Shown: one piece after another, positions 1 through 51,774 of the stretch
Numbering within the stretch: the stretch's first letter is position 1
Layout of the letters: each line of letters begins with the position of its first letter
Origin: Lentzea tibetensis
GTDB taxonomy: Bacteria > Actinomycetota > Actinomycetes > Mycobacteriales > Pseudonocardiaceae
Direction of reading: 5' to 3'
Length of the DNA: 51,774 bases
NCBI RefSeq assembly: GCF_007845675.1
Contig: NZ_VOBR01000043.1
Location: forward strand, 1 to 51,774
Made by a program: the position numbers and the translations under genes
The notes under the pieces: model-generated
Database searches by the model: none
What the model saw: only the letters and a program-made list of their open reading frames with translations
Told to the model about the DNA's origin: nothing

Positions 1-23
1 GGCTTGACCATCCATAGGAGCAT

Positions 24-112
24 CTTGGGGCCCCTCGCGGCGTGGTGGGGCCGGCTCCGCCGGCAGGAAGAGCACCTGCCGGCCCGATAGGGGTACCACG
101 CCGCACCCCAAG
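24..112. repeat. nested inverted repeat at window start
   Basis: The outer arms at 24-30 and 37-46 pair with 95-104 and 106-112 (GCGGCGTGGT against ACCACGCCGC). An inner hairpin pairs 59-67 with 75-83 (GCCGGCAGG against CCTGCCGGC). Bases 1-8 and 111-120 also nearly pair, so the whole 120 bp may be one palindromic element. It could be a strong bidirectional terminator or a small repetitive element; no gene overlaps it. Confidence 0.6.
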
Positions 113-180
113 TCAAGGCCCAATCGCGCGGTGCCCACCACCCCGCACACTGCCGACGCGCACACTCCTTGCCTGATCAC

Positions 181-425
181 ACCTGCCCGCCTGCCGCCGG
201 GCCCGCCTTCCGTCGGTACACCGACCCACCTGCCGTCGGACTCGCCTTCCGCAATCACACCAGCCCACCTGCCGTCGTGCCCGCCTTCCGTAGACACCGA
301 CCCGCCTGCCGTCGGCCTCACCTTCCGTCGGCACACCGACCCACCCGCCGCCGGGCCCGCCAGCTCGACCCACCCGCGGCTGGGCCCGCCAGCTCGACCC
401 ACCCGCGGCTGGGCCCGCCTTTCGC
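181..425. repeat. degenerate ~39-bp tandem repeats
   Basis: Units beginning ACCGACCCACCTGCCG recur at about 181, 220, 259, 296 and 335 (39, 39, 37 and 39 bp apart). The last copies, from about 337 to 425, shorten to a 29-bp period, with two near-identical 29-bp units. Copies are adjacent with no spacer, so this is a tandem array and not a CRISPR. The several long open frames across it are a by-product of GC-rich repeats. Confidence 0.65.
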
Positions 426-661
426 CCGATGCGACACACCCCTGGCCCTGCGGGCCGCCGCTCGCGGCCGCGTCCCAGGCTCGCGCGGGCGTCCCCCGCG
501 CACGAGAACCCCCCGAATCGATGCTCCCAGCCAGCACCGACAATCCCCGGCCCCACAGACAGGTCAGCCACGAACCGGGGGGTGCGGAAGCCCGCAACTT
601 CCACGGCGCAGCGTGGACCCCGCGAGCGAAGCGAGGCCAGCACGCCAAGCAACCCACCACG

Positions 662-775
662 AAACCGGCAGAAGCAAAGGCGACCCACACCCCAACCGGC
701 ACGAACCAAAGGGGCACCGACCAAACCGGCAGGCACCAAGAGAGCAGGGCGAAACCGGCAGGTACCAAGGAAAGG
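662..775. repeat. short ~30-bp tandem repeats
   Basis: The core AACCGGCAGG/C followed by ACCAAG-like sequence recurs at about 663, 694, 724 and 753, that is every 29-31 bp. It lies in the same gene-free stretch as the 39-bp array but has a different unit. I see no promoter or conserved protein in 113-919; the open frames there are Pro/Arg/Thr-rich and low-complexity. Confidence 0.5.
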
Positions 776-919
776 AGCGCCCGCCGCACTGGCGAGCACC
801 GCACCGCCCAACGGGCGCGGCCCAACTACGGAACCGGCAGCCGACCGTTCCTCAACACACTTCGGCCCCAGCCCGGCCCCGCTCCCAACCCCCGGAGCCA
901 CAGCCCCAGAGACGAGCAG

Positions 920-3232
920 CTACAGCTTCGTCATCGGCACACCGCCGATGAGCATGAGCCGAACAGTCCCGGCCGAGCCGAAGTCGATGGTCGCGGTGGC
1001 CCTGGGCCCGACGCCGTCGACGGCTACGACGGAGCCGAGGCCGTACTTGTCGTGCGTGACGCGGTCGCCGACATCCAGCTTCATCGCCGGGGTGTCCTGC
1101 CAGCCGCGTGAAGGCGCGGGGCGGGAGCCCAGGCCGCCGGAGGCGGTGGATCCGCGGCGCCAGGTGGTGGCTGTCGTGGGAGCCGCGCGCGTGGGTTCGA
1201 CGCGGCGCCAGTCGAGCAGGTCGGCTGGGATCTCGCCGAAGAAGCGGGATGCGGGGTTGGCCGACGGCTGGCCCCACGCCGAGCGGACGAGTGCGCGGGA
1301 CAGGTACAGGCGTCGCTGCGCGCGGGTGATGCCTACGTAGGCGAGGCGGCGTTCCTCGGACAGCTCCTGGGGGTCGCCCAGTGCGCGCATGTGCGGGAAC
1401 ACGCCGTCTTCCCAGCCGGTGCAGAACACGACCGGGTACTCGAGGCCCTTGGCGGTGTGCAGGGTCATCAGGGTGACCACGCCGTCGGACTCGGCGTCCG
1501 GGATCTGGTCCGCGTCCGCCACCAGCGACACGCGCTCCAGGAACGCGGCTAGCGAGCCCTCCACCACGACCGTGTCCTCCTCGGACGCGGGGGGCTGCTC
1601 GGTGAACTCGCGGGCGACGGTGACTAGCTCGTTCAGGTTCTCGATGCGGGTGTGGTCCTGCGGGTCGTCCGACGCCTCCAGCTCGGCGCGATAACCCGTG
1701 CGGGACAACACTTCTTCGAGGATGTCCGCCACGTCGTCGCCGCGGGTGACCATCTCGCCGAGTGAGTCCATCAGCTCGACGAAACCGGCGATCGCGTTGC
1801 GGGAGCGGGGGTTCAGCATCGGCACGCGGTCGTGCACGGCCTCGCGCAGGGCGGCGGCGAAACTGATGCGTTCGCGTTCGGCGTAGGTGGAGACGCAGGC
1901 CTCTGCGCGGTCGCCGATGCCGCGCTTCGGCACGTTGAGGATGCGGCGCAACGACACCGTGTCCTCGGGGTTCGCGAGGGTGCGGAGGTACGCGAGTGCG
2001 TCGCGGACCTCGCGGCGCTCGTAGAAGCGCACGCCGCCGACCACTCGGTACGGCAGGCCGAGGCGGATGAAGATCTCCTCGAACACGCGCGACTGGTTGT
2101 TCGTGCGGTAGAAGACGGCGATCTCGCTGTTGTTGAACTCGCCGCTGTCGATCAGGTGGTCGATCTCGCGTGCGACGAACGCGGCCTCGTCGTGCTCGTT
2201 GTCCGCGACGTAGCCGACGATCTTCTCGCCCTCGCCGAGGTCGCTCCACAGGCGCTTGTCGCGGCGGTTCGGGTTGCGCGAGATGACGGCGTTCGCGGCC
2301 GTCAGGATGTTCTGCGTCGAGCGGTAGTTCTGCTCGAGCAGGATCGTGGTCGCCTGCGGGTAGTCGCGCTCGAACTCGACGATGTTGCGGATCGTCGCGC
2401 CGCGGAACGCGTAGATCGACTGGTCCGCGTCGCCGACGACGCACAACTCGGCGGGCGGGACCTCGCCGCCCGCGACGCCGACGAGCTCGCGCACCAGCGT
2501 GTACTGCGCGTGGTTCGTGTCCTGGTACTCGTCGACCAGCACGTGCCGGAACCGGCGGCGGTAGTGCTCGGCGACGTCCGGGAACCGCTGCAGCAGCTCG
2601 ACCGTCTTCATGATCAGGTCGTCGAAGTCCATCGAGTTCGACTCGACCAGGCGCCGCTGGTACACGGCGTAGACCTCGGCGACGCGGCGCTCCAGGTCGT
2701 TGGTCGCGGCGTCGGCCGCTTCCTGCGTGGAGATCAGCTCGTTCTTGAGGTTCGAGATGTGCACGGCGAGCGTGCGGGCCGCGTAGCGCTTCGGGTCGAG
2801 GTCCAGGTCTCGCGCCACGAGCGTGATGAGCCGCCGCGTGTCGTCGGAGTCGTAGACCGAGAAGTTCGACGACATGCCAAGGGTTTTGGCCTCGCGGCGC
2901 AGCACCCGGACGCACATCGAGTGGAACGTCGACACCCACATCGACCTGGCGCGGCCGCCGACCATGTCGGAGACGCGCTCCTTCATCTCCGCGGCTGCCT
3001 TGTTGGTGAACGTGATCGCCATGATCTGGCCGGGGTGCACGTCCCGTTCCGCCAGCAGGTAAGCGATTCGCCTGGTGAGCACACGGGTCTTGCCCGAACC
3101 GGCACCGGCGACCACGAGCAGCGGTGCACCGCTGTGCTCGACGGCACGGCGCTGCGCCGGGTTCAGGTCGGCGAGCAGGTGATCGGACCGGGAAGGGGTG
3201 TGACTTGCGGGCAAGTCGAACAAGGCGCTCAT
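920..3232 (-). CDS. pcrA: ATP-dependent DNA helicase PcrA/UvrD
   Basis: This is a superfamily 1A 3'-5' DNA helicase acting in nucleotide-excision repair and replication-fork clearing. The 770-residue protein is full length. It has a Q-motif (LNPAQRRAV, near residue 23), Walker A (AGAGSGKT, 42-49), motif Ia (TFTNKAAAEM), Walker B (VDEYQDTNHAQ, around 235), motif III (VVGDADQSIYAFRGA), motif IV (QNYRST), motif V (LHTAKGLEYPVVF) and motif VI (VGITRAQRRLYLSRA). The C-terminal 50 residues form the Tudor-like segment with the VGDRVTHDKYGLGSV motif that in PcrA binds RNA polymerase. The start at 3232 places the Q-motif at the usual distance. It is followed by a gene-free region and preceded by a terminator-like hairpin. 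Confidence 0.97.
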   Translation of the reverse strand: MSALFDLPASHTPSRSDHLLADLNPAQRRAVEHSGAPLLVVAGAGSGKTRVLTRRIAYLLAERDVHPGQIMAITFTNKAAAEMKERVSDMVGGRARSMWVSTFHSMCVRVLRREAKTLGMSSNFSVYDSDDTRRLITLVARDLDLDPKRYAARTLAVHISNLKNELISTQEAADAATNDLERRVAEVYAVYQRRLVESNSMDFDDLIMKTVELLQRFPDVAEHYRRRFRHVLVDEYQDTNHAQYTLVRELVGVAGGEVPPAELCVVGDADQSIYAFRGATIRNIVEFERDYPQATTILLEQNYRSTQNILTAANAVISRNPNRRDKRLWSDLGEGEKIVGYVADNEHDEAAFVAREIDHLIDSGEFNNSEIAVFYRTNNQSRVFEEIFIRLGLPYRVVGGVRFYERREVRDALAYLRTLANPEDTVSLRRILNVPKRGIGDRAEACVSTYAERERISFAAALREAVHDRVPMLNPRSRNAIAGFVELMDSLGEMVTRGDDVADILEEVLSRTGYRAELEASDDPQDHTRIENLNELVTVAREFTEQPPASEEDTVVVEGSLAAFLERVSLVADADQIPDAESDGVVTLMTLHTAKGLEYPVVFCTGWEDGVFPHMRALGDPQELSEERRLAYVGITRAQRRLYLSRALVRSAWGQPSANPASRFFGEIPADLLDWRRVEPTRAAPTTATTWRRGSTASGGLGSRPAPSRGWQDTPAMKLDVGDRVTHDKYGLGSVVAVDGVGPRATATIDFGSAGTVRLMLIGGVPMTKL

Positions 3233-3247
3233 CGTGGGTCCACGTTA

Positions 3248-3279
3248 CCGGGCGGCACCGACAGTCCGGTGCCACCCGG
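3248..3279 (-). terminator. hairpin between secreted-protein genes and pcrA
   Basis: CCGGGCGGCACCG at 3248-3260 pairs with CGGTGCCACCCGG at 3267-3279, with one mismatch and a 6-nt loop. It lies just after the stop codon of the last secreted paralogue on the minus strand and before the pcrA start, so it probably ends that transcription unit. There is no clear U tract. Confidence 0.6.
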
Positions 3280-3290
3280 CGACGAGCACG

Positions 3291-3767
3291 TCAGACGCGA
3301 GTGTTGGTCTGGAACGGGACGCCTTCGTGCGCCGGCCCGAAATCGCCAGTGGTGGCGTACACGTCGATCGAACCGACGTCGTCCATGTGGTCGTGCACGT
3401 ACAGGTGGACGGTCAGCGTCGGCCACGCCTCGCCGGGCACCATGAGCTGCGGGTTGTGGCACTCGATGCCGCCGTCGACGTCCCAGCAGTCCCAGTCGTC
3501 GCCGCTGTAGTCGGCCACCTCGACCGCGTCCGGAACCGACACGAACACGGACACCTCGTCGAGGTTCTCGTCGGCGGCGTCGCTGAGGTCGACCGTGAAG
3601 TAGCCGAACGTGTTAGCCGTCCAGGTGCCTTCGCGGTCCACCCCCATCCCCATCCCGCGGTCGAGGTCGATCGACACCGGTGACGGCTCGTCAGAGGCGT
3701 GGGCGAGCGGTGACGCAGCAAGAGAAAGAGCCGCGGCAGCGCACACGGCAGCAGCAGTCTTGAACAT
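3291..3767 (-). CDS. secreted two-cysteine paralogue 1
   Basis: A 158-residue protein of unknown function, predicted secreted. A Sec-type signal peptide (MFKTAAAVCAAAALSLAASP, cleavage near AHA-SD at about 24) precedes an all-beta-looking domain. The signature is a W-x-C-W-D-V-D-G-G-x-E-C-H block followed by LMVPGEAWPTLTV. The two mature cysteines eight residues apart are suited to a disulfide. The C-terminal half (DVYATTGDFGPAHEGVPFQT) is also shared with the next two genes, so the three arose by tandem duplication. The leader carries a GGGGGAT element before the ATG, as in paralogue 2. I do not recognise a named domain; the arrangement resembles a small secreted beta-sandwich. Confidence 0.85.
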   Translation of the reverse strand: MFKTAAAVCAAAALSLAASPLAHASDEPSPVSIDLDRGMGMGVDREGTWTANTFGYFTVDLSDAADENLDEVSVFVSVPDAVEVADYSGDDWDCWDVDGGIECHNPQLMVPGEAWPTLTVHLYVHDHMDDVGSIDVYATTGDFGPAHEGVPFQTNTRV

Positions 3768-3797
3768 CGAAAATCCCCCAAAGCGAAAAGAATCGGA

Positions 3798-4262
3798 TCA
3801 GACGGTCTGGAACGGCACGCCTTCGTGCGCGGGCCCGTACTCGCCGGTCGTGGCGTACACGTCGATCGAGTCGGGCGCGTCCATCTCGTCGTGCACCCTG
3901 GCGTAGATCAACAGGTCCGGCCACGACTCACCGGGAACCATCAGGCGCGGGTTGTGGCACTCGACGCCGCCGTCGACGTCCCAGCACTCCCACTCGGCGG
4001 AGATGGTGAACAGCTCGATCTCGTCGGGAATCGAGACGAACAGCGTCAGCTCGTCCAGGTTCTCGTCACCGGCGTCGCTGGTGGACACCCTGAAGTAGAA
4101 GTCGTCCTGGTCGGCGATCCAGGTGCCGTCCTCGTCCACCCGGAGCCCGTCGCGGGGTGTCAGCTGGATGGCCACCGGCGACGGCTCGGACGCCTGGGCG
4201 GCTGGTGAGACAGCGAGAGAAAGGGCCGCGGCAGCGCACACGGCGGCGACAACCTTGAACAT
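3798..4262 (-). CDS. secreted two-cysteine paralogue 2
   Basis: This 154-residue secreted protein is clearly paralogous to its downstream neighbour. The signal peptide (MFKVVAAVCAAAALSLAVSP) is nearly identical, and it shares the WECWDVDGGVECHN block, LMVPGESWP and a DVYATTGEYGPAHEGVPFQT tail. The gap to paralogue 1 is only 30 bp, so they are probably cotranscribed. The ribosome-binding sequence GGGGGAT directly before the ATG forms one arm of a perfect 14-bp inverted repeat that separates this gene from paralogue 3, so translation could depend on mRNA folding. Function unknown. Confidence 0.85.
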   Translation of the reverse strand: MFKVVAAVCAAAALSLAVSPAAQASEPSPVAIQLTPRDGLRVDEDGTWIADQDDFYFRVSTSDAGDENLDELTLFVSIPDEIELFTISAEWECWDVDGGVECHNPRLMVPGESWPDLLIYARVHDEMDAPDSIDVYATTGEYGPAHEGVPFQTV

Positions 4263-4266
4263 GGAA

Positions 4267-4321
4267 GATCCCCCAGTGGTCTGAACAACTTACGCCCCAA
4301 GGGACGTACCACTGGGGGATC
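4267..4321 (-). promoter_or_regulatory. 14-bp perfect hairpin containing the SD of paralogue 2
   Basis: GATCCCCCAGTGGT at 4267-4280 is the exact reverse complement of 4308-4321. In the minus-strand RNA the 3' arm holds the GGGGG purine run that would serve as ribosome-binding site for the ATG at 4262. It begins just after the stop codon of paralogue 3 at 4329. It can be read either as a terminator or as an SD-sequestering stem; no U run follows. Confidence 0.6.
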
Positions 4322-4328
4322 GGTTGCG

Positions 4329-4829
4329 TCAGGTGCTGGTGTTCGTCTTGAACGGAACCCTCTCGCCCGCCCAGCCGTACCGGCCGGTGGTCACCCAGAC
4401 CTCGATGGCGCCCGGCTCGTTCATGTGCGAATGAACCTGGTTGCGGACCGTCAGCGTCGGCCACGCCTCACCCGGCACGACCAGGTGCCCGGTGTGGCAC
4501 TCGATGCCGCCTTCAACGTCCCAGCAGTCCCAGCCCTCGCCGCTGAAGCCGGTCACCTCGACCTCGGCGGGGACGAAGACGTAAGCGTCCATCTCGTCCA
4601 GATCACCGTCTCCCTTGTCGGTGACCTTGACCGAGAACTCGGCGGACGACCGGGCCTCCCAGTAGCCGTACGTCTTGTTGATCGCCACACCCTTGCCGGG
4701 CGTGAGCTCGATGGACACCGGAGGTCTCTCACCCGATTCGGCGAAGGACGGTCTTTCGGCCGCGCTCGCCGGTAGTACCGCGACGGCCAGGCAAGCTGCG
4801 GCTGCCAGCACGGCGCTGGTGGTTTTCAC
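4329..4829 (-). CDS. secreted two-cysteine paralogue 3
   Basis: A 166-residue secreted protein, first gene of the three-paralogue run. I chose the GTG at 4829 because AGGAG lies eight bases upstream and it directly begins a signal peptide (KTTSAVLAAAACLAVAVLPA, cleavage near SAA); the frame is open further upstream but without signal-peptide character. It shares the block WDCWDVEGGIECHTGHLVVP, GEAWPTLTV and a GAIEVWVTTGRYGWAGERVP tail. It is more divergent than the other two, with a different signal peptide. Its upstream region runs towards the divergent chorismate mutase leader. Function unknown. Confidence 0.82.
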   Translation of the reverse strand: MKTTSAVLAAAACLAVAVLPASAAERPSFAESGERPPVSIELTPGKGVAINKTYGYWEARSSAEFSVKVTDKGDGDLDEMDAYVFVPAEVEVTGFSGEGWDCWDVEGGIECHTGHLVVPGEAWPTLTVRNQVHSHMNEPGAIEVWVTTGRYGWAGERVPFKTNTST

Positions 4830-4906
4830 GTTGTGTCTCCTGTTGGCCACGTTCTGTAGTTGACATGGACCCCCACGATCTGGTGATCGTATGGCACACT
4901 GTCGAC

Positions 4907-4969
4907 GTGCGCGCGACTCACTTCGAGTTTTTCTACGGGATCCGGACTCCGGCTCCCGTGGTCGCGTAG
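4907..4969 (+). CDS. Phe/Tyr-rich leader peptide of chorismate mutase
   Basis: A 20-codon open frame (GTG start, TAG stop) encodes a peptide containing THFEFFYGIR: three Phe and one Tyr within five residues, far above chance in this GC-rich DNA. Its end overlaps stem 1 of the hairpin set that precedes the chorismate mutase gene. This is what ribosome-mediated attenuation requires: a ribosome stalled for charged tRNA-Phe or tRNA-Tyr would change folding downstream. There is no good ribosome-binding site before the GTG, so a leaderless transcript is likely. TTGACA at 4860-4865 is a possible -35 but has no well-spaced -10. The peptide is too short to be confirmed by homology here. Confidence 0.72.
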   Translation: MRATHFEFFYGIRTPAPVVA

Positions 4970-5019
4970 CGCAGACAAGCCACCACGAAGCCCCGGAGTC
5001 CTCGGACACCGGGGCTTCG
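4935..5019 (+). promoter_or_regulatory. transcription attenuator (pause, antiterminator, terminator)
   Basis: Three competing stems are visible. Stem 1 pairs 4935-4945 with 4949-4959 and covers the end of the leader frame. The terminator-like stem pairs CGAAGCCCCGG (4986-4996) with CCGGGGCTTCG (5009-5019), 11 perfect bp. The alternative stem pairs GGACTCCGG (4944-4952) with CCGGAGTCC (4993-5001), 9 perfect bp, and excludes both others. A ribosome stalled on the Phe/Tyr codons at 4922-4936 would block stem 1 and favour the alternative stem. The terminator stem has no U tract, which is common in actinobacteria but weakens the call. Confidence 0.7.
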
Positions 5020-5062
5020 CTGCTGCCGGGCCAGGACTCGCAGAGTCGAAAGGTTCACCTCC

Positions 5063-5317
5063 ATGAGCACCACCGCGCCGGACATCGACGAGCTGCGCCA
5101 GGAGATCGACCACCTGGACGCCGAGATCCTGCGGCTCGTCGCACGTCGCGTCGAGGTCTCCAAGATCATCGGAGCCACCCGCATCGCCAACGGCGGCACG
5201 AAGATCGTGCACAACCGCGAGATCGACGTGCTGAACCGCTACAAGTCGCTCGGCCCCGAGGGCAAGGACCTCGCGATGATCCTGCTCAAGATGGGTCGCG
5301 GTCCGCTCGGCCGCTAG
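5063..5317 (+). CDS. aroQ: chorismate mutase, AroQ type
   Basis: It converts chorismate to prephenate, the first committed step to Phe and Tyr. The 84-residue all-helical protein has the AroQ pattern: IDELRQEIDHLDAEILRLVA, then RRVEVSKIIG and a later HNREIDVLNRYK. Its size and GxLGR C-terminus match the short actinobacterial subclass (Mycobacterium Rv0948c type), which is known to be activated by binding DAHP synthase. GAAAGG lies about 10 bases before the ATG. The leader peptide and attenuator upstream fit feedback by Phe/Tyr. Its stop codon overlaps the convergent deacetylase stop in a shared CTAG. Confidence 0.93.
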   Translation: MSTTAPDIDELRQEIDHLDAEILRLVARRVEVSKIIGATRIANGGTKIVHNREIDVLNRYKSLGPEGKDLAMILLKMGRGPLGR

Positions 5318-6366
5318 AGGACGCCTGGCCAGTGCGGGCCCACCGCGGCCCGCACCAGGTCGAGATCTCGGTCGACGAGCTGGCTGTCATCCGGGACGTA
5401 GGCGAGCGGGTCGGTCAGCAGCGAGAGCCCGAGCAGCCCCTCGACCAGCGCGTGCAGGCACAGCGCCGAGTACCCGCGCAGGTAACCGCCCTCCTGGGTG
5501 AGCACGACGCGCGTGCCGAACGCCGCGACCCTGCGGCCGATCTCGCGGTAGCCGGCCGCGGTCAGGTTGTGCCGCCCGTTCGGGTCGAACGCCGAGCCGT
5601 CGAACCCGGAGGCGCACACCAGCAGGTCCGGTGCGAACTCCCGCAGCACCGGGAACGCGATCTCGTCCAGCGCGCGCAGGTAGGCGGTGTCCCCCGCCCC
5701 CAGTGACAGCTCGATGTTGACGTTCACGCCCGCGGCGCCTACTTCGGACGGCGCGCCCGTCTGCGGGTGGTTGGGCCCCCACGAGCCGTGCCGCATGTGC
5801 ACGGACACCGTCAGCACGTCCGGCTCGGCGAAGAACACCTCCTGGGTGCCGTTGCCGTGGTGGACGTCCCAGTCCAGCACCGCGACGCGCAGGCCGGACC
5901 GCCGCGCGGTCTCGGCGACGAGCGCGGCGTTGTTCACGAAGCAGTACCCGTCCGCCATGGTCGGCTGCGCGTGATGCCCAGGCGGCCTGACCAGCGCGTA
6001 CGCCAGTGGCGCCCCGGACTCCAGCGCCGCCAGCGCCGTCCCGGCGGCGGCCAGCACCGAACGCCACGTCGACGGCCCGGCGACCGTGTTGACCTCCAGC
6101 GCCACGCGCGAGGACACCCGCAACGTGGACAAGTAGGAAGCGGAGTGCACGCGCAGCAGCTCGTCCAGGACGGCGTGCCTGCCCTCTCGCCACGTCAGGT
6201 GAGGTGCGACGGGCCCGTGGCGCAGCGCGTGGCGGAACGTCCGCAGCCGCGCCGCGTTCTCCGGGTGCGGTTCGAGCACGTCGAGCCACGGCCAGGAACC
6301 GGGGATCTCCCACAGGCCGGCACCCGCGTCGTGCTCCAGGCAGTCGTCATGCCAGAAGATCTCCAC
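5314..6366 (-). CDS. histone deacetylase family amidohydrolase
   Basis: A zinc-dependent deacetylase of the class II HDAC/acetoin-utilisation/acetylpolyamine amidohydrolase superfamily. The 350-residue protein carries RPPGHHAQP (127-135, the His-His charge relay), [26 protein letters not shown] (163-175; Asp and His zinc ligands), [11 protein letters not shown] (the third zinc-binding Asp) and QEGGY near the C-terminus for the catalytic Tyr. The likely substrate is an acetylated lysine or polyamine; it cannot be decided here. I chose the GTG at 6366 because homologues begin close to [10 protein letters not shown] and the residues further upstream are of random composition. It is convergent with chorismate mutase and divergent from a small membrane protein gene. 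Confidence 0.92.
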
Positions 6367-6432
6367 GTTCCCATTAGATATCAGGGGTGTCACCGATGGT
6401 CCCCAGCGGAAAATCGCAGGCACACTGGACGC

Positions 6433-6747
6433 ATGGTCATCGGTCTCATCGCGGCACTCATCGCCATCGTCGGGCTGCTCGCCGCGCTGGCGCACGACGG
6501 ATACCTCGCCATGCTCGGCTCCGCGGCGAAGAACAAGCGCGCCGCGGGCGCACCGATCGCGAACTACGTGCGCAGCCGCTGGACGGTCGCGGGTGTCACC
6601 ACTGCGGGCGCACTTCTCGGGTTGTTGATCACCACGGGTGACAGCACCACCGCGGACGTGCTCGGCGCGCTCATCGCGGGCGGCAGCGGTCTCGCCGCCA
6701 CGCAGGCGCTCCAGACGGAGCGCAAGAAGCTCAACAGCGGAACCTGA
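6433..6747 (+). CDS. small two-helix membrane protein
   Basis: A 104-residue hypothetical membrane protein. The ATG at 6433 opens with a hydrophobic helix ([19 protein letters not shown], residues 2-20), followed by a basic loop and a second helix ([16 protein letters not shown], about 51-66) and a Gly/Ala-rich stretch that may be a third. The C-terminus is charged (QTERKKLN). It starts 66 bp from the divergent deacetylase gene and is separated from the next gene by about 100 bp, so it is probably transcribed alone. I recognise no family. Confidence 0.75.
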
Positions 6748-6851
6748 AAGTTCACACTTACGGGTGTCACTCGTCTTGAAACCACCCTTCCGGTTGGTTC
6801 GACACCGCTGAACGGCCCTACTCTGAGGAGGTCGCAGAGGGGTCTTTCGGA

Positions 6852-7679
6852 ATGGACGAACAGCCGGGCAAACACCGCCTGGACGCGGGGGCGGCGGCCC
6901 CGGTCGCCGGTGGTGGGAACGAAGTGCCGCAGCCGCGCCGCCGTCCGGTCGATCCGCTGTCGGACACCGATGGCCTGCGCAAGTTCAACATCGGCCTCGT
7001 CCCCGCCTCGGTCACGCCGCCGCGCACCTGGAAGCGCGCCGCGTGGTTCGCCGTGCTCTCGTCGGCGGGCGTGCTGATCGGCCTCACGATCGCCGCGGCC
7101 AAGCTCGTCGGCGCGAACGGCCCGGTGGAGCGCATCGGCCTGCCCGGCTACCCGTCGGACATCCCGATCATCACCGGCATCCGGGAGAACAACCCGCCCG
7201 CGTCGACGGCCGGTCAGCGGCCGACGGGCACCCGCGCGCCCGCCTCGGCGCCCGTTCAGGGCACCGGCGGGTCGTCGGCCGCGCCGGACCGCACGGGCGG
7301 TGCGACGGCGCGCCCGACCACCCAGCCGCCGATCGTCACCACGCTGCCCGGCGGCCAGGTGCCCGTCGTGGACGGCGGCAAGATCGCCGAGCGGACCGAG
7401 AAGTTCTACCGGGAGATGGCGACCAACGCGGACACGGCGATGGCGCTGACGACGGACAACTTCAAGGCGAACACCGAGGCGCTGCTGGAGGGCAGGCTCG
7501 CGGACGTGTCGCTGATCGAGGTCAAGGAGATCGCGGTCGACCCGTCGCAGGGCCTGACCGTGAGCCTGCTCCAGGTCACGAAGAAGGACGGCTCGGTCAG
7601 CACCGAGAAGCGCGAGCTCCGGTTCACGCTGACCGACCTGCCGCTCATCAACGGCGAACGTCTCTCGTCCGGCGGCTAA
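6852..7679 (+). CDS. single-pass membrane protein, NTF2-like ectodomain
   Basis: A 275-residue protein of unknown function. A cytoplasmic N-terminus of about 57 residues (basic, Pro-rich) precedes one transmembrane helix (WFAVLSSAGVLIGLTIAAAK, about 64-83), a low-complexity Pro/Thr/Ala linker (about 110-170) and a C-terminal domain of about 100 residues starting KIAERTEKFYREMATNADTA. That domain has the pattern FY-x-x-[LM] ... VTKKDGS, which resembles the extracellular tails of the neighbouring protein at 7842 and of the kinase at 11215. A role as a cell-surface partner or sensor of the same pathway is inference. The start is supported by GAGGAGG and AGGGG upstream. Confidence 0.72.
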   Translation: MDEQPGKHRLDAGAAAPVAGGGNEVPQPRRRPVDPLSDTDGLRKFNIGLVPASVTPPRTWKRAAWFAVLSSAGVLIGLTIAAAKLVGANGPVERIGLPGYPSDIPIITGIRENNPPASTAGQRPTGTRAPASAPVQGTGGSSAAPDRTGGATARPTTQPPIVTTLPGGQVPVVDGGKIAERTEKFYREMATNADTAMALTTDNFKANTEALLEGRLADVSLIEVKEIAVDPSQGLTVSLLQVTKKDGSVSTEKRELRFTLTDLPLINGERLSSGG

Positions 7680-7841
7680 AGGTCAGCACCGCATCAACCG
7701 ACAGTAGTTATCGACACCATCAGGCGATGTTGAGCGACCGCTGACCGCCACGAACGACTGAAGTCCGCCAACGAGCTGGCGTTGACGCGTGAGGTCACGG
7801 TACGTCTTCTGGTGACCACGAAGAGTACGGAGGCCAGGCCA

Positions 7842-8636
7842 GTGCAGCGTCCCGCGACGACCGGCAGGCGGCACACCCGCGCCGGATCGATCAGCGTGGC
7901 TGAGCTCATCAAGCAGCAGCCGACCCCGATCCGCATCCCCACCCCGGACGAGGCCGCGACCGAGACGCTGGTCCTCGACCTGCTCGGCCCGCGCGAGCCG
8001 GAGAACAACCGCCGTCGCCGCAAGTCGAGCGGCCGGGCAGCCAAGGCGGCCGGCCTGATCACCGGCGGCGTCGTGCTGTTCGCGTCGGTCGCCGCCGCCG
8101 CGATCCTGGCGGGCAACCGCCCGGTGAACACCGGCGTCCCGCACACCGAGCGCCCGGTCGCGCTGTCCGGCGCGAGCGCGCTGCGTCCGGACGTCCTCGC
8201 CGCGAAGCTGCCAGGTGACCACCAGCAGTCGCTGCCGACCAGTCAGCTGCCGCCACCCCCGGCGCTGGTCATGGAGCCGTCGGCCGCGCCGGCCACGGAC
8301 ATCTCCGCACCGCTGGTCTCCACCGGCCCGCAGCCGCAGATCGACGTGGTGCGCCGGTTCTACGAGCTGCTCACCACCGCGCCCGCGTCGGCGACGAAGC
8401 TGCTGTCGCCCGACCTGGTCGGCGCGGACCCCGAGGAGTTCGTCCGGTCCTGGGGCATGATCCAGGCCGTCAACGTGGACCAGACGGTCCTCCGGCAGGA
8501 CGGCTCGGTGCTCGCCGTGGTGTCCATGCAGGAGCGCGACGGGAGCTGGCTGAGGCTCGAGCAGCTCTTCTGGCTGACTGACACATCGACACCGCGCATC
8601 ATCGGCACCGAGGTCCTTTCAGCCCAGCGCAGCTGA
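7842..8636 (+). CDS. single-pass membrane protein with SVAELI motif and NTF2-like tail
   Basis: A 264-residue protein. GTG at 7842 is chosen over upstream starts because GGAGG (7829-7833) lies eight bases away. The cytoplasmic part contains SISVAELIKQQPTPIR, a motif repeated in the next gene; a basic NNRRRRKSS stretch then leads into one membrane helix (AGLITGGVVLFASVAAAAIL). After a Pro/Ser-rich linker the C-terminus (IDVVRRFYELLTTAPASATK ... EEFVRSWGMI ... LRLEQLFWL) looks like a small NTF2-like domain similar to those of the nearby kinases. Function unknown; location next to Ser/Thr kinases suggests it is a target or co-sensor. Confidence 0.78.
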   Translation: MQRPATTGRRHTRAGSISVAELIKQQPTPIRIPTPDEAATETLVLDLLGPREPENNRRRRKSSGRAAKAAGLITGGVVLFASVAAAAILAGNRPVNTGVPHTERPVALSGASALRPDVLAAKLPGDHQQSLPTSQLPPPPALVMEPSAAPATDISAPLVSTGPQPQIDVVRRFYELLTTAPASATKLLSPDLVGADPEEFVRSWGMIQAVNVDQTVLRQDGSVLAVVSMQERDGSWLRLEQLFWLTDTSTPRIIGTEVLSAQRS

Positions 8637-8781
8637 CCATTCGCAGTCGAACGGTGACCGCTCGTCGCCGAAACGCTGTTTCTTTCGAGAAAATTGCCCC
8701 AAAGGGGTTACGCCCAGGGTCACGATTCGGTATCCATGATCCCGCCAGTGCGCAGACGCAACCTGGAAGGGTGAACGAGCG

Positions 8782-9624
8782 GTGCCGAACGAGGACAAAC
8801 GACGTCGGCTGGATGGTGCCACCACCACACAGCTGTCGGTCGCAGAGTTGATCGCCCGGCGCGAGGCCGAGACCCAGGAGATCCCCGTCATCACCGACGC
8901 GGTGATCGCGGACATCGAAGACGACACGAACGAGCCGACCATCCGGTTCACCGCGGTCACTCCGAAGCCCCGCAAGGCCACCACTCCCGGTGGTCGCGAG
9001 CTGCACATCACCGAGCTCCTGCGCCGCGAAGGCCGCGCTGAGGACGCCGCCGAGACCGGCGGTTTCGCGGTCGGCAAGCTCGTCGCGGCGGCCAGCGGTG
9101 GCGTCGTGCTCTGCGGCACGGTCGCGTTCGGCGCGTCCAGCTGGCTGTCCTCGCCGGACGAGCGCCCGCTCGCCGAGGTGCGCTTCGACGAGCGCGTCCA
9201 GGCCCGCGGTTCCAGCGACAACGGCGTCGTGAAGATCCCGACGAAGACGCAGGACCAGCAGGTTCCCGGCACCGAGAGCGCGGAGGAGACGCAGCAGGCC
9301 CAGCCGCGCGTCGCCCCGTACACGCAGCAGCAACAGCAGCAGAAGCCCGGCACGCAGACGCCTGCTCCCACCGAGGAGCAGACCTCGAACCAGACGCCGA
9401 GCGAGCCCTCGACGCCGCCGGCCACCACCACGCCGCCGTCGAGCGAGACCCCGACGCCGCCGAGCAGCACCAGCCCACCGCCGCCGCAGTCGAGCAGCAC
9501 GCCGACCCCGCCGCCCTCATCGTCGACGCCGCCTCCGAGCAGCACGCCGACCGCGCCGGTCAAGGTGGACCTCGGCGTCCTCGACCCGCTCCTCGGCGGT
9601 TTCGACTTCTTCGCCCCCGCCTAG
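8782..9624 (+). CDS. membrane protein with SVAELI motif and Pro/Thr-rich outer tail
   Basis: This 280-residue protein opens PNEDKRRRLDGATTTQ and has two related short motifs in its cytoplasmic half: QLSVAELIARREAE (near 18) and LHITELLRREGRAED (near 74). One membrane helix (KLVAAASGGVVLCGTVAFGA) is at about 99-118. The outer part is low complexity: Gln-rich, then about 100 residues of Pro/Thr/Ser as expected of a wall-spanning stalk, ending in a hydrophobic VLDPLLGGFDFFAPA. GGAAGG lies 11 bases before the GTG. No known domain. A terminator-like hairpin follows, so this gene ends the first part of the run. Confidence 0.75.
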   Translation: MPNEDKRRRLDGATTTQLSVAELIARREAETQEIPVITDAVIADIEDDTNEPTIRFTAVTPKPRKATTPGGRELHITELLRREGRAEDAAETGGFAVGKLVAAASGGVVLCGTVAFGASSWLSSPDERPLAEVRFDERVQARGSSDNGVVKIPTKTQDQQVPGTESAEETQQAQPRVAPYTQQQQQQKPGTQTPAPTEEQTSNQTPSEPSTPPATTTPPSSETPTPPSSTSPPPPQSSSTPTPPPSSSTPPPSSTPTAPVKVDLGVLDPLLGGFDFFAPA

Positions 9625-9642
9625 TAGCGGGTACGCCTACGA

Positions 9643-9688
9643 TGCGGTGACGCCGGGCCCGGAGACATCTCTGGGTGGCGTCACCGCA
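9643..9688 (+). terminator. 12-bp stem after the Pro-rich membrane protein
   Basis: TGCGGTGACGCC (9643-9654) pairs perfectly with GGCGTCACCGCA (9677-9688) around a 22-nt loop, 18 bp past a stop codon and followed by GGGGTACTCTTT. It could be a terminator or, being a clean dyad upstream of a kinase operon, an operator. Confidence 0.5.
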
Positions 9689-9742
9689 GGGGTACTCTTT
9701 GCGGGCACATCGCCCGAGACCACCGCACGAGGAGCCACAAGC

Positions 9743-9814
9743 GTGAAATCTGCTGCCGCAGCCGCAGTCACGCTGCCCAGCTCAGAGTTCATCTCTTCCG
9801 AGGTGGTCGAGTGA
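9743..9814 (+). CDS. 23-residue leader ORF overlapping the kinase start
   Basis: A GTG at 9743, with AGGAG eight bases upstream (9730-9734), opens 23 codons (KSAAAAAVTLPSSEF in the middle) and stops at 9812-9814, sharing GTGA with the kinase start at 9811. The kinase GTG itself has only a poor ribosome-binding site, so this strong site may serve to deliver ribosomes by translational coupling. The peptide contains five consecutive Ala residues but no obvious sensor codons. It is either a short coupling ORF or chance; the good SD and exact overlap favour the former. Confidence 0.5.
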   Translation: MKSAAAAAVTLPSSEFISSEVVE

Positions 9815-11115
9815 CGACCTCCGACGGCCGGCTGGTCGCTGATCGCTACCGCTTCCTCGACCGCATCGGCTCCGGCGCCATGGGCGTCGTGTGGCGCGCG
9901 CAGGACGAGCGCCTCGGCCGCGTCGTCGCGGTCAAGCAGCTGCTCCTCCAGCCCGGACTGGACGCCGCCGAGAAGGACGAGGCCATCCAGCGCGCCATGC
10001 GCGAGGGCCGGATCGCCGCGAAGCTGCACCACCCGAACGCCATCGCCGTGTACGACGTCGTCGAGGAAGACGGCGTCCCGTGCCTGGTCATGGAGTACCT
10101 GCCGTCGTACAGCCTCGCCGACGCGCTGTCCGAGGGCGGCCCGATGGACCCGGTCGAGGTCGCCCACATCGGTGCCCAGGCCGCGGCCGCGCTGTCCGCC
10201 GCGCACGCGGCCGGGATCGTGCACCGCGACGTGAAGCCCGGCAACGTCCTGATCGCAGAGAACGGCGTCGTCAAGATCACCGACTTCGGCATCTCCCGCG
10301 CCAGCGACGACATCACGGTCACCAAGACCGGCCTCATCGCGGGCACGCCCGCCTACCTCGCGCCGGAGATCGCCAGGGGCGCGGACCCGACGCCCGCGTC
10401 GGACGTCTACTCGCTCGGCTCCACGCTGTTCGCGGCGATGGAGGGCGAGCCGCCGTACGGCGTCAGCGAGAACACCCTCGGCGTGCTGCACGCGGTCGCC
10501 GCCGGCCGGATCAACCCGCCGACCGTCGACCACCCGCTCGCCGACGCGCTGCTCTACCTGCTCAACTACGAGCCGGACGACCGGCCGACCATGGGCCAGG
10601 CCCGCGACCTGCTCAACGCGGTCGCGGCGGGCCGGGCGCCGACGTTCACCGGGCTGCCGGCGCCGGTGGGTCCCGCGGCGACGACCGTGATGGACGCGGA
10701 CCGCACGCGCGTCGTCCGCCCGACGCCGCGCACGGCACCGCCGATGCCGCCGGTCGCGAAGCCGTCGAACAACCGGCCGCTGGTGATCGCCGCGATCTTC
10801 CTGGCGACGCTGCTGGCGCTGGGTGGCCTGCTGTTCGCACTGGGCGTGTTCAACGGCAAGCGGAACGACACGCCGCCGGTCACGAACAGCTCCACCTCGG
10901 TCACGACCACCGACGCGACGCCAAGCTCACAGGTGACGACGACCACGTCCGAATCGACCCCCACCAGGGAAACGACGACGACCACCACGACGACTACAAC
11001 CACGACAACGACCACAACCACCACGACGACGACTACGACGACCACGACGAAGCCGTCCGTGTCGACGCCCCCCACGACGACGAGCGTCGTGGTCGGGCAA
11101 CCTACGGGGCGTTGA
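9811..11115 (+). CDS. Ser/Thr protein kinase with 26-Thr tail
   Basis: A Hanks-type membrane Ser/Thr kinase of 434 residues. The kinase domain spans about 11-270: RIGSGAMGVVW (ATP loop), VAVKQLLL (catalytic Lys), HRDVKPGNVL (catalytic loop), TDFGISRA and GTPAYLAPE. One membrane helix (PLVIAAIFLATLLALGGLLF) is near 327-346. No globular sensor domain follows; the outer part is Ser/Thr/Pro-rich and includes an unbroken run of 26 threonines (10972-11049), encoded by all four Thr codons. Such a tail could span the wall or be O-mannosylated. It lies 99 bp upstream of a second kinase in the same orientation, whose kinase domain is closely similar. Confidence 0.95.
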   Translation: MTTSDGRLVADRYRFLDRIGSGAMGVVWRAQDERLGRVVAVKQLLLQPGLDAAEKDEAIQRAMREGRIAAKLHHPNAIAVYDVVEEDGVPCLVMEYLPSYSLADALSEGGPMDPVEVAHIGAQAAAALSAAHAAGIVHRDVKPGNVLIAENGVVKITDFGISRASDDITVTKTGLIAGTPAYLAPEIARGADPTPASDVYSLGSTLFAAMEGEPPYGVSENTLGVLHAVAAGRINPPTVDHPLADALLYLLNYEPDDRPTMGQARDLLNAVAAGRAPTFTGLPAPVGPAATTVMDADRTRVVRPTPRTAPPMPPVAKPSNNRPLVIAAIFLATLLALGGLLFALGVFNGKRNDTPPVTNSSTSVTTTDATPSSQVTTTTSESTPTRETTTTTTTTTTTTTTTTTTTTTTTTTTKPSVSTPPTTTSVVVGQPTGR

Positions 11116-11214
11116 TTCTCGTAAGGTGGGTAACCGCACTGTTGGGTGAACTGAACCCGGCAGCGTGATGAGACGTTGAACAGAGAGCCAGATTCCGTAC
11201 GACTTGGAGCAACC

Positions 11215-12846
11215 GTGACCGACGATGGCCGCTTGGTCGCTGGTCGCTACCGATTGGGTCAACGAATCGGTAGCGGCGCCATGGGCATCGTCTGGACCGC
11301 TCACGACGAACGCCTGCACCGGACGATCGCGATCAAACAGCTGCTCCTGCAGCCAGGGCTCGCCGCGGCGGACACCGACGAGGCGAAGCGCCGTGCCATG
11401 CGCGAGGGCCGGATCGCCGCGCGCCTGCAGCACCCGCACGCGATCGCGGTCTACGACGTCGCGGAGGACGACGGCCAGCCGTGGCTGGTGATGGAGTACC
11501 TCCCGTCCAAGAGCCTCTCCACGGTCCTGTCCGAGCGCGGCACGCTGCCGCCGCTGGACGTCGCGTCGATCGGCATGCAGGTCGCGTCCGCGCTGGCCGC
11601 CGCCCACATCGCGGGCATCACGCACCGCGACATCAAGCCGGGCAACGTGCTGCTCGGTGACGAGGGCACCGTCAAGATCACCGACTTCGGCATCTCCCGC
11701 GCGACCGGTGACGTCACGGTCACCGCGACCGGCATGCTCGCCGGCACCCCCGCGTACCTCGCTCCCGAGGTGGCCAAGGGCTACGACCCCGGCTCGCCGT
11801 CGGACGTGTTCTCGCTGGGCTCGACGCTGTACGCGGCCGTCGAGGGCACCCCGCCGTTCGGTCTGAGCGAGAACACCATCGCGCTGCTGCACCAGGTCGC
11901 GGCGGGCAAGGTGACGCCGCCGCGCAACGCCGGTCCGATGACCGCGCTGCTCATGCGCCTGCTGCGCGCCGACCCCGAAGAGCGCCCCACGATGGCCGAG
12001 GCCCGCGACGGCCTCGCCGCGGTCGCGAACGGCAAGGCCGCACCCGCGTTCACGCCGGCCGTGGTCGCGCCGATGAACCCGCCGTCGTGGCGCGGTGCCC
12101 CGGTGTCCTCGCCTGCGGGCCCGACGCGCGAGATCCTGCCGCCGAAGCCGCACCACCAGCCTCAGCCGCAGCACCAGGGCAACATGCCCAACCCGACGCG
12201 CGTCGACCTGCGCACCCCGCCGCGTCCGACGCCGCAGCCGATGAACGGCCGTCCCGCCGCGGCGCCGCAGTACTCGTCGTCGCGGCCCGGCGGCAAGGAG
12301 CCCAAGAGCAAGCGGTCGACGATGGTCACCGCGCTGGCCATCGTGATCGCGGCCGCGGTGGGCATCATGATCGCGAGCCTCATCTCGGGCAACGGCGACG
12401 ACAACAACAACACGGCGAACGGCAGCACGCCGACCGGGTCGGAGCAGACCCAGCAGCAACAGCCGTCGTCGAAGTCCAAGCCGGCGGGCCCGAAGGCCGG
12501 CGAGTGGACCACGCAGCCGACTCCGGACGACATGGAGAACATGCTGCGGGAGTACTTCCAGACCGTGACGGACAACCCCGAAGAGGGCTGGACCTACCTG
12601 AACGAGTCGTTCCAGGGGAAGGTCAGCGGCGGCTTCTCCGGTTACCAGAACTGGTGGAAGAACATCGACAAGGCCGAGATCGTCAACGCCCAGTACGACG
12701 GCAACTTCTACTGGAACGTCGAGGTCAAGTACACGAAGAAGGACGGGTCGTCGACGGTCGAGCCCAAGGGCTACTCGTTCCAGTGGGCGAGCCCGAACCT
12801 CCTGATCAGCGCGGAGAGCTCGCTCGGCCCCGCGCGGCAGGGCTGA
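11215..12846 (+). CDS. Ser/Thr protein kinase with NTF2-like ectodomain
   Basis: A 543-residue Hanks-type kinase. GTG at 11215 is chosen because GGAG lies seven bases upstream and the N-terminus (TDDGRLVAGRYRL) then matches that of the kinase at 9811; a TTG start 39 bp earlier is possible. Motifs: RIGSGAMGIVW, IAIKQLLL, HRDIKPGNVLLG, TDFGISRA, GTPAYLAPEV. A Pro/Gln-rich juxtamembrane segment precedes a membrane helix (MVTALAIVIAAAVGIMIASL, near 365-385). The outer C-terminal domain of about 105 residues (DMENMLREYFQTVTDNPEEG ... WWKNI ... VKYTKKDGSSTVEP) looks NTF2-like. The two kinases may phosphorylate each other or share substrates. It is convergent with a LysR gene four bases away. Confidence 0.95.
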   Translation: MTDDGRLVAGRYRLGQRIGSGAMGIVWTAHDERLHRTIAIKQLLLQPGLAAADTDEAKRRAMREGRIAARLQHPHAIAVYDVAEDDGQPWLVMEYLPSKSLSTVLSERGTLPPLDVASIGMQVASALAAAHIAGITHRDIKPGNVLLGDEGTVKITDFGISRATGDVTVTATGMLAGTPAYLAPEVAKGYDPGSPSDVFSLGSTLYAAVEGTPPFGLSENTIALLHQVAAGKVTPPRNAGPMTALLMRLLRADPEERPTMAEARDGLAAVANGKAAPAFTPAVVAPMNPPSWRGAPVSSPAGPTREILPPKPHHQPQPQHQGNMPNPTRVDLRTPPRPTPQPMNGRPAAAPQYSSSRPGGKEPKSKRSTMVTALAIVIAAAVGIMIASLISGNGDDNNNTANGSTPTGSEQTQQQQPSSKSKPAGPKAGEWTTQPTPDDMENMLREYFQTVTDNPEEGWTYLNESFQGKVSGGFSGYQNWWKNIDKAEIVNAQYDGNFYWNVEVKYTKKDGSSTVEPKGYSFQWASPNLLISAESSLGPARQG

Positions 12847-12850
12847 AGGC

Positions 12851-13747
12851 TCAGCCGAGCGCGGCCGCCTGGAGCGCGGTGATGAAGTGCCGCACGGCCG
12901 GGTTCTCGCTGATGTCCTCGCGGACCAGCGCGTAGATGTTCCTGATGGGCTCGGGCCTGCGCAGCTTGCGCACCACGACGCCCGCGTGCGGTGAACCGAG
13001 TCCGAGCTTCGGCACGATCGAGACGCCCAGGCCTGCGGCCACGAAGCCCTGCGCGGTCAGGTAGTCGTCGCTCTCCACCACGAACTGCGGGCTGAACCCG
13101 GCCGCGGCGCAGTAGTCCAGCACGATCTGGCGGCACGGCCCCGGCGGCAGCATCGAGTCGACCCACGGCCGGTCGGCCAGGTCGCCGAGGTCCAGCACGC
13201 GCTTGCGAGCCAGCTCGTGACCGCGCGGCAGCACCGCGAGGTACGGGTCGGCGAGCAGGTGGATCAGCCGCATGCCCTTCGGCGACGCGGCGTCGCGCGG
13301 CAGGACGGTGATCGCCACGTCCGCGCGGCCGCACTCGATCTCGACCAGCGGGTCCGTCGGCTCGGTGAGCTTGAGGTCCAGCTTCACGGACCCGTGCGCG
13401 GCCTGGAACGCGGCCACGGCGGGCGGCACCAGCGCGGCGCCCGCGGTGGCGAAGTAGCGGACGCGCAGCCGTCCGGTGCGACCGGCGCGCAGGTCGGCGA
13501 GCGCGGTCTCGGCCAGGCACAGCTGGTCGGCGATGGTGGCCGCGTGCTCGGTCAGCAGCCGTCCGGCCGCGGTGGGCCGCACGCCCCTGCCGACGCGCTC
13601 CAGCAACGGCAGTCCGGCCTGCTTCTCGAGACCGGCCACCTGCTGGCTCACGGCCGACGGCGTGTAGCCGAGGTTGGTCGCCGCGGCGGTGATGGAACCC
13701 GTGGTCACGACCGCCCGGAGCACCTGCATGCGTCGCACGTCCAACAT
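12851..13747 (-). CDS. LysR-family transcriptional regulator
   Basis: A 298-residue one-component regulator with an N-terminal winged helix-turn-helix (GSITAAATNLGYTPSAVSQQ, residues 17-36) and a C-terminal periplasmic-binding-protein-like effector domain (from about 90). It is divergent from a DMT-family exporter with an AT-rich 81-bp gap, the classic LysR arrangement of regulator controlling its divergent neighbour and itself. The ATG at 13747 gives the standard MLDVRRMQVLRAV start. The effector is unknown; DMT partners often export amino acids or drug-like metabolites. Confidence 0.94.
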   Translation of the reverse strand: MLDVRRMQVLRAVVTTGSITAAATNLGYTPSAVSQQVAGLEKQAGLPLLERVGRGVRPTAAGRLLTEHAATIADQLCLAETALADLRAGRTGRLRVRYFATAGAALVPPAVAAFQAAHGSVKLDLKLTEPTDPLVEIECGRADVAITVLPRDAASPKGMRLIHLLADPYLAVLPRGHELARKRVLDLGDLADRPWVDSMLPPGPCRQIVLDYCAAAGFSPQFVVESDDYLTAQGFVAAGLGVSIVPKLGLGSPHAGVVVRKLRRPEPIRNIYALVREDISENPAVRHFITALQAAALG

Positions 13748-13828
13748 GACCCGACCTTACAGCTGGGCTTAAAGGTTGTGCAGATCAATTAAATTGTTTT
13801 TACGCGTTTCCGGACGCATGGTGGACGT
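13748..13828. promoter_or_regulatory. divergent LysR/DMT promoter region
   Basis: This 81-bp gap is unusually AT-rich for the window and holds CAATTAAATTG (13786-13796), an almost perfect dyad, next to CTTAAAGGTTGTGCAG. It is the likely LysR operator, but the exact T-N11-A box is not certain. Confidence 0.45.
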
Positions 13829-14755
13829 GTGAACAAGCCAGGCACGCTGATCAGGATGGGTGTACTCGCCCTGCTGTGGGGATCCAGCTTCCTGTGGATC
13901 AAGATCGCGCTGACGAGCTTCAGTCCTGTTCAGATCTCGCTGATCAGGACCGTTCTCGGCGCCGTGGTGCTGCTCGTGCTCCTGCGCACCATGCGGCAGT
14001 CGCTGCCGCGCCAGGCCGCCACGTGGCGGCACATGATCTTCGTCGCGACGTTCGGCTGCGCGATCCCGTTCACGCTGTTCGCCGTCGGCGGCCAGACCGT
14101 CGACTCCGGCGTGTCCGGTGTGCTCAACGCCACAACGCCGCTGTGGGCCGTGTTCATCGGCCTGACCCTGGGCTCCGAGAAGTGGAGCAACCCGGTCCGG
14201 CTGATCGGACTGGTGCTCGGTTTCGCGGGCGTCCTGCTGATCTTCGCGCCGTGGGAGAAGAGCGGTCTGGCCAGCTGGGGCGCGGTGTGGTGCCTGGTCG
14301 CCGCCGCCTCGTACGCGATCGCGTACACCTACGTCGGCCGCTACATGGACAAGACGGGCCTCTCGACGCAGCAGCTGTCCGCGATGCAGCTGGTCAGCGG
14401 CGCCGGCCTCATCACGCTCGCACTGCCGGCGGGCGGGTTCCAGCCCATCACGCCGCACTGGTCCGGCTTCGTGGCCGTCGCGATCCTCGGCATCTTCGGC
14501 ACCGGCGTCGCGTTCATCCTCAACTACCGCGTCATCGCGGACGAGGGCGCGACCACGGCGACGACCGTCGGGTACCTGCTGCCGGTCGTCTCGGTGCTGC
14601 TGGGCGCGGCGTTCCTCGGCGAGCAGCTGAACCTGCGCGTGGTCGCCGGAATGCTCGTGGTGCTACTCGGCGTGGCCATGACCCGTCGGCAGACGGCCCA
14701 GTCCAAGGCGGATGCCGTCTCACCAAACGAGATGCATGACCTGGTAAAACGCTGA
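13829..14755 (+). CDS. EamA/DMT superfamily exporter
   Basis: A 308-residue integral membrane protein with ten predicted helices arranged as two EamA repeats. The first repeat opens with LALLWGSSFLWIKIAL and contains NATTPLWAVFIGL; the second begins near SWGAVWCLVAAASYAIAYT and ends YLLPVVSVLLGAAFLGE. The family moves amino acids, nucleosides or drugs out of the cell; substrate cannot be read from sequence. The tail after the last helix is charged and short. Divergence from a LysR gene suggests substrate-induced expression. Confidence 0.93.
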   Translation: MNKPGTLIRMGVLALLWGSSFLWIKIALTSFSPVQISLIRTVLGAVVLLVLLRTMRQSLPRQAATWRHMIFVATFGCAIPFTLFAVGGQTVDSGVSGVLNATTPLWAVFIGLTLGSEKWSNPVRLIGLVLGFAGVLLIFAPWEKSGLASWGAVWCLVAAASYAIAYTYVGRYMDKTGLSTQQLSAMQLVSGAGLITLALPAGGFQPITPHWSGFVAVAILGIFGTGVAFILNYRVIADEGATTATTVGYLLPVVSVLLGAAFLGEQLNLRVVAGMLVVLLGVAMTRRQTAQSKADAVSPNEMHDLVKR

Positions 14756-14760
14756 CAAGT

Positions 14761-14774
14761 GAGACGGCCGTCTC
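14761..14774. promoter_or_regulatory. 14-bp perfect palindrome upstream of ssgA-like gene
   Basis: GAGACGGCCGTCTC is a perfect palindrome between the exporter stop and the SsgA-like start. A half copy, GGCCGTCTC, recurs near 14823. A regulator operator is the simplest reading; no known consensus is recognised. Confidence 0.45.
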
Positions 14775-14873
14775 CCCCAATAGGATGGTTCCAAGACAAA
14801 TCGCGTCCGTATCCGGTCACTTGGCCGTCTCCTCATGTGAGAGCGGTTCGAACGGCTGGGAAGGACAGTGACA

Positions 14874-15293
14874 ATGAGCAACGAAAACCTGACGGTTCGT
14901 GCTAACACCACGTTCCACCTGCTGGCCCCCGGCGTGGCACCCGCACCGGTCGAGGCTGAGCTCGTCTACGACCCGGAGGACCCCTACGCCGTGGCCGTCG
15001 TGTTCCACACGGGCCAGGGCAGGGTGGAGTGGATGTTCGCACGGGATCTGCTGGCCGACGGCCTGCTGACGCCGTCCGGCGAGGGCGACATCCTGGTCAG
15101 GCCGGCGACCGACGACCCGGAGCGGGTTCTGGTCGAGCTGAACGCGCCGACCGGCTTCGCGATCCTGAGCGCCGTCGCCGAGGAGGTGGCCGAGTTCCTC
15201 GACCAGTCCTACGACGTCGTTCAGCCCGGCGAAGAGGATCTGTGGATCGACTTCGACCGCGAACTGCAGAAGCTGGTCTCGACCATTGATTAG
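14874..15293 (+). CDS. SsgA-family sporulation/cell-division regulator
   Basis: A member of the SsgA-like protein (SALP) family, found only in morphologically complex actinomycetes, where members direct septum placement and peptidoglycan maturation; SsgB recruits FtsZ. The 139-residue protein has the typical opening with AELVYDPEDPYAVAVVF, then VEWMFARDLLADGL and a C-terminal WIDFDRELQKLV. I take the ATG at 14874, because AAGGA (14861-14865) is eight bases upstream; a GTG at 14868 is too close to that site. A Ser/Thr kinase gene starts nine bases after the stop, so the two are probably cotranscribed, an interesting link between kinase signalling and division. Confidence 0.92.
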   Translation: MSNENLTVRANTTFHLLAPGVAPAPVEAELVYDPEDPYAVAVVFHTGQGRVEWMFARDLLADGLLTPSGEGDILVRPATDDPERVLVELNAPTGFAILSAVAEEVAEFLDQSYDVVQPGEEDLWIDFDRELQKLVSTID

Positions 15294-15302
15294 TCTGCGT
15301 GT

Positions 15303-16577
15303 GTGACACCTGTTGGGGGCCGCTACTCGCTGCTGGAACGCATCGGCAGTGGAGCGATGGGGGTGGTCTGGAGGGCGCGGGACGAGGTGCTGGGCCGCGA
15401 GGTAGCGGTGAAACAGCTCGTCACCCCAGATCACCATCGGGCGATGCGTGAGGCGCGGAACGCCGCGCGACTGCACCACCCGCACGCCGTAGCCGTGTAC
15501 GACGTGCTCGACGACGACGAGGCGTCGTGGCTGGTCATGGAATACCTCCCGTCCCGCAGCCTCTCCGCGGTCATCGCGGAGGACGGACCGCTCACCCCGG
15601 AGGAAGCGGCGCGGATCGGCGGCCACGTGGCATCGGCACTGGCCGCCGCGCACGAGGCGGGCATCGTGCACCGCGACATCAAGCCGGGCAACGTCCTCAT
15701 CGGACGGGACGGCACCGTCAAGATCACCGACTTCGGCATCTCCCGCGCGACCGGCGACGGGACGCTGACCGAGACGGGCATGATCGCCGGAACCCCCGCC
15801 TACCTGCCACCCGAGGTCGCGCGCGGCGAGCAGCCGAACACCGCGTCGGACGTGTTCTCCCTGGGTGCGACCCTGTTCGCGGCGGTCGAGGGCACCTCGC
15901 CGTTCGGGCACAGCGACAACAGCTTCGGCCTGCTCTACCGGGCCGCCAGCGGTCTCGTGCAGGAGCCCAAGAAGGCGGGCCCGCTCACCGACACGCTCAA
16001 GCGCCTCCTGTCCGTCGACCCGGCCGCACGGCCGAGCGCGCTCGAGGCCGCCGTGCTGCTGACACCCGAGCAGATCTCCCAGCCGCTGCCGGTGCCCGCC
16101 AAGCCCCGGAGGAAGCTGCCGCGCACGCGGACCCTCGTGGTGCTCGGCGCGGTCGCGCTGCTGGCGATGTCCGGCACGGCGGCAGCGGTGTGGTGGCCCG
16201 AGCACACCGCCTCCACGTCCTCGGGTGCCCAGTTCCCGACGACGGCGCCGGAGGACAGGTTCTACTCCCCGGCCGAGGCGTCTCAGTTCGTGGCCGAGCA
16301 CTACGCCCTGCTGCCGGAGAACCCCGACCGGGCGTGGGAGAACCTCGCCCCGCAGGGCCGTCAGTCGCTGGAGGACTACCGGGCCGTGTGGAAGATCTAC
16401 GACTTCGTGGGGTGCACCGACCCGAAGACGGTGCGCAGCCACGGCCCCAACTGGGTGGTCCAGGCGAACCTCACGATGACCACCAAGCAGGGCACGGAAA
16501 AGGGCCTCTTCGAGATCGAGGTCGCGCGGATCGACAACAAGATGAAGATCTTCACGACCCCGACAAGAGTTGGTTGA
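15303..16577 (+). CDS. Ser/Thr protein kinase, third copy
   Basis: A 424-residue Hanks-type kinase closely related to those at 9811 and 11215. It has RIGSGAMGVVWRARDE, VAVKQLV, HRDIKPGNVLIG, TDFGISRATGDG and GTPAYLPPEV. One membrane helix (TLVVLGAVALLAMSGTAAAV) is near 281-300. The outer domain of about 105 residues (SPAEASQFVAEHYALLPENP ... EDYRAVWKIYDFV ... ANLTMTTKQGTEKG) resembles the ectodomain of the 11215 kinase. Overlapping nine bases downstream of the SsgA-like gene suggests coexpression. Its last 26 bp overlap the convergent PAP2-like gene. Confidence 0.95.
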   Translation: MTPVGGRYSLLERIGSGAMGVVWRARDEVLGREVAVKQLVTPDHHRAMREARNAARLHHPHAVAVYDVLDDDEASWLVMEYLPSRSLSAVIAEDGPLTPEEAARIGGHVASALAAAHEAGIVHRDIKPGNVLIGRDGTVKITDFGISRATGDGTLTETGMIAGTPAYLPPEVARGEQPNTASDVFSLGATLFAAVEGTSPFGHSDNSFGLLYRAASGLVQEPKKAGPLTDTLKRLLSVDPAARPSALEAAVLLTPEQISQPLPVPAKPRRKLPRTRTLVVLGAVALLAMSGTAAAVWWPEHTASTSSGAQFPTTAPEDRFYSPAEASQFVAEHYALLPENPDRAWENLAPQGRQSLEDYRAVWKIYDFVGCTDPKTVRSHGPNWVVQANLTMTTKQGTEKGLFEIEVARIDNKMKIFTTPTRVG

Positions 16578-17151
16578 GCGCCCAGAAGCTGCCGCCGCCC
16601 ACGACCACGCCCATGACCGAACCGGCGAGAACCTGCGCGGTCGTGTGATCGCCGAGCTCCACGCGTGACCACGCCACGAACGCCGCGGGCAACGCGATCA
16701 GCAGCAGCCACGGGCCGTAGATCAGGGCGAGCGTGACGACCGCGGCGAACGCGACCGCCGCGTGCAGCGAGATCTTCCACTTCGCGCCGAACGTGATGGC
16801 CATGCTGACCAGCAACGACGCGAACATGCTCCCGGCGAGCGCGAGCATCTGGTGCGGCGCTCCGCCGAGCACGAGGATCACCATGCCCGCCGTCAGCGAC
16901 GCCCCGGCCACGAGGAGCGGGACGAGCCTGCCCTCGCGGTTCGTGACGTGGTGGCCGTCCCACTTGCCCTGGCGTGCGCCGCGCACGATGACGGCCATCG
17001 GGATGACGCTCGCGGTCATCGCCACGACGAGGCCCCACAGCAGCGTCTGCCAGAGCCCTTCGGTGGCGGCCGCGACGGCGAACGGCAACGTGAGCACCCA
17101 GACCCACGGCGCGAGCACCTCGGTGGCGCCGCGGGCGATTCTCTTGATCAA
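16552..17151 (-). CDS. PAP2-like membrane protein
   Basis: A 199-residue membrane protein with about five helices, similar to the lipid phosphatase (PAP2) superfamily. The C-terminal motif WSRVELGDHTTAQVLAGSVM corresponds to the PAP2 signature SR-x5-H-x3-D-x3-G, but the Asp is replaced by Gln; the middle motif SGH appears as SLHAA. The remaining GRLVP segment fits motif 1. It may be a degenerate or altered-specificity member. It ends within the kinase at 15303 on the other strand and starts two bases after the response-regulator stop at 17154, so it is probably the last gene of the two-component operon. Confidence 0.75.
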   Translation of the reverse strand: MIKRIARGATEVLAPWVWVLTLPFAVAAATEGLWQTLLWGLVVAMTASVIPMAVIVRGARQGKWDGHHVTNREGRLVPLLVAGASLTAGMVILVLGGAPHQMLALAGSMFASLLVSMAITFGAKWKISLHAAVAFAAVVTLALIYGPWLLLIALPAAFVAWSRVELGDHTTAQVLAGSVMGVVVGGGSFWALNQLLSGS

Positions 17152-17153
17152 CG

Positions 17154-17804
17154 TCAGACCAGCCTGCGGTCCGTTGCCCAGCGGGACAGCTCGTAGCGGT
17201 TGGACAGCTGCGTCTTGCGCAGCACGCTCGACACGTGCGTCTCGACCGTCTTGACGCTGATGAACAGCTCGGACGCGATCTCCTTGTACGCGTACCCGCG
17301 CGCCAGCAGCCTGAGCACGTCCCGCTCGCGCGGCGTCAGCAGGTCGAGCTCGGGGTCGCTGATCGGCGCCGCACCGGGCCGGTCCGCGAACGCGTCCAGC
17401 ACGAACCCGGCGAGCCGCGGCGAGAACACCGCGTCGCCTTCGCTGACCCGCACGACGGCCTTCACCAGCTCCTGGCTGGAGATCGTCTTGGTGACGTAGC
17501 CCCGCGCACCGGCGCGGATGACGTTGATGACGTCCTCGGCGGCGTCGCTGACCGACAGCGCGAGGAACACGACCTCCTGCTTGGAGGCGCGGATCTGCCG
17601 CAGCACCTCGGCGCCGCCGCCGTCCGGCATGTGCACGTCGAGCAGCACGACGTCCGGCTTGTGGTGGTTGATCCCGGCCACGGCCTCACCGACACTGCCC
17701 GCCTCACCGACGACTTCGACCTCGTCGGTGATGCTGTCGAGCTCGGCGCGCACCCCGGCGCGGAACAACGCGTGGTCGTCCACCAGGAACACCCTGACGC
17801 TCAC
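17154..17804 (-). CDS. NarL/LuxR-type response regulator
   Basis: A 216-residue DNA-binding response regulator: receiver domain (1-120) with acidic DDHALF, phosphoacceptor in VVLLDVHMPDGGG (about 56) and Lys in GYVTKTIS, then a LuxR helix-turn-helix (LTPRERDVLRLLARGYAYKE ... VKTVETHVSSVLRKT). The start overlaps the last bases of the upstream sensor kinase (ATGA-type overlap at 17801-17804), so the pair is translationally coupled. Confidence 0.96.
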   Translation of the reverse strand: MSVRVFLVDDHALFRAGVRAELDSITDEVEVVGEAGSVGEAVAGINHHKPDVVLLDVHMPDGGGAEVLRQIRASKQEVVFLALSVSDAAEDVINVIRAGARGYVTKTISSQELVKAVVRVSEGDAVFSPRLAGFVLDAFADRPGAAPISDPELDLLTPRERDVLRLLARGYAYKEIASELFISVKTVETHVSSVLRKTQLSNRYELSRWATDRRLV

Positions 17805-18991
17805 GTCCTGGCCTCCGTCTTCCTCGGCATCTCGAGCTGCACCTCGGTCCCCTCTCCCAGGGCCGTGCGCAACCGCACCTCCCCGCCGTGCCGGTCCATC
17901 CTCCCCCGGATGGACCCGGAGAGGCCATGCCGGTCCTCCGGAACGGCGTCCGGGTCGAACCCCTTGCCCCGATCCCGCACGAACACGGTCACCTTCTCGG
18001 GCTCGACCTCGGCGTACACGCTGACCTCACTGACCCCGGCGTGCTTCGCTGCGTTGACCATCGCCTCCCGCGCGGCCTGCACGAGCGCGAACAACCCGTC
18101 CTCCAACTCGCAGTCCCCGACCACGACCTGCGGCACCGCGATGGCGAAGTCGTCCTCCACCTCGGCACAGGCCTGCGCGATCGCCAAACTGATCGTCTGC
18201 GGCTGCTCCCCCACCTCACGCCCGTACAACCAGCTGCGCAACTCCCGTTCCTGACTGCGCGCCAGCCGCTTCACCTCACGCGAACTCTCCGCCTGCTTCT
18301 GAATGAGCGCCAACGTCTGCAACACCGAGTCGTGCAGGTGAGCCGCGATCTCCGCCCGCTCCTCGGTGCGAATGCGCTTGGTGCGTTCCTCCCCGAGATC
18401 CCGGACCAACCGCATCCACAGGGGCACCGTCAACACCGCAACCCCGATGAGCGTCGCCACCACGGCCACCAACGCACCGGGCAACACGTCGAAGCTGATG
18501 TTGTTCAACAGGAACGCGGCAATCCCCACACCCACCAGCAGCGCTCCAGCGACGGCCCGCACGATCCCCGCCCTTCCCCGGCTGAGAGCACCGTCGGTCC
18601 ACCTCCTCCGCTGCGCTTCGTCGGCCTCGCGCCACACCACAGCCGCACCGACCAGCGCCACAGCGATGGGCCCGGTGATCCACGCACTGGCAGTGTTGGC
18701 CAGCAACCCGGTGAACACCGCGATCCCGAGCCCCAGCGCCGCGAGCCCAACGGCCTGCTGCCACTCCCGCCGATCGGTGACCGGCTCGGCCTCCGTGACC
18801 GGCTGCTGCTGCACGAACATCCACAGCAGCGCGTAGGCCGCAATACCGACACCACTGATGGCCGTCAAAAGGGCGAACACCGCGCGCACCCAGAAGACCG
18901 GGGCGCCGAGATGGTCAGCCAGGCCGCCTGCGACGCCCGCGACCACCCGGCCGGAACGCCTGCGGCGCATCGGCTCGATGCGTGCACTCAC
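17801..18991 (-). CDS. PspC-domain sensor histidine kinase
   Basis: A 396-residue membrane kinase. GTG at 18991 gives SARIEPMRRRRSGRVVAG, the start of the PspC domain (residues 7-65: GVAGGLADHLG ... VRAVFALLTAISGVGIAAYA). Further helices follow to about 200, then a HisKA_3 dimerisation segment (AEIAAHLHDSVLQTLALIQ, with the phosphorylated His) and a C-terminal HATPase domain (VNAAKHAG, DRGKGFDP, HGLSGSIRGRM). Such kinases pair with LuxR regulators and sense envelope stress. The divergent gene is another PspC-domain protein, supporting one regulon. No clear ribosome-binding site is seen before 18991; an upstream GTG at 19051 is less likely. Confidence 0.93.
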   Translation of the reverse strand: MSARIEPMRRRRSGRVVAGVAGGLADHLGAPVFWVRAVFALLTAISGVGIAAYALLWMFVQQQPVTEAEPVTDRREWQQAVGLAALGLGIAVFTGLLANTASAWITGPIAVALVGAAVVWREADEAQRRRWTDGALSRGRAGIVRAVAGALLVGVGIAAFLLNNISFDVLPGALVAVVATLIGVAVLTVPLWMRLVRDLGEERTKRIRTEERAEIAAHLHDSVLQTLALIQKQAESSREVKRLARSQERELRSWLYGREVGEQPQTISLAIAQACAEVEDDFAIAVPQVVVGDCELEDGLFALVQAAREAMVNAAKHAGVSEVSVYAEVEPEKVTVFVRDRGKGFDPDAVPEDRHGLSGSIRGRMDRHGGEVRLRTALGEGTEVQLEMPRKTEART

Positions 18992-19108
18992 AGTTCGATG
19001 GTCACACGAGTGAGCTGCGAAGACATCAGGGATGCCCCTGGTTGATCGCACAGGGGTGGGTGTACGGGCTCACATCCAGCGGCTTCGCACACACCCGCCA
19101 ACCCGCGA

Positions 19109-19280
19109 TGCCGAAAGCGAGCCGTCCCAAAACCAGCGATCACCGAAGGCACGATGCCGAAGGCGAGCACCCCAAGCCCGCGATGCCGCAGGCGAGCCGT
19201 CTCAAGCTTGTAGTGCCGAAGGCACGAAGCCGAAGGCGAGCACCCCAAAGCCCGCGAAGCCGAAGGCGAGCCGACCAATG
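19109..19280. repeat. degenerate GCCGAAGGCGAGC repeats
   Basis: The unit GATGCCGAAGGCGAGC (variants with GCAGGC, AAAGC or AAGCC) recurs at least five times between 19109 and 19275, twice preceded by ACCGAAGGCAC or GCCGAAGGCAC and followed alternately by CGTC and ACCCCA. It lies in the divergent promoter region between the two PspC genes and is not coding. It looks like an expanded intergenic repeat. Confidence 0.6.
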
Positions 19281-19289
19281 AAACCAGCG

Positions 19290-19421
19290 GGTGGTGGGGT
19301 CTCCGTACGGCGCAGGCGAAGCCCTGCCGCATTTCGAGGGTGGGGTCAAGACGCCTTTTTGTCTTGACCCCACCCTCGAAATGCGGCTGCCTCAGGTGCG
19401 CCGTACGGAGACCCCACCACC
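19290..19421. repeat. 132-bp inverted repeat with 25-bp and 27-bp perfect arms
   Basis: Outer arms 19290-19314 and 19397-19421 are exact reverse complements over 25 bp (core GGTGGTGGGGTCTCCG). Inner arms 19326-19352 and 19361-19387 are exact over 27 bp (core TCGAGGGTGGGGTCAAG), with an 8-nt loop GCCTTTTT. The parts between the arms do not pair well. No protein is encoded. It could be a palindromic repetitive element such as a non-autonomous transposon relic, or a very strong bidirectional hairpin; its place between two divergent promoters is odd for a terminator. Confidence 0.85.
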
Positions 19422-19570
19422 AAAGCAACCATCTACGGAAACCAGCCCGAGGCCTCCGGTGGTGCCGGGGTCCGGGGCGGAGCCCAGGCGGGGGCAGGGG
19501 CGGAGCCCCAACCAAAGGAACCCAAGAGCAGCACACAGCAATACGTCGCCAACCAACCCTGAGCCCCCGA

Positions 19571-19589
19571 ATCAGGGCTGCTCCCTGAT
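19571..19589. promoter_or_regulatory. 7-bp dyad before the PspC protein gene
   Basis: ATCAGGG (19571-19577) pairs exactly with CCCTGAT (19583-19589) around five bases, within the promoter side of the plus-strand PspC gene and overlapping an alternative ATG at 19588. A possible operator. Confidence 0.35.
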
Positions 19590-19623
19590 GTGCGCGAACA
19601 CAACGCCAGGCAAGCTCAACATC

Positions 19624-20787
19624 GTGAGCGGGACAGTCGGAGCAGCAGGCGTGGGAGACACGCTGAGAGATTTCTGGGCGCACCGACCGATCAGACCCAA
19701 GAGGGGCCGAAAGATCGGCGGCGTCGCCACGGGTATCGCACTGCGGTACCAGATCGACCCGGTGATCGTACGGATCGCCTTCGTAGCCGCAGCCCTGACA
19801 GGCGGGGCGGGCTTCCTCCTCTACGTACTCGGCTGGCTGTGGCTACCGGAAGAGGGCGACACGGTGTCGCCCGCGGAAGCACTACTCCACCGCGGCCACA
19901 GCTCGATGGCATCGGGCACCACGGTCCTCCTGGGCCTGCTGCTCTTCCCGGCGACGGGAGCCATCCTCGGCGGCGGCTTCGAGGTGTTCCTGACGGTCGC
20001 ACTCGCCGGGGCAGGCATCTACCTGCTGCAGAAGAACCGCGGCCACCTGGAACCGGCGACCATCACGACCGAGATGCCCATCACGCCGGCGCCGGGCGCA
20101 CCGAGCTGGGATCCGCTGGGCGCGGCCCCGTTCGCGTGGGACCTGCCGGAGCCGTCGGCTCCTCCGCCGCCGCCCGCGCCGAAGCGGAAGAAGTCGCGGA
20201 TCGGGCTCGCGACGCTCGGGATCGCGGTGCTGGTGGTCGCCGGGTCCGCGGTCGCGGGGGCGTGGTCGAGCTGGTTCTCGCCGGTGCACGTCATCGGGCT
20301 GATCGTGGGTGTGCTGGGGCTCGGGCTGATCGCCGGGGCGTTCGCGGGCGGTACGCGCGGGTTGATCGGGCTGGTGCTGCCGTTGTCGATCGTCGGGCTG
20401 ATCATGACGTCCGTCGAGTTCGACAGCCAGGCGCAGTTCGGCGACCTGAACGCCTCGCCGTCCTCGATCGCCGACGTGAAGGAGCGGTACGAGGTCAGCG
20501 CCGGCTCGGTCGTGCTCGACCTGCGCAAGCTGCCGAACTCGGGCGAGGTCAAGACGGCCGTCGAGGTGTCGGTCGGCGAGGCGCGGGTGCACGTGCCGAA
20601 GAACGCGGACGTGCAGGTGACGTGCGCGTCGAACGTCGGCGCCACGGTCAAGTGCCTCAACGAGTCCGCCGAGGGCAGGTCGCCGCGGCTCGACGTGACC
20701 GACAACGGGCCGGACGGGCCCGGTGGTCTGAAGATCGAGCTGGACGTCTACGCGAACGTGGGAGAGGTGAGTGTGATCCGTGACTGA
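19624..20787 (+). CDS. PspC-domain membrane protein
   Basis: A 387-residue membrane protein. The N-terminal PspC domain (about 12-75: RPKRGRKIGGVATGIALRYQ, then LLYVLGWLWLPEEGD) is followed by further hydrophobic segments at about 95-135, a Pro-rich linker, two or three more helices (about 205-280) and an extracellular C-terminal domain that looks like a beta-rich adhesin-type fold (VSAGSVVLDLRKLPNSGEVK ... VGEARVHVPKNADV). Start uncertain: GTG 19624 gives the opening expected in relatives (SGTVGAAGVGDTLRDFW); ATG 19588 is the alternative. It is divergent from the PspC sensor kinase, so it is probably a target or partner in envelope stress. Confidence 0.88.
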   Translation: MSGTVGAAGVGDTLRDFWAHRPIRPKRGRKIGGVATGIALRYQIDPVIVRIAFVAAALTGGAGFLLYVLGWLWLPEEGDTVSPAEALLHRGHSSMASGTTVLLGLLLFPATGAILGGGFEVFLTVALAGAGIYLLQKNRGHLEPATITTEMPITPAPGAPSWDPLGAAPFAWDLPEPSAPPPPPAPKRKKSRIGLATLGIAVLVVAGSAVAGAWSSWFSPVHVIGLIVGVLGLGLIAGAFAGGTRGLIGLVLPLSIVGLIMTSVEFDSQAQFGDLNASPSSIADVKERYEVSAGSVVLDLRKLPNSGEVKTAVEVSVGEARVHVPKNADVQVTCASNVGATVKCLNESAEGRSPRLDVTDNGPDGPGGLKIELDVYANVGEVSVIRD

Positions 20788-20971
20788 CGGCGAGATCAAG
20801 CGGCCGGTCGACCTGGTGGGACTGCTGTTCGGACTGGGCGCGTTGGGCGCGTCGGCGTTCATCCTCACCGACGGGGCGTTCTCCTTCGACCCGCGCTGGG
20901 CGCTCGCGACGATCGCGGTCGTGATCGGAGTCGGGCTCCTGGCGAACTCACTCAGACGCCGCCGCAACTAA
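20780..20971 (+). CDS. small membrane protein coupled to PspC gene
   Basis: A 63-residue protein with two hydrophobic segments (LVGLLFGLGALGASAFIL and ALATIAVVIGVGLLANSL) and a basic C-terminus (RRRRN). Its GTG overlaps the end of the PspC gene by eight bases and has GGAGAGG upstream, so translation is coupled. It probably acts with the PspC protein; no named family recognised. Confidence 0.8.
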   Translation: MTDGEIKRPVDLVGLLFGLGALGASAFILTDGAFSFDPRWALATIAVVIGVGLLANSLRRRRN

Positions 20972-20982
20972 GAGAGACAAGG

Positions 20983-21011
20983 AAAGGGCCGCCTCGCTGA
21001 GGCGGCCCTTT
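20983..21011. terminator. bidirectional terminator, PspC operon and guaA
   Basis: AAAGGGCCGCCTC (20983-20995) pairs perfectly with GAGGCGGCCCTTT (20999-21011) with a 3-nt loop. T runs on one side and A runs on the other make it a rho-independent terminator in both directions for two convergent genes. Confidence 0.9.
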
Positions 21012-21016
21012 TCACG

Positions 21017-22576
<1,560 letters not shown>

Positions 22577-22585
22577 CGCGCAAGG

Positions 22586-23284
22586 ATGTCAGATGTGGAA
22601 CGAGAACTCTTGACCGGTGGCGGCCTCAACCAGGTGTTCAAGGTCGGTGACGCGGTGCACCGGCCGGTCGCGTCGTGGACGCCGCGGGTGCACGAGTTGC
22701 TGGGAGTCTTGGCACCGCTCGGTTTCACCCCGAACGTGCACGGCGTCCAGGACGGCCTCGAGGTGCTCGACTTCATGCCGGGTGAGGTTGGCCACCCGCC
22801 GCTGCCGCCGCACCTGCGCGGTGACGACGTGCTGGTCGAGGCGGCCCGGATGCTGCGGCAGATGCACGACGCGTCGGTGGGCCTGGTCGACCGGGACGGC
22901 TGGCAGTTCGAGCGGCGCGAACCCGCCGAGGTGATCTGCCACGGCGACTTCGCGTCGTACAACATCGTGTTCGCCGACGGGCGCCCGGCCGGGGTGATCG
23001 ACTTCGACACTGCGCACCCGGCGCCGCGCTGGTGGGACGTCAGCTACGCGTGCATGACGTTCACACTGGACTTCGGCACGCCCGCCGAGCAGCTGCGGCG
23101 CATGGAGCTGTTCTGCGTCTCATATGGCTGCACGACCGACGGCCTGATCGACCAGATCCTCGTCCGACTGGACGACATGGTGCACATGATCAGGGAGAAC
23201 CCGGCGTTCGTGATCCAGCGCGCGGAGAAACACGACGAGCACTATCTGCGGCTGACCGAGTACGTGCAGGCAAACCTGGCCTAA
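22586..23284 (+). CDS. APH-family phosphotransferase
   Basis: A 232-residue aminoglycoside-phosphotransferase/choline-kinase fold protein. It opens with a short N-lobe ([20 protein letters not shown]), then LHR-like RQMHDASVG, the catalytic motif [14 protein letters not shown] (Brenner motif H-x-D-x5-N) and [19 protein letters not shown] (the DxD-type metal motif). The substrate may be a small molecule such as homoserine, choline or an antibiotic; family members near no resistance context are often metabolic. An aldehyde dehydrogenase gene follows nine bases later, so both are probably one transcript. The start is nine bases from guaA. Confidence 0.9.
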
Positions 23285-23293
23285 CGTGGACGC

Positions 23294-24739
23294 ATGGACG
23301 CGTTCACCCCGCAGCCCAGGCCGTGCTGGATCGCCGGCCGCCCCGAGCAGGGCGAGCAGGCGCTGCCGGTACGCCACCCGTTCGACGGGACCGAGGTCGC
23401 CTCGGTGGCGGTTCCCGGCCCGGAGCAGATCGAGCGCGCGGTCGCCGCCGCGGCCGCGGTCGCCAAGGAGTTCCGCCGCACCCCGGCGCACGAGCGCGCC
23501 ACCGCGCTGATGCACGTGTCGGACGCGCTGCGCGAGCGCGCCGAGGAGATCGCCGAGACGATCACCGCCGAGAACGGCAAACCGCTGAAGTGGGCGGAGA
23601 TCGAGGTCTCGCGCGCGGTGAACACGTTCCGCTTCGCCGCGGAGGAAGCACGCCGGTTCACCGGCGGGCTGCAGCGCTTGGACACCGACCCGAACGGCGT
23701 CGGCAGGATGGCGCTCATCCGCCACGTGCCGCGCGGCCCCGTGCTCGCCGTGGCGCCGTTCAACTTCCCGCTGAACCTGGTGGCGCACAAGGTCGCGCCC
23801 GCGCTGGCGGTCGGCGCGCCGGTGATCGTGAAACCCGCGTCCGCGACGCCGCTGTCGGCGTTGCTGCTCGGTGAGATCCTGGCCGAGACCGATCTGCCCG
23901 CCGGTGCTTTCTCGGTGCTTCCCGTACCGGGCAAGGCGATGGACGTGCTGGTGCGCGACCCGCGACTGCCGGTGATCTCGTTCACCGGCTCGACGTCGGT
24001 CGGCTGGTCGCTGATGGACGCCGCGCCGCGCAAGCACGTCGTGATGGAGCTGGGCAGCAACAGCGCCGCCATCGTCTGTCGTGATTGGACGGACCTGGAC
24101 CACGCCGCGGCGCGCATCGCGACGTTCGGCAACTACCAAGCAGGCCAGTCGTGCATCGCCGTGCAACGCGTGATCGTGGACGCCTCGGTGGCCGCGGACT
24201 TCGTGCCGAAGCTGGTGTCCGCGGTGTCCGCGCTGCGCACCGGCGACCCGCACGACCCCGAGGTCGAGGTCGGCCCGCTGATCGACGAGGACAACGCGCG
24301 CCGCGTCGAAGACTGGATCAACGCGGCCGTCGACGGCGGCGCCGCGCTGCTGACCGGCGGCAAGCGCACCGGCACGTCGATCGAGCCGACCGTGCTGCGC
24401 GACGTGCCGTTCGACTCCCAGGTGTGGCGCGACGAGGTGTTCGGCCCGGTGCTCGTGGTGTCCGTCGTGTCGGACGTCGCGGAGGCGTTCGAGCAGGCCA
24501 ACGACACCGACTACGGCCTGCAGGCGGGCGTGTTCACCCGCGACGTGCAGGTCGCGTTCGACGCCGCCGCGTCGCTGGAGGTCGGTGGCGTGATCATCGG
24601 CGACGTGCCGTCGTACCGCGCGGACCAGATGCCTTACGGCGGCGTGAAGGGGTCCGGCACGGGGCGCGAGGGCGTGCGGTCCGCGATGGAGGACTTCACC
24701 GAGGAGCGCGTCACCGTGCTCACCGGCATTCAGCTGTAG
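23294..24739 (+). CDS. NAD(P)-dependent aldehyde dehydrogenase
   Basis: A 481-residue member of the aldehyde dehydrogenase superfamily that oxidises an aldehyde to an acid in the cytoplasm. Signature residues are visible: FNFPLN with Asn157, VIVKPAS (cofactor), FTGSTSVG, Glu252 in VMELGSNSAA, the nucleophile Cys287 in QAGQSCIAVQR, and EVFGPVLVVSVV. The motif around the Cys (GQSCIAVQR) is typical of sulfolactaldehyde/succinate-semialdehyde/glyceraldehyde types, so the true substrate is open. The last ten bases overlap the convergent FAD-monooxygenase gene. Confidence 0.95.
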   Translation: MDAFTPQPRPCWIAGRPEQGEQALPVRHPFDGTEVASVAVPGPEQIERAVAAAAAVAKEFRRTPAHERATALMHVSDALRERAEEIAETITAENGKPLKWAEIEVSRAVNTFRFAAEEARRFTGGLQRLDTDPNGVGRMALIRHVPRGPVLAVAPFNFPLNLVAHKVAPALAVGAPVIVKPASATPLSALLLGEILAETDLPAGAFSVLPVPGKAMDVLVRDPRLPVISFTGSTSVGWSLMDAAPRKHVVMELGSNSAAIVCRDWTDLDHAAARIATFGNYQAGQSCIAVQRVIVDASVAADFVPKLVSAVSALRTGDPHDPEVEVGPLIDEDNARRVEDWINAAVDGGAALLTGGKRTGTSIEPTVLRDVPFDSQVWRDEVFGPVLVVSVVSDVAEAFEQANDTDYGLQAGVFTRDVQVAFDAAASLEVGGVIIGDVPSYRADQMPYGGVKGSGTGREGVRSAMEDFTEERVTVLTGIQL

Positions 24740-25986
24740 CCGAGCGCTTTTCGTTTGGCGGCTTCGGTGTCCGGCCCCGCGGCGTGTCCGTCGGGCCGGA
24801 TCAGCACGCCGTTCTCCGCGCGGAAGTCCGGTCCGAACCGCCTGCTGTTCGGCTGGAGCTCCCCGCCTCGCGTGGTGAGCGGTGATTCGGTGTAGCTGAA
24901 CGGGGTGAACAACTTCCCGGAGTCGATGCCCTCGCCGGTTTCCAGTGCGCGCTCGCGCGTTTCGCGTTCCTCGGGCGTGCGCGGCACGAGGAACCGCATC
25001 GTCTCCCCGGTGATCCGCAGGTTCTCGTCGGCCGCCGCACCCCGCTCGACGTCGTACGACGCCAGTAGGTTCGGCCCGGCCTCACCGCGCCGGTCGAACG
25101 CGATCTTCCACGCGGCGTTGTCCGCGTCGCAGATCCCCGAGTTCAACCCGCGCGCCCCGAACGGGCTCATCACGTGCGCCGCGTCGCCCGCCAGCAGGAT
25201 CCTCCCCACCCGCAGCCGCTCCGCGCGGCGCTGGTGGAACCGGTACGTCGACTGCCACACCACCTCGTACGGCCGCTCGCCGACGATGGCGCGAATGCGC
25301 TCGTCGGTGAGCCGCACGTCCTCGGCCACCTGCCAGTCGATCCGCCACACGCCGTCCGGCTGCGGGTGCAGCAACACCTGGCGTCCGGGGTTCCACGGCG
25401 GGTCGAAGTAGAACCGGCGCTCGGGCGTCTCGGCGTCCAGGTCGACCCGGACGTCCGCGATGATGAACCGGTCGTCGAACGAGTAGCCGTCGAAGCGCAG
25501 TCCCAGCAGCTCGCGGATCTTCGAGTGCACGCCGTCCGCGGCGATGCAGTGCGTGCCCCGCACACCGTCCTGCGTGGACACGCCGTCGTCGCCCTGCGTG
25601 ATGCCGGTGACCGGGCGCCCGTAGCGCAGCTCCACCAACGGCTCCGCGCGCACCCGTTCCTCGAGCAGGCGCTCGACCACGGTCTGCGGCGTGTTCACGA
25701 ACGGCGGGAACCCCGGCACCGCGGGGAACGTGATCGTCAGGACCTGCCGGTCGCGGTGGTACGTGCGGCCGGTGTACCAGGTGACACCGGCATCGGCGAC
25801 GGCCTCGCCCACGCCGACGCGCTCCAGGATCTCCAGCACGTCGCGCTGCACGCAGATCGACCGGCTGCCGACCGCGCTGCGCTCCTCCGCCGCCTCCAGC
25901 ACCACGCTCGGCACGCCCGCGCGGGCCAGCAGCAGCGCCGCGGTCAGGCCCACCGGGCCGGCGCCGACCACGAGCACCGGGGTCAC
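24730..25986 (-). CDS. FAD-dependent aromatic monooxygenase
   Basis: A 418-residue flavoprotein hydroxylase of the PHBH/PheA-TfdB group. Motifs: dinucleotide-binding VLVVGAGPVGLTAALLLARA (4-23), the DG motif IAADGVHSKIRE (near 147) and the GD motif ILLAGDAAHVMSPFGARGLN (near 255). Start: the GTG at 25986 places the Rossmann motif at residue 4 and has GAGGTG upstream; a TTG at 26067 would add 27 residues of random composition. It is the last of a three-gene run with a GMC oxidase and a metallo-hydrolase, so an oxidative route for an aromatic or steroid compound is plausible. Confidence 0.93.
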   Translation of the reverse strand: MTPVLVVGAGPVGLTAALLLARAGVPSVVLEAAEERSAVGSRSICVQRDVLEILERVGVGEAVADAGVTWYTGRTYHRDRQVLTITFPAVPGFPPFVNTPQTVVERLLEERVRAEPLVELRYGRPVTGITQGDDGVSTQDGVRGTHCIAADGVHSKIRELLGLRFDGYSFDDRFIIADVRVDLDAETPERRFYFDPPWNPGRQVLLHPQPDGVWRIDWQVAEDVRLTDERIRAIVGERPYEVVWQSTYRFHQRRAERLRVGRILLAGDAAHVMSPFGARGLNSGICDADNAAWKIAFDRRGEAGPNLLASYDVERGAAADENLRITGETMRFLVPRTPEERETRERALETGEGIDSGKLFTPFSYTESPLTTRGGELQPNSRRFGPDFRAENGVLIRPDGHAAGPDTEAAKRKALGYS

Positions 25987-26072
25987 CGCGGCAGCACCTC
26001 GCTCGCCGGCCGCCCCCCGCGCTTCCTCATTGCGGGACGCTCGAGGTTGCTTCCGGTGCCGCGACAAGTCGC

Positions 26073-26089
26073 GTGAACGGCCCGTTCAC
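26073..26089. repeat. GTGAACGG/CCGTTCAC dyad
   Basis: GTGAACGG (26073-26080) and CCGTTCAC (26082-26089) form an 8-bp dyad with one central base, in the gap between the metallo-hydrolase and monooxygenase genes. The same GTGAACGGCC core recurs in the terminator at 32094. Possibly a transcript-processing or terminator stem, or an operator. Confidence 0.4.
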
Positions 26090-26113
26090 CACACCAGAAC
26101 CCATGACCGCAGG

Positions 26114-27073
26114 TCACTGCAGAGCCTCCCACACGGCGCGGTCGCGTTCGGCGGTCCAGATCTCCGGCCAGTCGACCCCGTCGCACTCGTCCCAGTAGCG
26201 CTTCACGTTGAACGGCAGGCAGTGCTCGAAGATCGGCCACCGGCCGTAGCGTGGTTCCAGTGCCTTGTGCGCCGACTGGAAGGCCTGCTGCAGGGTGCCG
26301 CCCTCGGCGTGCACGGTGCCGACGCAGCGGCGCATCTCGTTCAGGAAGTGCCGGGACTGGGTGATGGCCGCGTCGACCTCGTAGCGATCACGAGCCACCG
26401 CGCCCCGGCCGCCGACCAGGATCTCCGCACCCAACGCGGCAACGTTGTCCAAAGTGGAGGAAGCCCAGTCGTCGTGGAACGCGTCGCCCGTGTACAGCGC
26501 CGCCTGCGACTCGACCAGGTCACCCGCGAACAGGATGCGCTGCTGCGGCAGCCACGCGACGATGTCGCCCGCGGTGTGGCCGCGGCCGAGGTGGAGCAGC
26601 TCCAGGTCACCCCGCTCGCCGCCCAGCGGGATGGTCATGCGCTCCGAGAACGTCAGGGTCGGCCACGTCAGGCCGGGGATGCCGGAGGGCTCGAGGAACA
26701 GGCGCGGCATGCGGCCGTACTCGCTCGCCCAGTCCTGCTTGCCGCGCTCGGCGATCAGGGTGCGGGTCATCTCGTGCGCGACGATCTCCTGCGCGTCGAA
26801 CGCCGACGCGCCCAGCGTGCGCACCGCGTGGTAGTGGCTGAGCACCAGGTAGCGCACCGGCTTGTCGCAGACGGTGCGCAACCGGGTGAGCCACTGACGA
26901 GCCGCGGCGGGCGTGGCGCGGGCCTCGAAGCAGACGACGAAGTCCTCGCCCTCGATCGCACCCACGTTCGGGTCACCCTCGGCGGTCAGTGCGTGGACGC
27001 CGGGTGCCAGCTCGACGTACACCTGGTCCTTCGGCGTGAGGTCGGCGCTGGAGGCGAAGGGCTTGGTGGCCAT
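26114..27073 (-). CDS. MBL-fold metallo-hydrolase, variant metal motif
   Basis: A 319-residue metallo-beta-lactamase-fold protein. The first metal motif, normally HxHxDH, reads LSHYHAVRTLGA (His80, His82, then Val84-Arg85), so the second-metal ligands Asp and His are replaced. Later ligands are present: GRGHTAGDIV (His166) and ILFAGDLVES (Asp185). It may bind a single metal or use altered chemistry. The gene follows the GMC oxidase by 12 bp and precedes the FAD monooxygenase by 127 bp; the three probably share a transcript. Reaction unknown. Confidence 0.9.
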   Translation of the reverse strand: MATKPFASSADLTPKDQVYVELAPGVHALTAEGDPNVGAIEGEDFVVCFEARATPAAARQWLTRLRTVCDKPVRYLVLSHYHAVRTLGASAFDAQEIVAHEMTRTLIAERGKQDWASEYGRMPRLFLEPSGIPGLTWPTLTFSERMTIPLGGERGDLELLHLGRGHTAGDIVAWLPQQRILFAGDLVESQAALYTGDAFHDDWASSTLDNVAALGAEILVGGRGAVARDRYEVDAAITQSRHFLNEMRRCVGTVHAEGGTLQQAFQSAHKALEPRYGRWPIFEHCLPFNVKRYWDECDGVDWPEIWTAERDRAVWEALQ

Positions 27074-27085
27074 GCCTCCACCGTG

Positions 27086-28762
27086 TCAGGAGACCTTCAC
27101 GACCGGCAACCGCAATGCGGCTGGAGCTGTGGACGGCACGGCCGGGTGCTTCGGCTTGGCCGGGTTCACCCGGCGGTACGGCTGGTCCTGCGCGGGCCGG
27201 GCGTCGGCGTCACCGGCGTTCGGCCACAGCGAGAACGCGCGCTCGGCCTGGGCGGTGATGGTGAGCGACGGGTTGACGCCCAGGTTCGCCGAGATCGCCG
27301 CACCGTCCACAACGGACAGCGTGGGATACCCGAAAACCCGGTGGTACGGGTCGATGACACCTTCCGCGTCCGACGCGCCGATCGGGCAGCCGCCGATGAA
27401 GTGCGCGGTCAGCGGGACGTTGAACAACTCGCCCCACGTGCCGCCCGGCATGCCGTCGATGTGCTTGGCCGCCAGCAGGTTCGCCTGGTGACCGGCCGGG
27501 ATGAACGCCGGGTTCGGGTCGCCGTGGCCCTGCTTGGACGTGAGCTTGCCGCGCCTGAGGAACGTGGTGATCGAGTTGTCCAGCGACTGCATCACCAGCA
27601 GGATCACCGTCCGCTCGCTCCACCGGTGCACCGACAGCAACCTGAGCAGCCGCAACGGGTGCCGCACGGACTCGCGCAGGAACTGCAGCCAGCGCGGCAT
27701 CGACGCGGCGCCGTCCGTGGCCAGCGTCTGCAGCATGCCCATGGCGTTGCTGCCCTTGCCGTACCGGACCGGCTCGATGTGGGTGATCTCGTCCGGGTGG
27801 ATGGACGACGTGATGGCGACGCCGCGGGTGAAGTCCTGCTCGGGGTCCACGGTGAAGCGGGCCGCGCCGATGATCGACTCGGAGTTCGTGCGGGTCAGCT
27901 CGCCGAGCTTCGGCGAGATGCGCGGCAACGTCGACGCGCGCGCCCGGTGCAGCAGCTGCTGCGTGCCCCAGGTGCCCGCGGCGAGCACGACCTGGCCCGC
28001 CGTGAACGTGCGCTTCGCGCGGCCGCCGGTGCGCTTGGTCTCGATGGTCCAGGTGCCGTCGCGCTCGGACAGGCCGGTGACCGTCGTCAGGGGGAACACC
28101 TGGGCGCCGTTGTGCTCCGCGAGGTACAGGTAGTTCTTGACCAGCGTGTTCTTCGCGCCGACCCGACAGCCGGACATGCAGGCGCCGCACTCGGTGCACC
28201 CGGTGCGCGCCGGTCCCGCACCGCCGAAGAACGGGTCTTCGGCCGGCTTGCCCGGCTCGCCGAAGAACACGCCGACCGGCGTCGGGTGGTAGGTGTCGGA
28301 CACGCCCATGTCCGCCGCGACCTTCTGCATCACGACGTCGCTCGGTGTGGTCGTCGGGTTCGTCACGACGCCGAGCATCCGGCTCGCCTGGTCGTAGAAC
28401 GGGTCGAGCTCGGCTTCCCAGTCGGTGATGTGCGCCCACTGCCGGTCCTGGTAGAACGGCTTGAGCGGGCGGTAGAGCGTGTTCGCGTAGACCAGCGACC
28501 CACCGCCGACGCCCGCGCCGGCGAGCACCATGACGTTGCGCAGGGTGTGGATGCGCTGGATCCCGTAGCAGCCGATCTGCGGCGCCCACAGGTAGCGCCG
28601 CAGGTTCCACGACGTCTTGGCGAACTCGTCGTCGGCGAACCGGCGACCGGCCTCGAGCACCGCGACCTTGTAGCCCTTCTCGGTCAGGCGCAGCGCGGCG
28701 ACGCTGCCCCCGAAACCGGAGCCGACGACCACGACGTCGAAGTTACTCGCGAGTTCACCCAT
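27086..28762 (-). CDS. choD: GMC-type oxidoreductase, ChoD-like
   Basis: A 558-residue FAD-dependent oxidoreductase of the glucose-methanol-choline family. VVVGSGFGGSVAALRL (11-26) binds FAD, AGAGVGGGSLVYANTL is the next FAD contact, and SGFG/ LGVNPSLTITAQAERA is the C-terminal GMC motif. A Cys-rich ferredoxin-like segment CTECGACMSGC (about 192-204) is typical of the ChoD-like subgroup, annotated as cholesterol oxidase in Mycobacterium tuberculosis (Rv3409c), whose neighbours are also guaB3 and guaB. The true substrate in this organism is unproven. A perfect 25-bp dyad lies just upstream. Confidence 0.88.
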   Translation of the reverse strand: MGELASNFDVVVVGSGFGGSVAALRLTEKGYKVAVLEAGRRFADDEFAKTSWNLRRYLWAPQIGCYGIQRIHTLRNVMVLAGAGVGGGSLVYANTLYRPLKPFYQDRQWAHITDWEAELDPFYDQASRMLGVVTNPTTTPSDVVMQKVAADMGVSDTYHPTPVGVFFGEPGKPAEDPFFGGAGPARTGCTECGACMSGCRVGAKNTLVKNYLYLAEHNGAQVFPLTTVTGLSERDGTWTIETKRTGGRAKRTFTAGQVVLAAGTWGTQQLLHRARASTLPRISPKLGELTRTNSESIIGAARFTVDPEQDFTRGVAITSSIHPDEITHIEPVRYGKGSNAMGMLQTLATDGAASMPRWLQFLRESVRHPLRLLRLLSVHRWSERTVILLVMQSLDNSITTFLRRGKLTSKQGHGDPNPAFIPAGHQANLLAAKHIDGMPGGTWGELFNVPLTAHFIGGCPIGASDAEGVIDPYHRVFGYPTLSVVDGAAISANLGVNPSLTITAQAERAFSLWPNAGDADARPAQDQPYRRVNPAKPKHPAVPSTAPAALRLPVVKVS

Positions 28763-28773
28763 GGATCGGAGAG

Positions 28774-28798
28774 TAGGCGTTACCGGCGGTAACGCCTA
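28774..28798. promoter_or_regulatory. 25-bp perfect dyad upstream of choD-like gene
   Basis: TAGGCGTTACC (28774-28784) and GGTAACGCCTA (28788-28798) are exact reverse complements around GGC, ending 12 bp from the GMC oxidase start. No T run follows, and its place before a start codon fits an operator better than a terminator. The half-site GTTACC/GGTAAC resembles those of TetR-family repressors. Confidence 0.6.
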
Positions 28799-28813
28799 GT
28801 CCTCCGAACCGGT

Positions 28814-29947
28814 TCAGCCCCGAATGGTGAGCCCGACCTTCTGGAACTCCTTCAGGTCCGAGTAGCCGGTCTTGGCCATGGCCCGCTTCAACGCGCCGAA
28901 CAGGTTCGTCACGCCGCGCGGGTCCGCGGACGGCCCGAACAGCAGCGACCGCAGGTCCAGCTCCTGGTCGACGGCCTCGGACACGAACGAGCGCGGCACG
29001 GACGGGTGCGCGGACGCGGCCGTCCAGTACAGGCCCTGACCGGGCGCTTCGGTCGCGGCGGCCAGCGGCTCGCCCAGCATGACGGCGTCCGCGCCGCACG
29101 CGATGGACTTCGCCACGTCGCCCGACGTCATCACGCCACCGTCGGCGATGACGTGCACGTACCGGCCGCCGGTCTCGTCGAGGTAGTCACGACGTGCGGC
29201 GGCGGCGTCCGCGATGGCGGTCGCCATCGGCACGCCGATGCCCAGCACCGAGTCGGTGGTCGTGACGCCCGGCGAGTAGCCGTAGCCGACGATCACGCCC
29301 GCCGCGCCGGTGCGCATCAGGTGCATCGCCGTGCGGTAGTCGCCGACGCCACCCGCGATCACCGGGATGTCGAGGTCCGCGATGAACGACTTCAGGTTCA
29401 GCGGCTCGCCGTCGCGCGACACGTGCTCCGCGGAGATGATCGTGCCCTGCACGACCAGGATCTCCACGCCCGCCGCCAGCAGGTCCGGGGTCAGCTCGGC
29501 CGCGCGCTGCGGGCTGACCCGCGCCGCGACGGTCACACCCGACTCGCGGACCTGCTTGATCGCCTCGGCGACCAGGTCCATCCGCAGCGGCGCGGAGTGC
29601 AGCTCCTGCAGCACCCGCACGGCCGCGGCCGGGTCCTCGTTGTCCTCCGTGGCCCGCACGAGGCGGAACAGCGCCTCCTCGACGTCGGCGTGCCGCGCCC
29701 ACAAACCCTCGGCGTTCAGCACGCCGAGGCCGCCCAGCTCACCGACCGCCACCGCCACGCCCGGCGACACGATCGCGTCGGTCGGGTGGGTGATCAGCGG
29801 GATGTCGAAGCGGTAGGCGTCGATCTGCCACGTCGTCGAGACGTCCTTCGACGAGCGCGTACGCCGCGACGGGATGATCTCGATGTCGTCCAGCTCGTAG
29901 GCCCGCCTCGCGGTCCGGCCCATGCCGATCTCGACCAGATCGCGCAC
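28814..29947 (-). CDS. guaB3: IMP dehydrogenase-like protein GuaB3
   Basis: A 377-residue (beta/alpha)8 barrel of the IMPDH/GMP-reductase superfamily lacking the CBS pair and lacking the catalytic Cys loop of GuaB. Actinobacteria carry this paralogue next to guaB; in some species it has GMP-reductase-like activity. Sequence: MGRTARRAYELDDIEIIPSR near the start, VIVGYGYSPGVTTTDSVLGI, HVIADGGVMTSGDVAKSIA. The GTG at 29947 is preceded by GGAGAGG nine bases away; further upstream the frame is open but not conserved in character. It follows guaB by 108 bp, so is probably cotranscribed. Confidence 0.94.
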   Translation of the reverse strand: MRDLVEIGMGRTARRAYELDDIEIIPSRRTRSSKDVSTTWQIDAYRFDIPLITHPTDAIVSPGVAVAVGELGGLGVLNAEGLWARHADVEEALFRLVRATEDNEDPAAAVRVLQELHSAPLRMDLVAEAIKQVRESGVTVAARVSPQRAAELTPDLLAAGVEILVVQGTIISAEHVSRDGEPLNLKSFIADLDIPVIAGGVGDYRTAMHLMRTGAAGVIVGYGYSPGVTTTDSVLGIGVPMATAIADAAAARRDYLDETGGRYVHVIADGGVMTSGDVAKSIACGADAVMLGEPLAAATEAPGQGLYWTAASAHPSVPRSFVSEAVDQELDLRSLLFGPSADPRGVTNLFGALKRAMAKTGYSDLKEFQKVGLTIRG

Positions 29948-29974
29948 TTGTTGTTCCTCTCCTTTGTCCGGGGG

Positions 29975-29993
29975 TCTGGGGGCCGCCCCCAGA
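29975..29993 (-). promoter_or_regulatory. hairpin in the guaB3 leader
   Basis: TCTGGGGGC (29975-29983) pairs with GCCCCCAGA (29985-29993) around one base. It sits in the 108-bp guaB-guaB3 gap about 15-20 bp ahead of the ribosome-binding site, and could be a partial terminator or an mRNA-stability element. Confidence 0.4.
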
Positions 29994-30055
29994 AATGACA
30001 CGGCGAGCGACCCGGTCCGCGCTTTCCGCGGACACACTTCTCCCAGAGCGAGCGT

Positions 30056-32077
<2,022 letters not shown>

Positions 32078-32093
32078 GACGAACTCCACACGT

Positions 32094-32132
32094 GTGAACG
32101 GCCCCTGACCTCGCTGGTCAGGGGCCGTTCAC
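32094..32132. terminator. 17-bp bidirectional terminator
   Basis: GTGAACGGCCCCTGACC (32094-32110) pairs perfectly with GGTCAGGGGCCGTTCAC (32116-32132) with a 5-nt loop. It separates two convergent genes, the DUF5319-like gene and rsdA. Confidence 0.85.
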
Positions 32133-32140
32133 CTGTTGTC

Positions 32141-33040
32141 TCAGTTGGAGGGAGTGCCCTCGTTGCCGGCACTGGTGCTGCCGCTCTCGCTCGCCGGCGG
32201 GTCAGCCGGTGGCGGGGGTGGCGGAGGCGGCGGGTCCTCCGCGTTGCTGGAAGGGTCCGGCGGCGGCGGTGACTGCGACGACGACGGAGGAGTCGGGTCC
32301 GGCGTCGAGGACGACGGCGGAACACTCGGTGTCGCCGACGGCGTCGACGGGTGCGTGGACGGCTTCGGGGACGTCAACGGCGGCGTCGCGGGCGGCGTCG
32401 TCGTGTTGGTCTTGAGCTCCTTCTCGAGCTCCTTGTGCTCGGTGGAGAGCTGCGCCTTGCCCTCGTCGGCCTGAACCGCGGGGAGCACGTCCTCCACCTT
32501 GCTGAGCTTCTCGCGCGCCTCGTCGACCCTGCCCTCGCGCAGCGCGAGCCGCGCGGAGTCGAGGTCGTAGCGCACGGCGACCGCTGCTTCCACGGACCGG
32601 GCGTGCTCGGAGTAGAGCACCCTCGTCAGCCCCCAGAGCGCGTCACCCGGCTGGGCGTCCCGCGCGACCAGGCTGACCCCGGTGAACGCGATCGCGAGCA
32701 CTGCGGCGGCACTCGCGAGCGGAATGAGGAAGCGATGCCTGTGGCGTTCCATCGGGCGTGCTGCCGCGATGGTCGCGATTGCTGTGTCGGTGTCGACGAG
32801 CTCGCCGTACACCTCGGTGTCCACGTCGTGGCGCCAGGCCAGCAGCAGTGCGTTCAGCTCGTCCTCGACGAGCGTGCCCTGCGCCTTCGGCTTGGCCGCG
32901 CCCAACGCGTCCAACAGCCTGTCATCGGCCTGCACTGCCGACAGATCGTCACCTACAACGGGATCGTTCGAGGTGAGCGGGGTTCTCTCATCCTGTCCGC
33001 GCACGACTACGTCGTCACCCTTCTCGTGCTCGTCGGCCAC
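32141..33040 (-). CDS. rsdA: anti-sigma-D factor RsdA-like
   Basis: A 299-residue single-pass anti-sigma factor. The N-terminal 85 residues hold the sigma-binding region (DDRLLDALGAAKPKAQGTLV, then DELNALLLAWRHDVDTEVY), as in RsdA of SigD. One membrane helix (FLIPLASAAAVLAIAFTGVS) is near 105-124. A helical outer part (about 130-210) is followed by a 90-residue Pro/Ser/Thr-rich tail. The start (GTG, 33040) directly abuts the sigD stop codon, so the two are translationally coupled, as expected of sigma/anti-sigma pairs. Regulated release probably involves proteolysis; no protease gene is in the window. Confidence 0.92.
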   Translation of the reverse strand: MADEHEKGDDVVVRGQDERTPLTSNDPVVGDDLSAVQADDRLLDALGAAKPKAQGTLVEDELNALLLAWRHDVDTEVYGELVDTDTAIATIAAARPMERHRHRFLIPLASAAAVLAIAFTGVSLVARDAQPGDALWGLTRVLYSEHARSVEAAVAVRYDLDSARLALREGRVDEAREKLSKVEDVLPAVQADEGKAQLSTEHKELEKELKTNTTTPPATPPLTSPKPSTHPSTPSATPSVPPSSSTPDPTPPSSSQSPPPPDPSSNAEDPPPPPPPPPADPPASESGSTSAGNEGTPSN

Positions 33041-33613
33041 TCAGACCACCTCCTCCGCTGCCAACGACTTGCGGAGCCGGGCCAGCGCGCGATGTTGCGC
33101 GACCCGAACCGCGCCCGGCGTCGAACCGACTGCCTCGGCAGTCTCCTCAGCCGACAGCCCGACGACCACCCGCAACAGGAGGATCTCTCGTTGCTTCTCA
33201 GGGAGGATTCGCAGGAGCTGAGCCATTCGTTCGGACAGCTCACCCTGCATTGCTCGCTGCTCCGGACCAGCTTCGGTCTCCGGTGCGTCGGGAACCTCCG
33301 GGACTGGCTCGGAGCGGTTCCTGGCGGCAGACCGATGCGCGTCGGCAACCTTGTGCGCCGCGATGCCGTAGACAAACGCGAGGAAGGGCCGACCTTGGTC
33401 GCGGTAGCTGGGCAATGCCGTGAGCACCGCGAGACACACCTCCTGGGCGACGTCGTCTGCCGAAGCGAAGGATCGCTCCTGCCTGCCAACTCGGGCGCGG
33501 CAGTACCGCACCACCAGGGGACGAATGTTCGCCAGCAAGCGCTCTATCGCCTGGCGGTCGCCGTCGACGGCCGCGCCCACTTCGGCGTCCAGTCCGTCCC
33601 CCAAGTTGGTCAT
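33041..33613 (-). CDS. sigD: RNA polymerase sigma factor SigD (ECF)
   Basis: A 190-residue group 4 sigma factor. Region 2 carries RPLVVRYCRARVG, ADDVAQEVCLAVLTALPSY and LAFVYGIAAHKVADAHR; region 4 is LPEKQREILLLRVVVGLSAE with the HTH ETAEAVGSTPGAVRVAQHRA. Synteny with bldM, rsdA and guaB matches SigD of Mycobacterium and Streptomyces, where it controls ribosomal and developmental genes. I chose the ATG at 33613, the start used in related proteins (TNLGDGLDAEVGAAV); an ATG at 33655 would add 14 residues. Coupled to rsdA. Confidence 0.94.
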   Translation of the reverse strand: MTNLGDGLDAEVGAAVDGDRQAIERLLANIRPLVVRYCRARVGRQERSFASADDVAQEVCLAVLTALPSYRDQGRPFLAFVYGIAAHKVADAHRSAARNRSEPVPEVPDAPETEAGPEQRAMQGELSERMAQLLRILPEKQREILLLRVVVGLSAEETAEAVGSTPGAVRVAQHRALARLRKSLAAEEVV

Positions 33614-33778
33614 CGCAGACAACAGCCCTGGTGTTACTTGTAGGCGTACCGACATCACACTGCACAAGTCCCTAACGATGACTCAACGCAGCGGCACTCA
33701 CCGTACCGGTCTTAGAGCCATCTGTTCATCAGTGGGGTGTCGACACCCGCCGTGAGCAGGCGACACGCCGAACGGCCG

Positions 33779-33805
33779 CAGCCCGGCGACAATGTCACCG
33801 GGCTG
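33779..33805 (-). terminator. terminator-like hairpin after the BldM-like gene
   Basis: CAGCCCGG (33779-33786) pairs with CCGGGCTG (33798-33805), extended by CGAC/GTCA with one mismatch. Beside it 33806-33827 is a near-palindrome (GGTTAGCAA ... TTGCTTACC) adjoining the bldM-like stop. Together they probably separate the bldM-like and sigD transcripts. Confidence 0.55.
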
Positions 33806-33827
33806 GGTTAGCAAACGCTTGCTTACC

Positions 33828-34424
33828 TTATGAGACAAGCCCGCGTCGGAAACCGTGTGCGACGGCCTGTGCGCGGTCCCGCACGCCGAGCTTGCGGAAC
33901 AACCGACGCGCGTGCGTCTTCACCGTGTCCTCGGACAGGTAGAGCTCGCGCCCGATCTGTCCGTTGCTCTTGCCCTGGCTCATGCCGCGCAGCACCTGGA
34001 GCTCCCGCTCGGTGAGCTGAACTCCGGGATCCGACGGCTGTCGGGGCGCGGGCACCGAGGTGCTGGCGAGCGTGTGCGCGAGAGCAGCGACCAGCTCGGG
34101 GCGTGACGCGTCCCACCTGAGGTAGCCGCGCGCACCTCCCGCGATTGCGGCCGCGATGCTGCCGGCGTCGTCAGGGGCACCGAATACGATGACGTTCGCC
34201 TGCGGATTCGCCGAGACGAGTCGCCGGGTTGCCTCCACCCCGGTCGGGACGGCGCGCTGGGTTCCCACCAGAACGACGTCCACCGGCTGCCGAGAGAAGC
34301 GAGCCAACAACTCGTCACCGTGCGCTACGCAGTCGATGCGGCTAACCCCTGGGACAGCCGACATCACGCGGGTCAGACCTTCCCGCACACTGCGCCGGTC
34401 GTCGCAAATAAGGACCGTGGTCAC
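33828..34424 (-). CDS. bldM: BldM-like orphan response regulator
   Basis: A 198-residue LuxR-type regulator syntenic with Streptomyces bldM, which controls aerial hyphae and spore genes with WhiB-type and other partners. The C-terminal HTH (LTERELQVLRGMSQGKSNGQ ... EDTVKTHARRLFRKL) is conserved. The receiver (1-115) keeps CDD near residue 8, but the position of the phosphoacceptor is Gly54 (VVLVGTQRAVP instead of D), and the Thr/Lys partners are also changed (FGAPDD; GYLRWDAS), so conventional phosphorylation is unlikely. GTG at 34424 follows AAGGAG five bases away. Neighbours are sigD and a conserved helical protein. Confidence 0.9.
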   Translation of the reverse strand: MTTVLICDDRRSVREGLTRVMSAVPGVSRIDCVAHGDELLARFSRQPVDVVLVGTQRAVPTGVEATRRLVSANPQANVIVFGAPDDAGSIAAAIAGGARGYLRWDASRPELVAALAHTLASTSVPAPRQPSDPGVQLTERELQVLRGMSQGKSNGQIGRELYLSEDTVKTHARRLFRKLGVRDRAQAVAHGFRRGLVS

Positions 34425-34504
34425 GGGGACTCCTTCCTGCAGCCGAGTGACGTTCCACTTCCCCTATCGGACGCTAGGAGCCCAACCTTGACACGATCCG
34501 GTGC

Positions 34505-35410
34505 TTAATCCGTCAAGAAGTTCGTCTGAGGGTCTGCGTTCGGGGGTTCCCCGGAACGGAGCAGCCACGTAGGCACCCACGGGGACTCAAACGCCACCCG
34601 TCGGCTGATGGGATCAGCTCTCCGTAACACGCAGCTCAGAGCCTGCATCGCCCGGTCGATGACGTCGGACGCCACCGTGGGGTCATGACCCACCAGGACG
34701 AGAGCGCTCGGCCAGATCAACGAAAACAAGCCGTGGGTGACACTGTGATTTAGGTCACACTCGACTAGTTCAACCCCTCTTGTCAACCCCTCGGGTGTCC
34801 CCCACACGACCAACGCGGTACCCAGCACCAGGTCGGATTTCACCTGGTGGCGAATACTGTCGCGCCCGTCGGCCTCCCGTTTGGCGGCCTCCGCCGGTTG
34901 CACCGCGTGGTCGGGCCGGCCGGCCGCGAGCTCGATCTCCGCGGCCACCCAGCCGTGCCGGACGCGCGTGCGCCAGGTCGCCGGATCGGCCCTGGCGTGG
35001 AGACGGCGAGCCTCTACGAGGTCACCTTTGCCGATCGCGTCCGCCGCCAGGCCGAGCAGTGCGTCCGTTCGGGCACCCGCGGGGTCGACGCCGTCCGGAT
35101 CGGTCGACGTTCCGGTCCGAACGCGGCCCAAAGCGGCCGCGTCGCGGTGGCGGGCTCCGGCGTGGTTGCCCAGTTGGCGGCAGTGGGACGCCCTCGTGGA
35201 GAGGGCCAGGGAGGCGATCGTCGCGTCCGGGGTGTGCCGCAGGTCGTCCAGGAGCGTGGCCGCGGCCGCGTAGTGGCCCTGGGCGCCCAGGGTGACCGCG
35301 GCCAGCCAGCGGGTCCTCGGGTCCGGGGATCGGGTCGCCTGCCAGACGTTCGCTCCTGGTTGGTCGCCGAATGCCGATCTGCGCAGGTCCGCCTCTTCCA
35401 CGCCGGCCAT
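34505..35410 (-). CDS. conserved helical repeat protein (Rv3415c-like)
   Basis: A 301-residue, largely helical protein resembling tetratricopeptide repeats (ATLLDDLRHTPDATIASLAL ... GLAADAIGKGDLVEARRLHA ... VAAEIELAAGRPDHAVQ). It occupies the position of the actinobacterial gene next to whiB3 and the bldM region (Rv3415c in Mycobacterium tuberculosis). Start ATG 35410 has GGAG close upstream; the frame is open further up but overlaps the PIN gene. A scaffold or regulatory role is inference. It starts seven bases after the PIN toxin stop, so is likely in that transcript. Confidence 0.8.
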   Translation of the reverse strand: MAGVEEADLRRSAFGDQPGANVWQATRSPDPRTRWLAAVTLGAQGHYAAAATLLDDLRHTPDATIASLALSTRASHCRQLGNHAGARHRDAAALGRVRTGTSTDPDGVDPAGARTDALLGLAADAIGKGDLVEARRLHARADPATWRTRVRHGWVAAEIELAAGRPDHAVQPAEAAKREADGRDSIRHQVKSDLVLGTALVVWGTPEGLTRGVELVECDLNHSVTHGLFSLIWPSALVLVGHDPTVASDVIDRAMQALSCVLRRADPISRRVAFESPWVPTWLLRSGEPPNADPQTNFLTD

Positions 35411-35417
35411 TCTCCGG

Positions 35418-35969
35418 TCACGCGCCGAGCAGCTCGCGGACGGTCTCGGCGAACCGAGGCACGCACTTCGCAAACCCATCCAGGAATCCGTCCACTGACA
35501 GCGGCGGACGACGGTAGGCGGCGATCTGGTCACGCACGCAGGCCAAGGTCTGACGTAGATGCAGATCCAGCTGATCCAGGAGGAAGTCATCGGGATGCAA
35601 GGCTCGGATGCGATACGGAGACAACGCGTCGGGCGGGAAGTCGCGGAGGTTGGCGGTCACGATCACAGCGGCCTTGGCGTGCACAGCAGCCGCGAGCACG
35701 TGCCGATCCTTCGGGTCGTTGGTCATCGCCGAGACCAGATCGTCGTAGCCCGTGACCATGGCGTCCGGAAACTCGTCCAGCATGTGCTGGACGCGCCGCT
35801 GCGCCTTCGCCGGATCGACACCGAGGCGCGGCAGGTTGCGCCCGACCTCGGTCAGCACCTGAGGCGACCAGAGCGGGCGATACGTCTCGGCTTCTGCCAG
35901 ACGCAGCAGCAGATCCGCGAGCCGGATGGGCACGAGCACACAGGCGTCGAGGAAGACCGGAAATCCCAC
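35418..35969 (-). CDS. PIN-domain toxin
   Basis: A 183-residue PIN-domain protein, expected to be an RNase of a type II toxin-antitoxin pair. The four acidic metal-binding residues are visible: Asp8 (FLDACVLVP), Glu41 (VLTEVGRN), Asp88 (DPKDRHVLAAA) and Asp110 (TANLRDFPPD). The C-terminal extension beyond residue 130 is longer than in VapC (about 130 residues), typical of the subgroup paired with HTH antitoxins. The antitoxin gene lies 21 bp upstream; the gene downstream begins only seven bases later. Confidence 0.9.
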   Translation of the reverse strand: MGFPVFLDACVLVPIRLADLLLRLAEAETYRPLWSPQVLTEVGRNLPRLGVDPAKAQRRVQHMLDEFPDAMVTGYDDLVSAMTNDPKDRHVLAAAVHAKAAVIVTANLRDFPPDALSPYRIRALHPDDFLLDQLDLHLRQTLACVRDQIAAYRRPPLSVDGFLDGFAKCVPRFAETVRELLGA

Positions 35970-35990
35970 GCGAGCAGTCTGCCAAACGGT

Positions 35991-36449
35991 CTAACGGGTC
36001 CGAATGAACCCGTCCGTCTTCTCGTAGTCGCCATCCTCCGCGGCTTCTCGCGTCATCTCGGCCAGCACCGCACGCCGCCGGGCGCGGGTCCGCTCGCGGT
36101 AGTCCAGCAGGTCGGCGAGTTGCACACGACGGTGCCGTCCGCGCATCTCGAACGGGATGTCGCCCTGTTCCAGCAAGCGGACGACGGTGGGCCGCGAGAT
36201 CCCCAGCATGTCCGCGGCTTCCTGCGTGGTCAGCAGCGTGTTGTGCGGAGCGACCGTGATCGCCAGACCGTCTGACATCGCCTTCACGACGTCGCGCAGC
36301 ACCTGGTAGACCTCGTCGGGCAGCACAGTCCTCGTGCCGTCGGAACCGACCAGCTCGCCGTGCGCTGCGCGCAGCACGGTCGCGAGGTGCGCCAAGGTGG
36401 CGTCCCCCTTCTCGGGCGGCAGGACGGTGTACTGCTCCAGCACGGTCAT
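35991..36449 (-). CDS. HTH (excisionase-type) antitoxin
   Basis: A 152-residue protein. The C-terminal third has an excisionase/MerR-like HTH (TTQEAADMLGISRPTVVRLL, then GDIPFEMRGRHRRVQLADLL), which would bind the operon promoter; the N-terminal part (TVLPPEKGDATLAHLATVL) is likely the toxin-neutralising region. ATG 36449 is chosen because GGAGGGGG is just upstream. Upstream lies an AT-rich promoter region (TTCG-T7-CGAA, then TAAAGT as a possible -10). Partner of the PIN toxin. The pair sits inside the conserved bldM-whiB block and is probably an insertion. Confidence 0.88.
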   Translation of the reverse strand: MTVLEQYTVLPPEKGDATLAHLATVLRAAHGELVGSDGTRTVLPDEVYQVLRDVVKAMSDGLAITVAPHNTLLTTQEAADMLGISRPTVVRLLEQGDIPFEMRGRHRRVQLADLLDYRERTRARRRAVLAEMTREAAEDGDYEKTDGFIRTR

Positions 36450-36524
36450 CGTTCGCCCCCTCCAGCCTGATCCGGTCCCTGCTGACACGACTACTTTAGC
36501 ACTATTCGAAAAAAACGAACGCGC

Positions 36525-37466
36525 TCAGACGACCGCGGCCTCGATCGCCGCCGCCGCGGCCGCCAGGTCCTCCACCCGCTCCGACTGCGGAGGCACCACA
36601 CCCCGCCGCCACCCCGGCCCACCCACGAACAGCCGCATCTGCTGCCGGGTCCGCGGCAGAGCCGTCAACGCACCCGGATCGGCGTAGCGGGGCAACTGGG
36701 CCCACAGCACGACAGCCGAGGGAGCAGTCCGCCGCACCGCGGCGAACAGGGCCTCGAGCGGCAACGCGGCCCCCAGCTGCCGGATGACGATGTCGCGCCC
36801 GGCCAGCTCAGCGGCCAGCGCGTACAGGGACAGGGTGTGCCGCTCCTCCGGCATGCACGCCAGGAGCACGGCCCGGTGGTTGCGCGGCGCCGTGACGATG
36901 GGCGTCGCCCTGATCAACGCGGCCAGCACGCACTCGTTGACGAGGTGCTCGACCTCGACGCCCGCGCCGGAGAGCTCCCAGCGGGCGGCCACGGCCGTCA
37001 GCACCGGGCGGATCACGCCGTCCCAGGTGTCGATCACGCCGTCGGAGGCGATGGCGTCGGCGAGGAGCTGCTGGACGGCGACGGAGTCCATGGCCAGTGC
37101 CGCACGGTCCAGGCCGCGGGCCCGGCGGGACGCGCCGGGCATCTTGAGGCCGCGGCCGCCGGACGCGGCCTTCTCCGGCAGTTCGCCGCCGGTGAGCGAG
37201 GCCTTGCTGGACAGCGCGAAGCGCGCGGCCTCCGCCGACGAGGCGCCGCGCAGCAGTGCGCGTTGCATCAGCTCGAGCCGGGCCACGTCGCGGGTGTCGT
37301 ACTTGCGGTGCCTGCCGGTCGTGTGCGCGGTCGGGCCCAGTCCGTACCGGCGGTCCCAGGTGCGCAGGGTCGCTGGTGCCACGCCGAGCCGTCTGGCGAC
37401 GGCGGCCACCGAGAGCATGGGCTCACTCGTATGACTACCGGTGGATCTGTACTCCGGTTGCGTCAT
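36525..37466 (-). CDS. MerR regulator with B12-binding domain, CarH-like
   Basis: A 313-residue protein with an N-terminal MerR helix-turn-helix (LSVAAVARRLGVAPATLRTW, DRRYGLGPTAHTTGRHRKY) and a C-terminal cobalamin-binding unit. Residues 163-174 read WELSGAGVEVEH, which is the CarH adenosyl-binding motif W-x9-EH, and E208-R-H210 fits the lower-ligand E/D-x-H of light-sensing B12 proteins (CarH group); the next G is replaced by Ser213. It may respond to adenosylcobalamin and light. It is divergent from whiB, and transcription runs on towards the toxin-antitoxin pair. ATG 37466 is used; GTG 37469 is possible. Confidence 0.88.
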   Translation of the reverse strand: MTQPEYRSTGSHTSEPMLSVAAVARRLGVAPATLRTWDRRYGLGPTAHTTGRHRKYDTRDVARLELMQRALLRGASSAEAARFALSSKASLTGGELPEKAASGGRGLKMPGASRRARGLDRAALAMDSVAVQQLLADAIASDGVIDTWDGVIRPVLTAVAARWELSGAGVEVEHLVNECVLAALIRATPIVTAPRNHRAVLLACMPEERHTLSLYALAAELAGRDIVIRQLGAALPLEALFAAVRRTAPSAVVLWAQLPRYADPGALTALPRTRQQMRLFVGGPGWRRGVVPPQSERVEDLAAAAAAIEAAVV

Positions 37467-37569
37467 CACGGAGCCATCGTGCGTTCACCTCATCCGGGCG
37501 GCAACTCCAGTCGGTGAGTGATCGAACACGTGCTTCGTCACCCATCAGTTGATAAGGGTCTTCTGACTC

Positions 37570-37598
37570 TTGAACAAGCATTGGCGCGGTTCTACGGT
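37570..37598 (+). promoter_or_regulatory. candidate whiB promoter
   Basis: TTGAAC (37570-37575) and TACGGT (37593-37598) are separated by 17 bp, 48 bp upstream of the whiB ATG. A fair match to a housekeeping-type promoter. Confidence 0.5.
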
Positions 37599-37645
37599 GG
37601 ATCATCGTTAAGCCGAATGGAGCAGTCGTCACGGAGGCGGTCTCG

Positions 37646-37942
37646 ATGGCGGACACCCGAAGGCTCCCTGGTCCCAACGCTGATCTGTGGGATTGGCAGA
37701 TGCGTGGCTCCTGCCGCGGGATGGACAGCGCGTTCTTCTTCCACCCGGACGGTGAACGGGGCCCGGCGAGAGCCAGGCGGGAAGCACGGGCCAAAGCCGT
37801 CTGCCTGGCCTGCCCGGTACTGGAGATGTGCCGCAGGCACGCTCTGGCCGTGCAGGAGCCCTACGGAATTTGGGGCGGGCTCTCGGAATCAGAACGCGAT
37901 CACATCATCAAGGCGCGCAAGCGGCAGTTGACCCTCGTGTAA
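37646..37942 (+). CDS. whiB3: WhiB-family iron-sulfur regulator
   Basis: A 98-residue WhiB/Wbl protein, a [4Fe-4S] redox-responsive transcription regulator that binds region 4 of the primary sigma factor. The four cysteines are Cys23, Cys53, Cys56 and Cys62 (CRGMDS; CLACPVLEMC), followed by the G[IV]WGG turn (GIWGG, 74-78) and a basic C-terminal DNA-binding segment (IIKARKRQL). GGAGG lies eight bases before the ATG. Position beside groEL1 and the bldM/sigD block matches WhiB3 of mycobacteria; the symbol rests on synteny. Confidence 0.92.
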   Translation: MADTRRLPGPNADLWDWQMRGSCRGMDSAFFFHPDGERGPARARREARAKAVCLACPVLEMCRRHALAVQEPYGIWGGLSESERDHIIKARKRQLTLV

Positions 37943-37947
37943 CGCGA

Positions 37948-37981
37948 AAAGGGCCGGCACCCCGAGGGGTACCGGCCCTTT
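37948..37981 (+). terminator. whiB terminator
   Basis: AAAGGGCCGGCACCCC (37948-37963) pairs with GGGGTACCGGCCCTTT (37966-37981) with one mismatch. Follows the whiB stop by five bases; T run at the end. Confidence 0.85.
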
Positions 37982-38023
37982 CACGTCAGCAACGCGAGGT
38001 CGCGTCGGTGTCTGGACTGAGTC

Positions 38024-38068
38024 ATTTCGTGCGGCCGGTGCCCCCTCGGGGCGCCGGCCGCACGAAAT
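38024..38068 (-). terminator. groEL terminator
   Basis: ATTTCGTGCGGCCGGTGCCC (38024-38043) pairs with 38048-38068. A second, outer 9-bp pair (38004-38012 with 38079-38087, GTCGGTGTC/GACACCGAC) extends the structure. It lies between the groEL stop and the whiB terminator on the opposite strand. Confidence 0.75.
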
Positions 38069-38131
38069 CACGAGGGAAGACACCGACTTCAGGCGACCTC
38101 GCCGCCGTCTGCGGAGCAGCGGCCAAACAAC

Positions 38132-39757
<1,626 letters not shown>

Positions 39758-39777
39758 CTAACCTCTCTCAAAGCGAA

Positions 39778-39813
39778 ACGCCCCGGTAGCCCCGGTGTGG
39801 GGCGCCGGGGCGT
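39778..39813 (-). promoter_or_regulatory. hairpin between groES and groEL
   Basis: ACGCCCCGG (39778-39786) pairs with CCGGGGCGT (39805-39813), with an inner GCCCC/GGGGC pair (39789-39793 and 39799-39803). In the groES-groEL gap it could be a processing site or partial terminator that sets the ratio of the two products. Confidence 0.55.
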
Positions 39814-39833
39814 CAGGCATGTCAGCCGCAGCG

Positions 39834-40127
39834 TCAGTTGACGACGGCCAGCACGTCGCGGGCGGAGAGGATCAAGTACTCCTCGCCGTTGTACTTGACC
39901 TCGGTGCCGCCGTACTTCGAGTAGATGACGACGTCACCGACAGCCACGTCCAGCGGGACGCGGTTGCCCTTGTCGTCGATCCGGCCGGGGCCAACCGCGA
40001 GGACCTTGCCCTCCTGGGGCTTCTCCTTCGCGGTGTCCGGGATCACGAGGCCGGAGGCAGTGGTCGTCTCGGCCTCCGAGGCCTGAACGACGATCTTGTC
40101 CTCGAGCGGCTTGATGTTCACGCTCAC
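39834..40127 (-). CDS. groES: co-chaperonin GroES
   Basis: A 97-residue heptameric lid of GroEL. GTG at 40127 is chosen: GGAGG lies nine bases upstream and the protein then opens [18 protein letters not shown], as GroES does. The mobile loop ([20 protein letters not shown]) and [20 protein letters not shown] are conserved. Regulated by the CIRCE element. Confidence 0.97.
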
Positions 40128-40220
40128 CGGGATGACCTCCACGGGTCGTTGGCAGGTTCGATTTAACGGCTCCTGCCACCCCGCCGTCGCGGGGGTCGGG
40201 GCGGTGCTGGTGCCGTGCAG

Positions 40221-40247
40221 CTAGCACTCTACCCACGAGAGTGCCAA
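40221..40247. promoter_or_regulatory. CIRCE operator for HrcA
   Basis: CTAGCACTC (40221-40229), nine bases, GAGTGCCAA (40239-40247) closely matches the CIRCE consensus TTAGCACTC-N9-GAGTGCTAA bound by HrcA, upstream of groES. It is 53 bp from the divergent phosphatase start, so HrcA could also affect that gene. Confidence 0.9.
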
Positions 40248-40299
40248 CGCTTCAACGAGACCCCCGAACCGGTGACCCCGTCCCAGCCGTATTGATGGC

Positions 40300-41811
40300 A
40301 TGGGCTCCGTGACCAGACGCACGCTGATCATCGGCGGGGTGGCCGTCACGGCACTCACCGCAGCATCCGCCAGACCCTCCGATCCCTTCACACTGGGGGT
40401 CGCTTCCGGCGACCCGACGCCGGACGGCGTGGTGCTGTGGACGCGCCTGGCCCGCGACCCGCTCGCCGAGGACGGACTCGGCGGCATGCCGTCCCGCTCG
40501 ACCGAGGTGAGGTGGGAAATCGCAGGTGACGAGCGGTTCCGCGGGATCGTCCAGCGCGGCGTCGCGACCGCCCGGCCGGAGTCGGGGCACAGCGTCCACG
40601 TCGACGTGCGCGACCTTGCGCCCGGCCGCGAGTACTTCTACCGCTTCGCGGCGCACGGCCACGTCTCGCGCGCCGGCCGCACCCGGACGGCACCCGGTCC
40701 GGCCGAGATGACCGGGCTGACCATGGCGTTCGCCTCGTGCGCGCAGTTCGAGCACGGCTACTTCACCGCGTACAAGCGGCTGGCCGAGGACGAGCCGGAT
40801 CTGATCCTGCACCTCGGCGACTACCAGTACGAGTTCGAGAAGGGCGTCCACGTCGCGCCGAACGGCAACGTCCGCGTGGTGGACGGGCCGGCCACTGTGA
40901 CGCTCGCCAACTACCGGCAGCGCTACGGCCAGTACAAGGCCGACCTCGACCTCCAGGCCGCGCACGCGGTGGCGCCGTGGTCGGTCGTGTGGGACGACCA
41001 CGAGGTCGACAACAACTGGGCGGGCGGGATGCCGGACAAGCCGCAGGCCCACTTCCCGGAGCGCCGCCGGGCCGCGTTCCAGGCGTACTACGAGAACATG
41101 CCGATCCGGCGCGCACCGCAGGGCGACGAGCTGCGGCTCTACCGGCGGCTGCCGTGGGGGCGGCTGGCGACGTTCCACATGCTCGACAGCAGGCAGTACC
41201 GCGACGACCAGGCGTGCGGCGACGGGCTCAAGGACTGCCCTGACCGGCTGCTCCCGACCCGCACGATGCTCGGCACCGCGCAGGAGAACTGGCTGCTGAA
41301 CGGGCTGCGCACGTCGTCGGCGCGCTGGGACGTGCTCGGCCAGCAGGTGTTCTTCTCGCAGTACGACCACACGATCGGCACGGGCGAGACGCTCCTGCTG
41401 GACGCGTGGGACGGCTACGCCGCGGCACGGGACCGCGTGGTCGCCGGGTTCGCGCCCGTCCGCAACCCGGTCGTGCTCACCGGCGACGTGCACGCGGCGT
41501 GGGGCGCCGAGATCAAGGAGCGCTGGGACGACCCGGCGTCGAAGACCGCGGGCACCGAGCTCGTCTCGACGTCCATCACGGCCGGTGGCGACGGGTCCGA
41601 GGAGTATCCGGAGACTCCGTCGTGGCTGGCCGAGAACCCGCACGTGAAGTACTTCAACAACCGGCGCGGCTACGTGCTGACCCGGTTCTCGGCCGGCGAG
41701 CTGCGCGCGGACTTCCGCGGTGTGGAGTACGTCTCACGTCCAGGCTCACCCGTGTCGACCAAGGCGAGCTTCGTCATCGAAGACCGCGTGAGAGCGCTGC
41801 ATCGCGTCTAG
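40300..41811 (+). CDS. secreted PhoD-type alkaline phosphatase 1
   Basis: A 503-residue PhoD-family phosphodiesterase/phosphatase. The N-terminus is Tat-like (VTRRTLIIGGVAVTALTA). Then PFTLGVASGDPTPDGVVLWT (N-terminal Ig-like domain) and the catalytic domain from about 145: FASCAQFEHGYFTAYKRLAE, ILHLGDYQYE (metal Asp), WSVVWDDHEVDNNWAG, TFHMLDSRQYRDDQACG and VLTGDVHAAWGAEI. The metal ligands of Fe/Ca PhoD are all present. It supplies phosphate from organic esters outside the cell. Start: ATG 40300, 9 codons before the RR, is weakly supported by an RBS. Tandem with a paralogue. Confidence 0.93.
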   Translation: MGSVTRRTLIIGGVAVTALTAASARPSDPFTLGVASGDPTPDGVVLWTRLARDPLAEDGLGGMPSRSTEVRWEIAGDERFRGIVQRGVATARPESGHSVHVDVRDLAPGREYFYRFAAHGHVSRAGRTRTAPGPAEMTGLTMAFASCAQFEHGYFTAYKRLAEDEPDLILHLGDYQYEFEKGVHVAPNGNVRVVDGPATVTLANYRQRYGQYKADLDLQAAHAVAPWSVVWDDHEVDNNWAGGMPDKPQAHFPERRRAAFQAYYENMPIRRAPQGDELRLYRRLPWGRLATFHMLDSRQYRDDQACGDGLKDCPDRLLPTRTMLGTAQENWLLNGLRTSSARWDVLGQQVFFSQYDHTIGTGETLLLDAWDGYAAARDRVVAGFAPVRNPVVLTGDVHAAWGAEIKERWDDPASKTAGTELVSTSITAGGDGSEEYPETPSWLAENPHVKYFNNRRGYVLTRFSAGELRADFRGVEYVSRPGSPVSTKASFVIEDRVRALHRV

Positions 41812-41856
41812 CTGGAGTTCACTCACCGGCCATGACGGTCGGTCAGTGTCAGCGGC

Positions 41857-43380
41857 ATGACTCATGTGACGCGACGCGCACTGATCATCGGCGGACTGGC
41901 GCTCACCGCGGTGGGTGCGGGATCACCGAAGCTCGCTGATCCCTTCACGCTGGGGGTCGCTTCCGGCGACCCGACCTTCGACGGCGTCCTCCTGTGGACG
42001 CGCCTGGCACCCACCCCTCTCGCCGAGGACGGACTGGGCGGCATGCCGTCCCGTGCGATCGAGGTCCGGTGGGAGATCGCACTCGACGAGCGCTTCCGCC
42101 GGGTCGTCCGGCGCGGCACCGCATGGGCCCGGCCCGAGCTCGGGCACAGCGTGCACGTGGACGTCCGCGGCCTGCGGCCCGGCGCCGAGTACTTCTACCG
42201 CTTCTCCGCCGACGGGCACGTCTCGCGCGTCGGCCGCACCAGGACCTCGCCAGCGCCGTGGGCTCTCGGCGGTGCGCTGACCATGGCGTTCGCGTCTTGC
42301 TCGCAGTTCGAGCACGGCTACTTCACCGCGTACAAGCGGCTGGCCGAGGACGAGCCGGACCTCGTCCTGCACCTCGGCGACTACCAGTACGAGTACAAGA
42401 AGGGCTCCTACGTCGCGCCCGGCGGCAACCCGCGCGACCACGAGGGGCCGGAGACCGAGACGCTCGCCAACTACCGGCAGCGGCACGCCCAGTACAAGAC
42501 CGACGCCGACCTCCAGGAAGCGCACGCCGTGGCGCCGTGGTCGGTCGTGTGGGACGACCACGAGATCGACAACAACTGGGCGGACGAGGTCTACGAGAAG
42601 CCGGAGATCCCGCAGCCGAACTTCCTGGCGCGCCGGGCGGCGGCCTTCCAGGCGTACTACGAGAACATGCCGATCCGGCGGCGTCCGGACGGCATCGACC
42701 TGAAGCTGCACCGGCGGGTGGAGTGGGGCAGGCTCGCCACGTTCCACATGCTCGACACCCGGCAGTACCGCGACGACCAGGCGTGCGGCGACGGGCTCAA
42801 GACGTGTCCCGAGCGACTGAACCCGACCCGGTCGATCACCGGTGCGGCGCAGGAGAAGTGGCTGCTCGACGGGTTCCGCTCCTCGTGCGCGCGCTGGGAC
42901 GTGCTGGGGCAGCAGGTGTTCTTCTCGCAGCTGGACTTCATGGCCGGTGCGGGCGAGCGCAACAACATGGACGCGTGGGACGGGTACGCGGCCAACCGCG
43001 ACCGCGTGGCGGCGGGCTTCTCCTCGGTGCGCAACGCCGTCGTGCTCACCGGTGACGTGCACGCCGCGTGGGGTGCGGACGTCAAGGCGCGCTGGGACGA
43101 CCCTGCGTCGAAGACCGTCGGCACCGAACTCGTGTCCACGTCGATCACCTCGGGTGGTGACGGGTCGGAGGAACGTCCGGAGACCGCGGCGATCCTGGCC
43201 GAGAACCCGCACGTGAAGTACTTCAACAACCGGCGCGGGTACGTGCGGACGCGGTTCACGTCGCGTGAGGTGCGCGCCGACTTCCGGGGTCTGGACTACG
43301 TGTCGCGGCCCGGCGCGCCGGTCTCGACCAAGGCGTCGTTCGTGATCGAGGACCGGCGGCCGGGGCTGCACCGCGTCTAG
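41857..43380 (+). CDS. secreted PhoD-type alkaline phosphatase 2
   Basis: A 507-residue paralogue of the gene before it, similar over its whole length. Tat-like start (VTRRALIIGGLALTAV), PFTLGVASGDPTFDGVLLWT, FASCSQFEHGYFTAYKRLAE, VLHLGDYQYEYKKG, WDDHEIDNNWADEVYEKPEI (a three- to five-residue insertion relative to copy 1) and VLTGDVHAAWGADV. It begins 45 bp after copy 1 with no visible promoter, so both are probably expressed together. Catalytic residues are kept in both, so the duplication is not obviously decaying. Confidence 0.93.
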   Translation: MTHVTRRALIIGGLALTAVGAGSPKLADPFTLGVASGDPTFDGVLLWTRLAPTPLAEDGLGGMPSRAIEVRWEIALDERFRRVVRRGTAWARPELGHSVHVDVRGLRPGAEYFYRFSADGHVSRVGRTRTSPAPWALGGALTMAFASCSQFEHGYFTAYKRLAEDEPDLVLHLGDYQYEYKKGSYVAPGGNPRDHEGPETETLANYRQRHAQYKTDADLQEAHAVAPWSVVWDDHEIDNNWADEVYEKPEIPQPNFLARRAAAFQAYYENMPIRRRPDGIDLKLHRRVEWGRLATFHMLDTRQYRDDQACGDGLKTCPERLNPTRSITGAAQEKWLLDGFRSSCARWDVLGQQVFFSQLDFMAGAGERNNMDAWDGYAANRDRVAAGFSSVRNAVVLTGDVHAAWGADVKARWDDPASKTVGTELVSTSITSGGDGSEERPETAAILAENPHVKYFNNRRGYVRTRFTSREVRADFRGLDYVSRPGAPVSTKASFVIEDRRPGLHRV

Positions 43381-44555
43381 GGAGCGGCGAGCGCTTCTGT
43401 GGGCGCCAGACGGGATGCGCGCACGGCCGGGTACACACCCGCGAGCACGCCGACCAGCAGGGCCGCGCCGATGCCGGTGAACACCGCGTTCAGCGGGATC
43501 ACCGTCGGCCAGTCCCGCCACGCGGCGTACCCGGCCGTGCCGAGCACCCCGAGCACGGCGCCCGCGAGGCCGCCGAGCAGGCACAGCGCGACGGACTCGG
43601 TGAGGAACTGCCACCGGATGTGGCCGCGGTTCGCGCCGAGTGCCCTGCGCAGGCCGATCTCGCGCTTGCGTTCCAGCACCGAGATCACCATCGTGTTGGC
43701 CACGCCGACGCCGCCGACCAGCAGCGCGACCCCGGCGAGCCCGAGGAACAGCGCGGAGAACGTGTTCTCGGTGAGGCGTTTCGCGGCGAGCGCGTCGGAC
43801 GGCCTGCTGACCCTGATCTCGCCGGGACTCTCCGGGAAGACCGTGGCGGGCAGCACGGCCCGGACGTCCTCGATCGCCGTCTCGTCGACCTTCACGTAGA
43901 TCACCGTGGGGTGGCCGGAGAACCCGAGCTGACGGCGCGCGGACTCCCAGCCGATCAGCACCGAGCGTTCGACGTCCGGCGCGAGCGGCATGGCTTCGAG
44001 GATGCCGACGACGGTGAACCAGCTCTTGCCGACCCAGACCTGCGGGGCGGGCGCGCCGGGCGTGAGCGAGGTGATGCCGAGCCGGGTCGCGGCCTTGTCG
44101 CCGAGCACGACCGTGGGAAACGCGCTGTTGGCAGCGTTGAGGAAGGTGCCGGAGTGGACTCGGCCGTTCAACGCCTCCAGCAGGTTCGGCTTGGCGACCA
44201 GCACGCTCAGCCCGGAGTTCTCCTCGACGCGGTCGGTGCGGCTGACGAACGTCTGCGCGTTGGCGAGCGCACTCGCCATGTGCACAGGACCGATCCGGTC
44301 GGCCATCTCCGCGGAGTTCTCCGGCACCGGCGGCAGCTGCCCGGTCGTGCTGTCCGGGGCGACCTCGGCGCGCAACAGGTTCGTGCCGAGCGCGGACAGC
44401 TCGTTCATCAGCTGCCGGTGGCTCGATGCCGGGATGCCGACGACGACGATCAACGTGGCGATGCCGATGGAGATGCCGAGTGCGGACAGCACCGCGCGCA
44501 TCGGCCGGGTGCGCAGGCCCAGCAGGCCCGTTTGCAGCAGGTCGACCAGGTTCAC
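43377..44555 (-). CDS. MacB/FtsX-type ABC permease
   Basis: A 392-residue permease with four predicted membrane helices: one N-terminal, then a large periplasmic domain (about 45-270, MacB_PCD; contains TETV-like loops and [20 protein letters not shown]), and three C-terminal. FtsX-like motif [20 protein letters not shown] (with the coupling helix contact [13 protein letters not shown]) lies near 295. It forms a mechanotransmission exporter with the ATPase encoded just upstream; the adaptor of the same operon is HlyD-like. I chose GTG 44555, which overlaps the ATPase stop by four bases. No Gram-negative outer-membrane partner is expected. Confidence 0.92.
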
Positions 44556-45214
44556 TCGGACACCCGCCCATCCCGCATGTGCACGCAGCGAGGCAGCGTC
44601 GCGGCGATCTCCCGGTCGTGGGTGATGATCGCGATGGTGGTGCCTGCGCGGTTGAGGTCGCGCAGCAGTTGCAGCACCGCATGGCCGTTCGCGGTGTCGA
44701 GCGCGCCGGTCGGTTCGTCGGCGAGAACGAGCTTCGGGCTGTTCACCAACGCCCTGGCGATCGCGACACGTTGCTTCTCGCCACCGGAGAGCTCGTGCGG
44801 CCGGTGGTCCCTGCGGTGCGCGAGACCGACCCTGGTCAGCGCTTGGACCGCGAGCGCCGCGCGCCACTTGCGCGCGACGCCCGCGTAGAGGAGGCCGGTG
44901 GCCACGTTCTGGGTCGCGGTGAGACCGTCGGTGAGGTGGAACTGCTGGAAGACGAACCCGAGCGTGCGGCCGCGCATCGTGGACAACGCCTTGTCGGACA
45001 TGGACATCACGTCCTGGCCTGCGACCCGCACGGTGCCGCTGGTCGGCCGGTCGAGCGTGCCCATCAGGTTGAGCAGCGTCGACTTGCCGGACCCGGACGG
45101 ACCGACGATGCCGATCAGCTCACCCTCCTCGATCGTCAGCGAGACGCCGGCCAGCGCCTGCACACCGCCGGGATAGGACTTCACCGCGTCGCGGATCTCC
45201 AGCACCGGGGTCAC
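44552..45214 (-). CDS. MacB-type ABC transporter ATPase
   Basis: A 220-residue ATPase. Walker [13 protein letters not shown] (near 38), Q-loop [14 protein letters not shown], signature [15 protein letters not shown], Walker [13 protein letters not shown] and the switch His in IITHDREIA. It energises the permease encoded next; both ends show 4-bp overlaps (ATGA/GTGA type), so the operon is translationally coupled. Confidence 0.95.
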
Positions 45215-46212
45215 GAGGTCGTCACCACTTCCATGCCCTCGGTCAAGCCGTCGCCGGTGACCTCGACCATGCCGTTCGAGAACAGCCCGGTGGTCACGGC
45301 GAGGAAGCCGCCTTCCTCGCGTTGCAAGGCGTAGCCGCCTTCCTTCAACGCGACCAGCGCGCCGACCGGCACCGCGAGCACACCGGTCTTGGTCTCGCTC
45401 GCCACCTTCACCTTGACCGGACCGGACATCAGTCCGCCCGCGTCAGCGAGTGCGACGGTGGCGACGACCTTCGGTTTGTCGTTCTTGTTGCCTTCGGCGC
45501 TGCTCGCGGACGTGCCGACGGACGTGACGGTGCCCTTGGCCTGCTTGCCGTCCGGCAGCTCCACGGACACCTCCGTGCCCTGCTTCAGCGCGTCCGTCTG
45601 GTCGGCGGGCACGTCCACGGTCACCGCGCGGTCGGCGCCGGTCAACGACATCAGCTCGCCTTCGGCTTTGCCGCCTAACGAGATCTTCGCCGACTCGACC
45701 CTGACCTTGCCCGGCAGCACCACGACGTCACCCGGCTCGATGTGACCGGTCTCCGGCAGCTTGTTCGTCTTCTGCCAGCGCTTGAGCGCCGCGGCCGTGA
45801 CGGAGCCGTACTCGTCACCGTTCAGCCCCAGGTTGGCGTTCACCACCTCGGCGTCCGGTCCACGCGTACCCGGCGTTTCCAGCTTGCGGAACAGCGGGGT
45901 CTCACCTGCGAACAGAAGCACCGGCCGATCGTCCACCTTGTACAGCGGCTGGCCGGGCTCGATCACCGCACCCGCGGCGGGCAGCCAGGTGACGGTGCCG
46001 GGCTTGCGACCGGTCAACGTGGTGGCGGGGCCGTAGCCGAGGCTGCCCTGGAACTGCGCGGTGTTCATGAGGTCGGTCTTGGTGACCTCGACCGTCGTGG
46101 CCTGCTGCGGACCGGTGGCCGCGGGCGCGGCCCGCGGGCGGTTCGACCACGCGAAGCCGATTCCGCCGAGCAGTGCCACGACCGCGACGCCGGTGATGAC
46201 CCACTTCTTCAC
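45211..46212 (-). CDS. HlyD/MacA-like adaptor with peptidoglycan-binding-like segment
   Basis: A 333-residue membrane-anchored protein. One N-terminal helix ([20 protein letters not shown]) is followed by the adaptor pattern: barrel-sandwich piece ([20 protein letters not shown]), an insertion with [20 protein letters not shown] (a peptidoglycan-binding-domain-like helix set) and a C-terminal membrane-proximal domain ([20 protein letters not shown]). In Gram-positive exporters of this class the adaptor links the ABC permease to an outside substrate. Overlaps the ATPase start by four bases. Substrate unknown, but the two Cys-rich lipoproteins just upstream are probably part of the machine. Confidence 0.9.
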
Positions 46213-46736
46213 TTCCGCAGACTCTCTTTCTCACACCGCTGGGTGAGCTCCATGCCCTCGAGCGTGCCGATGTGCGAGTTGTCGCCCACGTACGCCCAGC
46301 TGTTCTGCTGCTCACCGGGACCCGCTGGACGCTCCTCAGCCTTCGCTCCGGCCGCGCGCAGACACTCGACGACGCGGTGGATGAAGTCGAGCGACTCCGG
46401 GTTGGACTTGTCGTACTCCCACGGAGGCAGGAGGTAGAGGTGCTCGCACTTGGCGAACGCGATCGGCTGGAGGCGCTTGTACTCCTCGGCCGGCATCGCC
46501 GCGGCTTCTTCCTTGGTGTCCGGCATGCCGTTGGCGGACATGCAGTCGCCGTACGGCTTGGAGCGCGCCCTGGCCTGCTCCGGGGTGTCGTCGATGCGCG
46601 CACGCTGCTGCTCGGGCTGCGCCGCGCCGGTGGCCGTCGTGCCGCTCGTCTGCAACGAGGCGACCTGAGGAGTGCTGTTCTCCGCGGTTCCGCACGCGGT
46701 CAGCACGAAGACCGCGGCGATGATCAACCTTTTCAC
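46209..46736 (-). CDS. lipoprotein 1 with four-cysteine module
   Basis: A 175-residue lipoprotein: lipobox LTAC with Cys15, a Thr/Gln-rich linker (about 20-50), then a module with four cysteines at 65, 97, 125 and 168 (DCMSANG; KCEHLY; RVVECLRAAG; RCEKES). It is a paralogue of the next gene and its module matches the sensor kinase ectodomain encoded upstream in the operon. Start GTG 46736 is set by the signal peptide and by GTGA overlap with the paralogue stop. Probably tethered outside the membrane; a substrate-binding role is inference. Confidence 0.85.
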   Translation of the reverse strand: MKRLIIAAVFVLTACGTAENSTPQVASLQTSGTTATGAAQPEQQRARIDDTPEQARARSKPYGDCMSANGMPDTKEEAAAMPAEEYKRLQPIAFAKCEHLYLLPPWEYDKSNPESLDFIHRVVECLRAAGAKAEERPAGPGEQQNSWAYVGDNSHIGTLEGMELTQRCEKESLRK

Positions 46737-47275
46737 TTGTTCAGGCTCTCCTTCTCGCACCGGGAAGAGAGCTCCATGCCTTTGCCCTCAGCGAACTGCG
46801 GGTTCTCACCGACGAACTTGTAGCCGTTGAAGTCGACGCCGGGAGCAGCCGGAATCTCCTCGACCTTGGCGCCCGCCGCACGCATGCACTCGACCACGCG
46901 GTGGATGAAGTCCATGGACTCCGGGTTGTTCCTGTCGAACTCCCACGCCCGCAACGGGAAGAAGTGCTTGCACTTCTCCCACGCGATCGGCTGGATGCGC
47001 TTGTACTCCTCGCTGGACATCGCCGCGGCTTCCGCTTTGCCGAACGGCACACCGTTGGCCTTCATGCAGTCGCGGTACGGCTTGGAACGCGCCTGCGCCT
47101 GCTCCGGGGTGTCGTCGATGCGCTCGCGTGGCTGTTCGGAGGACGGCGGGGCAGCCGAGGTGGCGCCCGAATCCGAGCCCGAGGTCTGCAGGGAGGCGAC
47201 TTCGGGGGTTGCTCGTTCCGCCGACCCGCACGCGCTGAGCGCGAGGGCCGCGGCCATGCACAGGATTAGTCGCAT
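46733..47275 (-). CDS. lipoprotein 2 with four-cysteine module
   Basis: A 180-residue lipoprotein (lipobox LSAC, Cys16; signal peptide RLILCMAAALAL). The module cysteines are at 70, 102, 130 and 173 with spacings 31, 27 and 42 (RDCMKANGVPFG; KCKHFF; RVVECMRAAG; RCEKESLNK). It is about 60 per cent like lipoprotein 1 by eye in the module, so duplicated. It starts 43 bp after the sensor kinase stop and overlaps lipoprotein 1 by four bases. The CMxxNG segment resembles the CM-[RK]-[EA]-NG motif of exporter-linked actinobacterial lipoproteins. Confidence 0.86.
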   Translation of the reverse strand: MRLILCMAAALALSACGSAERATPEVASLQTSGSDSGATSAAPPSSEQPRERIDDTPEQAQARSKPYRDCMKANGVPFGKAEAAAMSSEEYKRIQPIAWEKCKHFFPLRAWEFDRNNPESMDFIHRVVECMRAAGAKVEEIPAAPGVDFNGYKFVGENPQFAEGKGMELSSRCEKESLNK

Positions 47276-47318
47276 GCCCCAAAGGCTCTGCGGAACTTGT
47301 CAAGAACTCGTGTGATCC

Positions 47319-49019
47319 CTATGCGGGTAGCTTCAGAGTGAACGTCGTGCCCGCGCCGAGCCTGCTGCGGACCTCGACGGTGCCGCCGTGCAGCTCCACG
47401 AGGTTGCGCACGATGGCGAGGCCGAGCCCGGAACCGCCGGTCTGCCTGCTGCGCGACGAGTCCGCGCGCCAGAACCGGTCGAACACGTGCGGCAGGTCCT
47501 CCTCCGCGATGCCGGTGCCGGTGTCGGCGACCTCGATGACCACCTGGCCGTTGCGCCGCTCCCCGCTGACGACGACCTCGTTCTCGCTGTGCCGCAAGGC
47601 GTTCGTGACCAGGTTGCCGACGACCTGGCGCAACCGCACCGGATCGGCGTCGAGGTCGAGCTGCGGTGCACGGCGCACCGTCACGCGGTCGTGGCCGGCG
47701 AACTGGTCCAGCACGTCGGCGGCGTTGATCTGCTCGCGGTGCAGCTGCAGCTGGTCGGCGTCCGCCAACGCGAGTTGCTGCAGGTCGTCGACGAGGTGTT
47801 GCAGCAGAAGGGTTTCCTCCAGCAGCGAGCCCACCAGCTCCTGGTCCAGGTCGGCCACGCCGTCCTGGGTGGCGATGAGCCAGCCGCGGATGTTGCCGAC
47901 CGGCGTGCGCAGCTCGTGCGAGACGTCGCTGATCATCGCCTTGCGCTGGCGTTCGGTGCGGTCGAGGTGCTCGGCCATCTCGTTGAACGCGTCGGCGACC
48001 TCGCCGATCTCGCCTCGCGCCTTGGTGCGCACACGTGCCTGCGTGTCGCCCGCGCGCATCTGCTTCGCCGCACCGGTGAGCGCCTTGAGCGGTTCGACGA
48101 GCCTGGTCGCGACGAGGAAGCTGACCAGCACGGTCAGCAGCAGCACAGCCAGTGCGGCGAGCACGATCGGCGTGGTGCCCGCCCTGGTGAGGCCGATCTC
48201 GGGAGCGCCGTCGTCGTTGCTGACGAACAACAACGCGGACGGCGCGGCGTACTGGTCGAGCTGCTGGCGGCGGCTCTCCAGCAGGCACTTCTCCGCCTTC
48301 TCGCCGCCCTGCGACTTGGGGCTGAGCACCGGCACCCCGGCCGCGTTGACCAGCAGCGGCGGCTCTTTGAGCGCGCAGGTGGCGAAGATGCGCTGGAGGT
48401 CGGCCAGTGCGGCGCTCTCGGTGTCCACAGGGGTGACGATCGTGCCGGCGGTGATCTCACCGCACCGCGACGGCGTCGACCCGGTCTGCCGCCCCGGCGT
48501 CTCCACCAGCCAGCGCCTGCTGGGCGTCTCGACCAGCACCGCGCCGATGCCGTTGGTGGCCAGGCAGTCCCGGCGCAGCTCCGCGGACTTCTTCAGCGCC
48601 TCCGACTCCGCGTCGCTCAGCCGGAACGGCCCGGCGAGCCGGTCGTCGATCGGACCTCCCGGCCGCAGCGCCGGGTCGACGTTCAGCGGGTCGATGCGCG
48701 CGGATGCCTTCAGCGGCAACGGATCCAGCCGGTATCCAGCGACGTGCACGCGGCTGTCGGAGGTGAGTGTGATGCGCCTGCCGGTCTTGCGGGTGAGCTC
48801 CGCGATGACCTCTTCGGTCTTCGCGTCCCAGATCGGCCTGGTGCCCGCGTGGTCCAGCAGCACGTCGTAGATCTCCTGGTCGGACGCGATCGCCTGGCCC
48901 TGCTGCTGGCGGATCGCGCCCGAGGTGCCCTGCACCACGAGCCACGCCGTCGCGGCGATCGAGCACACCGCGACCAAAACCGAGCTGACCAGCAGCCGGA
49001 CCAGCAGACTCGACCTCAT
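47319..49019 (-). CDS. sensor histidine kinase with four-cysteine ectodomain
   Basis: A 566-residue HK: helix 1 (8-30), large outer domain (31-282), helix 2 (283-305), HAMP (about 306-355), HisKA (SDVSHELRTPVGN, His368) and HATPase (NALRHSENEVVV, VADTGTGIAEEDL, GSGLGLAIVRN). The ectodomain has Cys152, Cys186, Cys215 and Cys245 with spacings 33, 28 and 29, beginning RRDCLATNG, close to RDCMKANG of the lipoproteins encoded downstream. Start ATG 49019 overlaps the regulator stop (ATGA). It presumably controls the exporter-lipoprotein operon. Confidence 0.94.
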   Translation of the reverse strand: MRSSLLVRLLVSSVLVAVCSIAATAWLVVQGTSGAIRQQQGQAIASDQEIYDVLLDHAGTRPIWDAKTEEVIAELTRKTGRRITLTSDSRVHVAGYRLDPLPLKASARIDPLNVDPALRPGGPIDDRLAGPFRLSDAESEALKKSAELRRDCLATNGIGAVLVETPSRRWLVETPGRQTGSTPSRCGEITAGTIVTPVDTESAALADLQRIFATCALKEPPLLVNAAGVPVLSPKSQGGEKAEKCLLESRRQQLDQYAAPSALLFVSNDDGAPEIGLTRAGTTPIVLAALAVLLLTVLVSFLVATRLVEPLKALTGAAKQMRAGDTQARVRTKARGEIGEVADAFNEMAEHLDRTERQRKAMISDVSHELRTPVGNIRGWLIATQDGVADLDQELVGSLLEETLLLQHLVDDLQQLALADADQLQLHREQINAADVLDQFAGHDRVTVRRAPQLDLDADPVRLRQVVGNLVTNALRHSENEVVVSGERRNGQVVIEVADTGTGIAEEDLPHVFDRFWRADSSRSRQTGGSGLGLAIVRNLVELHGGTVEVRSRLGAGTTFTLKLPA

Positions 49020-49699
49020 CGGGACCCGTTGGTGACCTTGTAGCCCACTCCGTAGACCGTGACCAGGTAGACGGGTTTGCGCGGCGTCTGCTCGATCTTC
49101 TTGCGCAGGTTCATCACATGCACGTCGACCGTGCGTTCGGTGATGAACCCGTCGATGCCGCGCGCCTGCTCGAGCAGCTGCCCCCTGGTGAACACCCGGT
49201 CCGGACTGGCGGCGAGGGTGGCGAGGATCTTGAACTCGACCGGCGTGCAGTCGATCCGCTTCGACCCGACGTGCACCTCGTGCCGCATCGGGTCGATCTT
49301 GATGGCGCCGACCTGGATGGCCTGGCTGGTGGTTCTCCGGCTCCGCTGGAGGATCGCCCGGACCCGCGCCATCAGCTCGCGCGGGTCGTACGGCTTGGTG
49401 ACGTAGTCGTCCGCGCCGAGGTCGAAGCCCAGCAACAGGTCGTCGGCCGTGCTCCTGGCCGTGAGCATGAGGACCGGGACGTCGCTCTCCCTGCGCAGGA
49501 TCCGGCACACGTCCAGACCGTCAACACCGGGCATCATCACGTCGAGGACCAGCAGGTCAGGCCGGGCGCTGCGCACCTCGTCGATGGCGGATCTGCCGTC
49601 GTGGACGACCTTCACGTCGTGACCTTCGCGGTCGAGGTACCGCTTGATCAGCTCCGCGTTCTTGTGGTCGTCGTCGGCCACCAGCACGTAGGCGCACAC
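49016..49699 (-). CDS. OmpR-type response regulator
   Basis: A 227-residue winged-helix regulator. Receiver: DDDHKNAELIKRY, phosphoacceptor in LLVLDVMMPGVDG (about 53), Thr in MLTARS and Lys in YVTKPYDPREL. The output domain carries IKIDPMRHEVHVGSKRIDCT, PVEFKILATLAASPDRVFTR and the recognition helix ERTVDVHVMNLRKKIE. Start GTG 49699 (CAYVLVADDD) is taken as the first codon giving the receiver beta-1 strand; no clear ribosome-binding site is seen. Heads the seven-gene run. Confidence 0.94.
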   Translation of the reverse strand: MCAYVLVADDDHKNAELIKRYLDREGHDVKVVHDGRSAIDEVRSARPDLLVLDVMMPGVDGLDVCRILRRESDVPVLMLTARSTADDLLLGFDLGADDYVTKPYDPRELMARVRAILQRSRRTTSQAIQVGAIKIDPMRHEVHVGSKRIDCTPVEFKILATLAASPDRVFTRGQLLEQARGIDGFITERTVDVHVMNLRKKIEQTPRKPVYLVTVYGVGYKVTNGSR

Positions 49700-49703
49700 G
49701 CGG

Positions 49704-49872
49704 TCATGGTGCCTGAGTGCTCCGTTCGGCGCGCGTGAGCCCGGACCGCTCGTCCAGGGTCGGCGTGCCGTCCTCGATCTCCACGAGGTCGCCGGTGAAC
49801 GGCCCACCACCCGAAGAGCACTGTGTTGTCATCACCGAGTTCGGTCTCTCGGTCGAGCACAGGCCCGGACAC
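49704..49872 (-). pseudogene. frameshifted remnant of a YwqK-like immunity gene
   Basis: Frame one reads SGPVLDRETELGDDNTVLF and frame two continues GGGPFTGDLVEIEDGTPTL. The intact immunity protein at 49934 has RIEKQDSYMDDTMRVL...ELFTGEVITRDAEG in the same order. Between GATGAC and TTCACCGG the remnant has 28 bases where the intact gene has 30, so a 2-bp loss causes the shift. The rest of the protein (about 75 residues) is gone. It lies between the response regulator and the intact gene. Confidence 0.6.
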
Positions 49873-49933
49873 GTCTTCCTCTCAAGCCTTTCCGGCGGTT
49901 CCACTGCGCGATAGTCCAGTCGCGCTGGCCGGC

Positions 49934-50290
49934 TCAGCCCGCGTACGTCTTGTCTTCCGTGAGATTTCCGTCCTTGTCCCACCGTTGGCGGCGAGCACGC
50001 CTGCCGTTCTCATTGAAGACCGTGTGCTCAGCGAGCTGCCCGTTCGGATGCCACGCTCGCCAGTCACCGACGGCAAGTCCCCAGTCGACTTGCCCTTCCT
50101 TCTTGTTCGAGCCGTCCGCATACCACTGCCCTTGCGGTCCGTGCGGAACACCTTCGAAATAGGTGACCAACCCGACGATGCGCCCCTCAGCATCACGAGT
50201 GATGACCTCACCCGTGAAGAGCTCATCTTCATGGAGAACACGCATGGTGTCATCCATGTACGAGTCCTGCTTCTCAATACGCATTTTCAT
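49934..50290 (-). CDS. YwqK-like putative immunity protein
   Basis: A 118-residue protein made of MORN/YwqK-type beta-hairpin repeats (ELFTGEVITRDAEGRIVGLV, GVPHGPQGQWYADGSN, GDWRAWHPNGQLAEHTVFN, GRRARRQRWDKDGNLTE). Such proteins are known as antitoxin/immunity partners of polymorphic toxins. Its start overlaps the toxin stop (ATGA at 50287-50290), so it is coupled to it. It is most likely the cognate immunity protein. Confidence 0.83.
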   Translation of the reverse strand: MKMRIEKQDSYMDDTMRVLHEDELFTGEVITRDAEGRIVGLVTYFEGVPHGPQGQWYADGSNKKEGQVDWGLAVGDWRAWHPNGQLAEHTVFNENGRRARRQRWDKDGNLTEDKTYAG

Positions 50291-51774
50291 TCCGTCACTG
50301 GAGGTTCGAGCGTGGCATTTCGCCGGTGATCACCCGGCGGGAAGTGATAGCGACCGCTGTAGCTCGGCACATCTCTCAGTATACTGTTGCAGTTTCCGCA
50401 GGCGGGAGCTTCACCGCCGAGTTCGCGGACGACATTGCCCTTCTTGACCACTTCGTCGGTCCACCGCGGGTCGAACCGCATTTCGTCCAGCACCTCACGG
50501 CTGAGCGGAGGCGGTACTGAATCCGCGCCGTGCTGCTTGCGCCATGCGTCCTCGAAGGCACGTTGACGTTCCCAGAGAAGCTCGTTGACCGCCTTGACCT
50601 CGGCGTGCCGCATGGGATCGTCGAAATGCGCCCTACCGTCGAGAACGGCGTCCTTCGTGATCACCTTGCCCTCGGCGTCCTTGAGCGCCTTGCCGTTCTC
50701 ACCTAGCACGGGCATCTGGGCAGCGTCGGTTTCGGACCGCATGATCGGGTGTTTCCACTCGGCCATGTCCATGTAGTTGTCACGCAGGAGCGGGTGCAGG
50801 TTCTCCGGCTCGATCAGGTCGTCGGCCTGACCATTGACGCCCTCGGTGATCAGGCCGGTCTTGCGGTCGATCGCGACAGCCGAGCAGGGGCCGTCGCCTG
50901 ATTCCATGTTCGGGGCGTGCTGACTGACCGCCCGACTCTTCGAGAGGTCCTGCACGTATTCCTTGACCGGCTTCCCATCGATGGTTTCGATCAGGCCGTT
51001 CTTGGTCGTGACCCTCGAGGTGTCGGTCGGATCGATCTGCTCGACGATCGCTCCACGACTCTTGTCCCGTTCGAACTCGGGATCCCTGGTGTCGGGCGCT
51101 CGGCCAGGGTCCTCCGCATCCGGGAAGTGCGGAGGATCGTCCACACGCTCGTCTCCGGCCGACAGCGGCTTGGGACGCTCCTCGGGTTCCTCGTCCCCTT
51201 TCGACCCCGTGTCCTCGCCGCGGTCTTTGGCGTCGGCGCCGTCGGTGTTCTTGTCGCTGCCGGGTGCGTAGCCGTCGTCGCTGGCTTTGGTTTTGCTGCC
51301 GTCGGGGTGGTGGGTTTCCCATTCGCCGTTGGGCGGGATCTTCGGCTGCCTGGTGCCGTCGGGAGTGATGTCGACGTCGCTGGTGAAGACGCGGCCGTTG
51401 GCGTCGGTCCAGGCGGGTTTGGTGGGCGCCACGACGGGGGCGTCGAGGTGTCTGGACAGTTGTTGGGCGAAGTCGTTGCTGGCGGCGTCGCAGCCGATGA
51501 GGCGGACGGGTTTGCTGCCGTCGTAGCCGGAGCGGCGGAGCATGTCGGCGTATTCGGCGGGGGTGTAGTCGTGGCCGCCGATGCGGGCTCTGCCGTCGGG
51601 GGTGATGTGGACGTCGGCGGTGAAGAAGCGCGGGTCGTTGGGGACGCGGTGCGGGAGGTCGCCCATGTCGGGGTCGCCGCCGTGGTGGCTGACGCCGGCC
51701 GGGGTGGGTTCGGCGTGCCGGGCGTGGGCCTCGGCGGGGTCCGGGCGCGGCTCGTCGGCGTGGGTGTGGGGGGT
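50287..51774 (-). CDS. polymorphic toxin C-terminal part, deaminase-like (5' end outside window)
   Basis: The frame is open to the window edge, so the N-terminus is missing; 495 codons with no stop are visible. It shows two related segments (FFTADVHITPDGRARIGG and VFTSDVDITPDGTRQ) flanking VRLIGCDAASNDFAQQLSRH, then an acidic linker and a C-terminal domain of about 240 residues. That domain has PCSAVAIDRKTGLITEGVNG, the HAE of MRHAEVKAVNELL and ACGNCNSIL (CxxC), the zinc-ligand pattern of the cytidine-deaminase fold, as in YwqJ-type toxins. A coupled YwqK-like immunity gene follows. The first domains resemble the repeat-rich carriers of actinobacterial secreted toxins. Confidence 0.78.
   Translation of the reverse strand, partial: TPHTHADEPRPDPAEAHARHAEPTPAGVSHHGGDPDMGDLPHRVPNDPRFFTADVHITPDGRARIGGHDYTPAEYADMLRRSGYDGSKPVRLIGCDAASNDFAQQLSRHLDAPVVAPTKPAWTDANGRVFTSDVDITPDGTRQPKIPPNGEWETHHPDGSKTKASDDGYAPGSDKNTDGADAKDRGEDTGSKGDEEPEERPKPLSAGDERVDDPPHFPDAEDPGRAPDTRDPEFERDKSRGAIVEQIDPTDTSRVTTKNGLIETIDGKPVKEYVQDLSKSRAVSQHAPNMESGDGPCSAVAIDRKTGLITEGVNGQADDLIEPENLHPLLRDNYMDMAEWKHPIMRSETDAAQMPVLGENGKALKDAEGKVITKDAVLDGRAHFDDPMRHAEVKAVNELLWERQRAFEDAWRKQHGADSVPPPLSREVLDEMRFDPRWTDEVVKKGNVVRELGGEAPACGNCNSILRDVPSYSGRYHFPPGDHRRNATLEPPVTE

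Follow-up and report, generated by a model that had tools for sequence, protein, structure and literature searches.

Evidence for a two-unit cysteine-repeat domain common to a sensor kinase and lipoproteins in a MacAB-like operon of Lentzea tibetensis

Can the ectodomain of a sensor kinase and the lipoproteins encoded next to it in an exporter operon be built from the same domain, and what would such a kinship say about what the operon recognizes? The question is raised by a locus of Lentzea tibetensis in the window analysed here, namely the whole stretch of 51,774 nucleotides of contig NZ_VOBR01000043.1 (contig C48 of the 9.36-Mb genome). A first-pass annotation of this DNA had described a set of genes in which a kinase and two lipoproteins share a four-cysteine module, and had supposed that all three bind the same ligand.

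The operon and its gene products

Seven genes are arranged on the minus strand in the order response regulator (RR), histidine kinase (HK), lipoproteins LP1 and LP2, adaptor, ATPase and permease, with a GTG start assumed for several of them. Five of the six junctions are 4-bp overlaps, the exception being the gap of 43 bp between HK and LP1, and the one-strand, mostly overlapping layout of the first-pass annotation is thereby confirmed, as are the gene roles it assigned, which agree with the Pfam and NCBIfam matches and with the lipoboxes. The OmpR-type regulator (49016..49699, minus strand, GTG start assumed; Response_reg and Trans_reg_C) overlaps by 4 bp the kinase of 566 aa (47319..49019, minus strand), which has an ectodomain of ~260 aa followed by HAMP, HisKA and HATPase_c domains. 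Together they form an OmpR/BaeS-type two-component system, the HAMP, HisKA, HATPase_c, receiver and winged-helix domains all exceeding their Pfam cut-offs. The exporter is MacAB-like, with ATPase and permease encoded separately and HlyD_3, ABC_tran, FtsX and MacB_PCD over cut-off. It consists of a MacA/YknX-like adaptor (45211..46212, minus strand; HlyD_3 at 27.7 bits versus a cut-off of 22.2, and a weak PG_binding_1 match at 20.6 versus 23), an ABC ATPase of the MacB/LolD group (44552..45214, minus strand; ABC_tran, with MacB as best NCBIfam model, below its cut-off) and a MacB-like permease (43377..44555, minus strand; FtsX and MacB_PCD). Neither protein reaches the NCBIfam equivalog for MacB proper (ATPase 240.5 bits and permease 97.3 bits, versus a cut-off of 966).

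The lipoproteins LP1 (180 aa; 46733..47275, minus strand) and LP2 (175 aa; 46209..46736, minus strand, GTG start assumed) are 64% identical, and each has a lipobox (LSAC and LTAC) and four further cysteines with gaps of 31-27-42, counted after the lipid cysteine. No Pfam family matched either of them, and their NCBIfam matches are weak (best E 0.005, 16.4 bits versus 70), most of them starting at the signal peptide; 42 mature lipoproteins compared with the curated families gave one stray match in Pfam (E 0.0028) and one in NCBIfam (E 0.0076). Nine of the 14 named lipoprotein relatives are from Lentzea.

The AlphaFold model of the HK ectodomain (pLDDT 86.5, pTM 0.80) shows a PDC-like fold between the transmembrane helices, suggesting a PDC/PAS extracytoplasmic sensor that carries the four-cysteine module as an insertion (48246..48638, minus strand; HK residues about 128-258). 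The module's cysteines (152, 186, 215 and 245) are spaced 33-28-29, so that both spacings given in the first-pass annotation, for the kinase and for the lipoproteins, are correct. With an ectodomain of about 260 aa, HK does not belong to the Bce type, in which the kinase has no extracytoplasmic sensor domain. A Venus-flytrap domain of the BvgS type is likewise absent, the ectodomain having zero Pfam matches at E 0.01; across the family, one of 59 members has a Pfam match, to a DUF only. The module itself reaches no Pfam or NCBIfam cut-off.

Cysteine repeats and their kinship

In both proteins the module is, judging from profile comparisons, a tandem C..C repeat of two units. The profiles of lipoprotein units 1 and 2 match each other with E 3e-15 over 63 columns and those of the kinase units with E 1e-5 over 34 columns. 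The resulting domain occupies approximately 46742..47113 (minus strand) in LP1, where the model has a pLDDT of 88.2, and approximately 46218..46589 (minus strand) in LP2, as placed by alignment to LP1. In the divergent kinase L288 there is only one unit, and it holds one C..C pair. This, together with the two-unit repeat, suggests that the disulfide pairs would be C1-C2 and C3-C4, one per unit. The four cysteines are the conserved feature of the kinase module, along with a C(L/M)RxxG motif in many members: of 130 kinase ectodomains with a full-length match to the profile, 129 have exactly four, and the remaining one has a fifth in the apparent second transmembrane helix. The further resemblances pointed out earlier, an RRDCLATNG opening and a C-x-x-ES ending, are local, both being absent from the two paralogues of the kinase encoded in this genome.

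Such conservation could also speak for a sensor of redox or disulfide status, like CutS of Streptomyces, the lipoproteins then being separate, structurally stabilized relatives. This is the main rival explanation for the cysteines, and it draws on the 129 ectodomains just mentioned and on CutS itself, where, in the sections of the report available, two conserved extracellular cysteines are described whose joint replacement by serine makes the kinase constitutively active (PMC12802291). Those sections name two cysteines and neither an exporter nor a lipoprotein partner (PMC12802291). The lipoproteins, which have no kinase output, also keep the four cysteines, which favours structure over a redox switch, and the similarity of the repeats exceeds the cysteines. 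Redox sensing is accordingly rated as unlikely, and structural disulfides are the most likely role of the conserved cysteines.

Whether kinase module and lipoproteins are homologous could not be settled by the evidence of the first-pass annotation: BLASTP of HK against LP1 aligns 26 aa with E 0.036 (the same stretch in LP2, E 0.26), and hhalign, given profiles built from the window's own family, yields a non-significant 3.3-4.8%, the matched part being CLRxxG. Profiles were therefore compared at the level of the class, built from 129 kinase modules and 82 lipoproteins of the family and class genomes and bounded by 18 residues before C1 and 12 after C4. They align with a probability of 67% (E 5.2e-5), and, once reduced to match columns, with 82% (E 1.1e-5, score 33.8) over 109 columns with the four cysteines in register. 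None of 200 nulls with the lipoprotein columns shuffled between fixed cysteines reached this score (mean 8.8, maximum 15.9), nor did any of 200 with columns rotated between fixed cysteines (mean 13.7, maximum 24.1); the reversed profile scored 7.7 and segments reversed in place 8.2. With the cysteines masked in both profiles the match is weaker and still in register (22.0; null maximum 13.5, 0 of 100), so that similarity extends beyond the cysteines. A subset of 34 lipoproteins, of a kind with CMRxxG-MPDP repeats, gave 60% and a score of 29.5, equalled in 0 of 200 shuffles; with cysteines masked, it retained 22 columns, out of register (17.8, null maximum 12.2). When residues were compared at fixed offsets from the cysteines, these excluded, in 40 operons, the zero register was the best of 13 shifts (-41.8 versus -51.0 to -67.7).

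Searches with single models point the same way. Run on 9,941 ORFs, of which 82 match the lipoprotein profile, the kinase-module HMM placed lipoprotein-profile ORFs at eight of the ten and 36 of the 50 best non-kinase positions, the best with E 2.2e-5 over model positions 5-122; the other two in the top ten are long lipoproteins of the family f21. The ORFs come from loci chosen around these genes, which enriches the lipoproteins, and the other ORFs still outnumber them by ~100:1. In the reverse search, 99 of 139 kinase ORFs were scored by the lipoprotein HMM, 15 of them ranking among the first 25 (best E 0.0029), and the CMRxxG-MPDP subset brought nine kinase ORFs into the top 25. Comparisons of single units are weaker (kinase unit 1 with lipoprotein unit 1, 21%, and with unit 2, 47%; kinase unit 2 with lipoprotein unit 1, 6%, and with unit 2, 27%). 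When lipoprotein HMMs were applied to seven divergent kinases that had not been used for training, most runs ranked L290 and L291 at the top of 57 ORFs, at non-significant values (best E 1.5).

The structure predictions, compared by the order of their elements, agree in part: a helix-hairpin-helix order is common to unit 2 of the HK and LP1 models, and unit 1 has a beta hairpin in the kinase and none in LP1. Homology of the kinase module and the lipoproteins through a two-unit domain is supported by the controlled profile comparisons and fits the succession of secondary-structure elements in the second unit of the two models. The central claim of the first-pass annotation thus holds, on the strength of class-wide profiles with controls rather than of pairwise or family-level comparison.

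Distribution, pairing and co-variation

The same genome contains two further operons (C28 and C56), each with a regulator, a four-cysteine kinase, one lipoprotein, adaptor, ATPase and permease, and a fourth (C16) with a distant lipoprotein of the CMRxxG-MPDP kind and a divergent kinase whose 38-aa ectodomain is free of cysteine. In the family sample of 200 genomes the lipoprotein profile is found in 46 and the kinase ectodomain in 64; in the class sample of 296 genomes the numbers are 74 and 45, respectively. Pairing in the 200 family genomes was counted over 83 lipoprotein places and 97 kinase places, with split matches joined and eight weak partial ones dropped, which leaves 61 kinase genomes. 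Among lipoproteins termed strong (E below 1e-19; four operons enter twice, having two lipoproteins each), 40 of 47 lie within 8 kb of a four-cysteine kinase, as against one of 36 weak ones, and the kinase is present in every one of the 31 genomes that have a strong lipoprotein. The pairing is therefore not accidental. Seen from the kinases, 36 of 97 have a strong lipoprotein within 8 kb and 61 have none, and 22 of the 61 kinase genomes are without any lipoprotein match.

Among 135 kinase loci, 43 have lipoprotein and exporter (18 on the same strand, 25 on the opposite strand), 11 an exporter without a profile-detected lipoprotein and two a lipoprotein without adaptor; the remaining 79 have kinase and regulator only, with neither lipoprotein nor exporter in the fetched stretch, some stretches stopping at contig ends. 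In eight of the 11 exporter loci the gap holds a lipoprotein ORF of 385-448 aa with a CMxxxG motif (f21), and the four of these long lipoproteins that were fully read all have four cysteines after the lipid cysteine. In the other three (L096, L100 and L108), which have the exporter and no lipoprotein, a fused lipoprotein-adaptor was considered and rejected, since the extra N-terminal frame overlies the regulator gene. An all-versus-all comparison of neighbouring ORFs at 55 orphan kinase loci found no neighbour in more than nine loci, save the regulator, the kinase and apparent shadow frames. On a tree of 130 kinases, linkage, scored as lipoprotein profile plus adaptor with the f21 loci treated as not linked, takes 19 changes, no fewer than 10 of which are forced, versus 35 in shuffles. 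The 79 loci and the 22 genomes without a lipoprotein match imply that the module works without the lipoprotein.

Nine of the 36 weak lipoprotein places, which are of the CMRxxG-MPDP kind, were read (C16 of the L. tibetensis genome and eight retrieved loci), and in all nine the adjoining kinase has a cysteine-free ectodomain of 38-66 aa. Two kinds of lipoprotein thus accompany two kinds of kinase, and lipoprotein and exporter occur together in these nine loci even though the kinase differs.

Co-variation was measured in 31 non-redundant operons. Mean distances are largest for the module (0.70) and the lipoprotein (0.65), followed by the PDC part (0.57), adaptor (0.54) and kinase core (0.42); greater variation of module and lipoprotein is as expected of binding parts. 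The raw correlations of lipoprotein distances do not single out the module (0.63), which is not above the kinase core (0.65), with adaptor (0.62), PDC part (0.58) and regulator (0.54) behind. In partial Mantel tests, which are prone to false positives, lipoprotein and module remain correlated when kinase core, adaptor and regulator are controlled for (r 0.25, p 0.001) and when the PDC part is controlled for as well (r 0.23, p 0.002). Given the module, the lipoprotein does not correlate with the PDC part (r 0.04, p 0.30), and its correlation with the adaptor, the rest being fixed, is weak (0.13, p 0.04). The excess of kinase-lipoprotein similarity within operons over that across operons is not significant (p 0.105).

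These observations bear on two other explanations. The lipoprotein might be a partner subunit of the kinase, the homologous units pairing with each other and the lipoprotein repressing or activating the kinase according to ligand, like accessory proteins elsewhere. The co-variation with the module is compatible with this, and so is gene order, the lipoprotein following directly after the kinase in 15 of the 18 same-strand loci and in a sixteenth (L011) where a long adaptor frame obscures it. Given the kinase genomes without any lipoprotein match, and the nine loci in which the short kinase ectodomain offers nothing homologous to pair with, a partnership of this kind is nevertheless improbable. 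Alternatively, the module could be a docking domain: by mimicking the lipoprotein, the kinase would bind to the adaptor or the permease and so monitor how the exporter is working. This variant of Bce-type flux sensing, in which kinases depend on their own transporter according to the portion of the review at hand (PMC8534201), fits the constancy of lipoprotein and exporter in the nine loci with a different kinase. It is hard to reconcile with the 79 kinase loci without such an exporter, a count that covers the fetched stretch around each kinase, and is regarded as very unlikely.

Proposed working and known systems

The reading preferred here, with a probability of about one half, is that of a ligand-responsive envelope export operon in which the repeat unit, common to kinase and lipoproteins, binds an extracytoplasmic compound. 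As the sensor ectodomain carries a relative of the lipoproteins adjoining the exporter, sensor and exporter may recognize the same substance, and a ligand common to kinase and lipoproteins is plausible. The C..C unit would be a binding domain for a compound threatening membrane or wall, with a peptide antibiotic or a product secreted by the cell as the most likely candidates. The kinase would detect this compound with the domain copy in its ectodomain and, via the regulator, turn the operon on. The lipoproteins would use their copies at the membrane to capture or retain this compound or one related to it, supplying or shielding the MacA/MacB-like exporter. A wider, tentative proposal, against which the odds are judged to lie, is that a widespread actinobacterial class of MacB-type exporters has the repeat domain (C(L/M)RxxG ... 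C units) as its receptor. Its older form would combine a lipoprotein with a kinase nearly devoid of ectodomain, and in a derived branch a copy inserted in a PDC sensor would have replaced transporter- or lipoprotein-dependent sensing by direct sensing of the same ligands, many such kinases later leaving the exporter.

The finding connects unclassified extracellular sensor modules with unclassified exporter-associated lipoproteins. If the ligands are shared, the lipoproteins would offer small soluble handles for identifying what many orphan kinases of antibiotic-producing genera bind, and the operons would mark the cargo of their exporters. A literature search, mostly of freely accessible papers, found no description of such a sensor-lipoprotein homology.

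Among known systems, MtrAB-LpqB resembles the operon in that a lipoprotein gene adjoins an actinobacterial two-component system, the difference being that LP1 and LP2 match no Pfam family; LpqB is not known to be homologous to the MtrB sensor. CutS is likewise an actinobacterial kinase with conserved extracellular cysteines, but its two cysteines are the sole conserved feature, and a lipoprotein relative is not mentioned in the text available (PMC12802291). The claim that no described system has this homology stands insofar as no curated family was reached, and has to be qualified in that sensors sharing a domain with binding proteins are known: BvgS/EvgS kinases contain Venus-flytrap domains, shared with transport-associated binding proteins, as stated in the part of the review consulted (PMC8534201). 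The likeness is one of principle, since the architecture differs here: the sensor is modelled as PDC/PAS with a C..C repeat module inserted, the transporter is an exporter instead of an importer, and there is a lipoprotein partner.

The exporter has its counterparts in YknWXYZ and Spr0693-0695, which also consist of adaptor, ATPase and MacB-type permease, but the operon described here also includes a four-cysteine lipoprotein and a kinase that carries a homologous module. According to the portions of the reports at hand, MacB-like pumps of Gram-positives protect against peptides, YknX binds peptidoglycan and YknXYZ protects against a toxic peptide (PMC5985334), and Spr0693-0695 is a MacB-family pump of Gram-positives (PMC5768738). 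In nisin immunity, NisRK, NisI and NisFEG provide kinase, regulator, ligand-binding lipoprotein and ABC exporter, all answering one peptide (PMC10257480), which is the same set of sensor kinase, regulator, lipoprotein and ABC exporter; homology between NisK and NisI is not stated in the portion of that source available (PMC10257480), and the present exporter is of a MacA/MacB-like type that includes an adaptor. By analogy, lantibiotic immunity of this kind and the peptide-protecting MacB pumps appear to be the systems closest in working to the operon of L. tibetensis.

Long lipoproteins at eight kinase loci

At eight kinase loci with an exporter from the sampled genomes (L262, L265-L270 and L272), a lipoprotein ORF of 385-448 aa carrying a CMxxxG motif lies between regulator and adaptor. 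These ORFs, which the profile of the four-Cys lipoproteins does not match, form a branch of long members within the lipoprotein family.

Kinase ectodomain variants

ORF 2 of locus L288 encodes a related kinase whose ectodomain holds one C..C unit, versus two in the usual module. The fourth exporter operon of the Lentzea tibetensis genome (L013, G000:C16:138000-153000, positions 3421-8609) includes a lipoprotein of the CMRxxG-MPDP kind; its regulator and kinase genes are divergent from the exporter operon, and the kinase ectodomain is Cys-free and 38 aa long.

Genes flanking the operon

A PhoD-like phosphatase gene (window 41857-43380, plus strand) is convergent with the MacB-like permease gene, overlapping its end by 4 bp. 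Upstream of the operon, and like it on the minus strand, the gene of a protein with a C-terminal YwqJ-like deaminase domain (50287-51666, E 4.5e-6) is followed by that of a small protein (49934-50290) with MORN/RHS repeat matches below the cut-off, which is possibly its partner. YwqJ-like deaminase domains are of a kind known from polymorphic toxins.
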